The notes below the pieces were generated by a model. It searched no databases, was not told where the DNA came from, and worked only from the letters and a program-made list of their open reading frames with translations. Positions 1 to 64,000 of a stretch of 64,000 nucleotides of DNA are shown here, in pieces. The stretch comes from Microbulbifer flavimaris. Its GTDB lineage: Bacteria; Pseudomonadota; Gammaproteobacteria; Pseudomonadales; Cellvibrionaceae. The first letter of the stretch is position 1, and every line of letters begins with the position of its first letter. Where the stretch lies: assembly GCF_001641755.2 (NCBI RefSeq), contig NZ_LRFG02000002.1, forward strand, positions 868,001 to 932,000, in the 5' to 3' direction. Position numbers and translations under genes: made by a program.

Positions 1-23
1 TGCGCAAGCGCGCCAAGAAGTAA
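1..23 (+). CDS. 3' end of a truncated gene, basic C-terminus
   Basis: The window opens inside a reading frame that ends at a TAA at 21-23, with last codons for Arg-Lys-Arg-Ala-Lys-Lys. A strong intrinsic terminator follows 18 nt later, which supports this as a genuine gene end. Too little is present to name the protein. The lysine/arginine tail would suit a nucleic-acid-binding protein, but that is only a guess. Confidence 0.5.
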
Positions 24-40
24 GCGCTTCCATACCAAAG

Positions 41-71
41 AAAAAAGGCGGGCCAAGTGCCCGCCTTTTTT
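41..71 (+). terminator. Rho-independent terminator
   Basis: Perfect 7-bp GC stem (ggcgggc at 47-53, gcccgcc at 59-65) with a 5-nt loop, preceded by six A and followed by six T. It sits just after the truncated gene. The symmetry would let it also stop leftward transcripts from the macro-domain gene. Confidence 0.9.
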
Positions 72-117
72 CATTTGCTCCCGCCAGGTGCCCTCGATGG
101 CGACCCGGCCAGCGTCT

Positions 118-642
118 TCATCCGGATTCGGCAAAAAACTGTTTTTCCACCCGCCGCCATTCGGCCAGGGCCGCCCGGGTGTGCAGGCAAACGGTCAACT
201 GCTCGAATCCTGCAGCCCTCGGCACCAGCACCTCCAGGGCGCGATGCGCAGCAATGCTGTGCGGGAAGCGGTTGGTACCGGCGCCCAGGGCGGGAAATAA
301 CAACGTGCGAATGCCTTTGGCCTGGGCCAGGTCGAGTACGCTCTCATAGCATTGCCCCAACTGCGCCAGCGCTTTGGCACCCCACTGATCGCCGCTGCTC
401 CACTGGGGAGTGACCGTATGAATCAGGTAGGAAACGGGCAGGCCGTAGGCTCTCGTCAGGCGCGCCTGACCCACTTCGCACTCAGGCTGCAGATCACAGG
501 CAGCTTCCAGCGCGGCGCCACCGCGCTCAAAAATCTGGTCGGAGAGGCCGCGACCGCGTATCAGGTGTTTATGGGCCGGGCAGACCAGTCCGCCGGCACG
601 GATTGTCAGGATGTCACCGCTTGTCAGTTTGATCACTGTCAC
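118..642 (-). CDS. Macro domain (ADP-ribose-binding) protein
   Basis: A 174-residue single-domain protein of the macro domain family, which binds ADP-ribose and often removes it from proteins or processes ADP-ribose 1''-phosphate in the cytoplasm. The N-terminal strand with the GDI motif (about residues 9-11) and the C-terminal phosphate loop PALGAGTNRFP (about residues 119-129) are clear. The usual Asn-Ala-Ala-Asn stretch after the GDI strand is replaced by CPAHKHL, so a key catalytic Asn of classic hydrolases seems absent and the protein may only bind ligand. It is transcribed alone and leftward. The start is the ATG at 642, in the gap before the divergent cyclase gene. Confidence 0.8.
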   Translation of the reverse strand: MTVIKLTSGDILTIRAGGLVCPAHKHLIRGRGLSDQIFERGGAALEAACDLQPECEVGQARLTRAYGLPVSYLIHTVTPQWSSGDQWGAKALAQLGQCYESVLDLAQAKGIRTLLFPALGAGTNRFPHSIAAHRALEVLVPRAAGFEQLTVCLHTRAALAEWRRVEKQFFAESG

Positions 643-836
643 CGCTTACCGATTCCGTCGCTCACCCAGCTGAAACTATAGCCGCCGGCCTTTGGCACCG
701 CCGGTTATCCACTTATACTGTGGCCTCGCTCTGAAGCCGGCTGCATGGCCGCTGCCACAACCAATAAGAATTCGCCGCCGGGGCAGGGCGGAATGGGCCA
801 GAGGGACAGCAAGGCCCAGCTTGCACAGGGACCTCC

Positions 837-1919
837 ATGATTCCAGGTTTACCCAGCGACACCTACGATTTCTCGAGCCCGGTGGACCAGGTTCGACGAA
901 TCGAGCTGCGCCGGCGCATCCTGACATCGGGCTATATGCTGCTCTTTGCCATGGCCATTACCGGCGCCATGGCGGTAATGGCGCTGACCAATGGCGAGCT
1001 GCTGCTGTCCGGGGTGCTGTTTGGCATCGCCGGTATCATCCTCGGCGTCTATGTGGCGATCAACCTGGTCGGCCAGAGCAGCAAGACCCCGCTTCTGGTG
1101 GGCCTGCTGTTACTGGTGCTGTACTTCTACCTGCTTCTCTCCGGCGGTGTGAAAAATACCGGCCTGATGTGGGCTGTCACCCTGGTCCCGGGCTTCATCA
1201 ATCTGTATGGCTATCGAGCCGGCACCGCCACCCTGCTGGCGGTGGGCGGGGCGACGGCACTGATTCTCTTCTACCCGGAATTCCCCGGCCTCACCGCCGA
1301 GTATGACACCGCCTACCGGGCGCGCTTCCTCGCCGTGTTCGGGGCGCTGACCGCCTTGACGGCACTACTCGACAGCAGCCGCCAGCAAACCCAGCAGCTG
1401 CTGCAACACCTGACCGAGGAGCTGGAAGCCCGCGCCAGCACCGATGCACTCACCGGGCTCGTCAACCGCCGTGAGGCCTATCGCGCCATGAACGAGCTGG
1501 AACGGCGCGACCACCAGATGGCGGGGCGCTACACGGTGCTGGTCGGGGATCTGGATAACTTCAAAACCATCAATGACGAGCACGGGCACGGCTTTGGCGA
1601 CCAGGTACTGCGCGACGTCGCCCGCATACTGCAGGAAAACACGCGCGTGGGCGATATCGTTTCCCGCTGGGGAGGCGAGGAGTTCCTGATTCTCCTGCCG
1701 AACACCGATCTGGAAGGCGGCGGCGTGCTGGCAGAGAAACTGCGGGAAAAAGTGCAGGCCCTCAGTGAGACTTACGACGAGCCAGTGCAGGTTTCCATCA
1801 GCTTTGGGGTGGCGGAAGGCAACGCACACGAGTACACCCATGGACAGCTGCTGGCCGAGGCCGACGCAAGGATGTACCGGGCCAAACACACCGGTCGCAA
1901 TCGGGTCGTCGCCGCCTGA
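837..1919 (+). CDS. Membrane-bound GGDEF diguanylate cyclase
   Basis: A 360-residue protein that should make the second messenger cyclic di-GMP from two GTP at the inner membrane. The first 180 residues hold about five or six hydrophobic helices, starting after a short basic cytosolic N-terminus. A coiled linker (about 180-200) leads into the GGDEF domain. The active-site motif reads GGEEF (about 279-283), which is catalytically competent in the family. An inhibitory I-site RVGD sits five residues upstream, so product feedback is expected. The start ATG follows AGGGA at about 827. The gene is monocistronic, and no known sensory domain is recognisable in the membrane part (it could be an MHYT/7TM-like novel sensor). 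Confidence 0.93.
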   Translation: MIPGLPSDTYDFSSPVDQVRRIELRRRILTSGYMLLFAMAITGAMAVMALTNGELLLSGVLFGIAGIILGVYVAINLVGQSSKTPLLVGLLLLVLYFYLLLSGGVKNTGLMWAVTLVPGFINLYGYRAGTATLLAVGGATALILFYPEFPGLTAEYDTAYRARFLAVFGALTALTALLDSSRQQTQQLLQHLTEELEARASTDALTGLVNRREAYRAMNELERRDHQMAGRYTVLVGDLDNFKTINDEHGHGFGDQVLRDVARILQENTRVGDIVSRWGGEEFLILLPNTDLEGGGVLAEKLREKVQALSETYDEPVQVSISFGVAEGNAHEYTHGQLLAEADARMYRAKHTGRNRVVAA

Positions 1920-1984
1920 GCCAGACGGCAAAACGCGGCCCGTGAGAGGCCGCGCCATGCCGTCAGATGGTGGACCATGCTGGC

Positions 1985-2752
1985 TCAGAAGTGCCAGCGC
2001 ACCCCGCCTTCGAGAAGCCAGCTCTCGGTTTGCACATCGAAGTTCGCCGGCAGCAGACTGCTGCGCACCTCAACGTCGTCGGTCTCCCGCCAGCGCAAGC
2101 CACCGAAAAACGTCAGCTCATCGCTGCACAGGTAATTGATACCTCCCATTAACTGCCAGGCGAACACACTGTCGTCATCGTCGATAATGCGTACGTTGGA
2201 CGGTTTGTAGTCCACATCCACCCAGGCATTACCGGCCCCGACACCGATGTAGGGCTGCCATTGGCTACCGGTATCCCAGTCGTAAAAGGCATTGAAGAAC
2301 AGGTAGTCGGTGCTGAACTCACCCTTGCCATCGCGGACGACTTCGCCAACCGTTGCACCCAGCTCCGTGTCGAGCCCCTCGATCAATACCGAGGCGTCCA
2401 GGTCATCAATATTGCCGACGCCACCAACGCGGACGTTGCCGTGTGAGTCGACATCGTGTTCCGCATAGGCGTATTCCACCTCAAAGCGGAACGCATCCAC
2501 CTGATAGCCCAGGGCCAGGTTCACACCCCAGCCACTGTCCACGTCCGTATTCCAGCGCACGCGGGTGCCTCGCTCCAGCAGTACGTTGACGGGACCACCG
2601 GTGATAAAGTCACGGGTAAAGCGCCCGTTCGTATCCACGTCATCCATATCGTTGTAGCTGAGAGAACCGCCGAGGTAGAGCCCGTCCGCCTGGGCACCAA
2701 ATGACAGTGCTCCTGCCGCAATCGCGGTACAGAGAATCCTTTTGCGCAACAT
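1985..2752 (-). CDS. Outer-membrane beta-barrel protein, paralogue A
   Basis: A 255-residue secreted protein with a cleavable signal peptide (about residues 1-22), a body of alternating hydrophobic strands, and a terminal Trp-His-Phe, the aromatic end expected for BAM-assembled barrels. The length fits an 8-stranded OmpW/OmpA-like porin-family barrel. It is closely similar to the neighbour at 3012-3788 in motif order (SYNDMDDVDT, then WNTDVDSGWGVNLALGYQVD, then a DDDSVFAWQLMGG segment). The ATG at 2752 is preferred over the in-frame GTG at 2758 because AGGA lies 7 nt before the ATG but only 1 nt before the GTG. The ligand or function is unknown. Confidence 0.85.
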   Translation of the reverse strand: MLRKRILCTAIAAGALSFGAQADGLYLGGSLSYNDMDDVDTNGRFTRDFITGGPVNVLLERGTRVRWNTDVDSGWGVNLALGYQVDAFRFEVEYAYAEHDVDSHGNVRVGGVGNIDDLDASVLIEGLDTELGATVGEVVRDGKGEFSTDYLFFNAFYDWDTGSQWQPYIGVGAGNAWVDVDYKPSNVRIIDDDDSVFAWQLMGGINYLCSDELTFFGGLRWRETDDVEVRSSLLPANFDVQTESWLLEGGVRWHF

Positions 2753-2968
2753 AGTCACATCCTGTTGATTGAAATGGGCAGAGATCCGTACGGTCTCCCT
2801 TTAACGGTAGATCTTTGCCATTGCCGGTGGACGCAAAATAGGCGCGAGTTTGTGGGATTCTGTCAGGGGTTTCTTTGTTTTGCGGAGGGTGAGCAGCTGG
2901 CAGGACTGTGGCGGGCAGATAGTATTCGGTTATTGCACGGTTACTTTACAAAGCTGCAAGTGAGGAAG

Positions 2969-2988
2969 ATGGTCCATCCATGGACCAT
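2969..2988. repeat. Perfect 9-bp inverted repeat in the barrel-gene spacer
   Basis: The sequence atggtccat-cc-atggaccat forms a perfect hairpin. A further GC pair and, after one mismatch, three more pairs extend it to roughly 13 bp. It lies 24 nt beyond the stop of the upstream barrel gene (leftward). No T-run follows on the minus strand, so it is not a canonical intrinsic terminator. It may stabilise the 3' end of the upstream message or bind a dimeric regulator. Confidence 0.6.
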
Positions 2989-3011
2989 CCTCCCACAATC
3001 ACTCACCTGGC

Positions 3012-3788
3012 TTAGAACTGCCAGCGGGTACCGATTTCCGCCACCAGGCTATCCATCTGTACCTCGAATTCGGCGTCGAACAGATCTGCATTCACCTGAA
3101 TGTCATCAGTCTGGCGCCAGCGCAAACCGCCAAACAGGCTCAGCTGCTCGCTCATCTCGTAAGTAGCGCCACCCATCAACTGGTAGGCAAATACGCTGTC
3201 ATCGTCGTTGATGATGGTGACGCCGGACGGGCTGTAGTCCACATCGATAGACGCATTACCAATACCGGCACCAATGTAAGGAGTCAGTGCAGTGCCCAGG
3301 TCGAAGTCGTAGTAAACATTGGCAAACAGGTAGCTGCTGTCGAACTCACCCTCGCCGGCGGCAACCAGGTCACCAACGCTCACACCCAGGTTGGCCGGTG
3401 CACCGCTGACCAGCACGCCAGCATCCTCACCGGTCAGATCGATGCCGGCCGCGCTGACGCTATCGTGGGACTCAACGTCGTTCTGGGCGCTGGCATACTC
3501 CGCCTCGAGGCGGAACTGATCGATCTGGTAGCCCAGGGCGAGGCTGAAAGTAGTGCCGCTGTCGACCTTGGTGTCCCAGCCCACATTGGTACCGGCCGGC
3601 AGAGCCACACCTGCCGGAATCGTGGTGCCCGGGCCGGTGACAAACTCACTGCTGAAGCTGCCGCTGGTGTCGGTATCGTCCATATTGCTGTAACCGATAT
3701 TACCGCTGACATAGATACCCTCCGCAGACGCGGAAACGGCGAATACGGAACCGGCAATTGCACAGAACAATTTCTTCTTGCTGAACAT
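3012..3788 (-). CDS. Outer-membrane beta-barrel protein, paralogue B
   Basis: A 258-residue paralogue of the gene at 1985-2752, also leftward and 259 nt upstream of it. It has a lysine-rich N-terminus, a hydrophobic signal core and an Ala-X-Ala cleavage site near residues 20-22, then an all-beta body ending in Trp-Gln-Phe. A pro/gly/ala-rich loop absent from paralogue A is inserted around residues 50-65, probably an extracellular loop. The ATG at 3788 is chosen over the GTG at 3794 because GAGGG lies 8 nt ahead. The pair most likely arose by tandem duplication. It is an OmpW/porin-like small barrel, function unknown. Confidence 0.85.
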   Translation of the reverse strand: MFSKKKLFCAIAGSVFAVSASAEGIYVSGNIGYSNMDDTDTSGSFSSEFVTGPGTTIPAGVALPAGTNVGWDTKVDSGTTFSLALGYQIDQFRLEAEYASAQNDVESHDSVSAAGIDLTGEDAGVLVSGAPANLGVSVGDLVAAGEGEFDSSYLFANVYYDFDLGTALTPYIGAGIGNASIDVDYSPSGVTIINDDDSVFAYQLMGGATYEMSEQLSLFGGLRWRQTDDIQVNADLFDAEFEVQMDSLVAEIGTRWQF

Positions 3789-4053
3789 GATCACATCCCT
3801 CTGTTGTTGATAGTGACCGGAGGTACGGCCTCAATCTAAATGCAGATCACGAACCAATGGGCAAAAACAGGAAAACGTGAAAACCCGCGAATTTTTAAAA
3901 AATTTTTAATTAGCAGATGATCCGGGCAACTGAGAGCACCGTAACCGGCTTTTTATGTAGCGGGATTAATCGAGATAGTGACCATCGGTAGAAGACCAGC
4001 TACTGCCTGCACGGCCCGGCAAATACCTGGGGCCCACTCACTGACAAGCCCTG

Positions 4054-4806
4054 CTAACCGGTGACCAGGAAGCGCAGTAACCAGCCCGTCAGATAGGCCA
4101 GTCCCGCTGCGGCACCACCGAGCAACAGGGTTTTCAAGCCGGAAAAAATTGCACTGCGCTGCCGGCCAAGGGTCTTGGCCATACCAATAAAGAAGAACAT
4201 CAGCCCAGCCAGTATCGTGCTGAGCAGGAACTGCAGATCGAGACCAAGGGCCGGCATCAGGTAAGGAAACAGCGGCGCCGCACCGACCAGGACAAAAGCG
4301 AGAAAAGTGATCACCGCCGAGCGCAGCGGATTGCCCTCGGCCTGGCCGATACCATATTCCTCGTTGAGCATGGTCTCGATCCAGAGCTTGCGATTGCCGG
4401 TAATGGTGACAACGATTTTCTCCAGCGTATCACCGTGGAAGCCCTTGGCGGCGAAGATCTGCCGCACCTCCTCGCGCTCCCCCTCCGGGACCTTGGCGAT
4501 ATGCTCCTCTTCCGTGCGACGCGCCGAGTCGGCATACTCCCGCTGCGCATTGACCGCCTCGAAGTTGCTGACCGCCATGCTGAAGCCATCGGCAATCAAG
4601 TTGGCGAGCCCCATGATCAGAATCACCGCTGCGGGGAGCCCGGCACCAAAACCGCCCGCGACAATTGCAAAGGTGGTGACGCAACCATCGATGGCACCCA
4701 GGACGAAGTCCGAAGTGTTCTGTGACGGTGGCGGCCGATGTAGCCGCCGGGCGATATTCTCCCGCCGGTGTGAGCGGATCAGGGCCTCGGTGTCTTCCTT
4801 TTTCAT
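4054..4806 (-). CDS. VIT1/CCC1-family transporter
   Basis: A 250-residue inner-membrane protein of the VIT1/CCC1 family, whose members move Fe2+ or Mn2+ out of the cytosol. After a basic N-terminal 30 residues comes the first hydrophobic segment with the family motif [13 protein letters not shown], then a helix with [16 protein letters not shown], a charged cytoplasmic loop rich in Glu (about 95-150, the metal-collecting region in characterised members), and three more membrane helices. The start at 4806 has GGGAGG 9 nt upstream; the longer open frame to 4842 lacks this. Downstream and upstream genes are unrelated in function, so it is probably transcribed on its own. Confidence 0.9.
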
Positions 4807-4907
4807 TGCCGGCCACCTCCCTGTGTGGCGCTGCCGTGGCATGTCAGCCCCGCTTTCTCCAGCGGGGCCAGTTCGAAACTTGCTGTCCGCCTCGACTCCG
4901 GGAGGCT

Positions 4908-5675
4908 TTATTTGATGATAAAACTCACCTGATCCACACCGGTATTACCTGTGCGTGGATCATGGGCGTAAACCAGCAACTGGTAGACGCCAGGGCTGTC
5001 GGGTTTCAGTTGCCCGGCGAAAGTATTGGTGTCCTCGAGCACGAGGGGAACGGTGGCAAAATCCTTGCCATCTTTTTTTATCAGTGCCGCCACTTCCATT
5101 TTGCTGCCATCCCAGAGGCCACCGTCACTAATCGGGCAACCGCACATCATCACCACATTTGCGCGGATATCGAAAGGGGCATCGGACATCTGGGTATAAC
5201 GGTGTGTCTGCGGACTCAGCACATCCACCACCATGCCGGGAATCTCAACCACGAGTCCTTCGCCCGCCAGGTGTTTTCCGGGCACCAGCCAGACCTGGGT
5301 CTGGGCCGCCACCCGGGCCTGTTTCTTGATATAGGGTGCCAGCACCTCAACCGTCACAAACACCGGCTCACTCAGCTCCAGGGTTGTGCGGAAGGCCGCG
5401 GCCCCCTCGGCAATGGACTGGTGGCGACGGTGGGGTTGCTTCATGATCAGGTCGGTATTGCCGGTGCTGCCCTCGGTGAGCCCCTCGGCGAGAATCTTGC
5501 CACTCTCGGCATTGCGGATACGCACCATGGCCCCGCCCATGGAAGTACCGATGAACTTGGCGTCCTTGGACTTGGCCCGCACGACGATCTCCGTGGGTTC
5601 CGGTTCCGCCGCGGCCGCGAGTGGCAGTGCCAGAAGGCTCGCGAGCAGAAAAGTCATCAGCTTGAGTGATTGCAT
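4908..5675 (-). CDS. Unrecognised periplasmic protein with CGCP motif
   Basis: A 255-residue protein that I do not recognise. It has a clear Sec signal peptide (hydrophobic core followed by Ala-Ala-Ala-Ala, cleavage near residue 22) and then looks like one or two all-beta, immunoglobulin-like modules. The first part carries a [12 protein letters not shown] segment and a basic QPHRRHQS stretch. The second carries [15 protein letters not shown], with the only two cysteines of the mature protein in a C-X-C pair, followed by a [19 protein letters not shown] strand pair typical of bacterial Ig folds. The C-X-C pair next to methionines could bind a metal such as copper, but this is inference. The ATG at 5675 is preferred because AAGGGG lies 7 nt upstream. 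Confidence 0.75.
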
Positions 5676-5715
5676 CGTTGTCCCCTTGCAAGAATTCATT
5701 TTGAGGTCTGGTATT

Positions 5716-6306
5716 TCAGCATCCCGCCTCTCTATCCGCCAGTGCCAGCTCCAGCCGCCGGTCCGGTATCAACCATAAGAGTGCAGTCAGTACATAGAGT
5801 GCCAGCGAAACCCATTCCCACAGAAATGACAGTGCAATAGCCGGCAAGTAAAGCACTGTCGCCAGCCAGCCCTTCCAATTGCGACCGATGGGATGCAGCA
5901 GCCTGGCCTGGGAAGTGAGAGAGGCCAGCACCAGCTGCCGTAGAATCCAGTAGGAAATGGCCGAAAGCAACAGCACCATACCGTACAGGGCGGCCGGACC
6001 CGGTGCGAAGTGGTTCTCCCCCATCCAGCCGGTGGCAAATGGAATCAGTGAGAGCCAGAAAAGCAGATTCAGGTTGGCCCACAGAATCGGCCGGTTAACC
6101 CCGATCGCCGCCTGGAAGAGGTGGTGGTGGTTACTCCAGTAAATGGCCAGGTAGATAAAGCTCAGTACATAGGTCAGAAAAACCGGAATCACCGGCAGCA
6201 ATTTATCCGCACCCACCCCGCTCGGCACTTCCATGTTCAGGACCATGATGGTGATGAGGATCGCAATGACTCCGTCGCTGAATGCTTCCAGTCGGTATTT
6301 CTTCAT
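5716..6306 (-). CDS. TMEM175-family potassium channel (DUF1211)
   Basis: A 196-residue membrane protein with about six hydrophobic helices and the hallmark RLEAFSDGVIAIL in the first helix. The R-x3-FSD signature identifies the TMEM175 family, bacterial members of which form K+ channels. Prokaryotic members have one six-helix repeat, as here. The second helix pair includes an IYWSNHHHLF segment, also conserved in the family. The ATG at 6306 is chosen because GGGAA sits 8 nt ahead and the signature then falls close to the N-terminus. Transcribed leftward toward the CGCP protein with a 40-nt gap, so the two could share a transcript. Confidence 0.9.
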   Translation of the reverse strand: MKKYRLEAFSDGVIAILITIMVLNMEVPSGVGADKLLPVIPVFLTYVLSFIYLAIYWSNHHHLFQAAIGVNRPILWANLNLLFWLSLIPFATGWMGENHFAPGPAALYGMVLLLSAISYWILRQLVLASLTSQARLLHPIGRNWKGWLATVLYLPAIALSFLWEWVSLALYVLTALLWLIPDRRLELALADREAGC

Positions 6307-6361
6307 CGGGTACTTCCCGGTACCTGTTGATCCACAATCGCCGTCAGCAAAATTTCCCGGC

Positions 6362-6396
6362 CAGAAAACAAACAGGCCGGGCAAAGCCGGCCTGTT
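6362..6396 (-). terminator. Rho-independent terminator of the sugar dehydrogenase gene
   Basis: A perfect 10-bp stem (aacaggccgg at 6371-6380 and ccggcctgtt at 6387-6396) with a 6-nt loop, followed on the minus strand by a T-rich run (tttgtttt). It lies 28 nt beyond the stop of the gene at 6424-7566. Confidence 0.88.
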
Positions 6397-6423
6397 GTCT
6401 GGATTACTGCGCGGGCGCGGCTG

Positions 6424-7566
6424 TTACTGCACTGGCTCCAGACGATAGAGCCCGGCGTCGCTCTGGTCGTTCAACAAGTAAATATAGCCATCGCCCGCCT
6501 GGCGGACATCACGGATACGGCCGATGGCACCGTCCAGCAACACCTCGGTGTTTTTCACGTTGCTGCCATCGATCACGATGCGTAGCAGCTTTTCACTGCC
6601 GAGGCCGCCGGCCAACAGGTTACCCTGCCACTGTGGGAAATACTGGCTCTCTACCTGGGCCAGGCCTGAAGGCGCGAAGCGCCCCTCGTAATAGTGCTGG
6701 GGGTCCTGTACACCCGGCACGGAGGGAACGCCGATGGCTTCGTCGCGGCTGTATTCCTTGGAGCGGGTCGCCTTGGGCCAACCGTAGTTCTTGCCCGCCT
6801 CAATCAGGTTCAGCTCATCGCCGCCACGGGCGGCGTGCTCGCTGCCCCACACCTGGTCATCCGCGGTCACCACGAGTCCCTGGATATTGCGGTTGCCGAA
6901 GCTGTATATCTCATCCAGTCCGGCCTTGTCACCGGCAAAGGGATTGTCCGCCGGGGCCTCGCCAGAGGCAGTGAGGCGCAGCACGCTACCGGCATGATCC
7001 TCGATGTCCTGCGCGCGCTCGCGCACTACACCGCGGTCACCGATGGTCATCATCAGGGTGCCATCCTCGCGCCAGGCGAGTCGTGAGCCATAGTGACGGC
7101 CGGGCTGGGAAAAGCGGTCCTGTACAAACAGCTCCTCGAAACCGGTGAGCGCGTCACCCTTGAGCTTTGCGCGGCCCATGGCGGTGGCGGTGCCCTCATC
7201 ACCTGCTTTGGAGTAGGTGAGGTAGATCCAGTCATGCTCACCATCGCCGTACTGCGGGTGTAGCACCACGTCCAACAGGCCTCCCTGGCCCACCGCCGAT
7301 ACTTCCGGCACGCCATCCAGGTAGGTGACCTTACCGTTATCCACCAGTGCGAGGCGACCGCGGCGCTCGGTCACCAGAGAGCGCCCATCCGGCAACTGCG
7401 CCACCGCCCAGGGATGATGCAGGCCGGAAGCCAGGCGCACGATGCGAAAATCGTGCTGATCCGTATCGATACGCTCTTCTACTACCTCGGCGGCGGTGGC
7501 CGCGATACCACCTGTCAGCGTCAGCACCGCCAGGCAGCGGGTCAGAAATAATGCCACTCGGTTCAT
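6424..7566 (-). CDS. PQQ-dependent sugar dehydrogenase family protein
   Basis: A 380-residue exported protein of the soluble glucose/aldose sugar dehydrogenase family (GSDH, YliI-like beta-propeller), which oxidises sugars in the periplasm with pyrroloquinoline quinone. It has a Sec signal peptide, then the family landmarks HPWAVAQLPDGRSLVTERRGRL near the start, GGLLDVVLHPQY, and FGNRNIQGL followed by WGSEHAARGGDELN, where family members bind PQQ and calcium. The start ATG at 7566 has AAGGAGA upstream; longer in-frame starts would spoil the signal peptide. It has its own terminator. The substrate is not predictable from sequence. Confidence 0.92.
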   Translation of the reverse strand: MNRVALFLTRCLAVLTLTGGIAATAAEVVEERIDTDQHDFRIVRLASGLHHPWAVAQLPDGRSLVTERRGRLALVDNGKVTYLDGVPEVSAVGQGGLLDVVLHPQYGDGEHDWIYLTYSKAGDEGTATAMGRAKLKGDALTGFEELFVQDRFSQPGRHYGSRLAWREDGTLMMTIGDRGVVRERAQDIEDHAGSVLRLTASGEAPADNPFAGDKAGLDEIYSFGNRNIQGLVVTADDQVWGSEHAARGGDELNLIEAGKNYGWPKATRSKEYSRDEAIGVPSVPGVQDPQHYYEGRFAPSGLAQVESQYFPQWQGNLLAGGLGSEKLLRIVIDGSNVKNTEVLLDGAIGRIRDVRQAGDGYIYLLNDQSDAGLYRLEPVQ

Positions 7567-7656
7567 GAATCGGGTCTCCTTCACTGCAGAATTCATGCTG
7601 CCCCGAATGCTAAAGGGCCGCCGGACAAAAAACAAAGCGGGCCACCCGGCCGGGTA

Positions 7657-7682
7657 TAAAAAAGCCGGGCATGTGCCCGGCT
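7657..7682 (-). terminator. Rho-independent terminator of the DUF885 gene
   Basis: Stem gccgggc (7664-7670) with gcccggc (7675-7681), 4-nt loop, followed on the minus strand by six T. It lies 29 nt after the stop of the leftward gene at 7711-9621. Confidence 0.92.
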
Positions 7683-7710
7683 CTGGTTACGCAGGAATGC
7701 GTGTTTTCGA

Positions 7711-9621
7711 TCAGCCCTGCTGGACCTCTTCGATCCAGCGGTTGACCCGCTTCTCCAGCATCGGCAGCGGCAGGGCGCCACCACCTAGCACGGTGTCGTG
7801 GAAGCCGCGGATGTCGAACTTGTCGCCGAGCTGCTGTTTCGCCCGCTCACGCAGTTGCTCGATCTTCAGCATGCCGATCTTGTAGGAAGTGGCCTGGCCC
7901 GGCAGGGTCAGGTAACGGCGCACTTCGGAGCGCACGGCGCTCTCCGGGATGGCGGAGTTTTCCAGGAAGTATTCCACTGCCTGGTCCTGGCTCCAGCCCT
8001 TGGCGTGCATGCCGGTGTCCACCACCAGGCGGATGGCGCGCCACATTTCGGCGGTCAGGCGGCCGAAGTCCTTGTAGGGATCTTCAAACTGACCCATCTC
8101 CTTGGCGAGCTTCTCGGAGTACAGGGCCCAGCCCTCGATGTACGGCGTGAAGTGCGCCTGGGTGCGGAACTGCGGAATGCCCTCCAGCTCCTGCGCAATG
8201 GAGATCTGCATGTGGTGACCGGGGCTGCCCTCGTGGTAAGTCACGGTTTCCATGTCGGTGGTGGACAGGGCACTCATGTCGGACATATGTACATAGTAAG
8301 TGCCCGGACGGGAACCATCGGGAGTGCCGGACTGGTAGTGCTGGGCACCGCCCGGCACTTCGCGGAACGGCTCAACGCGCTTCACCACCAGCTCTGCCTT
8401 CGGCAGGATACCGAAGTATTCCGGCAGCTTCTTCTCGATGTCCGCCAGGAAGTCCCGGGTCTCCGTCAGGTAGCCCTCGCGACCCTCGTCGGTGTTGGGA
8501 TAGTAAAACTGGTCATCGGTGCGGATAAAGGTGAAAAATTCCTGCAGGTTGCCTTCGAAGCCTACCTGCTCCTTGATCGCCTCCATTTCCTGGCGGATAC
8601 GGGCCACTTCCAGCAGGCCGATCTCGTGTACCTGATCGGCGGTGAGGTCGGTGGTGGTGTAGTTGGCCAGGCGGTTGTTGTAGTAGGCCTCGCCATTCGG
8701 CAGGCTCGAGGCACCCTTCGGTTCCTCGCTGGCGTTTTCGCGATCCCCCTTCAGCCAGGCGATGTAATCATCGTAAACCGGCTTGAAGTTTTCCCTCAGG
8801 CTCTTCTCCACCTGGGACTGCATCTGCGCGGCAGTTTCATCATCGATCTTGCCGTCTTTCTTCAGCGACTCGATCTTGCCCTTGGCATCGGAGTAGAGCG
8901 GGGCCTCGCCTTCACCCTCAAACGGCGCGCCGGTAGTGACTTTCTGCGCACGCTCGATGGCCAGGTCGTAGGCGAAGCGCGGCGGGCGGATGCCATCTTT
9001 GGCTGACAGCTGGGCACGTTCCAGCATCTGTCCCATGGCGCGGCTGATGCCTTCGATACGGGCGATGTAGGCCTGCATGTCTTCCTCAGTCTCCACCTTG
9101 TGGATGTTGATCAGGAAGTTGGGCAGGGACGCCTCGGGACCACCCAGCTCACCGGCGAAATAGGAGTGGCGCTTGAAGGGCTCAGCGGCCTTGGCCTGCT
9201 CGTACTGGAATACCCACAGGTCATAGGATTCCTTGCCGGCCTTGGTGAGCTTGTCGTAATCGAAGTTGTTCTTCAGCTCCTCGACGGTCTTGGCCTTCCA
9301 GGCCAGTTCGCGGGCATCCGCCTCCTCGCTCATGTCATCGATCTGGTCGTACTGGTCCTTGCGGCCCAGGTAGCTGAGCTGGATCGGGCTGAACTGCAGC
9401 TGCTCCTCATAGCGGTCGTTGAACCACTCGGTCAGGCGCGCCGTCTCCGCCGCGGGATCGGTGGCCTGGTCCTTCGCCGGCGCAGCGGCCTCGGAAACCT
9501 GGGCGCTCTGCGCCTGTTGCGCAGCATCTGCGGCCTGGTTCGGATCTTCACCCTGGCACCCACTCAGGATGGCCAGAGCCAACAGGCTGGGAATCAGGGG
9601 GCTATGCAGCTTGGTTCGCAT
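7711..9621 (-). CDS. DUF885-family lipoprotein, putative metallopeptidase
   Basis: A 636-residue lipoprotein of the DUF885 family. The N-terminus has a signal peptide with lipobox Leu-Ser-Gly-Cys (Cys22), followed by an Ala/Gln-rich linker to about residue 55. The DUF885 domain fills the rest, with a late YHEGSPGHHMQ motif that resembles the zinc-binding site of gluzincin peptidases; the family is predicted to be peptidases, but substrates are poorly known. Without a retention Asp after Cys22 (it is Gln-Gly) it would be sorted to the outer membrane, facing the periplasm. The start ATG has GAGG 7 nt upstream. The gene carries its own terminator. Confidence 0.88.
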   Translation of the reverse strand: MRTKLHSPLIPSLLALAILSGCQGEDPNQAADAAQQAQSAQVSEAAAPAKDQATDPAAETARLTEWFNDRYEEQLQFSPIQLSYLGRKDQYDQIDDMSEEADARELAWKAKTVEELKNNFDYDKLTKAGKESYDLWVFQYEQAKAAEPFKRHSYFAGELGGPEASLPNFLINIHKVETEEDMQAYIARIEGISRAMGQMLERAQLSAKDGIRPPRFAYDLAIERAQKVTTGAPFEGEGEAPLYSDAKGKIESLKKDGKIDDETAAQMQSQVEKSLRENFKPVYDDYIAWLKGDRENASEEPKGASSLPNGEAYYNNRLANYTTTDLTADQVHEIGLLEVARIRQEMEAIKEQVGFEGNLQEFFTFIRTDDQFYYPNTDEGREGYLTETRDFLADIEKKLPEYFGILPKAELVVKRVEPFREVPGGAQHYQSGTPDGSRPGTYYVHMSDMSALSTTDMETVTYHEGSPGHHMQISIAQELEGIPQFRTQAHFTPYIEGWALYSEKLAKEMGQFEDPYKDFGRLTAEMWRAIRLVVDTGMHAKGWSQDQAVEYFLENSAIPESAVRSEVRRYLTLPGQATSYKIGMLKIEQLRERAKQQLGDKFDIRGFHDTVLGGGALPLPMLEKRVNRWIEEVQQG

Positions 9622-9849
9622 CTTGGTGCCTCGCTCAAAATATGCACAGAAAAAACGGCGCTTACTTTGACACGAAACGTAAGTGGAGTCGATTCCGACG
9701 CCCGCAAAGCCGCTACTTTCTGCGCCGAAGCGAGCTTCCTGTGGGATCAGCCCTAGCTGCGTTCGGGGCCGGTGCCCGCCGGCGCCAGTGGCCTCAGTGG
9801 CGCAGGGATCAGCCGGCGGGTCGACGCTGGACGGTTACTCGTTGAGTGG

Positions 9850-10692
9850 TTACTCGTGGACGACTTTCTCTTTCGGTGTTTCCGCCGTCTGGTTGATGAT
9901 ATGCAGCTCCCGCTGCGGGAAGGGGATGCTCAGCCCCTCACGCTCCAGCGCCGGCTTCAGCTGCTTCATCAGTGACCAGTACACTTCCCAGTACTCGTCC
10001 GTGCGGGTCCAGGCGCGCAGGTGCAGGTTTACGGAGCTGTCCGCCAGTGCGCGCACCGCGAAGGCGGGCTCTGGCTCGGGGAGAATGCGCGATTCATCGG
10101 CCACCAGCTGGCGCAGCACCGCCATGCCTTTCTCGATGTCGTCCTTATAGGCGATGCCGGCGATGATCTCGATACGGCGGGTGGCATTGCGGGAGTAATT
10201 GATCAGGTTCTGACCCCAGACATTGCTATTCGGCGCGGAGATACAGAGCCCGTCCACCGTGTCCAAGCGGGTGGTAAAGAGCCCCACCTCGCGAACCGTA
10301 CCCAGCGTATCGCCGAACTGGATGGTGTCGCCGACCCGGAAAGGACGCAGGCCAAGCAGAATGAAACCGGCAGCAATATTCTGCAGGGTGTCTTTGAGGG
10401 CCAGGCCTACCGCGATACCGGCGGCACCCAGCAGAGCCACCAGGCTGGTGGTGTTGACTCCGAAGCGGTCGAGCACCACCAGGGCACCGATCGCATACAC
10501 CGCCCAGACCACCATGTTGCTCAGCACCGGAATCAACGTCGCATCCAGGCGGCCGGACAGCCGGCGCACGCCCCGGCGCGCCAGGCGCGCGGCGATATAG
10601 GTGACAAGCAGGATCAGCAATGCACTGCCGAGCTTCAGGGCTCCGGCCATCATCAGCGGCCAGTATTGGTCGGTAAGCTGTTGCAGGTCCAT
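9850..10692 (-). CDS. MscS-family mechanosensitive channel
   Basis: A 280-residue inner-membrane channel of the small-conductance mechanosensitive (MscS) type, which releases solutes on hypo-osmotic shock. Three N-terminal helices end in the pore-lining TM3 (SLVALLGAAGIAVGLALKD, roughly residues 85-105), the glycine/alanine-rich signature of MscS, followed by the cytosolic beta domain (PFRVGDTIQF) and the alpha-beta domain. Length equals that of E. coli MscS (286 residues). AAAGGAGG sits 5 nt before the ATG at 10692; the upstream in-frame ATG at 10710 has no such site. Confidence 0.95.
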   Translation of the reverse strand: MDLQQLTDQYWPLMMAGALKLGSALLILLVTYIAARLARRGVRRLSGRLDATLIPVLSNMVVWAVYAIGALVVLDRFGVNTTSLVALLGAAGIAVGLALKDTLQNIAAGFILLGLRPFRVGDTIQFGDTLGTVREVGLFTTRLDTVDGLCISAPNSNVWGQNLINYSRNATRRIEIIAGIAYKDDIEKGMAVLRQLVADESRILPEPEPAFAVRALADSSVNLHLRAWTRTDEYWEVYWSLMKQLKPALEREGLSIPFPQRELHIINQTAETPKEKVVHE

Positions 10693-10759
10693 GGAGTCCT
10701 CCTTTGGCAATAGGCGTCAGCCCTGCAGCATACGCCAACTCCCGGGCAATCGCAGCGGC

Positions 10760-11353
10760 TCAGAGGAGGTTTTTGGTCCTCGCCTCCTCGACACAGAGGC
10801 GGTGAGCCGGGCAGGTTACCAGATGGTCGTTGACCATACCGGTGGCCTGCATATGGGCGTACATAATGGTGGAACCCACGAAACTGAAGCCCGCTTTCTT
10901 GAGGGCTTTGCTCATGGCATCGGATTGCGAAGTGGTGGCAGGGATCTCGGCCATGGTGCGCGGTTGGTTGACGATGACCCGCCCTCCGGTGAACTGCCAG
11001 AGAAAATCTGACAGCGGTTGCCCGCGCTCGCGCAGCGCGAGGTAGGCCCGGGCGTTTTTGACCGCAGATTCCACCTTCAGGCGGTTGCGGATAATGCCCG
11101 GGTCCCGCAGCAATTTTTCGATTCTTTTTGGGGTGTAGCGGGCAATTTTTTCCGCATCGAAGTTATCGAGCAGCCGCCGGTAATTTTCCCGTTTGTTCAA
11201 CACCGTGATCCAGGACAGCCCCGCCTGGGCGCCCTCCAGAATCAGGAATTCAAACAGCTTGCCATCATCAGTGACCGGCCGCCCCCACTCCTCATCGTGG
11301 TACTGCTGATACAGCGGTGTCGACAGACACCAGTCACAGCGATGTTCGCTCAT
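10760..11353 (-). CDS. tag: DNA-3-methyladenine glycosylase I
   Basis: A 197-residue base-excision repair enzyme that removes 3-methyladenine from alkylated DNA. All family landmarks are visible: the N-terminal zinc ligands (Cys in RCDWC, His in YHDEEWG) and the C-terminal ones (His and Cys near residues 176-187, in HLVTCPAH), plus EGAQAGLSWITVLNKR, which lines the base pocket. The length matches E. coli Tag (187). It follows the epimerase gene and the tiny membrane ORF on the same strand with a 25-nt gap, suggesting co-transcription. Confidence 0.96.
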   Translation of the reverse strand: MSEHRCDWCLSTPLYQQYHDEEWGRPVTDDGKLFEFLILEGAQAGLSWITVLNKRENYRRLLDNFDAEKIARYTPKRIEKLLRDPGIIRNRLKVESAVKNARAYLALRERGQPLSDFLWQFTGGRVIVNQPRTMAEIPATTSQSDAMSKALKKAGFSFVGSTIMYAHMQATGMVNDHLVTCPAHRLCVEEARTKNLL

Positions 11354-11378
11354 TATTTTCCTCGCTGCTTTTGTTCGA

Positions 11379-11468
11379 CTACTGCGCGCCGGAGAAGAAG
11401 TAATGCTGGATCAACTGCAATACCAGCAGGGTCATCACCAACAGAAAAATGATATTGCCCCGATTCAC
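11379..11468 (-). CDS. Possible 29-residue membrane mini-protein
   Basis: A GTG-started frame of 30 codons whose GTG overlaps the TGA stop of the upstream epimerase gene, with AAGGAG placed 8 nt before it inside the last epimerase codons. The predicted product is almost one transmembrane helix (IIFLLVMTLLVLQLI at about residues 6-20) with an Asn-Arg start and a short polar end. The stop-start overlap and strong ribosome-binding site argue for translational coupling. No similarity is recognised. Chance is possible because the frame is short. Confidence 0.5.
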   Translation of the reverse strand: MNRGNIIFLLVMTLLVLQLIQHYFFSGAQ

Positions 11469-12484
11469 GCCGATATCTCCTTCGCCACTTCCTTCTGATT
11501 GCCCTGGAGCAAGCCCTGCCCAATCAACCAGTCGCGACTCTCGCGCAGCATACGCTCCAGCGGAACATCACCGCGGTACCCGAGCTCTCGTCGTGCCTTG
11601 TCGCAGTTGGCCGTCACTCGCCGCGTAATCAGGGCGGCCTTTTCCGGTGTGATTCTCGGCTCTTTGCCGGTAACACGTGAAAACAGGTCGGATAGCTGTC
11701 CCACCAAGTGAATGACCGCCGCCGGGGTCGTACGCTCGGGAACCGGCTTGCCCAGTAATCGGGCGATCTCGCTGAAAAACTCCAGGAAACTGGCATCGAT
11801 TCCGGCGAGGATATAGTTCTCCCCGCTGCGGCCCTTCTCGTAGGCAGCGATATGTGCCTTCGCCACCTCGGCCGCATGGCAGAAGGAACCATTGCCCGGC
11901 GGCACTCCGGGCAACTGATCGTCCTGGATCAGAAAAAACGTCTGGGCCCAGCTACTGGTATCGTATTTGCCGACAATCGCACAGGGGTTCAGGAAAACCG
12001 CATCCAGCCCTCTCTCGATCTCCTTGCGGACCGCCAACTCTGCGCGCTTCTTGGTATAGAGATAACCGTAGCGGGGATCATCGGCCAGCTGCGGGCTCTG
12101 CTCATCGATGGGGCGCTTCTGGTAGCCGTAGGCAGAGATAGAGCTGGTCACCACCATCCGCCCGACCTTCTTTTCCCGAGCAACGCGAGCGAGATTGGCC
12201 GAACCCTCGACATTGTCCCGCCACTGCTGCTCGCGTCCTCCCCGCCACATGCTGGTATTGGCAGCCACATGGAATACCGCATCGATGCCCTCCGGCACCG
12301 CACGGTGCAGGGAATCCATGTCATTCAGGCTTCCCGGCACCAGCTCCGCACCCAGTGATTCCGCAAGCCGGGTGTCCGAGCCCTGCCGGTGCATGGCGGT
12401 CACACGCCAGCCCTCTGAGAGCAGCTGCTCGATCAGGTTGGCACCGAGGAAACCGGTACCGCCGGTGATAAACGCATGTTTCAT
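11465..12484 (-). CDS. NAD(P)-dependent epimerase/dehydratase (extended SDR)
   Basis: A 339-residue extended short-chain dehydrogenase of the dihydroflavonol reductase/3-beta-HSD-like branch. The Rossmann dinucleotide loop GGTGFLG lies at residues 7-13, followed by an Arg in MHRQGSD that would suit NADP. The catalytic Ser cluster TSSISAYG and a Tyr-X3-Lys (YLYTK) are present. The substrate cannot be read from sequence; the family acts on sugars, sterols and small aldehydes. The ATG at 12484 puts the cofactor loop at the N-terminus as normal; an upstream frame to 12583 would run through a hairpin element and is rejected. It heads a likely operon with the 29-residue ORF and tag. Confidence 0.9.
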   Translation of the reverse strand: MKHAFITGGTGFLGANLIEQLLSEGWRVTAMHRQGSDTRLAESLGAELVPGSLNDMDSLHRAVPEGIDAVFHVAANTSMWRGGREQQWRDNVEGSANLARVAREKKVGRMVVTSSISAYGYQKRPIDEQSPQLADDPRYGYLYTKKRAELAVRKEIERGLDAVFLNPCAIVGKYDTSSWAQTFFLIQDDQLPGVPPGNGSFCHAAEVAKAHIAAYEKGRSGENYILAGIDASFLEFFSEIARLLGKPVPERTTPAAVIHLVGQLSDLFSRVTGKEPRITPEKAALITRRVTANCDKARRELGYRGDVPLERMLRESRDWLIGQGLLQGNQKEVAKEISA

Positions 12485-12532
12485 TGGCTTTGAGCTCTTA
12501 TTGACCTTACTTGTACTAGCTAAGCTCGGGGC

Positions 12533-12604
12533 GGGAAGGCCAGAAACCTTCTTGAGAAAAAGCCTGATCGGCAAATATTTCACAAAAAGGTTTCTGGCCG
12601 TCCC
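12533..12604. repeat. Hairpin element 1 with shared 24-nt loop
   Basis: Two 24-nt arms (12533-12556 and 12581-12604) pair in 21 of 24 positions, with a 13-bp uninterrupted core ggccagaaacctt/aaggtttctggcc. They flank a 24-nt loop (12557-12580) that includes gcctgatcggcaaatattt. The same loop in reverse complement, with its closing G-C pair, recurs in element 2 at 12715-12738, although the stems are unrelated. The element lies upstream of the epimerase start, in the leader of that leftward gene. Not a REP or terminator pattern that I know. Confidence 0.85.
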
Positions 12605-12691
12605 TCACACCTATAGCCTTGCCCCCTGAATAGACATCCTGAGTTTGCGAACCAAGCTACCATTCATTGGAATCTCGCGATACTGATTCAT

Positions 12692-12761
12692 AAAAGCGCG
12701 GGTGACCTCCCGGGAAATATTTGCCGATCAGGCTTTTTCCCGGGAGGTCACCTGCGCTTTT
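12692..12761. repeat. Hairpin element 2 with shared 24-nt loop
   Basis: Two 23-nt arms (12692-12714 and 12739-12761) pair in 22 of 23 positions, with an aaaagcgc/gcgctttt base and a ggtgacctcccggg core. The loop at 12715-12738 is the exact reverse complement of the loop of element 1. With the A-run and T-run at the base it could work as a bidirectional intrinsic terminator, in particular for the leftward peptidase gene ending at 12797. The rest of the 12485-12796 gap shows no further gene. Confidence 0.85.
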
Positions 12762-12796
12762 CCACTAGATTTGCTGGCCGCAACACCGTGGATGTA

Positions 12797-14908
12797 TCAA
12801 TCGACTTTCATACCCAGCTGATCCGCCAGGAATACATACTGGTTGGTAAAGTCTTCCACCTGCATCCACACCGGCTTGCCGGCACCATGGCCCGCTCGGG
12901 TTTCCACGGCCAGGTAAATCGGATTCTCACAGCCCTGATCCCGCTGCAGCGCGGCAGCAAATTTGTAGCTGTGCCAGGGTACCACGCGATCATCGCGGTC
13001 GGCGGTGGTGATCAGCGTGGCGGGATAACATTTGCCTTTTTCCGTGTTGTGAACGGGTGAGTAGGCATGGAGCGCTTCAAACTCCTCCCTGTTTTCACTC
13101 AGGCCGTAGTCGCTGGACCACTGGCGCGCATTGGCGGACGCCGTGTGGTAACGCAGCATATCCAGCACCCCCACAATAGGCAGCGCCACGGCGAACAGAT
13201 CCGGGCGCTGGACCATGGTTGCCCCGACCAGCAGACCACCGTTGGAACGGCCCATGATGGCCAGCTTGTCTTTCGAAGTTACTTTTTCATCGATCAGCCA
13301 TTCGGCCGCGGCGATAAAGTCATCGAAGACATTTTGCTTCAGGGTCTTGGTGCCGGCCTTGTGCCAGTCAGCACCGTACTCACTGCCACCGCGCAGATTC
13401 ACCATGGCCAGGGTGCCGCCCATATCCAGCCAGCCGGCGAAGCGGGTATAGAACTGCGGCAGCTGTGCCGCATTGAAACCGCCATAGCCGTATAGCAGCG
13501 TCGGGTTAGTGCCGTCGCGCTTCATATCCTTGCGATGCACAAGGAACATGGGGACACGGGTGCCGTCCTTGCTCTCAAAGAAATGCTGGCTGACGGTGAG
13601 CTCGGAGAAGTCCGCCGGGTAGTCCGGGGTTTTTACTTTCTCGCTTTTACCCGTTTTGACGTCCAGTTTGTAAATCGCGGGCGGAGTGAGGAAATTGCTG
13701 AAGGCATAGTAGGTTTCGGGATCGTCGGGCTCCCCGTAGAAGCCCTCTGCGGTGCCCATGCCCGGCAGCTTCAGTTCATACTGTTGTTTGCCATCCAGGT
13801 CGGTGACCACCACCTTGGACCTGGCATCCTCCAGGTAGTGGAGCACCAGGCGCTCACCGACCAGACTGGCTGACTGCAAGGCATTTTTTTGCTCGGCAAC
13901 CAGCTCATTCCAGTCTTCTCGTTGGGGTTTGTCCAGATCAATGGCGATCACGCGGCCGTTGGGAGCGTCTGCATTGGTCTCGAAGAAGAAAGTCTTGCCG
14001 CTATTGCCCAGATAACTATAGAGCGCGTCCCAGTCATCGAGCAGCTTCACGACCTTGCCATCTTTTTTCCGCAGATCGCGGTAGTAGATGGCGTTACTGT
14101 CGTAACCATCGAAAATGGTAAAGACCAGGTAGTTACCGTCGTGGCTCAACTGCCCGTCTGGGTTACGGGTGGGATGGTCGGTGATTTCATAGACTAGCTT
14201 GTCATCACTCTGCGGCTGCCCCAGCTTGTGGAAATATACGGCCACCTGCTTACTGTCGTCGGCAGAGCCATCCGCATTGAATGGATAGCGGCTGTAATAA
14301 AAGCCTGACTCGTCCTTGGCCCAGCTGACGCCGCTGAATTTGATGCCGGTCAGCACATCCTCGAGATCACTGCCGCTTTTCAGATCCCGCACGTGGTAGT
14401 CGGTCCAGTCGGTGCCGCCATCCGAGGTGCCGTAAGCCAGGTAACGGCCTTTGGGGCTCACCGCGTAACGCTTGGCGGCAATGGTGCCGTCCTCACTCAG
14501 TTTGCGCGGATCGAGGATCGTGTCCGCCTCGCCTTTACCCAGGTTATCGGTGCGGTAGAAGACACTCTGGTCCCAGGTACCGTCGTTGTACTCGTAGAAC
14601 ACCTTTCCGGCCTTCTTGTAAGGCACGCCGTACTGTTCGTACTGCCAGAGCTCAGTAAGGCGATCGTTGATTTTCTGCCAACCGGGCAGCTGCTTCAGCG
14701 CCGGCAGAGAGAAATCGTTCTGGGCGGCCACCCACTTATCCACTGCGTCGGACTCGAGGTCTTCGAGCCAGCGGTAGGGGTCGCTCACCTTGGTGTTGAA
14801 GTAGTTGTCGACCTGCTCGACGGTTTTTGTCTCGGGGTAGTCGCCTGCGGCGAACGCCAACCCACAGGTCAGCGCGCCCGCAGCCAGCGCCATCAGCTGT
14901 TTTTTCAT
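12797..14908 (-). CDS. Secreted prolyl oligopeptidase (S9A)
   Basis: A 703-residue serine peptidase of family S9A, which cuts short peptides after proline. A signal peptide (residues 1-21, ending Ala-Phe-Ala-Ala) indicates periplasmic location. The N-terminal YPETKTVEQVDNYF and SDPYRWLED segments and the seven-bladed propeller (about 80-430) precede the alpha/beta-hydrolase domain. Catalytic residues are visible: Ser in GRSNGG (about 554), Asp in DRDDRVVP (about 638) and His in RAGHGAG (about 671). Length matches the family. The start has GGAA about 8 nt upstream. Element 2 follows its stop and may be its terminator. Confidence 0.96.
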   Translation of the reverse strand: MKKQLMALAAGALTCGLAFAAGDYPETKTVEQVDNYFNTKVSDPYRWLEDLESDAVDKWVAAQNDFSLPALKQLPGWQKINDRLTELWQYEQYGVPYKKAGKVFYEYNDGTWDQSVFYRTDNLGKGEADTILDPRKLSEDGTIAAKRYAVSPKGRYLAYGTSDGGTDWTDYHVRDLKSGSDLEDVLTGIKFSGVSWAKDESGFYYSRYPFNADGSADDSKQVAVYFHKLGQPQSDDKLVYEITDHPTRNPDGQLSHDGNYLVFTIFDGYDSNAIYYRDLRKKDGKVVKLLDDWDALYSYLGNSGKTFFFETNADAPNGRVIAIDLDKPQREDWNELVAEQKNALQSASLVGERLVLHYLEDARSKVVVTDLDGKQQYELKLPGMGTAEGFYGEPDDPETYYAFSNFLTPPAIYKLDVKTGKSEKVKTPDYPADFSELTVSQHFFESKDGTRVPMFLVHRKDMKRDGTNPTLLYGYGGFNAAQLPQFYTRFAGWLDMGGTLAMVNLRGGSEYGADWHKAGTKTLKQNVFDDFIAAAEWLIDEKVTSKDKLAIMGRSNGGLLVGATMVQRPDLFAVALPIVGVLDMLRYHTASANARQWSSDYGLSENREEFEALHAYSPVHNTEKGKCYPATLITTADRDDRVVPWHSYKFAAALQRDQGCENPIYLAVETRAGHGAGKPVWMQVEDFTNQYVFLADQLGMKVD

Positions 14909-15008
14909 GAAGTCGGTTCCGGTTTTGTCTCGCCAAACAGTTGGTTAATCTAGGGGATTTCGTGGACCGGTGCCACAGTGTGGCAAGGCAGCAAGAGGAG
15001 AACCTGCG

Positions 15009-15446
15009 GTGAGGGGACTGATTCAGCGTGTCAGCCATGCAAAAGTGGATGTGGCGGGAGAAACGGTCGGCGCCATCGAGCACGGCCTGTTACTGCTACT
15101 GGGTGTGGAGGCTCGGGACGATCGCGGCACGGCAGATAAACTGCTGCAGAAAGTGTTGCACTACCGGGTGTTCGGCGACGAGAACGGCCGCATGAACCGC
15201 AATGTGCAGCAGGCCGGGGGAGGGCTGCTCGTGGTCAGCCAGTTCACCCTGGTGGCGGATACCGCCCGTGGCCTGCGCCCCAGCTTCAGCAAAGGCGCCA
15301 GCCCGGCGCAGGCCGAGGCCTTGTATGACTATTTCGTCGAGCGTGCCCGAGCTCAGTTGTCTCCCGTGGCCAGCGGGGTATTCGCAGCAGACATGCAGGT
15401 CTCACTGTTGAATGATGGCCCGGTGACCTTCCTGCTGGAGTCCTGA
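15009..15446 (+). CDS. dtd: D-aminoacyl-tRNA deacylase
   Basis: A 145-residue enzyme that hydrolyses D-aminoacyl-tRNAs (and glycyl-tRNA-Ala) to protect translation, acting in the cytoplasm as a dimer. Signature motifs SQFTLVADT (active site) and the C-terminal [10 protein letters not shown] are intact. The GTG at 15009, with AGGAG 8 nt upstream, gives exactly the usual family length and N-terminus ([12 protein letters not shown]). The last 94 nt overlap, on the opposite strand, the 3' end of the aminopeptidase gene. Confidence 0.96.
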
Positions 15447-16522
15447 TAGTTCGCCGCCAGGGTGTCCAGGCGTCGATTGCGCTCGTCTTTGTCCAGCTTG
15501 CCGAGTTTCTCTGTCGCCCGGTAGAAATCCTCCCAGCCATCGCTCTGCCTGTAGAGCTGCTGGAAGGCCGGCACCCGCGACTGGTACTCGGAAACCAGGG
15601 CCAGGGTGGCGTTGTTGGTTTTCTCGATATAGGCCCGGTAGCGGTTCGGGTAAGCCCAGCCGGCAGAGAGCTCACGATAGCACTGGCGTAACTGTGCCAG
15701 CGTACCCGCTTTCTGTTGTCGCTGAACGTCCCTGGGCTGGTCGCTATCGTAAATCGCCTTCAGCTGGCGCCGGGCCGTCATCATCAGGGCGTTGACCGCC
15801 CTGGCCTCGGCGATGCGATTGGCCGCCGGCCCGTCGATCCCGTGTCGACGTCGCCAGTCCGGCAGTGCCAGCTGGGCCACTGCGGTGGCAAAGCTTTCGT
15901 TGAATTGGGTGTCCCCCGATATATAGACCCGTCGATGAGCCAGCTCGTGGAACAACAGGCCCGCGAGCCGTTCCGGGGGCCAGTGAACAAAGCTGGACAT
16001 GACCGGATCATCAAACCAGCCCAGGGTGCTGTAGGCCGGTACCGGCCCCAGGTAGACATCGTAACCTTCACCAGCCAGTTGCTCCGCCTTATCCCGCGCC
16101 GACGACTTGCGGAAATAGCCCCGGTAACTGGCACAGCCGGCGATGGGGTAGCACCAGCGCTTGGGCTTGAGGGAAAACTCCGGTGCTGCCAGCACGTTCC
16201 AGACCGGGTAATCGTCTTCCAGCTTCACGTAAGCGCCGTAGGCGCGACCCACCGGCAGTTTCAATTCCCCGGAGGCGTAGGCCCGGATGGACTGTACCAG
16301 CGCCAGTTGCTGCTGCAGTTTCGCGTCTGTATCCGGGGCTGCGGCGATATCCTCGATGGGCTCCCGCGCCGCCAGGATACGCATTTGCCCGGTGGCTGCC
16401 TGGGTGTAATAGCCGGCAGTTTCACAGCCCAATAACAGCAAGGTGGCCATTACAGGGGCCAGCAGGCGCCAAGAATAGTGCCAGTCAATCCCTTCCCTGC
16501 TGCTATACACTTGGTAGTCCAT
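15353..16522 (-). CDS. Putative lipoprotein aminopeptidase (PF10023-like)
   Basis: A 389-residue predicted metallo-aminopeptidase anchored as a lipoprotein. The N-terminus has a hydrophobic stretch ending in a lipobox Leu-Leu-Gly-Cys (Cys33 with the start used). The catalytic zinc motif HELAH lies around residue 191, followed by [11 protein letters not shown], whose Glu is the third ligand in this family. The ATG at 16522 is uncertain, as the ribosome-binding site is weak (AGAAG) and the next in-frame ATG (16450) gives a too-short signal. The last 31 codons overlap dtd on the other strand, giving a C-terminal tail that may be recent or under-conserved. Confidence 0.82.
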
Positions 16523-16555
16523 TCATTCTTCTGGTCAGTTTCGGGGAGGGCAGCC

Positions 16556-16813
16556 ATGGAAACGGCAGCCGCCGCCAATGGGATACCACCTGTGGCCGCC
16601 GTATTGACGGTGTTTGCGCTGGTGTTCGCCGCCATCGGCTGGCTGCGCCTCATCCTTGCCGGTTTTCGCGAGGGCACGCTGTTCGGACTCGTGGCGCTGT
16701 TTCTGCCACCGCTCGCCCTGATCGGGCTGGTCCCCCGGTGGCGCCAGCACCGGGAGATCTACGCTCTCGCCCTCGGCGCTCTGGTTTTCATCAGCATAGC
16801 GGGAATTTTTTAG
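16556..16813 (+). CDS. Small inner-membrane protein
   Basis: An 85-residue protein with an Ala-rich N-terminus and three hydrophobic segments: one at about residues 11-31, one at 38-54 after a FREGT turn, and one at the C-terminus. The ATG at 16556 has GGGGAGGG about 5 nt upstream. It is divergent from the aminopeptidase gene and 54 nt before mliC. I do not recognise a family, and the function is unknown. Confidence 0.7.
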   Translation: METAAAANGIPPVAAVLTVFALVFAAIGWLRLILAGFREGTLFGLVALFLPPLALIGLVPRWRQHREIYALALGALVFISIAGIF

Positions 16814-16867
16814 GTTTCCCGTGCTCCAAAGCGGGTAACTTTTGCAAGACAACACCCTGGACTGTTC

Positions 16868-17257
16868 ATGCTACGCCGTGTTTCCACCGCCCTGATCCTG
16901 ATTGGCCCTCTCCTGACTGCCTGTGAGGGCGGTGGCCGGGAGATCGATACCGTGATTCGCACGGTAAACTACGAGTGCGCTGATGGTACACGGCTGCAGG
17001 TCAAGTACGGCAAGCCGGAGAGCGGGCCGTCAATGGCCATGGTCACGTTTGATAACAAGCTGATCCCCATGCACCAGGAGCCGGCGGCGTCCGGCGTTCT
17101 GTTCGTTGCCGACAAGGGGCATCCAAACTATCGCTGGCACACCAAGGGTCAGACGGGCATGCTGATGCTGCAGAAGAATGGCAACAGGGATTTCGACGTG
17201 GTCCTGGGGGACTGCGAGAGCGTCCAGCAAGGCGCAACCGGTGAGTCACAGGACTAG
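16868..17257 (+). CDS. mliC: MliC-family lysozyme inhibitor lipoprotein
   Basis: A 129-residue lipoprotein with the features of the membrane-bound inhibitor of C-type lysozyme. The signal peptide ends in Leu-Thr-Ala-Cys (Cys19). The MliC beta-barrel carries YECADGTRLQVKYG and an ASGVLFV segment, corresponding to the lysozyme-binding loop, then WHTKGQTGML. The C-terminal Cys (in GDCESV) would pair with the Cys of YECAD. Such proteins protect peptidoglycan against host or competitor lysozyme from the periplasm or outer membrane. The start ATG lacks a strong ribosome-binding site but is the only sensible start for the lipobox. Confidence 0.85.
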   Translation: MLRRVSTALILIGPLLTACEGGGREIDTVIRTVNYECADGTRLQVKYGKPESGPSMAMVTFDNKLIPMHQEPAASGVLFVADKGHPNYRWHTKGQTGMLMLQKNGNRDFDVVLGDCESVQQGATGESQD

Positions 17258-17393
17258 ACTGGCCCTCCTGCAAGCCATACCAATCGTGCACTCCTGATTG
17301 GGCCCAACCCCGACTCCGTGGGCTGGCGGGCTATCAGCTCGCTACCTTTGCGCCGCGGTTCGCCAAACGGGCCCTGCCACTTCCAGGCCTGAC

Positions 17394-17428
17394 GGCCGCC
17401 CCACCCGATACGCCGGGCGGCCATTTAT
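17394..17428 (+). terminator. Possible terminator after mliC
   Basis: An 8-bp GC stem (ggccgccc at 17394-17401 with gggcggcc at 17415-17422) and a 13-nt loop, followed by atttatt. The T-run is weak and the hairpin is 136 nt beyond the mliC stop, so this is tentative. Nothing else is seen between 17258 and 17530. Confidence 0.4.
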
Positions 17429-17539
17429 TCATCTCCACCCCCTATCCCGCGGGGGCTTGATCCAGATCAGTATTGAGACCGCCGCTGGCCATAGACTGGG
17501 CACCAGATAGCAGTAACTCCGAAAGAAAAGGAGCCCAAC

Positions 17540-17668
17540 ATGGTTGCACTAATCGATCTCTTCACCAGCTTTTCCGGCCTGCTCAGCCTCGGCATTATCG
17601 GCTTTATCCTGTTGATGGCGGCTTATATTACCCGCATGGTGCTGCGCAAGATGGACGAGGGCGCCTGA
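17540..17668 (+). CDS. DUF3149 mini membrane protein
   Basis: A 42-residue protein with the DUF3149 layout: short amphipathic start (ALIDLFTSFSGLLSL), one transmembrane helix (about residues 15-32), and a basic end with KMDEG. AAAGGAGC is placed 7 nt before the ATG, an excellent ribosome-binding site. DUF3149 proteins occur in many gammaproteobacteria, function unknown. The 230 nt between this gene and tatC on the other strand show no gene. Confidence 0.85.
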   Translation: MVALIDLFTSFSGLLSLGIIGFILLMAAYITRMVLRKMDEGA

Positions 17669-17898
17669 GCCCTCCACTGTGCGTGGGATTCAATAATCTC
17701 AGTTGAGAGCCTCGTCGGTGGCGCCGGTAAAGTGCCGCCGGGGAGTGGATAACGAAGCTCATCAATGGCGCACTGGCGGTGCGGCACTATTGCAGGCCTG
17801 CAATTATGGTGGGGGCACGCGTTCGGGAATGCCCGTCCGACGTGGCGCAAACTCCACGTTGACCGCCAGGCAACCCGTGGCCGGCACCCGATCGGCTT

Positions 17899-18642
17899 CT
17901 AGCCGTCCGCCCCTTCTTCAGCGGGCTTCCGCTTGATCCAGCGACCGATCACAATACCCAGCTCGAACAGCAACCACATTGGCACTGCCAGCAGTGACTG
18001 GGAAATCACATCCGGCGGTGTCAGCAGCATTCCCAGCAGGAAACAGCCCACGATCACATAGGGGCGCTTCTGCGCCAGGGTTTGCGGATCAACGGCACCA
18101 CTCCAGATCAGCAGCACCGTGGCGATGGGAATCTCAAACGCGAAGCCAAAGGCAAAAAACAGCTTCAGCACCAAGTCCAGGTAGCGGCTGATATCCGGCA
18201 GGACCTTGATTTCCGCGTGGGCCGAGCTGACAAAGAAATCAAACAGGATCGGGAAAACCACGTAGTAGGCAAACGCCATACCCGCGTAAAACAGCACCAC
18301 GCTGGACACCAGCACCGGCACCGCCAATCGTTTTTCGTTCTGGTAAAGTCCCGGCGCGATAAAGGCCCAGGCCTGGTACAGCACATAGGGAATGCCGAGA
18401 AAAAACGCCAGGATAAAAGTGGTTTTGAATGGGGTGAAAAATGGTGAGGTCACCTCGGTGGCGATCATGCCCGCACCCTCGACGAGGCGCTCCTGGAGTG
18501 GGTCGGCGACGAAGTCGTAGATCTCGGTGGCAAACGGCACCATGCACAGGAAAATCACCACCACCACCAGTAATGTCTTGAGGAGGCGGTCGCGCAGTTC
18601 GATCAGGTGATCGATAAATGGCTGATGCTTCTGCTCGCTCAT
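17899..18642 (-). CDS. tatC: Twin-arginine translocase subunit TatC
   Basis: A 247-residue polytopic membrane protein, the signal-peptide receptor of the Tat pathway that exports folded proteins. Six transmembrane helices and the conserved cytosolic N-terminus FIDHLIELRDRLLK, which contacts the twin-arginine motif, are present, as is the AFGFAFEIP loop with its conserved Glu. Its ATG overlaps the tatB stop by 4 nt (ATGA), so translation is probably coupled. It is the last gene of the leftward ubi-his-tat block. Confidence 0.97.
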   Translation of the reverse strand: MSEQKHQPFIDHLIELRDRLLKTLLVVVVIFLCMVPFATEIYDFVADPLQERLVEGAGMIATEVTSPFFTPFKTTFILAFFLGIPYVLYQAWAFIAPGLYQNEKRLAVPVLVSSVVLFYAGMAFAYYVVFPILFDFFVSSAHAEIKVLPDISRYLDLVLKLFFAFGFAFEIPIATVLLIWSGAVDPQTLAQKRPYVIVGCFLLGMLLTPPDVISQSLLAVPMWLLFELGIVIGRWIKRKPAEEGADG

Positions 18643-19199
18643 GCGGATTTGTCTTCGTCCTTGGTTGAGCGGGGCTCGTCTTTAAAATGGTCCGGGTGGT
18701 GGGGGTTGAATTCCGGGTCCCCGTGGTCGTGGAGGTGTTCAGGATATTCCGGATCCTCCAGCTCCTCGTCTTCCTCCTCCGGAAGGTGCTCTGAGGTTTC
18801 TCGGCCCCCCTCGTCCTCCGGAAGATAGTCCGACGCCTCGGCGCGGGAGGTTTCCGGTAACTCGACCTCGTCGGCACCGGCTTTTACTTCTGACTCCCGT
18901 TGCGCGCCGGGCTCAGCCAGCGGCTCCCGCACGGAGGCTTCCAGTTCCCGCCGACTCTCCTCCAGCTCCCGGCGGCTCTCCTCCAGCTCACGCATGATGC
19001 GTTCATTGTGGAGCTCGCGGCGGATATCGTCAGCACCGACTTCGCGTTCCAGCTCCTCGCGCGCGTTGTGCAACGTGCGTTTGAGCCCGGACCACCAGCG
19101 GGCCGTCGTGCGTATCGCATCCGGCAACCGCTCCGGACCGACCACCAGCAGGCCGACGATGGCGACGAGCATCAGCTCGAAAAAACCGATATCAAACAC
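18639..19199 (-). CDS. tatB: Sec-independent translocase subunit TatB
   Basis: A 186-residue subunit that forms the receptor complex with TatC. Residues 1-20 are the membrane helix with the conserved Glu (FFELMLVAIVGLLVVGPERLP), followed by the amphipathic helix to about residue 65. The C-terminal half is low-complexity and strongly acidic, with a repeated RRELEESRRELE segment and a His-rich end (HLHDHGDPEFNPHHPDH). This tail is longer and more acidic than in enterobacterial TatB (171 residues) and could bind divalent metal, which is inference. Confidence 0.95.
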   Translation of the reverse strand: MFDIGFFELMLVAIVGLLVVGPERLPDAIRTTARWWSGLKRTLHNAREELEREVGADDIRRELHNERIMRELEESRRELEESRRELEASVREPLAEPGAQRESEVKAGADEVELPETSRAEASDYLPEDEGGRETSEHLPEEEDEELEDPEYPEHLHDHGDPEFNPHHPDHFKDEPRSTKDEDKSA

Positions 19200-19214
19200 G
19201 CGTGCGCTCTCGGT

Positions 19215-19487
19215 TTACTTGTCTTGAGACTGCTGGTCTTTGTGCTTGTCGGATGCACCCTTGGCCTTCTCGGCTTCATCGTGCTCCAGGCGCTTGGTCT
19301 CCTTGGGCTTGTCCTCGTCCTCTTCAGACTCGTCGGACTTGCCCTCGTCCTTCATGGCTTTTTTGAAGCCTTTGATGGCGCCGCCCAGGTCACCGCCGAG
19401 ATTCTTCAGGCGCTTGGTGCCGAACAGCAGCAGCACGATGACCAGAATGATGAGCAGCTGCCAGATACTGATGCCGCCAAAACCCAT
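19215..19487 (-). CDS. tatA: Sec-independent translocase subunit TatA
   Basis: A 90-residue pore-forming Tat subunit. The single N-terminal helix ([18 protein letters not shown]) is followed by the conserved [24 protein letters not shown] amphipathic region, with the FG hinge at about residues 22-23, and an acidic/lysine-rich tail. AGGAG precedes the ATG. It lies between hisE (50-nt gap) and tatB (15-nt gap). Confidence 0.97.
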
Positions 19488-19537
19488 AACTTACTCCTTC
19501 AAGATCCAGTTGTTCCGGTGCCCCAGGGCGCCGTTCG

Positions 19538-19894
19538 CTATTGTTTTTGCCCTTGCTCCTGCTTGGCAGTGCGCGCGGCTTTTTCTTCCAAGCCCGAGAG
19601 GCCGAAGCGGCGCCCCAGCTCGCGCAATACGTCCTGTGAATCGGCTCCCAGGTGAGAAAGCATCACCAGGGAGTGAAACCAGAGGTCGGCGGTTTCGGCG
19701 ATCATCGCCTGCCGATCGCCGCCGTGTTCCACATCCTTTGCGGCGAGGATCACTTCCGTGGCCTCTTCGCCGACCTTTTCCAATATCTTGTTCAGGCCCT
19801 TGCGGTGCAGGCTGGCTACGTAGGAGCCCTCCGCATCCGCGGTGTTTTTGCGCTCCTCGAGCACGGCATCCAGTTCGCGCAGCAGGTCACTCAT
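19538..19894 (-). CDS. hisE: Phosphoribosyl-ATP diphosphatase
   Basis: A 118-residue enzyme of the second step of histidine synthesis, hydrolysing phosphoribosyl-ATP to phosphoribosyl-AMP. The MazG-like helical motif [22 protein letters not shown] and the metal-binding ETADLWFH are intact. The start ATG at 19894 overlaps the hisI stop and gives the usual MSDLL N-terminus; an ATG 9 nt earlier is possible. The C-terminal tail after residue 100 is a variable Ala/Lys/Gln stretch. Confidence 0.96.
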
Positions 19895-20303
19895 AGATGT
19901 CATCCGGGTTCTTGATTACGGGCTGGTTCACCTGCCACCGGTCGCCATCCAATACCCGGTAAAAGCAGCTGGTGCGCCCGGTGTGACAGGCAATGCCACC
20001 GCGCTGTTCGACGATCAGCAGCACCGTGTCGCCGTCGCAATCGAGACGGATCTCACGGATCACCTGCTCGTGACCGGAAGACTCACCCTTGCGCCAGAGC
20101 TTACCGCGGGAGCGGGACCAGTACACCGCCCGGCCCTCGCTGGCGGTCAGCTGCAGTGACTCACGGTTCATCCACGCCATCATCAGCACGCGGCCACTCT
20201 TGTAGTCCTGCGCTATGGCGGGCACCAGCCCGCCGTCATTCCAGCTCACGGCGTCGATCAAGCCGTCTACTGTCGAAACCTCTGTCACTGCTTTGCCTGT
20301 CAC
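19887..20303 (-). CDS. hisI: Phosphoribosyl-AMP cyclohydrolase
   Basis: A 138-residue zinc enzyme catalysing the third step of histidine biosynthesis (ring opening of phosphoribosyl-AMP). Visible are [27 protein letters not shown], the Mg-binding DCDGDT and the zinc-binding [12 protein letters not shown]. HisI and HisE are separate proteins here, as in pseudomonads, not fused as in enterobacteria. It overlaps hisE by 8 nt. Confidence 0.97.
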
Positions 20304-20366
20304 TTATCTCTTGATTGTAGGTTGCTCCCGCGGGCGGGCGCAGTGGGCAAGCCGAAAGCGCCGCGC

Positions 20367-21977
20367 CTAGGGCCACAGCGCCAACGCCAGCGCGGCCACT
20401 GCCATGGCCCAGCCTGCCGGCGGCATTGCGGCCAGCCACTGGGGCGCCGCCACCACCGCCGCACCTGCGGCGAATACTACCGCGGCCACACGACGCAAAT
20501 AGCGGCTGCGCCCGCGCCGGTTGGACGACTCCAGCGCATTGCCAATAGCCTGCAACTGGGGCGCCAGTTCCCGCGATTGATCCAGGGCCGAATAGACCAT
20601 CTGTGGCAGCTGCGGGAACTTCTCCAGCCACTCGGGACCGTAGCGTTTGATCTCACCCAGGATGGTCCGTGGGTGAATGCGGTCGCGCATCCAACGCTCC
20701 AAAAATGGATGGGCAGTCTTCCACAGATCCAGCTCGGGATAAAGCTGCCGACCGAGCCCCTCGATATTCAGCAGGGTCTTCTGCAGCAGCACCAGCTGCG
20801 GCTGCACCGCCATGTCGAAACGGCGCGCGGTCTGGAACAGGCTGATCAGTACACGGGCGAAGGAAATCTCCCCCAGCGGCTTTTCAAAGATCGGCTCGCA
20901 GACGGCGCGGATCGCCGCCTCAAAGGTGTTGATGGGGGTATCCGCGCGCACCCAGCCACTCTGCACGTGCAATTCCGCCACCATGCGGTAATCGCGACGG
21001 AACATGGCCAGCAGGTTGCGGGCCAGGTAGTACTGGTCCTCCCGCGACAAACTGCCGACGATGGCCGTATCAATGGCGATGTACTGGGGCCGTTCGGGAT
21101 GCTGGCGGGACACAAAAATATTGCCCGGGTGCATATCGGCGTGGAAGAAGTTGTGCTCGAACACCTGCTTGAAGAAGATCTCCACACCGCGTTCCGCCAG
21201 CAGCTGCATGTTGGTGTGCTGTGCCCGTAGTTGCTGCAGGTCCGTGACCGGAATGCCGTCGATGCGCTCCATCACCATCACGGTCTCGCGCGTGTAATCC
21301 CAGTGGATTTCCGGCACATATAGCAGGGGCGAACCGGAGAAGTTGCGCTTCAGCTCGGTGGCATTGGCAGCCTCGCGCACCAGGTCCAGCTCGCCCTCAA
21401 TGGTGTGGCGGTAATCCTCCACCACCTCCACCGGTCGCAGGCGGCGGCCGTCGGGGACGTAGCGGCGGATCCAGCGGGCAATTACCGCCAGCAGGCGCAG
21501 GTCCTGTTCGATGATCTTATCAATCCCCGGGCGCAGGACTTTGACCACCACGGATTCACCGTCGGGCAGCACGGCGCCGTGTACCTGGGCCACCGAGGCG
21601 GAAGCCAGCGGGGTGTGGTCAAACTGGGCAAACAGGCTGTCGATCGGGGCTTCCAGCGCCGATTCGATACGGGCAATACACTGGTCCGTGGGGTAGGGCG
21701 CCACGTTGTCCTGCAGGTGATTAAGTTCCTCCACCACATCCGGAGGCAACAGGTCAGGCCGGGTGGAAAGCAGCTGGCCAAACTTGACGAAGATGGGCCC
21801 CAGGGCCTCCAGCGCCCGGCGCAGGCGCGCACCACGGCTCAGCTTTGGCTCAGGGAACAGACGCAGTGGCGCCCAGAGCACCCGCATCCACAGCGGCCGC
21901 TGCGCGTCCGGCAACAGGGTGTCCAGCCGGTAGCGCAGGAAAACACGGGCAATAGTGAGGCTGCGTGCCGCCGGCAT
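20367..21977 (-). CDS. ubiB: Ubiquinone biosynthesis regulatory kinase UbiB
   Basis: A 536-residue atypical kinase-like protein (ABC1/ADCK/UbiB) required for coenzyme Q synthesis, bound to the inner membrane. The family signature KxGQ appears as [16 protein letters not shown] (about residues 64-79), with the Ala-rich loop [11 protein letters not shown] replacing a glycine-rich loop and the catalytic [11 protein letters not shown] region around 285-295. The C-terminus has two hydrophobic helices that would anchor it (about 490-536). ATG follows GGGAGG with a 9-nt spacing, 1 nt after the ubiJ stop, so coupling is likely. Confidence 0.97.
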
Positions 21978-21978
21978 A

Positions 21979-22605
21979 TTACGGCGCCTCCCGCGGGGAC
22001 AGTTTCTGCTTCAAAATGCGCAGGCGCGCCTCCAGCCGGTCGGTGGCCAGTGCCAGGTCTGCCACGTCCTCCGCAAACGCCTCGAACTGGGCCCGCGGTG
22101 GTGTCAGCTGCCACTCTTCGCTGACAGCCTCGGCGGCGGCCCGGGGCGCCGCGCGGAGGTTTTCCCGCAGCCAGCGGTCGGCGGAGCGCAGGGCATCGCC
22201 CAGGGTATGGGCGGGCACATCGCCAACCAGCCGGGCCAGCGGCGCCTCCCAATCGATATCCAGGTCGTGCAGTATCTGCTGTAGCTGCTGCAGCAATCCA
22301 CTGGAGCCAGTGATAGATACACCCAGCTTGGCCGGGGTGGCCCGGTCATCCTTCAACAGGCGCAGCAGGGCAATGGGTGAGCCGGTCAGGCGCGTATCCA
22401 CCTGCCCCTCCCAGTGCTGGCGCAGGCGCACCTCCTCCCCCTCCACGCAGAGGATCAGCTCCAGCTGCGGTGCGGTTAGGTCCAGCGCCAGCGCGCGACC
22501 GTCGAGAGCCCGCAGCCGGGTGCGGGTGGCCGGGTCGTATTTCAGCGCGGTGTTGATCGCAGTTTCCAGCGCGGCATCGAAGCCAGAGCGGAAGGTGGGG
22601 TCCAA
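21979..22605 (-). CDS. ubiJ: Ubiquinone biosynthesis accessory factor UbiJ
   Basis: A 208-residue protein with an N-terminal SCP2 lipid-binding domain (about residues 1-110) and a helical C-terminal half with a coiled-coil end. UbiJ holds ubiquinone intermediates in the cytosolic Ubi complex. It lies between ubiE and ubiB, the standard position in gammaproteobacteria. Although the sequence is divergent, the context makes the call safe. Confidence 0.93.
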
Positions 22606-22673
22606 GGCAGCTTTCCTTCTATCCAGACCGGTTGGTAAAGCAGCGCGCCCTATCTGGCGCTGCTGGCATCAAG

Positions 22674-23423
22674 TCAGGGCTTGATGCCTTTGTGCAGAGA
22701 CACGATACCACCAGTCATATTGTGGTACTCGCAATCAACGAAACCGGCATCCGCCATCATCTGCTTGAGGGTCTCCTGATCCGGGTGCATGCGGATGCTC
22801 TCCGCCAGGTAGCGGTAGCTGTCGGCATCGTCCGCCACCAGCTTGCCCATAAATGGCAGCAGCCGGAATGAGTACTGGTCGTAGACCTTCTCCAGCAGCT
22901 TGGACTGCGGCTTGGAGAACTCCAGCACCAGCAGGCGGCCGCCGGGCTTCAGCACCCGCAGCATGGAACGCAGGGCCAGGTCCTTGTCGGTGACATTGCG
23001 CAGGCCGAAGGCAATGGTGATGCAGTCGAAGGTGTTGTCCGGGAAAGGCAGGTACTGGGCATCCGCCTGTACCGGCACCACGTTGCCGGCAATGCCCCGG
23101 TCCATCAATCGATCGCGCCCTACCCGCAGCATGGACTCGTTGATGTCCGCCAGCACTACCTGGCCCTCGGGCCCCACGATACGGGAGAAACGCGCCGTCA
23201 GGTCACCGGTACCACCGGCAATATCCAGGATCGTCTGCCCCGGACGGGCACCGGACAGCTCGATGGTGAAACGCTTCCACAGGCGATGGATGCCACCGGA
23301 CATCAGGTCGTTCATGACGTCATAACGCGCCGCTACCGAGTGGAACACATCCGCCACGCGGCCGGCCTTCTCCTCCACCGGAACTTCCTGGTAGCCGAAA
23401 TGGGTCGTCTTGCGGTCGGTCAT
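22674..23423 (-). CDS. ubiE: Ubiquinone/menaquinone C-methyltransferase UbiE
   Basis: A 249-residue SAM-dependent methyltransferase acting on demethoxyquinol rings in ubiquinone (and menaquinone) synthesis. SAM motif I is [13 protein letters not shown], the post-I acidic residue lies in [11 protein letters not shown], and the family signatures [19 protein letters not shown] and GLRNVTD[13 protein letters not shown] are intact. The ATG at 23423 gives the standard N-terminus ([13 protein letters not shown]). It heads the leftward ubi-his-tat block. Confidence 0.97.
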
Positions 23424-23705
23424 AAATGCGCCTGCTGAGCCTGATTCAGGGGTGGCATTGTACATGGGCGCAACGCCGAGCACTAAGCGCTTGTTTGGCC
23501 AGGGGGGTAGAGCTCCCTCACCGGCCCCCGGGGCTGAAGGCCAACCACGGTTGGGGCGGCACACTGGTCGCCGCGTCGATCTCGATGCTAATCAAAAATT
23601 ATTGAGGAAAAGTCCTGGCTAGACGTCAAAACAGGTGTGACCGCTTGGAGCGGTCTGACACATAAGAACAAAATGCCACGATTTTCCTACCAGGGGTTCT
23701 CAATT

Positions 23706-26558
23706 ATGAAAGGAAATCTACTATCAATGGCGATCCGCGGTGCAATTCTCACCGCAATCGGCACCACTCCCGTTTTCGCTCAGGAGGAAACCTCCGACGA
23801 AAACCAGAAAGTATCTGATCAATCAATCGAACAGATCACCGTTACCGGCTCGCGCATCACCCGCCCGAATGCGGTAAGCCCCACCCCGGTTACCTCACTC
23901 ACCTCTGAGGACATCAACCTCGGTGGCGATGTGAACCTGGGTGACGTCCTGAATGATCTTCCCGCACTGCGCTCTACCTTCTCAGGCAACAATTCCGGTC
24001 GCTTTATCGGCACCGTTGGCCTGAACCTGCTGGACCTGCGTGGTATGGGAACTTCCCGCACCCTGGTACTGCAGGATGGCCGCCGCCATATCGCCTCCTC
24101 CATCGGCACCTCCGCGGTGGACGTGAACACTATCCCCGAAGACCTGCTCGAGCGCGTTGACGTAATCACCGGCGGCGCATCCGCAATTTATGGTGCGGAC
24201 GCGGTTACCGGTGTAGTGAACTTCGTGATGAAGGATGACTTCGAGGGCGTAAAGATCAGCGCCTACGGCAGTGATACCGACAACGGTGGTGCTGAAACCA
24301 CCGAAATGAGCATTACTTTCGGCCAGAATTTCTTCGATGGTCGCGCCAACATTGCCGGTAGCATCCAGACTTCCAATCGCGACGATGTCTATGGCTACGA
24401 CCGCGAGTGGATCACCAAAGGCTGGGGCACCCTGCGCAATCCGGAAAATACCGGTCCTGAGGACGGCATCCCGGACCGCATCGTTGTCCAGGACTACACC
24501 CTGCCCGTGCTGAGCGAAGCCGGCTTCGCATACACTGGCCTGGGCCTGTTCACCTTTGACGAGGACGGCACCGCCCGCCCGGTAGAATACGGCAGTGTTT
24601 GTGACTCCTCAGGCCGCTGCAGTGGCGGTGATGGTTATCGCTGGATCGGCCAGTACCAGATGTATCCGCGCACCGAAAACACCAATGTATTCGTGAAAGG
24701 TCACTATGACCTGACCGACTCCATGCAGCTGTTCGCGGAAGCCAAGTACGTGAATAACGAAGCTGAGAGCTTTGGCCAGGCCAGCTTCAGCTACGACATC
24801 TACTCCGCAACCAATCCTTACCTGGATGGAGATTTCTCACAGGCCCTGGTTGATGCTGGCATCCCAGCATTTGGCATGTACCGCATGCATTCCGACCTGG
24901 GCTACCGCGGCAACCTTGCCGAGCGCGAAACCCAGCGTTACGTACTGGGCCTGAAAGGTGATATCGACGGTAACTGGAATTACGAGACGAGCCTGGTCTG
25001 GGGCGAGTACGACGGCAATGTCCGCTACTTGAATAACCGCAATAACGCCCGCTTCGCTGAGGCCATCAATGCCATCGAGCTGAATGGTGAGATTGTCTGT
25101 GCCGATGCGGATGCCCGCGCCAATGGCTGTCAGCCGCTCGACCTGTTCGGTGAGAACCGCGCCTCCAAGGAAGCCATCGACTATGTCATGCTGCAGGATA
25201 CCGGCTCGTATGAAAATATGACCCAGATGGTAGCCTCAGGCTTTGTCAGCGGTGACCTGATCAACCTGCCTGCGGGACCGCTGTCCGTAGCTGGTGGTTT
25301 CGAGTACCGTGAAGAAACCAGCACCGTTGATTACGACGATATCATCAAGAATGGCGAGACGTTCATGAACGCGCTGGCCCCGACCGACGGTGAGTATGAT
25401 GTCAGCGAAGTTTATGTGGAGGCATCCGCACCGCTGCTGGGTGGTCTGCCGGGCGTTCAGAGCCTGACGTTTGATACCGCTTACCGAGCTTCTGACTACT
25501 CCACCATCGGTAGCACCGGTGCGTGGAAGGCGGGCCTCGACTGGACTGTCTACGACGACCTGCGCTTCCGCGCCACCGCTTCCGAAGCCGTTCGCGCACC
25601 GAACATCGACGAGCTGTTCGCGCCCCTGGGCCAGAATTTCTTCAATGTCGATGACCCCTGTGACGCAGACGAGATCCCGTACGCTCCGGATCCCGCCCTG
25701 CGCGCGGCTAACTGTGCGGCACTTGGCCTCGCTGCGGACTATCAGTCTCCCTGGAACGAGGGCCCGACCCTGCCCGGCTTCAGCGGTGGTAACGAGAACC
25801 TGCAGGAAGAGACTGCAACCACCTTCACCTACGGCCTGGTCTTCACTCCCGGCTTTGCCGAGGGCCTGACCTTCACCGTTGACTACTGGGATATCGAAAT
25901 CGAAGATGCGATCTCCTACTACGGTGGCCAGACCATCCTCAATAAGTGTGTGGACGGCTCCTCCATCAACAACGCGTTCTGTGGCAACATCGAGCGCGCT
26001 GCGAATGGCGACCTGGTGTCCCTGACCAGCTCCGCACTGAACGCATCTGCCCTGACCGCACGCGGTATCGACTATGAAGTGCGCTACCAGTTTGCACTGG
26101 CTGACGTGTTCAATTCTGATGATCTGGGTAGCCTGACCTTGAGCCTGCTGGGTACGCATCTGCTCGAACGGAATGACTACTCCTTCCAGGACGACCCGTC
26201 AGACGTCGATCAGATCGACGGCGAGCTGGGTGACCCGACTAATACCTTCATCAGCAATGTCACCTACCGCTACGGCAACCTGTCCGTGAACTGGCGCCAC
26301 CAGTACATCGACAGCATGGCCCTGTTCGGCCTCGGTGACTCCCGCCCTGAGAGTGCCGCTCCGCCCTATACCGGCGAAGTGGGCTACAACAGCCTGCAGA
26401 CCCGCTACCTGTTCCAGGACAGCCTCGAGGTCTTCGGCGGCGTCAATAACATCGAGGATACTGCCCCGCCGGCCTACCTGACCGGCACCGGCGGCGGCTC
26501 CGGCATGTATGACACTCTGGGCCGCACTTTCTACCTGGGTGCTAACTACACCTTCTAA
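23706..26558 (+). CDS. Large TonB-dependent receptor
   Basis: A 950-residue outer-membrane receptor of the TonB-dependent class, energised from the inner membrane. It has a signal peptide (about residues 1-26, ending VFA), a TonB-box-like IEQITVTGSRI, the plug domain with VNLGDVLNDLPAL and LDLRGMGTSRTLVLQDGRR (about 75-130) and GASAIYGADAVTGVVNF, and then a long 22-stranded barrel ending in an aromatic Phe. Extracellular-loop cysteines occur in pairs (for example in CDSSGRCSGG). This is the type found with carbohydrate or peptide uptake in marine bacteria, but no transporter or enzyme partner is adjacent, so the ligand is unknown. The ATG at 23706 has AGGGG 9 nt ahead, and a terminator follows. 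Confidence 0.94.
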   Translation: MKGNLLSMAIRGAILTAIGTTPVFAQEETSDENQKVSDQSIEQITVTGSRITRPNAVSPTPVTSLTSEDINLGGDVNLGDVLNDLPALRSTFSGNNSGRFIGTVGLNLLDLRGMGTSRTLVLQDGRRHIASSIGTSAVDVNTIPEDLLERVDVITGGASAIYGADAVTGVVNFVMKDDFEGVKISAYGSDTDNGGAETTEMSITFGQNFFDGRANIAGSIQTSNRDDVYGYDREWITKGWGTLRNPENTGPEDGIPDRIVVQDYTLPVLSEAGFAYTGLGLFTFDEDGTARPVEYGSVCDSSGRCSGGDGYRWIGQYQMYPRTENTNVFVKGHYDLTDSMQLFAEAKYVNNEAESFGQASFSYDIYSATNPYLDGDFSQALVDAGIPAFGMYRMHSDLGYRGNLAERETQRYVLGLKGDIDGNWNYETSLVWGEYDGNVRYLNNRNNARFAEAINAIELNGEIVCADADARANGCQPLDLFGENRASKEAIDYVMLQDTGSYENMTQMVASGFVSGDLINLPAGPLSVAGGFEYREETSTVDYDDIIKNGETFMNALAPTDGEYDVSEVYVEASAPLLGGLPGVQSLTFDTAYRASDYSTIGSTGAWKAGLDWTVYDDLRFRATASEAVRAPNIDELFAPLGQNFFNVDDPCDADEIPYAPDPALRAANCAALGLAADYQSPWNEGPTLPGFSGGNENLQEETATTFTYGLVFTPGFAEGLTFTVDYWDIEIEDAISYYGGQTILNKCVDGSSINNAFCGNIERAANGDLVSLTSSALNASALTARGIDYEVRYQFALADVFNSDDLGSLTLSLLGTHLLERNDYSFQDDPSDVDQIDGELGDPTNTFISNVTYRYGNLSVNWRHQYIDSMALFGLGDSRPESAAPPYTGEVGYNSLQTRYLFQDSLEVFGGVNNIEDTAPPAYLTGTGGGSGMYDTLGRTFYLGANYTF

Positions 26559-26602
26559 GAAGCAGAGACTTCGCAAGGTAAGGGCGGAAACGCCCTCATT
26601 GA

Positions 26603-26628
26603 GCCGCATCTCCGGATGCGGCTTTTTT
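26603..26628 (+). terminator. Rho-independent terminator of the TonB receptor gene
   Basis: Perfect 8-bp stem (gccgcatc/gatgcggc) with a 4-nt loop and six T. A smaller hairpin (agggcg-gaaa-cgccct at 26581-26596) precedes it. Confidence 0.95.
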
Positions 26629-26695
26629 ATTGCTTTCTCAAATCGCATCATCACGAAGCTAGACTGTCATGGCTACCAACGGAACGGCTTCGTAT

Positions 26696-27505
26696 ATGAG
26701 CTATTCATTTAAGGCAAAGAAACCGCCTCGAGAAAATCTGCATAAGATCGCTCAGAGCCAAGTCTTCCTGGCCACTTCTGAACTGGCGGAGTTGCCTGAC
26801 GAAAAAGCAGTGCACCAGGTGCGCAAACGTTGCAAGAAAATGCGGGCGCTGCTGCGGCTTATCCGATACAAGGCCGACGGTCTGTATCGGTATGAAAATG
26901 CCCAGTTCCGTATCCTGGCGAACACGTTGTCCGGTAGCCGGGACGCTGTCTCTCTGCGAGATGCGCTGCTCAAGCTGGCTCCGGCAAAGTATCCGCAGAT
27001 CGAGGCGTTTCTTGTACAGCGTGCAGAGTATAAAAGTGACGAGCAGGCGCTGGAGGATGCCACCCTGCAGTTGCAACAGGCAGCACAGCGGATCGAAGAG
27101 TGGCCGTTGCGGTCGCTGCGATGGAAACATGCGCGCAAGGGCTACGTGAAGGGATATCGTCGGGCTCGCAAGGCCATGAAAGAGGCATTCGCCGAGGACA
27201 GTCCCGAGCGCTTTCACGAATTTCGTAAACGGGTGAAGGATCACTGGTATCAAAGCCGATTATTGGCAGAGCGGCACAGGACGCGTGTCGGTCGACGACA
27301 GAAACCGCTGAAAAAACTTGCCAAGGCACTGGGGGACTGGCGCGACCTGCACCTGCTCTGTACCTTCCTGGCGCCTAAGAGTGATCAATTTTCCGGCGAA
27401 TTGATTGCATTACTCGACTGCGCCAATTCCCGCAGCGACGAACTGCGCCAGGAAATTGAATGTCTTGCCGGGGCGCTATTTGACTCGAAGCGGTTTGAAT
27501 GGTGA
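26696..27505 (+). CDS. CHAD domain protein
   Basis: A 269-residue helical protein consisting of one CHAD domain (conserved histidine alpha-helical domain), which binds inorganic polyphosphate. Conserved histidines lie in the HQVRKRCKKMRALLRLIR and HEFRKRVKDHWYQ segments, the two repeats of the domain, surrounded by Lys/Arg that would hold the polyanion. The ATG at 26696 gives the usual MSYSFK start; an ATG at 26669 is possible. It has no fused CYTH domain. The neighbouring phoA-type phosphatase is 6 kb away and not obviously linked. Confidence 0.9.
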   Translation: MSYSFKAKKPPRENLHKIAQSQVFLATSELAELPDEKAVHQVRKRCKKMRALLRLIRYKADGLYRYENAQFRILANTLSGSRDAVSLRDALLKLAPAKYPQIEAFLVQRAEYKSDEQALEDATLQLQQAAQRIEEWPLRSLRWKHARKGYVKGYRRARKAMKEAFAEDSPERFHEFRKRVKDHWYQSRLLAERHRTRVGRRQKPLKKLAKALGDWRDLHLLCTFLAPKSDQFSGELIALLDCANSRSDELRQEIECLAGALFDSKRFEW

Positions 27506-27616
27506 GTGTCAGCTTTCACAGATAATCCCCTCACCAGAATAAATCGCAAACCACCAACCACTCCCAGCGCTTTTTGGCATAATAGCCTTCCAAAAATAAA
27601 CAGGGAACGAATTGCC

Positions 27617-28078
27617 ATGCTGGACTGGCTCAATCTGCATATCGCCTACTGGCACTGGCTGGTGCTGGGGCTCCTGCTCGTCACGGCTGAAATCTTCGTT
27701 TCAGGATTTGTCCTTTTCTGGTTTGGCCTGTCGGCGCTCACCATGGGTGTACTGCTACTGGTGATCGATATGCCCATCACCCTGCAGCTTCTGCTCTGGG
27801 CCGGCATTTCACTCGCCTTTCTGCTGGCCTGGTTCAAGTTTATCCGCCCACAGTGGAAGGATCGCACCACTGCGGGTATGGCTGCGGAAGCGCTCTCGGG
27901 GCAAGTTGGCCTGGTCATCGAGTCCAATCAGGGGCGCAGCCGGGGTCGATTGAAATTTCCGGCCCCCATCCTCGGCGAGGACGAGTGGCAGTTTATCTGC
28001 ACCGAAGAGGTTGCCATCGGTGATCGTGTGCGTGTGAACGATATATCAGGCAACACCTTGATGGTGGTTCGCCACTAA
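27617..28078 (+). CDS. NfeD-family membrane protein (short form)
   Basis: A 153-residue membrane protein with two or three hydrophobic helices (about residues 7-80) and a C-terminal OB-fold NfeD domain (about 95-150, with GQVGLVI and GDRVRVNDISGNTLMV). It lacks the ClpP-like protease part of long NfeD proteins. Short NfeD genes usually sit beside a slipin/stomatin gene and are thought to work with it at the membrane; here the SPFH gene follows 46 nt downstream, which supports a two-gene operon. Confidence 0.93.
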   Translation: MLDWLNLHIAYWHWLVLGLLLVTAEIFVSGFVLFWFGLSALTMGVLLLVIDMPITLQLLLWAGISLAFLLAWFKFIRPQWKDRTTAGMAAEALSGQVGLVIESNQGRSRGRLKFPAPILGEDEWQFICTEEVAIGDRVRVNDISGNTLMVVRH

Positions 28079-28124
28079 CAATCACAATCACAATTTTTAT
28101 TGAATCCCGGGGGAGGGAGAAGTA

Positions 28125-28970
28125 GTGGAAGGTTTATCAGTCATTCTGGCGCTGGTGGTATTGGTGGTGATTACCATCGGCATGGGCGTGCGCATCGTGC
28201 CGCAGGGATCCAAGCACATCGTGCAGCGCCTGGGTAAATACCATACGACACTGACACCGGGGATGAATGTCATCATTCCGTATGTGGACCAGGTGCCCTA
28301 CAAGGTGACCACCAAAGATATCGTACTGGATATTCCGTCACAGGAGGTCATCACCCAGGATAATGCCACCATCATTGCCAATGCCGTGGCCTATATCAAT
28401 ATCGTCTCGCCGGAGAAGGCGGTGTACGGTGTTGAGGATTACGAAATCGCCATCCAGAACCTGGTGCAGACGGCACTGCGCTCGATCATCGGTGAGATGT
28501 CACTGGACTCGGCACTGTCCTCCCGCGATCTGATCAAGGCCAAACTGAAGGAAGGCATCTCTGACGATATCGCTGACTGGGGTATCAACCTGAAGACCGT
28601 CGAGATTCAGGACATCAACCCGTCCCAGACCATGCAGGCCGCAATGGAAGAACAGGCCGCAGCCGAACGTCAGCGCCGTGCTACCGTCACCCGCGCCGAG
28701 GGTGAAAAGCAGGCCGCCATCCTCGAAGCCGACGGCCGCCTGGAAGCCTCCAAGCGCGACGCCAAGGCCCAGGTCGTTCTCGCCGATGCCAGCCGCGAGG
28801 CCATCGAGCGCGTCTCTTCCGCCATTGGCGAGCAGGAGATGCCGGTGATGTACCTGCTGGGTGAGCGCTATATCTCCGCACTGTCAGAGCTATCGCAATC
28901 CGACAATGCCAAGAACGTGATTCTGCCGGCGGACCTACCCCAGGCTGTGAAGGGGTTGCTCAATCGATAG
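28125..28970 (+). CDS. SPFH/band-7 membrane protein (paraslipin/QmcA type)
   Basis: A 281-residue membrane protein with one N-terminal hydrophobic helix, followed by the SPFH/band-7 domain (about residues 25-180; VPQGSKHIVQRLGKYHTTLTPGMN is typical) and a coiled-coil region rich in Ala/Glu/Arg (about 175-235). Such proteins form ring oligomers marking membrane microdomains. The GTG start at 28125 has GGGAGGG 6-7 nt ahead. Partner of the upstream NfeD protein, with a terminator right after the stop. Confidence 0.95.
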   Translation: MEGLSVILALVVLVVITIGMGVRIVPQGSKHIVQRLGKYHTTLTPGMNVIIPYVDQVPYKVTTKDIVLDIPSQEVITQDNATIIANAVAYINIVSPEKAVYGVEDYEIAIQNLVQTALRSIIGEMSLDSALSSRDLIKAKLKEGISDDIADWGINLKTVEIQDINPSQTMQAAMEEQAAAERQRRATVTRAEGEKQAAILEADGRLEASKRDAKAQVVLADASREAIERVSSAIGEQEMPVMYLLGERYISALSELSQSDNAKNVILPADLPQAVKGLLNR

Positions 28971-28978
28971 GGCAGCAG

Positions 28979-29013
28979 GGCCGGGACGGATAACGCCCGG
29001 CCGTCCTTTTTAT
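28979..29013 (+). terminator. Rho-independent terminator of the nfeD-SPFH pair
   Basis: Stem ggccggg (28979-28985) with cccggcc (28996-29002), then gtccttttta. An alternative stem uses gggacgg/ccgtcc and sits closer to the T-run. Eight nt after the stop. Confidence 0.85.
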
Positions 29014-29082
29014 TTAAGCCCTCACTACAGCCTCACTTCGAGCCGGAAATCTCCGTTCCAGGCCAAGCGAGAAACCCTGATC

Positions 29083-29961
29083 CTACCCGTTTGGCATTGA
29101 TCCGTTTACAGATAGCTGACGCACCCTCCTGAAAATCTCCTCCCGCACATTGGGATCTGCCATTGCCCCGGTAGAGAACTGGACGGCATACCACAGCACA
29201 GATAGATATTCATAGATTACTCGCCAATGCTGCAGGCGCCGCCAGTCTGAGGCGGCTACGGGGCGTTGGAGGTAATCAGCCAGTAAACACTCCTGTTGCG
29301 GCTCCCCCATTTTGTGTTCTTCAATGATGACCGCCAGCTCATAAAAGGGATCGCCCATGGCAGCATATTCCCAATCGAGCGCATAGACCCGCTCCGCTGC
29401 CGTACAGATCAGATTTCCCCGTGAGAGGTCATTGTGACAGAGAGAGTCCCCTTCACTCAGGGCCCTGGCCTGATCAATGTGCTTCCTGACGACTTTATCA
29501 AGCGCACTCAGAGCTGGATAAAACCCGGATTGAGAATTGACGGATTGCCAGTACGCTTCAATTTTTTCTTCGATATTGAGTCGGGTATCGATAGCGGGTA
29601 AAGCGTGAATTCCACGGAGCAGTGCTGCCAACCGCTGCAAGGCTGTGGGTTCCTCGCTCCGCCATGACACCCCCTCGATATACCGGGTCACTAGATATTG
29701 TCGTAGCGGATCACAATGAATCAATGGCGCGCACAATCCCGCCGCATCGGCGTGCCGTAACGCGTCCGCCTCCGCACTGCGATTCAGATCCAGCGCCCGA
29801 CTGATGGCCGAGTTCCGGCGCAATACCAGTTGCCCCTGCGAGCTGGCGAGCAAGTAACTTTGGTTGGTCAACCCGCCGTCCAGCGGCTTGATTACCCTGG
29901 GCTCCGTATCGCTCCAGAGGCTCCAGTCACCGGGAATAATGTCTCGCAGATTTCTAGTCAT
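29083..29961 (-). CDS. Phosphotransferase, probable thiamine kinase
   Basis: A 292-residue member of the APH/choline kinase superfamily. The catalytic loop reads CHNDLSRGNLI (Brenner-type HxDxxxxN) and the metal-binding Asp is in ALDWEYAAMGDPFYELA; the nucleotide-binding GGLTNQSYLL is near the N-terminus. Sequence alone fits choline, ethanolamine or thiamine kinase. The position as last gene of a TPP-riboswitch operon with a thiamine-binding protein and PnuT-like transporter points to thiamine kinase (ThiK-like), which would trap imported thiamine as the phosphate. Length is close to E. coli ThiK (274). Follows the transporter by 24 nt. Confidence 0.85.
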   Translation of the reverse strand: MTRNLRDIIPGDWSLWSDTEPRVIKPLDGGLTNQSYLLASSQGQLVLRRNSAISRALDLNRSAEADALRHADAAGLCAPLIHCDPLRQYLVTRYIEGVSWRSEEPTALQRLAALLRGIHALPAIDTRLNIEEKIEAYWQSVNSQSGFYPALSALDKVVRKHIDQARALSEGDSLCHNDLSRGNLICTAAERVYALDWEYAAMGDPFYELAVIIEEHKMGEPQQECLLADYLQRPVAASDWRRLQHWRVIYEYLSVLWYAVQFSTGAMADPNVREEIFRRVRQLSVNGSMPNG

Positions 29962-29985
29962 GCAATTGCGACTTCTGCATAAACA

Positions 29986-30627
29986 TCAGGCGATTGCGGC
30001 CTGACTTTCACGGCTCTGTTGTTCGCGCTGATAGATCGCAAGCCACTGGAAAAACCCGATAACTACCAGCACCACATAAATGAGGAACAACAGTGCTGTG
30101 AGATAGAGCTCGCGATCCAGGTAAAGGTAAATAGAGACACCATCGATCACGAACCAGTAAATCCAGTTTTCCAGCACTTTGCGGGCCACCATAACGGTGG
30201 TGATGACGGCGCCCCAGGTGGTGAAAGAGTCGAGATAGGGCAGGGCGGCACTGGTGGTGGTATCCAGTACATACCCAAAGATCAGCGTCAAAGCACCGAC
30301 CGCGCCGAAGACAAGAAGGTGAGTTCTTAGTGGCCAGCGGTGGATATGCAGGTCTCGCTGCTTATCCCGATGATGTCGCCACTGCCACCAGCCGTAGACG
30401 GCCATGACCAGATAGAAAATCTGCAGGGCGGATTCCATCAGCAGATTGACGTCCCAGAACAGGAACGTATAGATCGCGGTACTGGCGAAAGCGGCATACC
30501 AGCAACTGATCTTCTCGCGCATCGCCAGTAACAGGTAGGCAAGTGCGAGAATCACTGCAATGATCTCCCACGAAGACATCGCCGCGAGAGCAGCGGCGAT
30601 AGCGCTGCCAATTTCCTGATTAATCAT
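29986..30627 (-). CDS. pnuT: PnuC-family transporter, probable thiamine permease PnuT
   Basis: A 213-residue inner-membrane protein with about seven hydrophobic helices and the PnuC signature residues (NLLMESALQIFYLVMAVYGWWQW and the later ENWIYWFVIDGVSIYLY). PnuC proteins are SWEET-like facilitators for unphosphorylated vitamins; members under TPP riboswitches have been assigned as thiamine transporters (PnuT). Its ATG overlaps the preceding thiamine-binding gene by 8 nt, so translation is coupled. Uptake would depend on kinase trapping by the next gene. Confidence 0.92.
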   Translation of the reverse strand: MINQEIGSAIAAALAAMSSWEIIAVILALAYLLLAMREKISCWYAAFASTAIYTFLFWDVNLLMESALQIFYLVMAVYGWWQWRHHRDKQRDLHIHRWPLRTHLLVFGAVGALTLIFGYVLDTTTSAALPYLDSFTTWGAVITTVMVARKVLENWIYWFVIDGVSIYLYLDRELYLTALLFLIYVVLVVIGFFQWLAIYQREQQSRESQAAIA

Positions 30628-30883
30628 CGCTGGCTACCGGGGCAAGATTGCCCTCGATGAATTTGCACACAAAAATCGCACGTCCGTGTTTTTCATAGGA
30701 AGCGCGTATCTCCTGCTTCAGGATATCCATCACCAGTTCGTAGTCACCGAAAACCTGGGTGCTCATGGTATTGGTAATGACCTGCAAATCCGGATGGCGA
30801 TTCAGGCGATCGATAAAATCCTGGATACTGGGAATATACTCGTCTTTTAACGGGTACTTACTGATTTCAACAGAGAGTTTCAT
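30620..30883 (-). CDS. YkoF/MTH1187-type thiamine-binding protein
   Basis: An 87-residue single-domain protein of the Thiamine_BP (formerly DUF77, MTH1187/YkoF) family. Landmarks are SVEISKYPL near the start and a NTMSTQVFGDYELVMDILK segment, common in these ferredoxin-like folds that bind thiamine or its pyrimidine part. No signal peptide, so it is cytoplasmic. The ATG at 30883 gives the family's normal length; a longer frame to 30958 has no ribosome-binding site. It sits between the outer-membrane receptor and the transporter in a TPP-controlled operon. Confidence 0.9.
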   Translation of the reverse strand: MKLSVEISKYPLKDEYIPSIQDFIDRLNRHPDLQVITNTMSTQVFGDYELVMDILKQEIRASYEKHGRAIFVCKFIEGNLAPVASDD

Positions 30884-30967
30884 GGGTTCTAGCCCCCAAC
30901 GGTTGTCTCGTATTTCCGGGCGGATAATGCCGCCCGGATTTCCTCCAGAGCCCGACAAAAAGCCTGG

Positions 30968-33115
30968 TTAAAAGGTATATGAACCAGAAATACCGGCAAC
31001 GCGTGGCTCGCCAAACTGGTAGTAGGGCTCCGGTGCGTAAAAATTGTCCGGGTTGTTGCCGAACTGGTTACTGAAATAGAAGCCCCGGGTGTAGTAGTCC
31101 TCGTCTGTCAGGTTCCGCCCCCACAGGGAGGCCTCCCAGTTGTTGCCCCGATAAGTCAGGCGGGCATTGAACAGCTCGTAGGCGACTGATTTCTCATCGT
31201 GGCTGTTTGAGAAATAGAAAGCATCTTTCCCTTCCACCTCCAGCCGTAAGACAAGGTTGGGTGTGAAGGAAAACTCGGTGCCGGTAAAGAACTGATAATT
31301 CGGGGCATGGGCTACGTCGCGGCCACCGAGGTCTACCGGTGCCAGGGCAATGCCACTGGCATCGTCCCTCGCATCCACGTGGGAGGTGCTTTCGAAACCC
31401 TCGAATTCCGCATTCAGCCAGCCAGCAGAGGCAAAGAAGCGCAGGGAGTCGCTAGCGAGATAGTTCAGCTCCACTTCCAGGCCGGTGGTTTCGCCGCCGG
31501 CAGCATTGGCGAGAAAATCATCGAAAGAAAAGTCACTGGGGTCAAAGATAGACTGCTTGGCCTGAACATCACTGCGATCCTGGTAAAACGCCGCCAGCTG
31601 TGCCTGCAGTCGGTTGTCCAGCCAGGCGCCTTTGATGCCCAGCTCATAGTTGAGCAGGTGCTCGGTATCAAACTCGAACACCTCATTGCTGATGGCCGGA
31701 TTTGTCGCGGAGGCGGAGATGATCCGCCCGTTCACACCACCCGCCTTGTAGCCGCGTGACACGGTGCCGTAAATGAGTGTGCTTTCGGCGAAGGCATATT
31801 CCAGAGTGACATTGCCACCCCAGAGATTTTCATCGTTACCGGACTGCACTGCCAGCGAATCAGAATAATCGGCATTGCGCTGTTCCAGACGCAGTCCGGT
31901 GACCAGCGCAAGAGAATCACTCAGGGAGGTTCTCAACTGGCCGTAAAGAGCAGCGTTATCCGTATCGTAGCGGCTATTGAAGCTCTGGTTACGCACCAGG
32001 TCCTCGCTTTCGTCACGGAAGTAGACCCCGGCCACCCAGCTGCTGCGCCCATTGAACAGCCTGGAATTGTCTGTGGAGAGCAGGCGCAGGTCGGCGCTGA
32101 CGTTGGCTTTATCCCGCAGGTAATTGTCAGTAGTACTGTATTCCCAGGGATGGTAACCGACATAGGTCCAGTCCTCGTCATAACCATATTCGGTATCGGA
32201 GTCGGCCACGCTCAGGGTGCCTTCCAGCGTAACCCGTTCACTGCCGCCCCATCGGGCAATGAGCGAGCCGGCAAGAGTCTGCTGCCGATCCCAACCGGGC
32301 TGGTCGGAGAGCGTGGTGCGCGTGTTTTCCAGCGAAAAGGCATCGTAACCATTGTCGGCATCGATATAGAGGGCGGTGAAGTCCAGCTGTAGATCATCAC
32401 TGGGCTGATAGCGCAGTTTGCCGCGCACCACTGACTCATCGATGTCGTTGGTATTTTTCCGCTCGAGAAAGTCGTTCTCGATATAGCCATCCGACTGCTG
32501 TTTCTGAGCCGCCAGCCGGTAGCCCAGCTGATCATTCAGGGCACCGCTGCTCACCGCAGCCAGCGTGCGGCCATTGTATTCCGCCACCTCTGCCGAGACC
32601 CGGTTCATGGCGGTTTCGGACGGCGCCTGACTGGTCATGTTGATCAGGCCGGCCAACGCATTGGCGCCGTAAACGGTACCCTGCGGGCCACGAAGAATTT
32701 CTACCTGGCCGATATCCAGGGTGCTGGCCGCAAGGCCCAGACCGGTGAAGTCGATCCCGTCGATGATCAGGCCAACGGAGGGATTCACCGGGTCGATAAA
32801 CTGGCTGCGCTCGCCAATACCGCGAATCTGCACGAAACGGCCGCGGGAGGCGCCGGCGGAGAAATTGACGTTGGGCGCCAGATTCAGCAGTTGTTCCAGA
32901 TTAGTGGCACCGCGGGCGGCGATAGCGGCGCTGTCCAGCACGGTGACGCTGGTGGGCAGCTCGAGCTGTTTGGTCTCGCGGAGCTGGCCGGTCACCACTA
33001 TTTCTTCCAGGCCCGTAGGTTCGGACTCAGCGGCCGCGATTACCTGCCCGGAGGACAAAAAGCCGGCGACGAGGATTGACCAGGCAATCGGATTTACTGC
33101 AGATGGGATATTCAT
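30968..33115 (-). CDS. TonB-dependent receptor, probable thiamine receptor
   Basis: A 715-residue outer-membrane receptor. It has a signal peptide (about residues 1-28), a TonB-box-like LEEIVVTGQLRE, a plug domain with NLEQLLNLAPNVNFSAGASRG, VQIRGIGERSQF and VEILRGPQGTVYGANALAGLINM (about 65-165), and a barrel ending Gly-Ser-Tyr-Thr-Phe. The gene is the first one behind a TPP riboswitch and precedes thiamine-binding, transport and kinase genes, so the ligand should be thiamine or a derivative. GAGAGAGAA precedes the ATG and could be masked by a complementary segment at 33142-33148 in the leader. Confidence 0.93.
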   Translation of the reverse strand: MNIPSAVNPIAWSILVAGFLSSGQVIAAAESEPTGLEEIVVTGQLRETKQLELPTSVTVLDSAAIAARGATNLEQLLNLAPNVNFSAGASRGRFVQIRGIGERSQFIDPVNPSVGLIIDGIDFTGLGLAASTLDIGQVEILRGPQGTVYGANALAGLINMTSQAPSETAMNRVSAEVAEYNGRTLAAVSSGALNDQLGYRLAAQKQQSDGYIENDFLERKNTNDIDESVVRGKLRYQPSDDLQLDFTALYIDADNGYDAFSLENTRTTLSDQPGWDRQQTLAGSLIARWGGSERVTLEGTLSVADSDTEYGYDEDWTYVGYHPWEYSTTDNYLRDKANVSADLRLLSTDNSRLFNGRSSWVAGVYFRDESEDLVRNQSFNSRYDTDNAALYGQLRTSLSDSLALVTGLRLEQRNADYSDSLAVQSGNDENLWGGNVTLEYAFAESTLIYGTVSRGYKAGGVNGRIISASATNPAISNEVFEFDTEHLLNYELGIKGAWLDNRLQAQLAAFYQDRSDVQAKQSIFDPSDFSFDDFLANAAGGETTGLEVELNYLASDSLRFFASAGWLNAEFEGFESTSHVDARDDASGIALAPVDLGGRDVAHAPNYQFFTGTEFSFTPNLVLRLEVEGKDAFYFSNSHDEKSVAYELFNARLTYRGNNWEASLWGRNLTDEDYYTRGFYFSNQFGNNPDNFYAPEPYYQFGEPRVAGISGSYTF

Positions 33116-33241
33116 GGTTCTCTCTCAATCGAATAAGTGAAAGAGACCCGGAATGCGACGTGGAGAGGGTAGTTGTTCGAGTCCGTTCAATTCAGGTCCG
33201 GTCGCCCCCATGGCGGTGGTACCTGGTGTGAACAAGCCCTG

Positions 33242-33342
33242 ACCTATTCCTACGCCGGTATTAACCGGATCAGGTTCAAGGGTTCGCTGGCTGGAATCAC
33301 TCAGATCCAGTTCGCATCTCAGGCCGAAGCCACCCCTTAGGT
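33242..33342 (-). promoter_or_regulatory. TPP riboswitch (THI element)
   Basis: The minus strand contains the conserved TPP aptamer: P1 arms ACCTA (33338-33342) and TAGGT (33242-33246), the CTGAGA motif (33317-33322), ACCCTTGAACCTGATC, then TTAATACCGGCGTAGGAA. It precedes the receptor start by 127 nt. No intrinsic terminator is obvious between aptamer and ATG; a TCTCT/AGAGA pairing near 33115-33148 could hide the ribosome-binding site, suggesting translational control (inference). Confidence 0.97.
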
Positions 33343-33458
33343 TTTGCGGGCGCGATGATAACAGGATTTGTCTCGAGGTGTCATTTGAGTGGCCAATCCT
33401 TGCCCGGCGCGCTTCGCTGTCCTGATCAGAGCTTGTAGCCGCTATCGTCGAGTGCTGC

Positions 33459-33498
33459 AAAAAAGCCTCGCCAGTGTGACCGCTGGCGGGGCTTTTTT
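33459..33498 (-). terminator. Rho-independent terminator of phoA
   Basis: A long stem, aaaaaagcc-tcgccag with ctggcg-g-ggctttttt, one-sided bulge and 8-nt loop, followed by T-runs on both strands. Lies 22 nt after the phoA stop and could also stop transcription approaching rightward. Confidence 0.92.
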
Positions 33499-33519
33499 CG
33501 ACTGGGCGAGCTCTCTAAA

Positions 33520-35145
33520 TCACTGCGGCAGCAACCCGCCGGCGCGGGCCATCACATGGAAGATATAGCTCTGCTCTTTGGTGCCAGTCAGGAGGTGTGC
33601 GCCCGGGCCACGGGCCCAGATACCCACATCCTCACCGGCATGGGTCTCGCCACCCAGTGGCACCATTGCTTCCTGATGAAAACCGGGCGCAGTGGTATCC
33701 ACCGCAGTCAGGTCCTTGCGCCCCGCGTCCACCGGCAGGCCGTAACGGACATCGGCATCGGTCTCGCCAGCAAGATCGGCGAAACCGCGGCCATTAGCAT
33801 AGCTCAGAGTGGTAAACGGCAGGCCGTCTTCCGCCGTTGCGGGTACAGACTCGGGCTCACCGCGACTGTTATTCACCACCACCTTGCCGAGGATCGGGTT
33901 GCCCCGAGTCGGGTAGCCGGAGATGGTCAGCACATGGCTGTGGTCCGCGGTGACGATGATCAGTGTGTCGTCGGCACTGGTGGCTTCCATGGCTACCCTG
34001 ATCGCCTCGGCAAACTCCACCGCGTCAGTCAGGGCGTTGTAGGCACTGCCGGCGTGATGGCCGTGGTCGATTCGGCCAGACTCCACCATCAGGAAGTAGC
34101 CGTCCGCATCTTTGTCCAGCAGCTGCAGGGCCTTGCCGGTCATTTGCGAGAGGGAGGGTTCACCGGCCACGTCGTTGCCCCGGTCCACCTCGTAACGCAT
34201 ATGGGAAGACGCAAACAGGCCGAGCAGCTTGTCAGTGGCGGCAACATCAATACTGTCGAAGCCGGATTGGTCTTCGATGTAGACGGCGTTGGTACCGCCG
34301 TCGCTATAACGCTGCTGCCATTCCTGCACCAGATTGCGGCCATCCTGGCGCCGACCGGGCTTGCCCTCCAGGTCTGTTTCCGTCGCGGGCAGGAAATGGC
34401 GACGACCACCTCCCATGGCCACGTCGATACCATCACCCGCCTCGAGCGCCACCATCTGCGCGGCGATATCCACACAACCCTTCTCCCGGGCCTCATTGGA
34501 GAGACCGTCATCGGACTCCCAACCGCGCTCCGGCACCTTGGCGTAGGTGGCCGCCGGCGTGGCGTGGGTGATGCGTGCGGTACTGACCACTCCGGTACTC
34601 TTGCCCAAGGCTTCGGCCAGTTCCAGTGCGGTGACCAGTGGGCGCTGCTGACTGGCAACGCAGTCACCGCGGGGCACGTCCTCGGCCACATTCAATACGC
34701 CGGCCCTGGTTTTGACTCCGGCCATCATGGCAGTCGCGGTACCGGCGGAATCCGGGGTCTGCTGATTGGTGTTGTAGGTCTTGATCAGGCCGGCAAAGGG
34801 CATCTCCTCAAAGCTGAGCTGGTACTCCTCGCCACTCATGCCTTTTTGCTGACCAGCCAAAATGCGCGCGGCGGTGACGGTGGAAATACCCATGCCATCG
34901 CCCACAAACAGGATGATATTTTTCGCTGCGCCCGGAGTGTTGTTGATCACCTGCTCACGAGCGGCTTCCACATTTTCCTGGCCCTGGCTGAACCAGGGGC
35001 TATCCAGTTGCTGGGCCGGCAGGGAGAGGTTTGCAGCCTGGGTTGGCGCTGCTGCGGCCTCGTCGGTGGATTTGCCGGTACGATCGGTACAGGCGGAGGC
35101 GAGCACCGCGACAATCGTGGCGGCAAGAAAATGTTTGGCTGGCAT
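33520..35145 (-). CDS. phoA: Alkaline phosphatase (PhoA family)
   Basis: A 541-residue phosphomonoesterase that frees inorganic phosphate from organic esters. It is a lipoprotein: the signal peptide ends Ala-Ser-Ala-Cys (Cys19), followed by a Ser/Thr/Ala linker. Metal-site residues in LFVGDGMG and TADHSHV, the nucleophilic Ser in DSAGTATAMM (about residue 134), MVESGRIDHGHHAG and GGETHAGEDVGIWA are all intact. It is longer than E. coli PhoA (471). The first open codon is a TTG at 35151, but the ATG at 35145 is the natural start. Monocistronic with its own terminator. No Pho box was identified by eye. Confidence 0.96.
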   Translation of the reverse strand: MPAKHFLAATIVAVLASACTDRTGKSTDEAAAAPTQAANLSLPAQQLDSPWFSQGQENVEAAREQVINNTPGAAKNIILFVGDGMGISTVTAARILAGQQKGMSGEEYQLSFEEMPFAGLIKTYNTNQQTPDSAGTATAMMAGVKTRAGVLNVAEDVPRGDCVASQQRPLVTALELAEALGKSTGVVSTARITHATPAATYAKVPERGWESDDGLSNEAREKGCVDIAAQMVALEAGDGIDVAMGGGRRHFLPATETDLEGKPGRRQDGRNLVQEWQQRYSDGGTNAVYIEDQSGFDSIDVAATDKLLGLFASSHMRYEVDRGNDVAGEPSLSQMTGKALQLLDKDADGYFLMVESGRIDHGHHAGSAYNALTDAVEFAEAIRVAMEATSADDTLIIVTADHSHVLTISGYPTRGNPILGKVVVNNSRGEPESVPATAEDGLPFTTLSYANGRGFADLAGETDADVRYGLPVDAGRKDLTAVDTTAPGFHQEAMVPLGGETHAGEDVGIWARGPGAHLLTGTKEQSYIFHVMARAGGLLPQ

Positions 35146-35259
35146 ACACAAGTCTCACAAACTTCCGATCTGGCGTTAGCCGCACGGCGATCCCGCGCAG
35201 GCTAGAGACGAAGCATGCTAGCGCAATGAGACAACTGGCAACAGGCGAACAGCTTTTTA

Positions 35260-35634
35260 TCAGCCGATAAACTTAACCGCACTCTCATCCGGGTCACGCC
35301 CCTTGCCAGCCTGCTCGAGCCGATTCAGGTAGGCCTGCCAAAACGCCTCCTGTTTTTCACACAGCTCTCGCAGATAGCTCCACGTATAGATACCGGTATC
35401 GTGGCCGTCGTCGAAATCGATTTTCAATGCATAGCGGCCCGCGGCTTCTACCGAGTTAATACCAACATGGAGTTTGCCGTACACCAGCTCCCCCTCTCCG
35501 GCGCCATGACCGCGCACCTCGGCGCTGGGGGAATACACCCGCAGGAGTTCCGCCGGCAGGGTGTACTCCCCATCGGAGTACACCAATTGCAGGCTTTTTT
35601 CCCCGCGGTGTAAGCGAACTTTCTTCGGCTGCAT
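35260..35634 (-). CDS. DUF971 (GBBH-like N-terminal) protein
   Basis: A 124-residue protein consisting of the small DUF971 domain related to the N-terminus of gamma-butyrobetaine hydroxylase. The motif DFDDGHDTGIYTWSYLRELC near residues 73-92 is diagnostic. The usual cysteine/histidine zinc ligands are only partly visible. It starts immediately after the hslU stop (TAA-ATG, no gap), so it is translated from the hslVU message. Its conserved location beside hslVU suggests a linked but unknown role. Confidence 0.92.
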   Translation of the reverse strand: MQPKKVRLHRGEKSLQLVYSDGEYTLPAELLRVYSPSAEVRGHGAGEGELVYGKLHVGINSVEAAGRYALKIDFDDGHDTGIYTWSYLRELCEKQEAFWQAYLNRLEQAGKGRDPDESAVKFIG

Positions 35635-36960
35635 TTACAGGATGAACCGGGAAAGATCTTCGTTCTGGCTCAGCTCACCCAGGTGACTGTCCACGTAACC
35701 CGCATCGATGGTCACCGTCTTGCTTTCGCCATCGCCGGCGGAGAAAGAAATTTCCTCCAGCAACCGCTCCAGCACAGTGTGCAGGCGGCGGGCACCGATA
35801 TTTTCGGTGCGCTCGTTCACCTCGAATGCCACCTCGGCAATGCGACGGATACCGTCGTCGGCAAATTCCAGCTGCAATCCCTCGGTGGCCAGCAGTGCCT
35901 TCTGCTGCTCCGTCAGCGAAGCCGATGGCTCGGTGAGAATGCGCTGGAAGTCTGCGGATGTGAGCGAATCCAGCTCCACCCGGATCGGCAGGCGCCCCTG
36001 CAGTTCCGGTATCAGGTCGGAAGGCTTCGACAGGTGGAAGGCGCCGGAGGCAATAAACAGGATGTGATCCGTCTTGATCATGCCGTGCTTGGTCGTGACC
36101 GTGGAGCCCTCGATCAGTGGCAACAGGTCCCGCTGCACACCCTCACGGGACACATCGGCACCGCCGGTGTCCTGGCGCTTGGCCACTTTGTCGATCTCGT
36201 CGAGAAAGACGATGCCGTTTTGCTCCGCCGCACTGATGGCCCGGCCCTTGATCTCCTCATCATTGACCAGCTTGCCCGCCTCTTCGTCGGTCAGCTGCTT
36301 CATGGCCTGCTTGACGGTCAGCTTGCGCTTGCGGGTCTTGCCCTGGGACATGTTGGAGAACATGCCCTGCAGCTGATTGGTCATCTCTTCCATGCCCGGG
36401 GGCGCCATGATCTCCACCCCCATGGGGGACAGGGCCATCTCGATCTCGATTTCCTTGTCGTCCAGCTCGCCTTCACGCAGTTTCTTGCGGAACAGCTGGC
36501 GGGTGCTGGAATCGCGCTCGCTGGGATCGGTGCTGCGCGCCGGTGGCAGCAGGGCATCGAGCACCCGGTCTTCGGCGGCGTCCATGGCGCGCTGCTGAAC
36601 ACCCGCCATGGCGCGCTCGCGCTCGAGCTTGATAGCCACTTCCACCAGGTCGCGGACAATGGATTCCACATCGCGGCCCACATAGCCCACCTCGGTGAAC
36701 TTGGTCGCCTCGACCTTTACAAATGGCGCGCCGGCGAGCTTCGCCAGGCGGCGGGCAATCTCGGTCTTGCCCACACCGGTGGGGCCGATCATGAGGATGT
36801 TTTTCGGGGTGATTTCTGGCCGCAGCTCTTCGTTCACCTGCATCCGGCGCCAGCGGTTGCGCAGCGCGATGGCCACCGCACGCTTGGCCTCTTTCTGGCC
36901 GACGATGTGGCGGTCGAGTTCGTGGACGATTTCGCGGGGGGTCATTTGGGACTCGGACAT
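35635..36960 (-). CDS. hslU: HslU ATPase of the HslUV protease
   Basis: A 441-residue AAA+ unfoldase that feeds proteins into the HslV peptidase in the cytoplasm during heat stress. Walker A is GPTGVGKT (residues 59-66), Walker B VFLDEIDK (about 253), with the sensor region and the C-terminal EDLSRFIL tail that docks into HslV. The variable I-domain occupies about 110-240. The ATG at 36960 has AGAGAGAA upstream; the upstream in-frame ATG at 36984 is not needed. Confidence 0.98.
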
Positions 36961-36986
36961 GGAATTCTCTCTACCTGATAGCACTC

Positions 36987-37089
36987 GCGGGCCACGGATG
37001 GCCCGCGCGCAAATCTCTGATTTGCGGGAGCCGGGGCGGACATGCGCCGACCCGGCGTTTTCTGTTGAATGCAGGATGCATTCAACAGA
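36987..37089 (-). repeat. Row of four hairpins between hslV and hslU
   Basis: Four consecutive inverted repeats fill most of the 131-nt spacer: gcgggcca/tggcccgc (36987-37006), gcaaatc/gatttgc (37009-37025), gccggg/cccggc with inner gcgg/ccg pairs (37030-37056), and tctgttgaatgca/tgcattcaacaga (37061-37089, 13 bp). None has a T-run of a normal terminator. They would fold in the hslVU transcript and may set the relative dose of HslV and HslU. Confidence 0.75.
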
Positions 37090-37091
37090 AC

Positions 37092-37631
37092 TTAAAAGCT
37101 CAATTCTTCAATGGTGTGGTTCTGGTTGGTATAGACGCAGATGTCGCCGGCGATCTTCAGGCCCTGCTCGACGATGGTGCGCGCATCAAGATCGGTATTT
37201 TCCAGTAGCGCGCGGGCTGCGGACTGGGCGAAGGGTCCGCCCGAGCCAATGGCGATCAGGTCGTTCTCCGGCTGGATCACGTCGCCGTTACCGGTGACGA
37301 TCAGGCTGGCGGTCTCATCCGCCACTGCCAGCAGGGCCTCAAGGCGGCGCAGGGCGCGGTCGGTGCGCCAGTCTTTCGCCAGCTCTACCGCGGCGCGGGT
37401 CAACTGGCCGCCGTGGGCCTCAAGTTTGGCCTCGAAGCGCTCGAACAGGGTAAAGGCGTCGGCGGTGCCACCGGCGAAACCGGCGATGACCCGGTCCTTG
37501 TAGAGGCGGCGCACCTTGCGGGCATTGCCTTTCATGACCGTATTACCCATGGATACCTGGCCGTCACCGCCGATGACGACCTTGCCGTTGCGCCGGCAGG
37601 AAAGGATGGTGGTTCCGCGAAACTGTTCCAC
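37092..37631 (-). CDS. hslV: HslV peptidase of the HslUV protease
   Basis: A 179-residue threonine peptidase of the proteasome beta-subunit fold, forming a double hexamer. The catalytic Thr-Thr-Ile follows MEQFRG, so a six-residue propeptide must be cut off; in E. coli the Thr is residue 2. Later landmarks are [41 protein letters not shown] and [21 protein letters not shown]. Its neighbours downstream are hslU and DUF971. Confidence 0.97.
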
Positions 37632-37781
37632 TATGGACCCCTAGTCGGTTACTCCTGCGGCTGCAGGGGATCGGTTCAGAACCATGTAAGTGTGGTCAAC
37701 CCGGCCGCTTTTCAACTCAGACGCTCCAAACCTCTATAATGCGCGCCCCCAGTAAAGACTAATTCACCGCCGGAGCCGAGC

Positions 37782-38024
37782 ATGACCAAGTTGTCCCCCC
37801 GCTTCTACACCCTGGTGTTTGCGCTGATCATGTCCTGCCTGATGTCGCTGCTGATGTCCGGGGTGATCACCGCGATCAACACCGGCTTCGATCCCGGGTT
37901 CCACCTGCGCTGGCTGCGCGCCTGGGTGGTGGCGTGGCTGGTGGCCTTCCCGCTGGTTTCCTTTATCGCGCCCCTGGCGCACCGTGCTACCCGTCGCCTG
38001 GTGGAGACAGGTTCCACGCCCTGA
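37782..38024 (+). CDS. DUF2798 small membrane protein
   Basis: An 80-residue protein with two transmembrane helices and the DUF2798 pattern RFYTLVFALIMS-x-MSLLMSGVITAIN in the first helix and WLRAWVVAWLVAFPLVSFIAPL in the second. GGAG lies 6 nt before the ATG. It is divergent from hslV and convergent with the SPOR gene. The role is unknown. Confidence 0.9.
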   Translation: MTKLSPRFYTLVFALIMSCLMSLLMSGVITAINTGFDPGFHLRWLRAWVVAWLVAFPLVSFIAPLAHRATRRLVETGSTP

Positions 38025-38040
38025 AACCGGGAAGCCAAAC

Positions 38041-38066
38041 GAAAAGCGCCCCGCGGTGCGGGGCGC
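38041..38066 (-). terminator. Rho-independent terminator of the SPOR gene
   Basis: Perfect 9-bp stem (gcgccccgc/gcggggcgc at 38046-38066) with a 3-nt loop. On the minus strand a ttttcgttt tract follows. It could also serve the DUF2798 gene from the other side. Confidence 0.85.
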
Positions 38067-38094
38067 AAATTGAGTGCTCAGGTGAGCCACTGCA

Positions 38095-38679
38095 TCAGCG
38101 TTTATTCGGCCGCTTGAGCACCAGCGGCATCAATTCATGTTCGGCCAGGATCTCCCGCGCCTTGGCCACGCGGGAGCGACTCTCGTAGGGGCCGACCAGC
38201 ACCCGGTGCCAGGTCCCGCGGCTGTCGGTGGCGGTCTCTACGTTGACATCCAGATTGGCAAGGGTGAGCTGAGCCCGCAGCCGCTCCGCTTCGGCGGAGT
38301 CGCGGAAAGAGGCGGCCTGCAGGATATAGACCAGGGCGGGCTCGACCGCTACCGGGGCCGGTGCCGTGGTTTCCGCCGGCTCCGAATCCCCGGGCGCACT
38401 GCGGCGACGGACCGGCTGCGCCGTTTTGGGGGGCGGCACCGCCACCTCATTTTCCTGCAGCAGGGTGTAGAAATCGAAACGGGGCTTGGACTCCTGTTCC
38501 GCCGGCTGGCTTTGCACTGCCTGCGGTTTTTGCCCGCCCGCTGCCGGGGCATCGTTCTGCAGGCCGTTCAGAAACAAAATAAACACTGCAAAGCCGCCGG
38601 TGAAATTCCCCAGTACAAACCAGACCCAGGCGGGCTTGCTTCCGTTATTGCTGCGGCGACTGGCATTGCGGCGACTCAT
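38095..38679 (-). CDS. FtsN-like SPOR domain protein
   Basis: A 194-residue inner-membrane protein: a basic Ser/Arg/Asn cytosolic start, one transmembrane helix (about residues 17-40, WVWFVLGNFTGGFAVFILF), a Pro/Gln/Ala-rich periplasmic linker (about 42-115) and a C-terminal SPOR domain (about 118-190; YILQAASFRDSAEAERLRAQLTL) that binds denuded peptidoglycan at the septum. The gene position between hslV and priA matches ftsN in other gammaproteobacteria, so a cell-division role is likely. ATG at 38679 has AGAGAAG 8 nt upstream. Confidence 0.9.
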   Translation of the reverse strand: MSRRNASRRSNNGSKPAWVWFVLGNFTGGFAVFILFLNGLQNDAPAAGGQKPQAVQSQPAEQESKPRFDFYTLLQENEVAVPPPKTAQPVRRRSAPGDSEPAETTAPAPVAVEPALVYILQAASFRDSAEAERLRAQLTLANLDVNVETATDSRGTWHRVLVGPYESRSRVAKAREILAEHELMPLVLKRPNKR

Positions 38680-38800
38680 AGATGTGACTTCTCTGTCTGC
38701 GGGATTGTTATCGGTATTGCGGTGCTCTGGCGGCAAATTGTAACGCTATTCCAGTTCCGGTGCGCCGCCTGCCTCCGTGGCAGTCAGGCCAGTGACCGGC

Positions 38801-41017
38801 TCAGGCCAGCTCCTGCGCATCCATATCCACCGCCCAGCGCAGGCGGCGGTTACGGTAGCCCTCGGCCCAGGTGCACAGGCGCGCCAGCAATGGCGGCAGG
38901 TCGGCACGCTGTTCGGCGGTGATCTGCAGGTAGAAGCGGAAACGCCCGGATTTGCGCTCCAACAACGCCGGTACCGGCCCCAGGTATTGCAGCTGCGGCG
39001 ACGACGGCGCCAGGGACTCGAGCATCGCCCGGGCCTGCTGGAGAAAATCCTGTGCCCAGCGCGGCTCCTCGCACTCGGCGCGCAACAACGCCATCGCCCG
39101 CACCGGCGGCAACCCGGCGGAGGCGCGGTCACGAAGCAACTGCCGCGCATAGGGGCCGTAGCCTTTTTCCAGCAACAGCTGCAGCAGCGGGTGCTCCGGA
39201 TAGCGGCTCTGTACCAGCACTCGCCCGGCCAGCTCACCGCGCCCGGCGCGCCCGGCCACCTGTTCCAGCAGCTGGCCCATGCGCTCGGAAGCGCGGAAGT
39301 CGGCACTGAACAGACCGCCGTCGGCATCCTGGATGACGACCAGCGTGACTTTCGGCAGGTGGTGGCCCTTCGCCAGCATCTGGGTACCCAGCAGCAGGCA
39401 GGGCTCGCCATCCCGGGCCGGCGCCAGCAGGCGATCCAGCGCCTCCTTGCTCGAGGTGGTATCGCGGTCGACACGAATCACGGGATAGTCGGCAAAACGG
39501 TTGGCCAGCAACGCCTCGCTGCGCTCAGTGCCGCCACCCAGTGCGCTGAGGGCGCGGCTGTGACACTGGGGGCAGCTGTCTACCAGCGGCCGGCGGTAGT
39601 CGCAGTGGTGGCAGCGCAGACTGCGTTCACGACGATGCAAAGTAAGCTTGCTGGAGCAGTGGGGGCAGTCCGCCAGCCAGCCGCAGTCATCGCAGGCCAG
39701 TGCCGGGGAGAAACCGCGGCGGTTGATAAAGACCAGCGCCTGCTCACCCCGCGCCAGGGTTTCGCCGATATGCCGCAGCACCTGGGGCGCAAAGCCCTCT
39801 TCCAGTTGCTGGCCTAGGGTGGGGACCACGTGGATCTGGGGTGGCCGCGCGTTGCCGGCGCGATAGCGCAGGCGCAAGTGCTGGTAACGACCATTCAGCG
39901 CGTTGTGCAAGCTCTCCAGGGACGGCGTGGCCGAGCCCAGTAACACCGGGATGTCTGCCATCCTCCCCAGCACCACCGCCAGGTCGCGGGCGGAGTAACG
40001 GACCCCGTCCTGCTGCTTGAAGGAGCCGTCATGCTCTTCATCAACGATCACGGCGCCGAGGCGCGGCAGCGGCGTCAGGATCGCCGAGCGGGTGCCGATC
40101 ACGATATCCGCCTGGCCGCCGGCGGCGGCCAGCCAGGCCTGGGCCCGCTCACCCTCGGCGAGACCCGAGTGCAGGGCGGCAATGCTGCGGCCGGGGAAGC
40201 GGGCCGCGATACGGCGCAGGGTCTGCGGAGTGAGACCGATTTCCGGCACCAGCAACAGCGCCTGGCGGCCCGCTTCCAGTACCCGGTCCATCAGGCGGAG
40301 ATAGACCTCTGTCTTGCCGCTGCCGGTGGTGCCCTCGAGCAGGGAGGCGGAAAAACCGGCCGTGGGGATTTCAGCCAGTACCTGCCGCTGTTCCTCATTG
40401 AGTGCCGGCGGTGGTGTCGGCTCGGCAGCGGGCAGGGGCGGGGGCACCGTTGGGCCGGCCTTCCAGGCCACCAGGCCGCGATCCAGCAGGGCGCGGATCA
40501 CCGCCGCGGTGATACCCTCCGCCCGCAGCGCTGTCCTGCTCTGGGGACCTGCAGATAGCAGAAGCTGCAGCAACGCCTGCTGCTTCGGTGCCCTGCCCAG
40601 CGCGGATTCCGGCAGGCCCTTGCCCTCGACAGTAAGCGCCAGCCACTGCTCTGCCCAGTGGTCGGACGGCTTGCCCTTGCGCAGGGCCGCCGGCAGGGCG
40701 GCACTGTAGAGCTCACCGGGCGGGGCCTGGTAATAGGACGCAGCCCAGCGCATGAATGCCCGGCTGCGGTCGTCGAACAGCGGCCGATGGTCGATCAGCT
40801 CCAGGGCCGGCTTCAGATTTTCGTGTGAGGACTCACTGACCCGAGTGACCAGTACCGCCACCAGCTTGCGCCCACCAAAGGGCACCCACAGACGCTGACC
40901 GGGCACCAGGCTGGCGGGGTCGACACCCTCTGGCGGCAAATAGTCGAATAGCCGGCGCAGGGGTACAGGCACCGCCAGTCGCAGGATGTCGCCCTGTAGT
41001 TTTGCCTGCTCCAACAC
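38801..41017 (-). CDS. priA: Primosomal helicase PriA
   Basis: A 738-residue 3'-5' DNA helicase that restarts stalled replication forks. The N-terminal 3'BD domain ([21 protein letters not shown]) is followed by a winged-helix part, Walker [12 protein letters not shown], the DEEH box [12 protein letters not shown], and a zinc module with paired CxxC motifs ([21 protein letters not shown]), then the helicase C domain. The start is not certain: GTG at 41017 is used; a TTG at 41014 fits GGGGAG spacing better, and the frame is open to 41056. rpmE is divergent, as in many relatives. Confidence 0.96.
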
Positions 41018-41157
41018 TCGCTCCCCAACTGCCCACGCCAACCGTTGACGGCCCAATCACGGGCCGCCACTCCAGGCGCGCTAGTGTACTGCCTGAAAGA
41101 GGAGCTGCCGACCACAGAGTATTCCTGCGGTTGCGGCACAGGCCCTCGCTTTGCTAC

Positions 41158-41185
41158 TTGATCGCCCGCGCTATTCTGATAGTAT
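41158..41185 (+). promoter_or_regulatory. Possible sigma-70 promoter of rpmE
   Basis: TTGATC (41158-41163) and TAGTAT (41180-41185) are separated by 16 nt, about 110 nt before the rpmE start. The spacing and boxes are close to sigma-70 consensus, but the call is by eye. Confidence 0.4.
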
Positions 41186-41295
41186 GCGCCGACTTTTTAA
41201 GCAGCCCGGACCCCCGGATCCCCCGGCGGCTCCTGTACCAACGACGATTCCGTGCTCGGCAAGTGACCGGGTGGCGGACTCGAAAAGAGGCCATC

Positions 41296-41508
41296 ATGAA
41301 GAACGATATCCACCCGAATTACGTCGAAATCACGGCAACCTGCTCCTGCGGCAACAGCATCAAGACCAAGTCCACCCTGGGCAAAGACATCCAGCTGGAC
41401 GTGTGCTCCCAGTGCCACCCGTTCTACACCGGCAAGCAGCGCGAAGCGAGCACCGGTGGCCGCGTCGACCGCTTCAAGAAGCGTTTCGGCAGCCGCATCT
41501 CCAAGTAA
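41296..41508 (+). CDS. rpmE: 50S ribosomal protein L31
   Basis: A 70-residue ribosomal protein of the zinc-binding type. Cys residues in TCSCGN (16, 18) and VCSQCH (37, 40) form the zinc site, so this is the C+ form that can store zinc; a C- paralogue would be expected elsewhere. AGAGG precedes the ATG. The intrinsic terminator at 41594-41628 is downstream, inside the next coding frame. Confidence 0.98.
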
Positions 41509-41537
41509 GGTCGGGGATCGTCAGAGCGCTCCGCGCC

Positions 41538-42383
41538 ATGTCGAACCTTTCGTCGCCCGCCGCCCTTTTCGGGCGGTTGCGACAGCCGAAGAAGGCACCA
41601 GGGGTCTCAGCCCTCGGTGCCTTTTTTTGTGCCTGCCTGTCCTTGGCACTGCCCGCGGCAGCCGACTGCGTGCTGGGTCCGGCGGATGAAATCGTCGCAC
41701 TCAAAGATGTGCAGGACGGCGACACCCTGTTGCTGGAAGACGGCCGGCGGGTGCGGCTCATCGGCGTCAATGCACCTGAACTGGGCCGCGATGGCCGGGC
41801 AGCCCAGCCGCTGGCGCAGGAAGCACAGGAATTCGCCCAGCTTTTCCTGGAGGATGGGGATCTGGAACTGGTCTACGACCGGGACCGGCGCGATCGCTAC
41901 GGTCGCGTGCTTGCCCACGTCTACAACCATCGAGGCGAAAGCCTGGAAGCGGCGCTGCTGGCTGCCGGTCTCGCTTTTCACGTCGCCATTGCCCCGAATC
42001 TCGGACTGGCGGAGTGCCTCGCGGAGCGACAGGCGGAAGCCCGCCGTGCCGGCCGGGGTGTCTGGGCGCCCGGGACCTGGCCGGTACTGCGCGCCAGTGA
42101 GGTGCGCCCGGGGGATGGCGGTTTTGTACTCCTGCGCGGGCAGGTGCTTGAAGTGGACCAGAATCGCTTCGTCTGGCTCGAACTGGACGGGCCCGTCGCC
42201 GTCAGATTGCGCCGCGACAGGGAAAATGGCCAGCTGGTCAGGCGCGATTGGCAAGACCGGGAAATAGAGGTAAAAGGCTGGCTGGTGGACCGGGGAGCGA
42301 AATATGCATCCCGCTTTCCGCAAAATAAACGCTGGTATATTGCCGTGGATTCCGAATTTACTATCGAAATTAGTAGAAAATAA
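41538..42383 (+). CDS. Secreted staphylococcal-nuclease-like (thermonuclease) protein
   Basis: A 281-residue exported nuclease. The basic N-terminal stretch (RLRQPKK) and a hydrophobic core with Phe-Phe-Cys lead to cleavage after Ala-Ala-Ala (about residue 42). The SNase domain (about 50-170) has VQDGDTLLLEDGRRVRLIGVNAPEL, with the Asp and Arg pairs that bind Ca2+ and phosphate, and DRDRRDRYGRVLAHVY with the catalytic Arg/Glu region. A second OB-like module follows (about 190-275). The terminator of rpmE falls within its signal-peptide codons. Its place between rpmE and malic enzyme is also found in Pseudomonas as I recall it. Confidence 0.88.
   Translation: MSNLSSPAALFGRLRQPKKAPGVSALGAFFCACLSLALPAAADCVLGPADEIVALKDVQDGDTLLLEDGRRVRLIGVNAPELGRDGRAAQPLAQEAQEFAQLFLEDGDLELVYDRDRRDRYGRVLAHVYNHRGESLEAALLAAGLAFHVAIAPNLGLAECLAERQAEARRAGRGVWAPGTWPVLRASEVRPGDGGFVLLRGQVLEVDQNRFVWLELDGPVAVRLRRDRENGQLVRRDWQDREIEVKGWLVDRGAKYASRFPQNKRWYIAVDSEFTIEISRK
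41594..41628 (+). terminator. rpmE terminator inside the nuclease coding sequence
   Basis: A strong hairpin (ggcacc at 41594-41599, aggg/ccct inner pairs, ggtgcc at 41616-41621) followed by seven T. It lies 86 nt after the rpmE stop and 57 nt into the nuclease frame, where the T-run encodes two Phe of the signal peptide core. Confidence 0.9.
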
Positions 42384-42503
42384 CCCCCGACTTGCCCGGC
42401 GCGCCTTGTCCCCCCAATCCGCTCTCGGTTATTCTCAGCGCCCCCGCAGTAAACCAGCCGGCTGTCCCGCGCCGGCAGAGAACGCAAAGAGATAATTTCC
42501 ACG

Positions 42504-43757
42504 ATGACGGATGCAAAGCGCCAGGCAGCGCTGGATTACCACGCCCTGCCCACACCGGGCAAACTCTCGGTTGAACTCACCACCCCGGCCCAGACCCAGG
42601 AAGATCTCTCCCTGGCCTACAGCCCCGGTGTGGCGGAGCCGGTCCGCGAAATCGCCAAAGATGCGGAGGCGGCCTATCTCTATACGGGCAAGGGCAATCT
42701 GGTGGCGGTGATCTCTGACGGCAGTGCCATTCTCGGCCTCGGCAACCTGGGCCCGCTGGCCTCCAAGCCGGTAATGGAGGGCAAGTCCCTGCTGTTCAAA
42801 CGCTTTGCCGACATCAACTCCGTCGATATCGAAGTCGATGCGCCCAGCCCGGAACAGTTCATCCAGACTGTGGCGAACATCGCCAACACCTTCGGCGGTA
42901 TCAATCTCGAGGACATCAAGGCCCCCGAGTGCTTTCACATCGAGGAAGCGCTGATCGAACGCTGCCAGGTTCCGGTGTTTCACGACGACCAGCACGGCAC
43001 GGCCATCGTCACCGTGGCGGGGATGCTGAACGCACTGGAAATCCAGAACAAGCGCATCGAGGAAGCGCGCATTGTTTGCCTGGGTGCCGGTGCCGCAGCG
43101 ACCGCCTGCTGCAAACTTTTGCTGGCGGCGGGCGCGCGCAAGGAACAGATCACCATGCTCGACAGCCGCGGGGTGATTCACTCCGGGCGCACTGACATCA
43201 ACGCCTATAAGGGTGAGTGGGCGCGAGACACCGATATGCGCACGCTGGACGATGCCATCGATGGTGCCGACGTTTTCCTGGGCGTCTCCGGCCCGGACCT
43301 GCTGTCCGCCGAGCAGCTGGCCAAGATGGCGCCGCGCCCGATCGTGTTCGCCTGCTCCAACCCCAACCCGGAAATTGCCCCGGAGCTGGCCCACCGCACC
43401 CGCGACGACCTGATCATGGCCACCGGGCGCTCGGATTACCCCAACCAGGTGAACAACGTGCTCTGCTTCCCGTTCATCTTCCGCGGGGCCCTGGACGTGC
43501 GCGCCGTGCGCATCAACGAGGCGATGAAACTGGCGGCGATCGAAGCCGTCCGCAAGATCGCCCACCTGCCGGTACCCGACGCCGTGCGCGAGGGCTACGG
43601 TGGTATCGAGCTATCGTTCGGACCGGAATACATCCTGCCCAAACCCACGGATCCGCGCCTACTACCAGAAGTTGCGGCAGCAGTGGCCCGGGCAGCGGTC
43701 GACAGCGGGGCCGCTCGCCTGCCGTATCCGGAACACTATCCGCTGGCGCCGCTCTGA
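42504..43757 (+). CDS. maeB: Malic enzyme, short form
   Basis: A 417-residue enzyme that oxidatively decarboxylates malate to pyruvate, giving NAD(P)H. The N-terminal Tyr-containing substrate region (LAYSPGVAEP), the metal site VPVFHDDQHGTAIV and the Rossmann loop VCLGAGAAATACC are present, with the ACSNPNPEI segment that shapes the cofactor pocket. The C-terminal phosphotransacetylase-like domain of enterobacterial MaeB (759 residues) is absent, as in many short bacterial malic enzymes. A hairpin gccccggc/gccggggc (43769-43788) follows the stop but has no T-run. Confidence 0.95.
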   Translation: MTDAKRQAALDYHALPTPGKLSVELTTPAQTQEDLSLAYSPGVAEPVREIAKDAEAAYLYTGKGNLVAVISDGSAILGLGNLGPLASKPVMEGKSLLFKRFADINSVDIEVDAPSPEQFIQTVANIANTFGGINLEDIKAPECFHIEEALIERCQVPVFHDDQHGTAIVTVAGMLNALEIQNKRIEEARIVCLGAGAAATACCKLLLAAGARKEQITMLDSRGVIHSGRTDINAYKGEWARDTDMRTLDDAIDGADVFLGVSGPDLLSAEQLAKMAPRPIVFACSNPNPEIAPELAHRTRDDLIMATGRSDYPNQVNNVLCFPFIFRGALDVRAVRINEAMKLAAIEAVRKIAHLPVPDAVREGYGGIELSFGPEYILPKPTDPRLLPEVAAAVARAAVDSGAARLPYPEHYPLAPL

Positions 43758-43840
43758 ACCACGCACACGCCCCGGCTTGAGCCGGGGCAACCCCCTCGCT
43801 ACACTGCTCTTCTGAATCGGCATGAGAGTTTTCCCACCGC

Positions 43841-44251
43841 ATGAGTCACGTCTACGTGCTGACCAATCAGCACCAGCAATTCCTGAGCAAGAGCAACGAA
43901 TGGATTGATGGCCGCGACGCCAACCGACTGTTCCGCAGCGAACACAAGGATGTCGCCATCAACCAGATGTTTGAGGCCAACACCCGCGACGTCAATCTGC
44001 GCATCGAGCTACTCGAATGCCCGACAGGCCCGAAGGGGCACCCACAGGTGCCTGCCGAAGCACTCGGCGACCCGGAAATCGAGCCGGGCGCTCCCGAAGA
44101 AATGCCGCCGGGGAGCAATCCTGAGGTGAACCCGGAGCCGGCACCGGAGGTTGAGCCGGACGGTGCACCGGAAATCACACCGGACGAGCCCCCGGAGATT
44201 ACCCCGGAGCAGCCCCCAGAGGACATGGCCCAGTCCGGGTCCGCCGCCTGA
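43841..44251 (+). CDS. Hypothetical protein with Pro/Glu-rich tail
   Basis: A 136-residue protein I do not recognise. Residues 1-60 look globular (VYVLTNQHQQFLSKSNEWIDG, then FRSEHKDVAINQMFEANTRD). The rest is a Pro/Glu-rich repeat tail with EITP and PEV units, which should be disordered. It lacks a signal peptide and a membrane helix. It precedes gshA with a 120-nt gap. The tail carries a net negative charge. The globular start may bind a nucleotide or partner, but there is no evidence in the sequence. Confidence 0.75.
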   Translation: MSHVYVLTNQHQQFLSKSNEWIDGRDANRLFRSEHKDVAINQMFEANTRDVNLRIELLECPTGPKGHPQVPAEALGDPEIEPGAPEEMPPGSNPEVNPEPAPEVEPDGAPEITPDEPPEITPEQPPEDMAQSGSAA

Positions 44252-44371
44252 ACGACTTGAGTTGCCACGCACCGCCCCCATATCGGTGCGAATGCCACTT
44301 CCGCCGCCGTCGCCGGCGGATTCTGGTTATGGCGGCCTGATGGCGCCATCAGCCTCAGTAAGGAGTTTCGA

Positions 44372-45952
44372 GTGCCCAACCACCTGGCCGCCCTGGCCCA
44401 GCCCAGTCACCTGCATTTGCTAAAGGGCATTCGCCGCGGAATCGAAAAAGAAAGCCTGCGTGTCGCAGCGGATGGTGCCCTGGCGCTCACGCCGCATCCG
44501 GAGACACTGGGCTCCGCGCTCACCCACGATTCCATCACCACGGATTTCTCCGAGGCGCTGTTGGAATTCATCACGCCCCCGGTCGCCACACCGGAGGCGG
44601 CGCTGGAAGACCTGGACCGTATCCACCGTTACACCTATCGCCACATCGGCGATGAGCGCCTGTGGGTCAACAGCATGCCCTGCCGCCTGGGCGCCGATGG
44701 TGACATTCCGGTAGCCCGCTATGGCAGCTCCCATAGCGGCACCATGAAAACGGTTTACCGCCTCGGCCTCGGGCTGCGCTACGGGCGTACCATGCAGACC
44801 ATTGCCGGTATCCACTACAACTTCTCCCTGCCAGACGAGTTCTGGCGCTGGCTGCACGCCCAGGAACGCAGTGACGAATCGCTGGGAGATTTCAAAACAC
44901 GCCGCTACTTTGACCTGATCCGCAATTTCCGCCGCCACTACTGGCTGCTGATCTACCTGTTTGGCGCGGCACCGGCGGTCTGCAGCTCCTTCGTCGAGGG
45001 CCGGGAACACAGCCTTGAGCCATTCCATGGCGACGGCCACAGCCTGCATGCACCACATGCCACCTCGCTGCGCATGGGCGACCTCGGCTACAACAGCGAT
45101 GCGCAGAAGTCGCTGATCGTCTGCTACAACGACCTGGCCAGCTATCTCTCCACCCTGTGCGCGGCCATCAGCCGACCCTATCCGGCCTATCACAAGCTCG
45201 GGGTCAAAAATGAAGAGGGCCACTATCAACAGCTCTCCACCGGACTGCTGCAGATTGAAAACGAGTTCTACTCACCGATTCGGCCCAAGAACCCCGCGCG
45301 CATGGGCGAGACGGCCCTGTCGGCCCTCGATAACCGCGGTGTGGAATACATCGAGGTGCGCTGCCTCGACCTGAACCCCTTTGCGCCACTGGGTATCGAC
45401 GCGCAACAGATGCGCTTTATCGACAGTTTCCTGCTGCACTGCCTGTTGCAGGAAAGCCCGAAAACCGATGAAGACGACTATCGCGCGGTGCAGGAAAACC
45501 AGGACCGTATCGTTTACCGGGGCCGTGATCCCGAGCTGCAGCTGATCCATAACGGTGGCGAAATTGCCCTGTCCGAGTGGGCCGAAAAGCTGTTGTCAGA
45601 AATGCAGCCAATGGCCGACCTGCTCGACCGCGCCTGGGAGAGCGGCGACTACCAGGCGGCCGTGGATGCCCAGCGGGCCAAGGTTCGGGGCGAAGCCAAG
45701 ACGCCGGCCGCCCGCGTGCTGGCAGAAATGGAAGAGCATGGGCAGAGTTTTTCCCAGTGGGCAACGGAGAAGGCGGAACAGCACCGCAACTACTTCCTCG
45801 AGCGCCCCCTGGATAGCGCTGAAAGTGAACACTTTCAGCAGCAGGCGCGGGACTCCCTGCAACGCCAGTCTGAAGTGGAAGCAGCGGATACCGGCAGCTT
45901 TGAGGATTACCTGGGGCAGTACTATGCCCAGTACATCTTCTGCCAGCGCTGA
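44372..45952 (+). CDS. gshA: Glutamate-cysteine ligase
   Basis: A 526-residue enzyme of the first step of glutathione synthesis (class I, gammaproteobacterial type). Signature regions are GIRRGIEKESLRV at the N-terminus, LTHDSITTDFSEALLEFITP, SQSMPCRL-like VNSMPCRLG, GIHYNFSLP and the metal/ATP-binding FYSPIRPK and VEYIEVRCLDLNPF. It begins with GTG at 44372, with AAGGAG 6 nt upstream. Length matches E. coli GshA (518). gshB is not in this window. Confidence 0.97.
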   Translation: MPNHLAALAQPSHLHLLKGIRRGIEKESLRVAADGALALTPHPETLGSALTHDSITTDFSEALLEFITPPVATPEAALEDLDRIHRYTYRHIGDERLWVNSMPCRLGADGDIPVARYGSSHSGTMKTVYRLGLGLRYGRTMQTIAGIHYNFSLPDEFWRWLHAQERSDESLGDFKTRRYFDLIRNFRRHYWLLIYLFGAAPAVCSSFVEGREHSLEPFHGDGHSLHAPHATSLRMGDLGYNSDAQKSLIVCYNDLASYLSTLCAAISRPYPAYHKLGVKNEEGHYQQLSTGLLQIENEFYSPIRPKNPARMGETALSALDNRGVEYIEVRCLDLNPFAPLGIDAQQMRFIDSFLLHCLLQESPKTDEDDYRAVQENQDRIVYRGRDPELQLIHNGGEIALSEWAEKLLSEMQPMADLLDRAWESGDYQAAVDAQRAKVRGEAKTPAARVLAEMEEHGQSFSQWATEKAEQHRNYFLERPLDSAESEHFQQQARDSLQRQSEVEAADTGSFEDYLGQYYAQYIFCQR

Positions 45953-45976
45953 GCACCGGCAGAGCGGGGGGGAGCC

Positions 45977-46579
45977 GTGAACTACCTGGCGCACCTGCTG
46001 CTCTCCGGTCCGGATCCGGACTGGCGCCTTGGCGGGCTGCTCGGGGATTTTGTCAAAGGCCCGCTCTCCGGCGAGCGGCCAGCCGCCATCGAGGCCGGCA
46101 TCCGTCTCCATCGCCGCATCGACGCCCTCTCCGATACACATCCCGCCTACCGTGCAGCGCTGCTGCAACTGGACCCCGAGTGGCGCCGCTACGCCGGTAT
46201 CGCCCTGGATATCTGGTTCGATCACCTGCTCTGCCGACAGTGGTCACACTGGCATCCGCAACCGCTGGATCTCTACTGTGCACAGTGCTGGCGAGACTTT
46301 CGCGCCCGCAGCCGGTATATTCCGCCGCGCGCGCAGACATTTATGGACCGGGCCGAGCAGTTCAGGCTGCTGGAGAGCTACGGCGATGTACAGGTGATCG
46401 AGCGAACACTGATGCGGGTTGGCCAGAGGCTTCGCCGTCCCGTGCCCCTCGAAGACACCCTGCCGCAACTGCTGGCCGCGCGCGATGCGATGGAACCGCA
46501 GTTTGAAGCACTGTTCAAAGACTTGAATCGCGAAGCCGAACGCTTTCGCCAGGATTATTCAGGGCCCCATTCAGCATGA
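45977..46579 (+). CDS. acpH: Acyl carrier protein phosphodiesterase
   Basis: A 200-residue HD-fold hydrolase (DUF479) that removes the 4'-phosphopantetheine arm from acyl carrier protein. Conserved features are the NYLAHLLLSG start, GLLGDFVKG (metal-binding Asp), RLHRRIDALSDTH and ALDIWFDHLLCRQW. The start is GTG at 45977. Its stop overlaps dsbB by 4 nt (ATGA). Confidence 0.95.
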   Translation: MNYLAHLLLSGPDPDWRLGGLLGDFVKGPLSGERPAAIEAGIRLHRRIDALSDTHPAYRAALLQLDPEWRRYAGIALDIWFDHLLCRQWSHWHPQPLDLYCAQCWRDFRARSRYIPPRAQTFMDRAEQFRLLESYGDVQVIERTLMRVGQRLRRPVPLEDTLPQLLAARDAMEPQFEALFKDLNREAERFRQDYSGPHSA

Positions 46580-47067
46580 GTCTTCCCAATCCCCGTATTA
46601 CCTTTCTGCTGGTATTTCTTGCCGTCGTCTTTTTGTTGGGCGCCGCCTTTTATCTCGAGTACGTCCAGGGCCTGGAACCCTGCCCGCTGTGCATCACGCA
46701 ACGCATCATGCTGCTGGGTGTGGGCCTGGTCTCCCTGATCGCCTTTCTGCACAACCCGGCCACAATCGGACGGCGCTTCTACGGGCTGCTGGTTTCCCTG
46801 TGGGCGCTGGGCGGCCTCTATTTCGCCGGTCGCCAGTTGTGGCTGCAAAGCCTGCCGGAGGACCAGGTCCCCGCCTGCGGCCCGGGCATCAGCTATATGA
46901 TCGATGCGTTCCCTGCCAGCCAGGTGATCAAGACCCTGCTGACCGGTGACGGCAACTGTGCGGAAGTGCAGTGGACCTGGTTGGGACTGAGCATTCCAGG
47001 CTGGTCTGCAGTGGGCTTTACCGGCCTGATCGCTTTCGGTGCCTGGCAGGCATTTCGCAAGCAATAA
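46576..47067 (+). CDS. dsbB: Disulfide bond formation protein DsbB
   Basis: A 163-residue inner-membrane protein that reoxidises DsbA and passes electrons to quinone. Four transmembrane helices carry the CPLC motif in the first periplasmic loop (about residues 36-39) and a second Cys pair in PACGPG and GNCAEV. ATG overlaps the acpH stop. The following genes encode membrane proteins of a different family. Confidence 0.96.
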   Translation: MSLPNPRITFLLVFLAVVFLLGAAFYLEYVQGLEPCPLCITQRIMLLGVGLVSLIAFLHNPATIGRRFYGLLVSLWALGGLYFAGRQLWLQSLPEDQVPACGPGISYMIDAFPASQVIKTLLTGDGNCAEVQWTWLGLSIPGWSAVGFTGLIAFGAWQAFRKQ

Positions 47068-47091
47068 AATCCCATCCATACTGCTCGCTCA

Positions 47092-47490
47092 GTGGGCCTG
47101 CCAAACGTTACATTCAAACGTGCTCTTAGCTGGCTGGCAGGTGCCTTCACCCTGCTGGCCTTCGAAGGCCTCGGTGTTGCACTGGGGCGGTGGCTGGAAC
47201 TACCGGTGCCCGGTGCAGTGCTGGGCATGGTGCTGTTACTGCTCGCGCTGCTGGTGTACGGCAGCGTCCCCACTGGGCTGGCTGCGGTCAGCGGCTTGCT
47301 GCTGCGATCGCTCGCGCTTCTGTTCCTGCCCGCCGCCGTCGGCGTTTACTTCCTGCGTGGCTTTGCCACATCAGATTGGCTGGCACTGCTCGCCGCCACC
47401 ACTGTCGGCACCCTGCTGAGCTTCCTCCTCACTGCGCTGCTTCTGCAGCGGCTCCTGCGCAGGGAGAGTCCCGGGGAAGACAGTGACTGA
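47092..47490 (+). CDS. CidA/LrgA-family membrane protein
   Basis: A 132-residue inner-membrane protein with four hydrophobic helices of the CidA/LrgA holin-like family, as in the PGAVLGMVLLLLALL and LLFLPAAVGVYF segments. Members pair with LrgB/CidB and are linked to murein hydrolase control and, more recently, to transport of small acids such as pyruvate. Starts with GTG at 47092 without a strong ribosome-binding site. It overlaps the next gene by 8 nt. Confidence 0.92.
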   Translation: MGLPNVTFKRALSWLAGAFTLLAFEGLGVALGRWLELPVPGAVLGMVLLLLALLVYGSVPTGLAAVSGLLLRSLALLFLPAAVGVYFLRGFATSDWLALLAATTVGTLLSFLLTALLLQRLLRRESPGEDSD

Positions 47491-48169
47491 ATTGCTCGTC
47501 TCACCGCCATTCATACTGGCGCTCAATTTCTTCGCCTTTCTGCTCGGTCTGGCTATCTACCGCCGCAGCGGCACACCGCTGCTGCACCCGATCGTCGGCG
47601 CCAGCGCCTTCACTGCCCTCGCTCTGTGGCTGCTGCACATTCCCTACGGTGACTACCAGCGGGCCAGCGGGTTGCTGTACGCCCTTCTCGGGCCTGCGGT
47701 GGTGGCACTGGCGGTCCCCCTGCGCCAGAACCTGCCCATCATCCGGCGGGCAGCCTGGCCACTGCTGGTGACGCTCGTGGTGAGCGCGGCGCTGGCCCCG
47801 GTGGCAGGCGTGCTGATCGCCCTGCTGCTAGGCGCCGCCAAGCCCATCTTGCTGGCGCTGAGCGGTAAGGCTGTCACAACCCCCATTGCCCTGGGACTGG
47901 CCGAGAAGGTGGGAGCGGCGGCGAGCCTAACGGTGGGTATCGTCGTCTTCAGTGGCGTGGTGGGCGCGGTGCTGGGGCCACCCCTGCTGTCGCGCCTGGG
48001 TATCCGCGACCAGCGCGTGCTGGGTTTTGCACTGGGCATTAACGCCCATGCCATCGGCACGGCTCGTGCGCTGGAAATCAGCGCCCTGTGCGGCGCCTTT
48101 GCCGCATTGTCGATGGGCCTCTGCGGCGCACTCACCGCCTTTGCCCTGCCATTTTTTCTCGGTCGCTAA
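47483..48169 (+). CDS. LrgB/CidB-family membrane protein
   Basis: A 228-residue partner of the CidA/LrgA-like protein, with about six hydrophobic helices. The family segments LLGPAVVALAVPL (about residues 68-80), GKAVTTPIALGLAEKVG and ALGINAHAIGTARALE are clear. It starts with GTG at 47483, translationally coupled to the preceding gene. The pair is inserted between dsbB and rsd, which are neighbours in Pseudomonas as I recall. Confidence 0.95.
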   Translation: MTELLVSPPFILALNFFAFLLGLAIYRRSGTPLLHPIVGASAFTALALWLLHIPYGDYQRASGLLYALLGPAVVALAVPLRQNLPIIRRAAWPLLVTLVVSAALAPVAGVLIALLLGAAKPILLALSGKAVTTPIALGLAEKVGAAASLTVGIVVFSGVVGAVLGPPLLSRLGIRDQRVLGFALGINAHAIGTARALEISALCGAFAALSMGLCGALTAFALPFFLGR

Positions 48170-48326
48170 TCCGGGAAGCAGTCGCGCATTCTGGCGGCCA
48201 AAACCGCAGCGTTCTTGCCGGCGGCGGGTCAATCACCTATCTTCCAATGACCTCTTCCGCTCGCCGGCGGTGGGACTCGCAGCCGGCCGAGTGACAGCAG
48301 TAAATGGAATAACAGGAAGCCTGGAG

Positions 48327-48794
48327 ATGCTGGAAAATTGTAAGTCTGCGCGCGAGCGCTGGGGTGGGGTAAGCGAGATCATCGACCGTTGGCTGCATAC
48401 GCGCCAGGCGCTGATCATCAGCTTCTGCGGTCTGTCTGGCAAGAAAACCTTTACCGACGGCGACCAGGAATGCGAGGAGCAACTGCGCGAGCTGTGCCAG
48501 AACCTGATCGACTACGTCTCCGCGGGGCACTTCGAGGTGTATGAGCAGCTGGTGCTCGAGGGGCAGGCCTTTGGTGACCAGAACGGGCTCGAGCAATCCC
48601 GCGAGCTTTACCGGGAGATCGACGCGACCACCGATATTGCCGTCGACTTCAACGACAAGTATCTGGAAACCGATGACCTCTCCAGCCTGCAGTCCGACCT
48701 CTCCCAGCTGGGCGAAGCACTGGAGACCCGCTTTGCCTCCGAGGACCGCATGATCGCGGTGCTCCACACCGCGCACAAGAACCAGATCGCCTGA
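48327..48794 (+). CDS. rsd: Anti-sigma-70 factor Rsd (AlgQ)
   Basis: A 155-residue protein that binds sigma-70 to free core RNA polymerase in stationary phase; its Pseudomonas homologue AlgQ takes part in alginate regulation. The N-terminal ARERWGGVSEIIDRWLHTRQ and the helical bundle are typical, and the length is near E. coli Rsd (158). GGAAG lies upstream of the ATG. It is followed by the FKBP and AlgP-like genes, as in Pseudomonas. Confidence 0.95.
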   Translation: MLENCKSARERWGGVSEIIDRWLHTRQALIISFCGLSGKKTFTDGDQECEEQLRELCQNLIDYVSAGHFEVYEQLVLEGQAFGDQNGLEQSRELYREIDATTDIAVDFNDKYLETDDLSSLQSDLSQLGEALETRFASEDRMIAVLHTAHKNQIA

Positions 48795-48882
48795 GCCGAA
48801 TCGGTGCGCGCGGTGGCCATCGTCGCGCCCACCCTTTAGAGCGCCCTTGCGCCCCTGTATCAGGGGTGAGTATCCGGGACAC

Positions 48883-48913
48883 AAAAAAGGGCGAACCGTG
48901 GTTCGCCCTTTTT
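48883..48913. terminator. Bidirectional terminator between rsd and the FKBP gene
   Basis: Perfect 9-bp stem (gggcgaacc/ggttcgccc at 48889-48908), 2-nt loop, with an A-run before it and a T-run after it. It serves the two convergent genes. Confidence 0.95.
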
Positions 48914-48933
48914 CTGTTCAAGCCTGAGCGGTA

Positions 48934-49758
48934 TTACTGCTCAGACTCGCCCTCTTCAGACTGGGCTTCCTCGCCACCTTCTTCCTCACCAGACTCCTGC
49001 CCGGACTCGGTTTCACCACCGCCAGCAGAAACGTTGGCCTTGTGCAGCTCCACCTCGAAAATCAGGGTCTCGTTCGGACCGATCAGGCCACCGGCGCCAC
49101 CGGGACCATAGGCCAGTTCCGCCGGGATGTAGAGCTCCCACTTGGCTCCTTCTTTCATCAGCTGCAGCGCTTCCGTCCAGCCCTTGATCACACCGCCGAC
49201 CGGGAATTGCACCGGCTCACCGCGGGCGTAAGAGCTATCGAACTCGGTGCCATCGATCAGGGTACCGCGATAGTCCACCTCAACGGTGCTGTCAGCGGTG
49301 GGGGAGTCGCCGCTGCCTTCCCGAACGACCTTGTACTGCAGACCGGAATCAGTGACGACAACGCCGTCTTTCTTGGCATTCTCCTCGAGGAAGGTTTTGC
49401 CCTTGGCCGCGTTGTCCTCTGCCGCAGCTTTGAACTCTTCTTCCTGCTTCTGCAGCATCTCCTGCTGCTTGCTTTGCATCTGCTCCTGGAATACCGCGAT
49501 TACCTGCTGCTTGTCTTCGTCGCTGAGGCGGGATTCACGGCCCTGGGCGACATCATCCAGGGCCATCAGCACGACCTGGGGGTCCAGGGCAACGTCCTGG
49601 GACTCCAGGCGCTTGGCCATGTCCTCGGCGATGATGTAGCTGACTTTCTGCTCCTGGGTTTCCAGTGCCACCTCGGCAGCTGCACCGGATTCCTGCTTGC
49701 TACAGCCGGCCAGAGAGAGGCCCAGGGCAACCGCAGCAGCCAATCGATATTTATTCAT
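48934..49758 (-). CDS. FKBP-type peptidyl-prolyl isomerase lipoprotein
   Basis: A 274-residue lipoprotein (Leu-Ala-Gly-Cys at Cys19) with an N-terminal dimerisation helix domain (about 30-125, FKBP_N type as in Mip and FkpA) and a C-terminal FKBP domain (about 135-240; [50 protein letters not shown]). It helps fold proteins in the periplasm. After the FKBP domain, the last 30 residues are Gly/Glu/Ser-rich and very acidic, an extension not needed for the fold. Between rsd and algP, as the FKBP gene in Pseudomonas. Confidence 0.95.
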
Positions 49759-50232
49759 GAAGATTGTCTCTTAGTCCGTGGTGTATTTATTTTCCTGTAT
49801 CGGCGGGTGGGGCAGGGCATCATCCTGTTCACCCCATTGCCGCCGGCACCCTTGCCAGCTCTTCTAGCACCTACTTGGTAACTTTATCGAGCGATGGGTT
49901 CCCGGCAAGTCTAACCCATGCCCGATGACGCTGCACACCGCCCCCATTGCGAGGTCAGGGCGGCGCTGGCAGCCCTCAGCAGGCATCGCCGACACGATGT
50001 GAAATGATTCGCTATTTTTCGCGTTTTTTACTTTGCTGACAGGGATGCACTTCACAAACAACAACGCTATCATCCCTGCTCGAGCTGCTGTTGTTCTGAA
50101 TCGCAGAGGTGGTCTAACGAGTTCGGGACAACGGTTCAGTGCACGAACCAGGGATCGCGGCAAGCGCCGCACGTTCGCCGGACGCCCATTCCGGCCGCAC
50201 CGAATCGATAATAAACCTCAGGATATTCACTC
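49759..50232. other. 474-nt non-coding gap between FKBP and AlgP-like genes
   Basis: I see no gene here. It must hold the divergent promoters of the FKBP gene (leftward) and the AlgP-like gene (rightward). A T-rich stretch (cgctatttttcgcgttttt near 50010-50030) lies about 200 nt before the rightward start. No convincing sigma-70 pair, hairpin or repeat was found by eye, and the long leader of the AlgP-like gene could be regulatory. Confidence 0.5.
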
Positions 50233-51189
50233 ATGGCTGCCAAAAGAAAAGCTGTCAAAAAAGCTGCAAATCCGGTCGCAGAACTGGAAGCACAAATTGC
50301 AAAACTCTCTACTCAACTGGACAAGGCCCGCACCAAGCAGGTCGCCGACTCCGGCAAAGAGGTCAAGAAAACCACCAAGGCTCTGACTGCGGCCAAGAGC
50401 AAACTGTCCAAAGCAAAGGAACAGCTGGCAAAGGCCCGCGCAGCTGTGCGCAAGAGCAAAACCGCCGCTGCACAGAAGCGTGTTGATACCGCAGCCGCCA
50501 AAGTCGATGACCTGAAGGCAGCGGTAGACCAGGCCAAGGATGCCGCAGACCAGGCCAAGCAGGCGGAGGCCACTGCCAAGCAGGAATTGAAAGCTGCCGA
50601 GAGCATCGCCAAGGTGGCAGCCAAAGCTGAAAAAGAGGCAGCAAAGGGCACTGCCAAGAAGAAGACAGCCCGCAAGAGAACCGCCAAGAAGGCTGTAACC
50701 AAGAAAGAGACTGCAAAGCAGCCGGCGGCGAAGGCGAAGAAAGCCACAACAAAGAAAGCTGCAACCAAGAAGGCGGCTGCCAAGACCACCAAATCCCCGG
50801 CTGCCAAAAAGCCCGCAGCCAAAAAAGCGGCTGCCGGCAAAAGCGCAGAGAAGAAGACGGCAGCCAAGAAATCGCCTGCCAAAAAGGCAGTGAAGAAGGC
50901 CCCAACGAAGGCCGCTGCCACCGGGAAGCCCGCGCCCAAAAAAGTCGAGACGGCAAAACCAGACAGTGGCAAGGCGCCCGCAGCGGAGCAGAAGCCGGCA
51001 GAACCCAAGCCCGCGACCGAGATGCCGAAGCCGGAAGCCGAATCACCCACCAGCAGTGCCCCACTGTTGGGCAAGACCCCGGAGACCCGCCCCTTCGGCA
51101 CGCCCAAGCCGGTTGAGCACAAGCCGAGCATTACCCCGTCGACTCCGGCCAACAGCCTGTTCTCCAGCGAGGACTCCGGCGAGAAGTAA
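50233..51189 (+). CDS. algP: AlgP-like histone H1-type protein
   Basis: A 318-residue, very lysine/alanine-rich protein like AlgP (AlgR3) of Pseudomonas. Residues 10-130 form heptad-like helices (coiled coil, AKLSTQLDKA through AAESIAKVA). Residues 130-230 consist of degenerate KAA/KKPAAKK repeats like the C-terminal tail of histone H1, expected to bind DNA. The last 80 residues are Pro/Glu-rich. Such repeats are unstable, so length will vary among strains. The location downstream of rsd and the FKBP gene matches AlgP. A terminator follows. Confidence 0.88.
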   Translation: MAAKRKAVKKAANPVAELEAQIAKLSTQLDKARTKQVADSGKEVKKTTKALTAAKSKLSKAKEQLAKARAAVRKSKTAAAQKRVDTAAAKVDDLKAAVDQAKDAADQAKQAEATAKQELKAAESIAKVAAKAEKEAAKGTAKKKTARKRTAKKAVTKKETAKQPAAKAKKATTKKAATKKAAAKTTKSPAAKKPAAKKAAAGKSAEKKTAAKKSPAKKAVKKAPTKAAATGKPAPKKVETAKPDSGKAPAAEQKPAEPKPATEMPKPEAESPTSSAPLLGKTPETRPFGTPKPVEHKPSITPSTPANSLFSSEDSGEK

Positions 51190-51687
51190 CTACTGCTTCG
51201 CTGCCCGGTAAGCCGATATCAGGCCCGCCCAGCGGGCCTGTTTTTTTTGCGGGATGCCATAATGCTGTCCTGCCAATACCAGAGGTGAGCGTTCACCGGG
51301 CCAACGTTCCTGCTCCAATTGGCGGTCCAGCTGCCAAAGTGCGGACAGCTGGCGCTGCTCCAGGCGCTGCTCACAGTTTTTGCTCCAGCCATAGAGGCGC
51401 GCGGTGTGCGGGCGCATGCGGCCCAACCAGCGGCGCAGCTGGCGGACACTGGCAATCATGCTGCGACGCGGTGTCAGGCCGCGATCCGCCACGCGCCACC
51501 CCTCCTCACTGAGCGCCCGCCCCCCCATCTCCCGGTAGCTCGCCCACAGCATCAGGCAGACATCGGCATCGTAGCGGTCCTGGCAATCCAGCAGGAAGGG
51601 CGCAACTTCGTCGTGGCCATAGAAATCGAGACTGAACTGCCACAGGGGATTATCGAGAGGGTCTGCTGCAGGTTCCGGTCGGGTCAT
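51190..51687 (-). CDS. TIGR02444-family protein
   Basis: A 165-residue protein with the N-terminal NPLWQFSLDFYGHDEVAPFLLDCQDRYDADVCLMLW, which marks the TIGR02444 (DUF2390) family of gammaproteobacteria. It has no signal peptide and is rich in Arg/Trp. The function is unknown. The ATG at 51687 is used although the ribosome-binding site is poor; a GTG at 51714 is possible. Its last codons overlap the terminator of the AlgP-like gene. Confidence 0.85.
   Translation of the reverse strand: MTRPEPAADPLDNPLWQFSLDFYGHDEVAPFLLDCQDRYDADVCLMLWASYREMGGRALSEEGWRVADRGLTPRRSMIASVRQLRRWLGRMRPHTARLYGWSKNCEQRLEQRQLSALWQLDRQLEQERWPGERSPLVLAGQHYGIPQKKQARWAGLISAYRAAKQ
51221..51248 (+). terminator. Terminator of the AlgP-like gene
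   Basis: Stem aggcccgc/gcgggcct with a 3-nt loop, then g and eight T. It lies 31 nt after the stop of the AlgP-like gene, within the 3' end of the convergent TIGR02444 gene. Confidence 0.93.
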
Positions 51688-51903
51688 GGAGGAGCCATCG
51701 CAATTCAGGGTCACAGGGCCTAAAATCCGGACCCTTGATTTCAGGCGTCAGGTGCCGGCCCGTATCGATTGAGCGCGGCACCCCGGAGAGCCCGCACGCC
51801 AGTTAGTTTAGTGTACGAACTCGCACTTGCTGCGCTCTCAACGGGCCGCCGGGTCCGAGACTGTACACTAGCACCCAAGGCAGTGAGCACGAGAGGTTTT
51901 TGT

Positions 51904-53811
51904 TTGATTAATTTGCACGGCGTCTCCCTGCAGCAGGGCGGTCGCGAACTGTTACGAAACGCCGACTGCCGTATTTTCCCGGGCCACAAGGTGGGCATCA
52001 TCGGCGCCAACGGCTGCGGCAAGTCAACACTGTTCCGACTGCTGCTGGGCAAGCTGGACAGCGATGCCGGAAGGGTCGAGGTGCCCTCCACCTGGCGCAT
52101 CTCCCATATGGCGCAGGAGGTCGAGGCAACCGACCGCTCCGCCCTCGACTACGTCCTCGACGGCGATGCCGAACTGCGCCAGCTGCAGCGCGCCATCGAT
52201 GCCGCGGAACAGGCCGGTGACGGCGATGGCCGGCACCTGGCCGAACTGCACGAGCGGATGGCCGCGATCGACGGCTACAGCGGCCCGGCGCGTGCCGCAC
52301 AGCTGCTCGATGGACTCGGCTTTTCCCACGCCGACCAGCAACGGCCCGTCAGCAGCTTCTCCGGTGGCTGGCGTATCCGACTGAACCTGGGCCGTGCGCT
52401 GATGTGTCCGGCCGACCTCCTGCTGCTCGACGAACCCACTAACCACCTGGACCTGGATGCGACCCTGTGGCTCGAGCAGTGGCTGCAGCGATTTCCGGGC
52501 ACCCTGTTGATCATCTCCCACGACAGGGACTTCCTCGATGCGGTCGTAGACGGCATTGTCAGCTTTGAGCAAAGCCAGCTGGTGCATTACAGCGGTAATT
52601 ACAGCGCTTTCGAGCGCGCGCGGGCAGAGCGACTGGCCCAGCAGCAGGCCCAGTACGATAAGCAGCAGGCGGAACGGGCCCACATGGAGGACTTTGTGCG
52701 CCGCTTCCGCGCAAAAGCCACCAAGGCGCGACAGGCCCAGAGCCGGCTCAAAGCCCTGGACCGCATGGCGCAGATCGCCCCCGCACACGTGGATTCACCA
52801 TTTCGCTTTACCTTGCCGGCGGCGGAGAAAAACTCAGATCCGCTCATCGACCTGCGTGACGCCGATATTGGCTACGGGGACCACCCCGTGCTGCGCCGCG
52901 TGCAGCTGGGCATCCAGCCGGGCCGTCGCATCGGTCTGCTGGGTCCTAATGGCGCCGGCAAATCGTCGCTGATCAAAACCCTGGCGGGAGAGCTGGCGCC
53001 GGTAACAGGCGAGCGCCTCTGCGGCGAACACCTGGCCATTGGTTATTTTGCCCAGCACCAGCTCGAGGCCCTCGATGTAAAAGCCTCGCCGGTGCTCCAC
53101 CTGCAGCGGCTGACCCCTGAGGCGAGCGAGCAGTCCCTGCGGGACTTCCTCGGGGGTTACGGCTTTGCCGGCGACCGCGCCTTCGAATCGGTCAGCGGCT
53201 TTTCCGGTGGCGAGAAAGCGCGCCTGGCGCTCGCCATTCTCGCCTGGCAGCGACCCAACCTGCTGTTGCTCGATGAGCCCACCAACCACCTGGACCTGGA
53301 AATGCGCCACGCACTGACGCTGGCGCTGGCGGAATTTCCCGGCGCCGTGGTGCTGGTTTCTCACGACCGGCACCTGCTGGCCAACACGGTGGACGAATTC
53401 ATCCTTGTGGCCGAGGGCCGCGCTGAACCCTTTGACGGCGATCTCGAGGACTACAAGCAGTGGCTGCTGGCATTCAACCGTGAACAGCGCCGGCGGGACG
53501 AGAACCCAACCGCCGAGAACCGCCCCAGCGAGGACCGGAAGGAACAGCGCCGGGCCGCCGCGGCGCTGCGGGAAAAGCTCAAGCCACTCAGCAATCGCCT
53601 AAAGCAAGTTGAAAAGCAGATGGCAAAAGCTGAGCAGGCGCTGGCAGGGCTGGAAGAGCAACTGGCCGATGAAGGACTCTACAGTGGCGGGCAGCAGGAC
53701 GAGATTGCGCGCCTCAACCGGGCCCAGGCCGAGCAGCGGGAAACCCTGGAGGCGCTGGAGATGGAGTGGCTGGAAATCAGTGAGACCCTGGAGGCGGCCC
53801 GCAGCCAGTGA
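51904..53811 (+). CDS. yheS: ABC-F ATPase YheS
   Basis: A 635-residue soluble ABC-F ATPase with two nucleotide-binding domains, acting at the ribosome and not in transport. Walker A is GANGCGKST in domain 1 and GPNGAGKSS in domain 2; the signatures SSFSGGWRIRLNL and SGFSGGEKARLAL and Walker B LLLLDEPTNHLDLD follow in each half. The linker (about 240-320) has the FRAKATKARQAQSR P-site tRNA motif. The C-terminal coiled coil is present (about 545-630). TTG at 51904 is the probable start, with GAGAGG about 7 nt upstream and N-terminal INLHGVSL as in E. coli YheS; the frame is open further to 51769. Confidence 0.96.
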   Translation: MINLHGVSLQQGGRELLRNADCRIFPGHKVGIIGANGCGKSTLFRLLLGKLDSDAGRVEVPSTWRISHMAQEVEATDRSALDYVLDGDAELRQLQRAIDAAEQAGDGDGRHLAELHERMAAIDGYSGPARAAQLLDGLGFSHADQQRPVSSFSGGWRIRLNLGRALMCPADLLLLDEPTNHLDLDATLWLEQWLQRFPGTLLIISHDRDFLDAVVDGIVSFEQSQLVHYSGNYSAFERARAERLAQQQAQYDKQQAERAHMEDFVRRFRAKATKARQAQSRLKALDRMAQIAPAHVDSPFRFTLPAAEKNSDPLIDLRDADIGYGDHPVLRRVQLGIQPGRRIGLLGPNGAGKSSLIKTLAGELAPVTGERLCGEHLAIGYFAQHQLEALDVKASPVLHLQRLTPEASEQSLRDFLGGYGFAGDRAFESVSGFSGGEKARLALAILAWQRPNLLLLDEPTNHLDLEMRHALTLALAEFPGAVVLVSHDRHLLANTVDEFILVAEGRAEPFDGDLEDYKQWLLAFNREQRRRDENPTAENRPSEDRKEQRRAAAALREKLKPLSNRLKQVEKQMAKAEQALAGLEEQLADEGLYSGGQQDEIARLNRAQAEQRETLEALEMEWLEISETLEAARSQ

Positions 53812-53838
53812 CGGCGAGATGAACGCCGCAAGTGCCCG

Positions 53839-54648
53839 CTACTGCGGGCAGCCGTCCTCAGTCACAGCCACCCCGGTCTGGGTGCGCGGACAGAGGTCCA
53901 GGTAGTTCGGCACGCCGTCATAGTCCCCGTCCATCGGGCAGCCATCCGGGCCCACGGCAATGCCCGGCGGCGTCTGCGGGCAGCGGTCTACACCGTCGGC
54001 ATAACCGTCGGCATCCGAATCCCGCACTACCACCGGGTACTCATACCACTGGTAGCCAATGGCCACTGACAGGAAGCCATCGACACCGCCCTCCTCAACA
54101 CCCTGGAAAGCGCGGATATCTGCGCGGGTCTGCCAGCGGGGCCCCAGCTGGTACTTGATGCCGAAGCCGGCGTTGATAATGGTCTGCCGCCGGTGCCAAT
54201 CCTCTTCAAACTCTTCCAGCTCGTCGCGGCCGAAAGAGCCATTGTATTCGGTACGGATTTCGCCCACGCCGAACGCAACATAGGGCTGCCACACACAGGG
54301 CGCGCCACAGAAATTGCCGAGGAAGTGGTAGAAGAGGTCCAGGTGGTAGTTGTAGACATCCACCTTCTCGTCGATGCCCTTGATGTCCGCACTGAAATAA
54401 TCGATCACCCCCTCCATGGCCCAGCGATCGGTGATGCTGTAGCCGAGGCCACCGCCACCGCCAGTGCTGTGACTCAGCTCCAGATCGAATTCCTGAAACG
54501 GTGTGCCGTCCAGGCGGTCGCTGTCAAACCAGTAGCGGCCGCCATTCAGGTAGAGGTTGAGGGTGGTCTCCCGATCGGCGACCGCGACATCCGCCGCCAG
54601 GGCGAGCAGGGATGACAGGAGGAGAACGGACGGGCGACTTCTTGTCAT
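53839..54648 (-). CDS. Outer-membrane barrel with thrombospondin type 3 repeats, no OmpA domain
   Basis: A 269-residue outer-membrane protein. After the signal peptide (about residues 1-24) comes an eight-strand OmpA-like barrel (about 28-205). It is followed by two calcium-binding TSP3-type repeats (DSDADGYADGVDRCPQTPPG and DGDYDGVPNYLDLCPRT) up to the final Cys-Pro-Gln. In OmpA-like proteins such repeats connect to a peptidoglycan-binding domain, which is absent here, since the gene stops 3-4 residues after the last repeat. The ATG at 54648 has GGAG 6 nt upstream; longer frames are unlikely. Confidence 0.88.
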   Translation of the reverse strand: MTRSRPSVLLLSSLLALAADVAVADRETTLNLYLNGGRYWFDSDRLDGTPFQEFDLELSHSTGGGGGLGYSITDRWAMEGVIDYFSADIKGIDEKVDVYNYHLDLFYHFLGNFCGAPCVWQPYVAFGVGEIRTEYNGSFGRDELEEFEEDWHRRQTIINAGFGIKYQLGPRWQTRADIRAFQGVEEGGVDGFLSVAIGYQWYEYPVVVRDSDADGYADGVDRCPQTPPGIAVGPDGCPMDGDYDGVPNYLDLCPRTQTGVAVTEDGCPQ

Positions 54649-54835
54649 TGTAGGCTCCGGAAGTTCCTTGACCGGCACGGGGTCTGTTTGAAGATAGCAG
54701 ACATTCCCCACCGCGCAACGCGCGCCAAATCCCTGACGATCAGCCCATAGAACAACTTCCACTGCGACCCGTTCTGCCCAGGGCGTTGCTGAAGACCCCC
54801 CTACTTGCTCCGGCAGGGGACTCTGCCGGCAGGCA

Positions 54836-55552
54836 CTATTTCAGCTGGTACAGCAGGTCCCAGACGCCGTGGCCCAGCCGCTGGCCGCGGCGCTCGAACT
54901 TGGTCTCCGGGCGAAACTCCGGCCGCGAAGCGTACTGGCCGGCACCGGCGGTATTTTCCAGCGCCGGTTCCGCCTCCAGTACTTCCATCATGTGCTCGGC
55001 ATAATTTTCCCAGTCCGTCGCCAGGTGCATCAGCCCGCCACCTTTCAGCTTGCTGCACAGCAGGCGGATAAATTCCGGCTGCACGATCCGGCGCTTGTGG
55101 TGCTTTTTCTTGTGCCAGGGGTCCGGGAAGTAGAGCTGAAAGCGGTCCAGCGAGCCATCGGGGATGCAGTCATTGAGGACATCGACGGCATCGGCCATAT
55201 AAACCCGCAGGTTCTTCAGGCCGAGCTTGCCGGCATTGTTGATCAGCCGGCCGACACCCGGAGGGTGCACCTCGATGCCGATAAAGTCCTTGTCCGGCTC
55301 AGCTTCCGCCATGGCCAGCAAGGAATCGCCCATGCCAAAGCCGATCTCCAGCACCAGCGGCGCCTCGCGCCCGAAAGCGGCAACGGCATCCAGAGGGCCG
55401 TCGAACAGGGACAGGCCATAGGTGCCCCAGTAGGTATCGAACGCGCGGCGCTGGCCCTCGGTCATACGACCGGCTCGGATCACATAGCTGCGAATGGATT
55501 TTTTTTTGTACTCGGTGCGGTAGGGGAAATCTTCCGCCGACTCGTCTTGCAT
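54836..55552 (-). CDS. trmB: tRNA (guanine-N7-)-methyltransferase
   Basis: A 238-residue SAM-dependent enzyme that methylates G46 of tRNA. Motif I is [13 protein letters not shown], followed by the acidic [11 protein letters not shown] and the family signature [15 protein letters not shown] around residues 144-158. It has the length of E. coli TrmB (239). ATG at 55552. Confidence 0.97.
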
Positions 55553-55612
55553 GGTTGGCGACCTCTGCTTTGCAAGCGGTTCAGGGTTCAGTCTAGGCCC
55601 GGCTGGGGGATG

Positions 55613-55990
55613 TTATTCACCCAGTCGGAGTGCGGCGATACAGAGCGCTGCCCAGCCACCGATCATGGCAAGCCCTCCCAGTGGCGTCACCGGGCCGAGC
55701 CAGCGGGGTCCGCCAAAGGTGAGCCCATAGAGACTGCCCGAAAACAGCAAGACGCCAACAGCAAACAGGGCGCCGGCTGCCACCAGGGAGGTTTTCTCCC
55801 CCCAGTGCTGCATCAGTAGCACGACGCCGAAAAGGGCCAGGGTGTGCAGCATCTGGTACAGCACACCGGTCTTGTAGGCCTCCAGCAGATTCTCCGCTAC
55901 CCGCCCGCGCAGGCCGTGGGCACCAAAGGCACCGAGAATCACACCGCTGCCGCCGAGCAGGGCGGCGAGAAACAGATAGAACTTGGTCAT
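55613..55990 (-). CDS. DUF423 membrane protein
   Basis: A 125-residue small membrane protein with four hydrophobic helices. ALLGGSGVILGAFGAHGL and the RWLGPVTPLGGLAMIGGW segment identify DUF423 (YgdD/TMEM256). The function is unknown. The ATG at 55990 gives the normal start. Transcribed leftward between rpoH and trmB. Confidence 0.93.
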   Translation of the reverse strand: MTKFYLFLAALLGGSGVILGAFGAHGLRGRVAENLLEAYKTGVLYQMLHTLALFGVVLLMQHWGEKTSLVAAGALFAVGVLLFSGSLYGLTFGGPRWLGPVTPLGGLAMIGGWAALCIAALRLGE

Positions 55991-56064
55991 ATCCAACTCG
56001 TCGTTGTGGCTGTGTCGTCGCTGAGTGGGCGCGGGAGGATACCGGAAAAGCGCTTTAGCCGACA

Positions 56065-56092
56065 TAAAAAAACCGCGCTGATGCGCGGTTTC
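56065..56092 (-). terminator. Rho-independent terminator of rpoH
   Basis: Perfect 9-bp stem (aaaccgcgc/gcgcggttt at 56070-56091), 4-nt loop, followed on the minus strand by a run of seven T. Confidence 0.94.
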
Positions 56093-56116
56093 TGTAGCTG
56101 AAGTCGGTGCTGGTGA

Positions 56117-56971
56117 TCAGGCCTCCATGGCCGCCCGCACTTTCTTCATGGCGTTCTTTTCCAGCTGGCGGATACGCTCGGCGGAAACACCGTATTTCTC
56201 GGCCAGCTCGTGCAGAGTGGCCTTCTGCTCGCTCAGCCAGCGGGACTCGATGATATCGCGGCTGCGCTCGTCGAGACCCTCCATCGCCAGTGACAGGCTG
56301 TTGATGCTGGTTTCCTGCCAGTTGTCGCGCTCGAGTTGCGCGGCCGGATCGAAACGGCGGTCCTCGAGATAGTGGGCCGGCGCCTGCCAGGCGGAGTCAT
56401 CGTCGTCGTCCACTCCCGCGTCGAAGGCCGCATCATGGGCGGAGAGGCGACCCTCCATTTCATAGACGTGGGACACGTCCACATTCAGGTCTTCGGCCAC
56501 AGCCTTGGCCTCATCGTGGGTGAGCCACGCCAGCTTCTTCTTCTGGCCACGGAGGTTGAAGAACAACTTGCGCTGCGCCTTGGTGGTGGCGATTTTCACG
56601 ATGCGCCAGTTGCGCAGGATGAACTCGTGGATTTCCGCCTTGATCCAGTGCACGGCGAAAGAGACCAGGCGCACCCCCTTTTCGGGGTTGAAACGCTTCA
56701 CTGCCTTCATCAGGCCGACGTTGCCCTCCTGGATCAGGTCGCCCTGATTGAGGCCGTAGCCGGAGTAGGACTTGGCGATGTGCACCACGAAACGCAGGTG
56801 CGACATGACCAACTGGCGTGCTGCCTCTAGGTCCTCGCGATAGTAGAGGTCTTCGGCCAGCCGCTTCTCCTCCTCAGCGGAGAGCACCTCGAAGCTGCTG
56901 ACCGTCTGGATATAGGCACCCAGGTTGGCGCCCGGAGACAGGGTATGGACTGGCTGTAAGCTGGTTCCCAT
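56117..56971 (-). CDS. rpoH: Heat-shock sigma factor RpoH (sigma-32)
   Basis: A 284-residue alternative sigma factor driving heat-shock genes such as hslVU. Region 2 ([36 protein letters not shown]), the sigma-32-specific RpoH box QRKLFFNLR (about residues 132-140) and region 4 with the helix-turn-helix ([23 protein letters not shown]) are clear. An acidic insert with DDDDD lies near residue 190. Length equals E. coli RpoH (284). ATG at 56971. The 228-nt gap upstream, toward ftsX, must carry its promoters. Confidence 0.98.
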
Positions 56972-57199
56972 TCAGGTCTTTCCTCCTACCTGTTCTTGTA
57001 GCCGGCATGCCGGCCGCCGCTAAACCACCCGGACAGCGGGTGCTGCGGTCTATTGCGGCCCAGTGTAGCACTAGCAGGGGCGGCGGCGAAAGCCCGCCTC
57101 ATCGATTGGCAAACCGTTGAATTACGGGGCCTTGGAGCGGTTATCCACAGGGAAAGTTCCCCACCGTGGCGATATTTTTGATCGATAGCTCAATTTGCA

Positions 57200-58255
57200 T
57201 CAACGGGGTTCGATCGCCCTCAAATGACGTGCCACGGCAACCCAGGCGCCACAGAGGCCCAGCAGGGCAGCGCCGCCACCGAGGCCGAGCAGATAGGCCG
57301 GGCCCGGCCCCTGCAGAGCATAGCCGCTACCGTAAGAGGCAGCGAGCCCGGCCACCGGCCCCGCCAGCAGGCCGACACCCACCGCCACCAGCAGCCAGGC
57401 CAGCAAGCCACCAAACAGGCCATACCAGAGACCGCTGTAGAGAAAGGGGCGCCGCACGAAAGCATCGGTGCCCCCCACCAGCTTGACCACCAGGATCTCA
57501 TCCCGGCGATTCTCGATATGCAGGCGAATCGTGTTCACCACCACCAGAATCACCCCCAGCGCCAGCAGCAGGCCAAAGCCGAGGGAGAGACGCTGCCCCA
57601 GCTCCGTGAGCCGCGCCAGGCGCTGTACCCAGGCCATGTCGAGCACCACCGAGTCCGTGAGGGCACTCTCCCGCAACTGCGCCGCCAGCTGTTCCAGCTC
57701 GGTCTCGGCCACGTTGGCCGGGCGCACCAGCAACACACCGGGCAGGGGATTGGCACCCAAGTCGACGATGGCATCACCGAGACCGGAGGTCTGCTGGAAT
57801 TCCGCCAGCGCTTCCTCGGGGGAGATATAGGTCACCTCGGCCACCGCCGCATTCCCGCGCAGGCTCTCGGTAAAACGCTCCACCGCCGTCGCCCGCGCCT
57901 CACGGCGCAGGAACACGGAGAGCTGCGGCTGACCGTCCCAGCCGGCGACCGCCCGCTGGAAGTTACCCATGCCCAGCTGCAGGGAGGCCGGCAGGGCCAG
58001 GGCGATGGCAATCACCAGCGCTGTCATGGCACTCGCCATCGGCGTGGCAAAGAAGCGCCGCAGGGCTTCCGCGGCCATCTCGCGATGGTGACCCAACCAG
58101 CTGTGCCAGCGATCGGAAACGCGGGTGCGCGCTGTGACTGCACCCGCAGCCCGCTGGGCGCGAGCATCGGCGGCTGGCGCGCGGGCGGCAGAGGTGCGCG
58201 CGGCGCCTCTCGGGGGATTACGGGTAGGCTGCTTCACGGGCCGGTATTCCGTCAT
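57200..58255 (-). CDS. ftsX: Cell division protein FtsX
   Basis: A 351-residue inner-membrane partner of FtsE in the divisome, where the pair controls peptidoglycan amidases. The first 60 residues form an Arg/Ala/Pro-rich cytosolic tail, longer than usual. A helix follows (about 74-95), then the periplasmic domain (about 100-210, WDGQPQLSVFLRREA) and three further helices. It overlaps ftsE by 38 nt; a GTG at 58237, with GGAA upstream, is an alternative start. Confidence 0.96.
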   Translation of the reverse strand: MTEYRPVKQPTRNPPRGAARTSAARAPAADARAQRAAGAVTARTRVSDRWHSWLGHHREMAAEALRRFFATPMASAMTALVIAIALALPASLQLGMGNFQRAVAGWDGQPQLSVFLRREARATAVERFTESLRGNAAVAEVTYISPEEALAEFQQTSGLGDAIVDLGANPLPGVLLVRPANVAETELEQLAAQLRESALTDSVVLDMAWVQRLARLTELGQRLSLGFGLLLALGVILVVVNTIRLHIENRRDEILVVKLVGGTDAFVRRPFLYSGLWYGLFGGLLAWLLVAVGVGLLAGPVAGLAASYGSGYALQGPGPAYLLGLGGGAALLGLCGAWVAVARHLRAIEPR

Positions 58256-58904
58256 AAATCAGTTGTCCCGCCTGCAGGGTCAGTACACGCTCGCGCATGC
58301 GGGCGATGAGTTCCAGGTCATGGCTCGCCACCAGCACGGTGACACCCACGGCGTTGAAGTCGGCGAACAGCTGCATGATCTCAGACGACAGTTGCGGGTC
58401 CAGGTTACCGGTTGGCTCGTCCGCCACCAGCACTGCGGGCTTGTTGACCACCGCCCGCGCGATGCCGATGCGCTGCTGCTCACCGCCGGACAGCACGATG
58501 GGATTGTGTCGTTCCTTGTGCAGCAAGCCCACCTTGTCCAGCGCCGCGCGCACCCGCCGACCCACTTCGCGGCGGCTGCAACCGGCGACGGCCAGTGGCA
58601 GGGCCACATTCTCAAACACGCTGCGGTCAAACAGCAGCTGGTGGTTCTGGAAGACAATGCCGAGATTGCGGCGATAATAGGGGATCTGGCCGTTGCGCAG
58701 GCGGCCGATGTTCTGGCCCGCTACCAGGATACTGCCGCGGGTCGGGCGCTCGATGGCGGTGAGCAGCTTGAGCAGGGTGCTCTTGCCGGCACCGGAATGA
58801 CCGGTGAGGAACACCAGTTCACCGCGACCGATCTCGAGACTCACGCGCACCAGCGCATCCTGGCCGGATGCGTAGCGTTTGTTGACGTTGTCAAAAGTAA
58901 TCAT
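58218..58904 (-). CDS. ftsE: Cell division ATPase FtsE
   Basis: A 228-residue ABC-type ATPase of the divisome. Walker A GHSGAGKSTLL (about residues 35-45), signature LSGGEQQRIGIARAV, Walker B VLVADEPTGNLDP and the switch His (ASHDLEL) are intact. It follows ftsY by 39 nt and overlaps ftsX. Confidence 0.97.
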   Translation of the reverse strand: MITFDNVNKRYASGQDALVRVSLEIGRGELVFLTGHSGAGKSTLLKLLTAIERPTRGSILVAGQNIGRLRNGQIPYYRRNLGIVFQNHQLLFDRSVFENVALPLAVAGCSRREVGRRVRAALDKVGLLHKERHNPIVLSGGEQQRIGIARAVVNKPAVLVADEPTGNLDPQLSSEIMQLFADFNAVGVTVLVASHDLELIARMRERVLTLQAGQLIYDGIPAREAAYP

Positions 58905-58943
58905 GGTCGGCCGCTGTTATTGTTGTCGTTTGCGGGCGAATCG

Positions 58944-60182
58944 TTAGCCCTGGCCACCGCGGTCGAACAGGGCGGAGACAAAGTCCCGCGCGCGGAAGGG
59001 TTGCAGGTCTTCCGCCTGCTCACCCACACCGATGAAGCGTACCGGAATACCGAAGCGTTGCGCCAGCGCGAAGATAATGCCGCCCTTGGCGGTGCCATCG
59101 AGCTTGGTCAGCACCAGCCCGCTGACACCGGCGGCATCGCGGAACTGGGACGCCTGGCTGATTGCATTCTGGCCGGTGCCTGCATCCAGCACCAGCAGCA
59201 CCTCGTGGGGCGCAGAATCGTCCAGCTTCGCCATCACCCGTCGCACCTTGGAGAGCTCCTCCATCAGGTTGGACTTGGTGTGCAGCCGGCCGGCGGTATC
59301 GGCGATCACCACGTCCACGCCGCGGGACTGGGCGGATTGCACGGCGTCATAGATCACCGAGGCGCTGTCCGCGCCAGTGTGCTGTGCCACCACCGGTACC
59401 TTGTGGCGCTCACCCCATACCTGCAGCTGCTCCACCGCCGCAGCGCGGAAGGTATCGCCCGCCGCCAGCATCACCGACTTCCCCTCACCGAGGAAGCGAT
59501 GGGCGAGCTTGCCGATGGTAGTGGTCTTGCCCACACCGTTGACACCGACCACCAGGATGACAAAGGGCTTCCTGGACGCGTCCACCTCAAGCGGTGCCTC
59601 AACGTTCTGCAGCAAACCGGCCAGTTCGTCCTGCAGGGCCCTGTAGAGGGCCTCGCCGTCATTCAGTTCACGGCGGGATACCCGCGCGGTGAGGCGATCG
59701 ACAATCTCAGTGGTGGCCTCCATACCAACGTCCGCCATCAGCAGCTGTGTTTCCAGCTCCTCCAGCAGCTCGTCATCGATTTCCTTCGCGCCCAGAAACA
59801 GATTGCCCATACCCTCGGCAAACTGACTGCTGGTGCGGCTGAGGCCGCGGCGAATACGGGCAAAGAAACCTTCTTTCTTTGCCGGCTGGGGCTGCGGTTC
59901 TGCCGGCGCCCGGTCGGATTCCTCCGCGGCAGCCTGCCGCTTCTCGGCGGTTTCCTCTTCAGCCCTCTCTGGCGCCTCCTCCGCAGTTTCCGCCTCTGGC
60001 AGCCCGGCCTTGGTGGCCGCTGCAGGAGACTGTTCCTCCTCTGAAAGCGCCGGCTCAGCGGATTCTGCCGCAGATTCTTGCCCGGGCTCTTCGGGGCCGG
60101 ATTCCGCGGGCACTTTTTCCTCGGGGCTGGCCTCGGCGTCCTCGGGCTTGGGCTTCTTTTTTCGCAGGAAGTCAAAGATCAT
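58944..60182 (-). CDS. ftsY: Signal recognition particle receptor FtsY
   Basis: A 412-residue GTPase that receives the SRP-ribosome complex at the membrane. The acidic A domain (about 10-105) is unusually rich in Glu/Ala/Pro (low complexity), followed by the N domain (FARIRRGLSRTSSQFAEG) and G domain with GVNGVGKTTTIGKLA, DTFRAAAVEQL, DTAGRLHTKSNLMEEL and TKLDGTAKGG. The start is the ATG at 60182 (IFDFLRKKKPK), as in the family. The frame is open much further upstream (to 60548) but overlaps rsmD on the other strand. Confidence 0.97.
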   Translation of the reverse strand: MIFDFLRKKKPKPEDAEASPEEKVPAESGPEEPGQESAAESAEPALSEEEQSPAAATKAGLPEAETAEEAPERAEEETAEKRQAAAEESDRAPAEPQPQPAKKEGFFARIRRGLSRTSSQFAEGMGNLFLGAKEIDDELLEELETQLLMADVGMEATTEIVDRLTARVSRRELNDGEALYRALQDELAGLLQNVEAPLEVDASRKPFVILVVGVNGVGKTTTIGKLAHRFLGEGKSVMLAAGDTFRAAAVEQLQVWGERHKVPVVAQHTGADSASVIYDAVQSAQSRGVDVVIADTAGRLHTKSNLMEELSKVRRVMAKLDDSAPHEVLLVLDAGTGQNAISQASQFRDAAGVSGLVLTKLDGTAKGGIIFALAQRFGIPVRFIGVGEQAEDLQPFRARDFVSALFDRGGQG

Positions 60183-60261
60183 GTCTGTGTCCGGATGTAC
60201 CGCTGGCGGAAAGGCGCTAATCTTAGCACCGCTCACCAAGCCAGACAGCCAGGAATCCGTT

Positions 60262-60888
60262 TTGTCCCGTAGCCGCGCGCACAAACCCTCTCGCCGACCC
60301 GTCTCTACGCCCTCCCGTGTAACCTCCCAGCTGCGCATCATTGGCGGTGAGTGGCGGGGCCGCAAGCTACAGTTTGCCCCGGTGGAGGGGTTGCGCCCCA
60401 CTGGCGACCGGCTGCGGGAAACCCTGTTCAACTGGCTGCAGTTCCGGCTGCCCGGATCCCGCTGCCTGGACTTGTTTGCCGGTTCGGGCGCCCTCGGACT
60501 GGAGGCGCTCTCCCGCGGTGCCGGTGCGGTGGATTTTGTCGAACTCAATCGCCAGGCGTCTCAGACCCTGAGCAACCAGCTACAGCTGCTCGAGTGCAAC
60601 CGGGGCCGGGTGCATAACTGCAGCGCCGCCCAGTTCCTGCAGGGCGCCAGCGGTACCCCGGCCCCATACGATATTGCGTTTATCGACCCGCCGTTTGCCG
60701 GCGATTTGTGGACAGAGACACTGTCGGGCCTGGCACCCCTGCTGGCACCCGGCGCGCTCGTCTATGTGGAGAGCCCGCGGGACGCTGTGCTCACCGTACC
60801 GCCGTCGTGGCAGCTGGAAAAGGAGAAGCGGGCAGGCCAGGTATGCATGCGACTGCTGAAGGTCGGTACCAATGAAAGGGCTGGGTGA
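60262..60888 (+). CDS. rsmD: 16S rRNA (guanine966-N2)-methyltransferase RsmD
   Basis: A 208-residue methyltransferase acting on 16S rRNA in the 30S subunit. LRIIGGEWRGRKLQF and GLRPTGDRLRETLFNWL mark the N-terminus, followed by SAM motif LDLFAGSGALGLEALSRGA and the catalytic IDPPF. It is divergent from ftsY with about 80 nt between. The start is not sure: TTG at 60262 with AGGAA upstream is chosen; an ATG at 60181 would overlap the ftsY start. coaD follows 88 nt downstream. Confidence 0.94.
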   Translation: MSRSRAHKPSRRPVSTPSRVTSQLRIIGGEWRGRKLQFAPVEGLRPTGDRLRETLFNWLQFRLPGSRCLDLFAGSGALGLEALSRGAGAVDFVELNRQASQTLSNQLQLLECNRGRVHNCSAAQFLQGASGTPAPYDIAFIDPPFAGDLWTETLSGLAPLLAPGALVYVESPRDAVLTVPPSWQLEKEKRAGQVCMRLLKVGTNERAG

Positions 60889-61452
<564 letters not shown>

Positions 61453-61537
61453 GTCGCCGGCCTGGCCGCTCGAGCGCAGGCTCCCCGTCCCGCTACCTGT
61501 TACACTCCGGCAGCTCAGTGAGCTACCGGAGTCCTAC

Positions 61538-63259
61538 GTGCGTTACCTGATCCTCACTCTTGCCCTGCTGTCCGCTACTGCCGGTGCGCAGGAAGAAATA
61601 CAGCCCGAAGCGGCCACAGGCCGTTCCGTAGTCAAGGCGGCTACTGCCAGCGAATTCATGGCCGTGACCGCCAACCCCCATGCCACCCGCGCCGCAGTGG
61701 ATATACTCGCCCGCGGCGGCACCGCCGTGGACGCCGCCATTGCCGCGCAATTGGTACTGACGCTGGTGGAACCGCAATCGTCCGGGATCGGCGGCGGCGC
61801 CTTTATGCTGAGCTTCCAGGCCGGCGACCAGTCCCTGCACTACTTCGATGGCCGCGAGACAGCGCCGGCGGCGGTCAGCAGTGAACATTTCATGCAAGAT
61901 GGCCAGCCCCGGGGCTTTCTCGAGGCGGTGATCGGCGGCCACTCGGTGGGCGTGCCCGGTGTCATGAGGATGCTGGAACTGGCCCATCAGCGGCAGGGCA
62001 AGCTTCCATGGCCGTCGTTGTTCGAGCCGGCCATCGCGTTGGCAGAAGCCGGCTTCGAAGTGTCACCGCGACTGCACCTGTTACTGGAAAAAATGCCGCG
62101 CGTCGCGGTGCGCCCGGCGATCCGCGACTATTTCTTTGACGAGGGCGGCGAGCCGCTGCCCGTCGGCCACCGGCTGAAGAATCCGGCTTACGCAGACACC
62201 CTGCGCATCCTGGCGAAAGAGGGGGGCGATGCCTTCTACCGTGGCGCAATCGCCGAGGCGATTGTCGAGGCGGTGCGCAACGACCCGGAAAACCCCGGCT
62301 TGATGACCCTGCAGGATCTCGCCAAATACCAGGCCGTGGAACGGGAGCCGCTGTGCAGCGTATTCCTGCAATACCGGGTGTGCGGTGCCGATGCCCCGTC
62401 TTCCGGTGGCAGCACCGTGGGCGCGACTCTGGGGATGCTGGAGCAGTTCCCGCTGCACGAGATGGAGGCCGGCAGCGCAGCCCTCACGCATCTGTTTATT
62501 GAAGCTTCGGAACTGGCCTTTGCCGACCGCAATACCTATCTCGCCGACCCGGATTTTGTCCAGGTACCCACTCGGGCACTGGTGGCCCCGGAGTATCTGG
62601 TGCGCCGGGCCAAGTTGATCTCATCCGGGCAGGCCAGCAAGGCAGTGCCCGGCGTGCCGACACCGGCAACGCCCAAACGCCAGCAGTCCACATCGCCGGA
62701 GCTGCCCAACACCAGCCACCTGGTGATTGTCGACCGCTACGGCAACGGCGTCAGCATGACCAGCAGTATCGAGACCGGCTTTGGCTCGCGCTTGCTGGTC
62801 AGGGGTTTCCTGCTCAACAACCAGCTTACGGATTTTTCCTTCGTGCCGGAAAAGGCCGACGGCAAGCTGGTGGCCAACCGGATTCAGCCGGGCAAGCGAC
62901 CCCGCTCTTCCATGTCTCCCACCATCGTGTTCGATCGCGATGGTGAGATGCGCCTGCTGGTGGGCTCCCCGGGAGGCTCGCGCATCATCAACTACACTGC
63001 TCGCACCATTCTCTACCACCTGGCACTGGGCATGCCGATCGCCGAGGCCGTTGCGGCCGGCAATATCGGCGCGATCGGCGGGCGCGTCGAGCTGGAGCCG
63101 GACTTTTTCAGCGCGGACACTGTAAGAAATCTGCAGGAACTCGGACATACCGTGATGCAACGCAACCTCAATAGCGGCATTCACGCGATTGCACTCACTG
63201 ATGGCAAGCTGTTTGGCGGCGCGGATCCCCGCCGCGAGGGTAATGCCGCGGGCCGCTGA
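61538..63259 (+). CDS. ggt: Gamma-glutamyltransferase
   Basis: A 573-residue N-terminal-nucleophile hydrolase that cleaves glutathione and gamma-glutamyl compounds in the periplasm. A signal peptide starts at the GTG at 61538 (RYLILTLALLSATAGA). The large-subunit features VDAAIAAQLVLTLVEPQSSGIGGG are followed by the self-cleavage site NTSH (Thr about residue 389), which gives the small subunit with VDRYGNGVSMTSSIE, and the late GSPGGSRIINYT. GGAG lies 6 nt ahead of the GTG. The longer open frame back to 61370 overlaps coaD and is rejected. Confidence 0.96.
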   Translation: MRYLILTLALLSATAGAQEEIQPEAATGRSVVKAATASEFMAVTANPHATRAAVDILARGGTAVDAAIAAQLVLTLVEPQSSGIGGGAFMLSFQAGDQSLHYFDGRETAPAAVSSEHFMQDGQPRGFLEAVIGGHSVGVPGVMRMLELAHQRQGKLPWPSLFEPAIALAEAGFEVSPRLHLLLEKMPRVAVRPAIRDYFFDEGGEPLPVGHRLKNPAYADTLRILAKEGGDAFYRGAIAEAIVEAVRNDPENPGLMTLQDLAKYQAVEREPLCSVFLQYRVCGADAPSSGGSTVGATLGMLEQFPLHEMEAGSAALTHLFIEASELAFADRNTYLADPDFVQVPTRALVAPEYLVRRAKLISSGQASKAVPGVPTPATPKRQQSTSPELPNTSHLVIVDRYGNGVSMTSSIETGFGSRLLVRGFLLNNQLTDFSFVPEKADGKLVANRIQPGKRPRSSMSPTIVFDRDGEMRLLVGSPGGSRIINYTARTILYHLALGMPIAEAVAAGNIGAIGGRVELEPDFFSADTVRNLQELGHTVMQRNLNSGIHAIALTDGKLFGGADPRREGNAAGR

Positions 63260-63288
63260 GCTGCCTCTTTTACGAATGGGAGAAAATC

Positions 63289-63693
63289 ATGCGCGCCTAC
63301 ACACTGCTGCTGTTACGAATCAGCCTCGGCCTCTTGCTGGTGATCTGGGGGGTCGACAAGCTGGTCAATGTGGATCACGCGATCGCGGTATCCAAGCGTT
63401 TCTATCTCGGCATTATCAGCGCACCACTGGCCTGGAATATCTTCGGTGGCCTGCAGGTATTGCTCGGTACAGCGGTGATTCTCGGTCTGTGGCGGAAATT
63501 CACCTACCCGGTGCAGGCTTTGATCAACGGCGCTACCTTGCTGGGCGTCTGGCAATCGGTGGTCGACCCGTGGGGATGGGTGCTCGAAGGCAGCAACGTG
63601 CTCTTTTACCCATCGCTGATTATCTTTGCCGCCTGTTTGGTCCTGTGGGCATTCCAGTCCGATGACCGGCTGTCACTGGATCGCCGGCGGTAG
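63289..63693 (+). CDS. DoxX-family membrane protein
   Basis: A 134-residue membrane protein with four helices in the DoxX/SURF4-like arrangement ([22 protein letters not shown] at the start, [15 protein letters not shown] in the middle). Members have varied roles, often unknown, including redox or quinone-linked ones. GGGAG precedes the ATG at 6 nt. It lies 29 nt after ggt and may be co-transcribed. Confidence 0.88.
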
Positions 63694-63706
63694 GCAGGGC
63701 CAGCCA

Positions 63707-64000
63707 ATGTCCAATCCCTGGCTACTGCTTTTCATCGCCGGACTGCTGGAGGTAGGCTGGGCGATTGGCCTCAAGTACACAGACGGCTTCAGCCGCCCGC
63801 TGCCCAGCGCACTGACCATTATCACCATGGTTGCCAGTTTTTATTTTCTCGCGCAGGCGCTGAAAGTAATCCCGGTGGGCACAGGCTACGCGGTATGGAC
63901 GGGGATAGGCGCCGTCGGTACCGCAATTCTCGGCATCGTGTTGTTCGCCGAATCGACCGCGCTGCCGCGCCTGCTCTGCATCGGGCCGATCATCGCGGGC
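63707..64000 (+). CDS. sugE: SMR-family exporter SugE/Gdx (5' part)
   Basis: The first 98 codons of a small multidrug resistance protein, cut by the window end. Glu in [16 protein letters not shown] (about residue 15) is the essential proton/substrate-binding acid; WAxGLKxT is the Gdx/SugE-type motif, and [19 protein letters not shown] follows. Gdx proteins export guanidinium in exchange for protons. Few residues are missing (family length about 105). AGGG lies 7 nt before the ATG; the gene starts 14 nt after the DoxX stop, so they probably form one transcript. Confidence 0.92.

Follow-up and report, generated by a model that had tools for sequence, protein, structure and literature searches.

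Two hairpins sharing one tip in a Microbulbifer flavimaris spacer are copies of an interspersed palindromic element that keeps its fold and tip while its stem sequence diverges

How do two neighbouring hairpins come to share an identical loop on stems that look unrelated? The question is raised by a 312-nt spacer (positions 12485-12796) in the 64,000-nt stretch of the Microbulbifer flavimaris genome analysed here, referred to as the window, which carries both hairpins between two leftward genes: a prolyl oligopeptidase-family gene upstream of the pair (12797-14908, minus strand; Pfam PF02897 at 3.3e-120 and PF00326 at 2e-56) and an NAD-dependent epimerase/dehydratase-family gene downstream of it (11465-12484, minus strand; PF01370 at 3.4e-33). 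The start of the latter was placed at the ATG where homology begins, its orthologues aligning from residue 1-4, and the longer open reading frame that runs into the nearer hairpin, copy A, was not used. A repeat search recovered the shared 26-nt exact inverted pair (12556-12581 and 12714-12739) that the first-pass annotation had reported, together with its near-perfect arms (12533-12559/12578-12604, 27 nt, 89% complementary; 12692-12717/12736-12761, 26 nt, 96%), and these are the sole hairpins listed in the window at a threshold of at least 16 exact pairs and a loop of at most 90 nt. The 24-mer tip, with up to three mismatches allowed, occurs at only these two places in the window; the mean for 100 dinucleotide-shuffled sequences was 0.00. 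Folded as RNA, the leftward strand of 12510-12790 reaches -131.6 kcal/mol versus -86.6 +/- 5.2 in 200 shuffles (z -8.7, none as low), and the opposite strand folded as DNA gives a z of -8.8.

Alignment with copies found elsewhere shows that both window hairpins are opposite-orientation copies of one 76-nt interspersed palindromic element, which consists of a 26-bp stem and a 24-nt structured tip. Copy A occupies 12531-12606 on the plus strand (stem 12531-12556/12581-12606) and bears the tip AAAAA-GCC-TGATC-GGC-AAATATTT at 12557-12580; copy B occupies 12689-12764 on the minus strand (stem 12689-12714/12739-12764) and bears the identical tip on that strand at 12715-12738, the exact reverse complement of the first. 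They score 70.7 and 81.9 bits, respectively, against a covariance model built on 46 copies, both window copies being among its training rows. The 24-nt "loop" has an architecture of its own, a 3-bp stem and a TGATC pentaloop in the window copies, and across the family the apex is closed by three pairs (GCC/GGC, ACC/GGT or, in a few copies, AAC/GTT), which co-vary among copies; the loop above them has five bases, usually TGATC or TCATC, and the 3' side bears an A-rich bulge. The earlier proposal that the tip and not the stem is the conserved part held well: over 99 distinct copies, the tip has an information content of 1.56 bits per position and the stem arms 0.84. Pairing in the stem is nevertheless maintained, with two-sided changes at 28 of 34 pairs in the 46 copies and 310 double-change cells where shuffling gives 85.1 +/- 8.1 and none of 500 shuffles reaches that number; in this respect the stem is comparable to the helix of a structural RNA, its sequence free to change and its pairing constrained, while the tip persists. 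Stem pairs 3, 14 and 25, spaced 11 bp apart, are conserved G-C pairs in an otherwise free stem, a pattern as if one helix face were contacted.

The dimensions of the element bear directly on one of the explanations first offered for the shared loop, namely that palindromes or terminators already in place took up a short element in their loops. In 45 apex-aligned copies, pairing is 71-98% at each of positions 1-26 and falls to 16% at the 27th, and this single stem length, together with the existence of a stem consensus, tells against a collection of pre-existing palindromes, as do the absence of any empty-loop palindrome among the loci scanned and the behaviour of orthologous copies, the stems of which diverge in place while the tip stays. 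We regard loop insertion as a scarcely credible origin, even though the family is modular, one outer stem consensus being found with tips of 24, 45, 52-53 and 66 nt, which implies that tips and stems have been recombined. A second class, whose 52-53-nt tip combines ACGCCGTGAATACATCCCTGTAGGCT with an inner palindrome while the stem is of the kind already described, is exemplified in the M. flavimaris genome itself by locus L222 (1507-1615 and 1701-1808; contig C5 near 229732), where two such hairpins have different stems and tips in opposite orientation, like the window pair; it recurs at loci L154 (8944-9051), L311, L312 and L330, and in another genus at L217.

Descent of the pair could be followed in the epimerase spacer itself, since 45 of the 48 genomes have the epimerase gene and a hairpin scan covered the region upstream of it in every one of them. 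Both hairpins stand at matching positions in five species, namely M. flavimaris and the four represented by genomes G034, G027, G012 and G023; a decayed remnant is found in G035, the spacers of G022 and G033 carry a GTAGGAGCGGCC-type palindrome instead, and the other 37 contain no hairpin with this tip. Ordinary REP-like palindromes of the GTAGGAGCGGCC or GTGGGAGCCTGC types were seen at these two spacers (L236 and L238) and also near a Y1 transposase match (L400, 1708-1785 and 2255-2316; L407, 4417-4492). In pairwise comparisons among the five species, 6-32 of 52 stem positions differ for copy A and 4-28 for copy B, the orthologous tips differ at 0-3 of 24, and the stems remain mostly paired, with double-change cells that keep a standard pair numbering 29 versus 8.6 in shuffles for copy A and 25 versus 8.5 for copy B. 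Paired changes at orthologous sites mean that the stems descended by compensated substitution, and the two stems, which had been called unrelated, must instead be seen as diverged and compensated descendants. At orthologous places, it is the fold and the tip that are kept, and not the stem sequence.

Such covariation could stem from hairpin-templated mutation, and the copies could then be functionless relics of old mobile palindromes, their arms kept complementary by quasi-palindrome correction and their tips constant through shortness of time or through renewal. We consider this doubtful and place it second among the rivals. It accords with the absence of the intact pair from 40 of the 45 genomes with the epimerase gene, where the pair is therefore dispensable, with the mobility of some copies (those of G033 that differ at 1-2 of 76 positions, and a miniature inverted-repeat element with an empty site, both described below), and with the compensatory changes that the part of PMC3116915 on REPIN hairpins reports for those repeats. 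Templated mutation, however, cannot explain why an unpaired tip stays the same at orthologous sites whose stems have come to differ at as many as 31-32 of 52 positions. In G035, moreover, whose epimerase is 86% identical, both hairpins have decayed and were not corrected, the fold being largely lost and part of the core remaining; pairing is thus not kept automatically, which counts against automatic palindrome correction, and the remnant looks like a lapse of constraint.

The family is widespread in Microbulbifer, a genus of marine bacteria. With up to three mismatches, the tip has three matches in the M. flavimaris genome and is found in 10 of 58 genomes including that one, all of one genus, although the match in G006, at three mismatches, is probably due to chance; the tip is therefore not confined to the epimerase-peptidase spacer, in keeping with the earlier reading. 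An 18-nt core of the tip gave 85 matches in 84 stretches, 19 of them in Microbulbifer contigs. The flanking bases are paired at 16-20 of 20 positions in 18 of these 19, the exception (L088) scoring 8 owing to a tip shorter by one base; the remaining 66 matches, with 1-12 of 20 flanking positions paired, were rejected as family members and attributed to chance. At E <= 0.01, the covariance model matches 34 of 48 Microbulbifer genomes, its match counts often counting one hairpin twice, once per strand; the nine matches in the M. flavimaris genome thus amount to six places, of which one has another tip. When 145 genomes of the order were scanned more coarsely, matches came up in the M. flavimaris genome and one other only, that single outside match (L217) having a different tip, but the scan considered 31 candidates per genome under strict filters and missed G059, which the genus scan had matched, and it does not prove absence outside the genus. 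An origin from phages or plasmids was considered and set aside, as no viral contig carries the type A tip pattern and the copy within a miniature element at L358 found no match among plasmids or phages. Our search of the open-licence literature on Microbulbifer repeats and on palindromic repeats with conserved loops or replication orientation found no description of the element.

If fold and tip are under constraint, the next question is whether they act as RNA or as DNA, and here the genomic context of the copies is informative. According to a simple open reading frame caller based on length and GC3-GC2, and not on annotation, the genes flanking a copy are in tandem for 69 of 103 copies, convergent for 26 and divergent for three, while three copies lie inside a called frame and two are unassigned. 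Copies are for the most part situated downstream of genes, at a median of 68 nt from the closest upstream stop codon. This location near 3' ends fits an RNA role, in which the hairpins would be structures in the 3' region of the upstream gene (terminators, stabilisers or a protein-bound RNA tip) and the covariation would reflect RNA folding. The scarcity of copies between divergent genes and the very stable RNA fold of the window pair point the same way, as does the leftward transcript of copy B, which ends in GCGCTTTTA after the stem; leftward copy B ends in TTTT and copy A does not. A terminator scan of 12400-12900 found none, but it allowed loops of 3-8 nt, too short for these hairpins. A tip read in RNA should, on the other hand, prefer one strand, and in tandem contexts, opposite pairs included, 41 tips are antisense to the genes and 28 are sense. 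Rfam offered no family at gathering score in six loci, that of the window pair included, and only weak microRNA and sRNA models; the element resembles Rfam structured RNAs in showing covariation of the kind used to define such families and differs from them in the lack of a gathering-score match. We hold an RNA role near 3' ends to be improbable, while acknowledging it as the main rival.

A second objection to the RNA role comes from replication. A dnaA gene was placed in each of seven genomes; orientation relative to the fork was scored in three, on the assumption that the terminus lies half-way from dnaA. In G027, 26 places remain after collapsing, and the tip strand runs with the fork at 22 of them (Fisher p 0.0014, computed over 27 places), in both gene directions, at 7 of 8 co-directional and 9 of 9 head-on tandem contexts; on the largest contig of G023 (C8), 13 of 14 single places among the matches listed run with the fork (p 0.0018); in G033, the figure is 13 of 24 (Fisher p 1.0). 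The lists of places for G027 and G033 were made by hand, with arrays and same-strand neighbours counted once, and exclude G027's opposite pair as well as matches at least about 100 nt long, which have other tips; the counts of 26 and 24 also omit two weaker matches, 2795075 in G027 (against the fork, and included in the Fisher test) and 2021711 in G033. The earlier suggestion of a site read on a folded single strand consequently remains the leading idea, with orientation following replication in two genomes, and the absence of the bias in G033 is a point against it. G033 has dispersed copies only 1-2 of 76 positions apart, which have moved recently, and the recent arrivals there are without bias. 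A fork bias can also arise without single-strand recognition, and one study reportedly deals with the beta clamp and transposon orientation. Tandem arrays with units of about 124-171 bp, one strand per array, were observed at L324 (G033 C1, 831517-832407), L298 (G027 C1, 1792906-1793607) and L278 (G027 C1, 3009663-3010427).

The opposite orientation of the window pair invites yet another explanation, also among those first proposed, that the complementary tips of such a pair kiss within one transcript or DNA strand. Opposite pairs do recur, at least 11 being listed, and in two pairs of the M. flavimaris genome, that of the window and one downstream of a glmU-like gene, the tips are exactly complementary. 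Many copies are single, however, and in 7 of the 11 pairs the tips differ at 1-3 positions. The likeness of tips within pairs is high when all tips are re-dealt (95 of 20,000 deals as low in differences) and unexceptional when they are re-dealt within genome groups (6733 of 20,000), and as a general role kissing is very unlikely. Concerted evolution of the two tips of a pair, which the M. flavimaris genome had suggested, failed on the same comparison within genome groups and was dropped. The pair beside the glmU-like gene, so named from our own reading of the sequence, is another old pair in opposite orientation, placed at the gene's 3' end and present at L162 (M. flavimaris C3, 504916-505130), L155 (G021) and L164 (G035); both of its tips have AAC/GTT in M. 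flavimaris and one of two in G021 and G035.

The mobility of some copies can be traced to a carrier. In the clade of G022 and G033, some copies have spread recently inside a miniature inverted-repeat element (MITE) of about 167 bp, the ends of which resemble those of a resident IS66-family element. The common sequence of the recent G033 copies extends beyond the hairpin, and the site occupied at locus L325 of G033 is empty in G022, where query positions 1-976 and 1144-2101 match adjoining DNA and overlap by 8 bases, leaving an insert bounded by GTAACT at its start and AGTTAC at its end. Loci of G033 and G022 yielded six elements that have this tip and both ends, four of 166-168 bp, one of 181 bp and one of 300 bp that holds a second hairpin, with terminal inverted repeats of about 14 bp (GTAACTACTC.CCC). 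Two of the six, at a site common to G033 and G022, are flanked on both sides by the duplication CATTTAAC; of the others, two have duplications matching at 7 of 8 bases, one has 7 bases and one has none evident. The complete IS66-family element of G033 occurs twice, each copy being 2381 bp long, with the 8-bp duplications CAGAAGAC and ACCCAGCC, and its ends match that of the MITE at 10 and 8 of 14 positions. At L319 (G033 near 3026896), the heptamer CCCGAGT is repeated many times beside the hairpin, with fewer units in other MITE copies.

Was the MITE, then, the source of the whole family? PF03050 had no match in 7 of the 12 genomes searched, including M. flavimaris, G027, G023 and G012, the last three of which have many copies nonetheless (the IS66 and Y1 genes discussed here are predictions from Pfam matches). 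Of the 57 type B copies, 4 reached a combined end score of at least 20, as did none of the 46 type A copies and 1 of 412 control windows, the type B figure understating MITE-borne copies because the pattern that collected these 103 copies misses some tip variants (L323 and L327). In this end-score scan, the window pair and most copies have no such ends, and the MITE is not supported as the origin of the whole family, the ends around most copies not exceeding the control; it looks like a late carrier. The view that a simple MITE is not enough to explain the pair thus stands for most copies, including those of the window, and gives way for the copies in two species that do ride one.

A Y1 transposase of the RAYT kind was examined as a direct partner and is not supported, although there may have been a past or distant partnership. 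Of 48 genomes, 45 contain a PF01797 match; the covariance model matched nothing at E <= 1 in 30 loci surrounding such genes, 20 further Y1 loci scanned with the hairpin script only gave no hairpin with this tip, and G000, G021 and G035 have copies and no PF01797 match.

These results make the element look like a new, oddly built relative of known bacterial palindromic repeats. It resembles REPs, BIMEs and REPINs in consisting of intergenic palindromes interspersed singly, in opposite pairs and in tandem arrays, and differs from RAYT-mobilised REPs in the absence of copies beside Y1 genes at the 30 loci. Integron attC sites offer a parallel of another kind, being bulged hairpins recognised as folded single strands with a strand preference. 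The subterminal hairpins of IS200/IS605 elements are likewise described as recognised on a folded single strand with a strand preference in the section of PMC6006769 that treats them, which for the REP group invokes a single-strand enzyme and the lagging strand. The Microbulbifer element would share the bulged hairpin and the strand preference with both, but no integrase, cassette or IS body is tied to the hairpin. REP hairpins are shorter than this one and are tagged by GTAG, GTGG or CGTC in the relevant passages of PMC3733652, PMC3116915 and PMC6006769, and Table 1 of PMC3733652 gives stems of 5-13 bp and loops of 2-20 bp for GTAG REPs and 8-9 bp and 4-5 bp for CGTC REPs; a 26-bp stem with a 24-nt folded tip lies outside the sizes in that table, and the constant part is the tagged end in REPs and the tip in the Microbulbifer element. 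GTAG does occur about 2 nt before the stem in some copies (e.g., L148, L149, L150, L152, L170 and L180), but not in those of the window. The G033 and G022 elements resemble IS66-type MITEs in their terminal inverted repeats of about 14 bp and their 8-bp duplications, the length listed for IS66 members in the part of PMC3281130 concerned with them, but most copies lack such ends, and the MITE carries the hairpin and does not define it.

Taken together, a REP/MITE-like interspersed hairpin read as DNA is the best reading. Specifically, we propose, with a probability of roughly 0.5, that this is a genus-wide palindromic element working as DNA, in which the tip at the end of the hairpin is a protein recognition site and some old copies are under selection. 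A tip that is kept, a stem that is paired and free in sequence, the occurrence of both transcript orientations, an orientation with the fork in two of three genomes and a fixed length jointly suggest recognition on a folded DNA strand. With the tip strand running with the fork, the tip motif would come to lie on the lagging-strand template and probably fold there, displayed at the end of a long hairpin or cruciform as a putative recognition site; the candidate reader might be a mobilising enzyme or a host chromosome-maintenance protein, our search for a binding protein or enzyme for the element having found none. Some old copies, the window pair for example, may have been kept by selection long after their arrival. 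A bolder form of this DNA reading, which we advance tentatively and think more probably wrong than right, holds that the copies are chromosome-wide, fork-oriented single-strand hairpin sites with a protein-read 24-nt tip, in which selection keeps tip and fold, the stem turns over and tips are exchanged as modules.

The finding has consequences for how such elements are sought and studied. It is by the sequence of the stem or foot that palindromic repeats are usually recognised, and, because the stem sequence is free here and the tip lasting, a sequence search based on the stem misses old copies. The orthologous copies in the epimerase spacer amount to a natural experiment on selection for DNA hairpins in spacers, five species keeping the fold and one close relative having lost it. 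The replication orientation, if it held in more genomes, would make the folding of lagging-strand DNA in the cell testable, and the bolder form of the DNA reading, if true, would mean that Microbulbifer possesses a replication-coupled DNA-structure signal of a new kind, domesticated from or shared with mobile elements.
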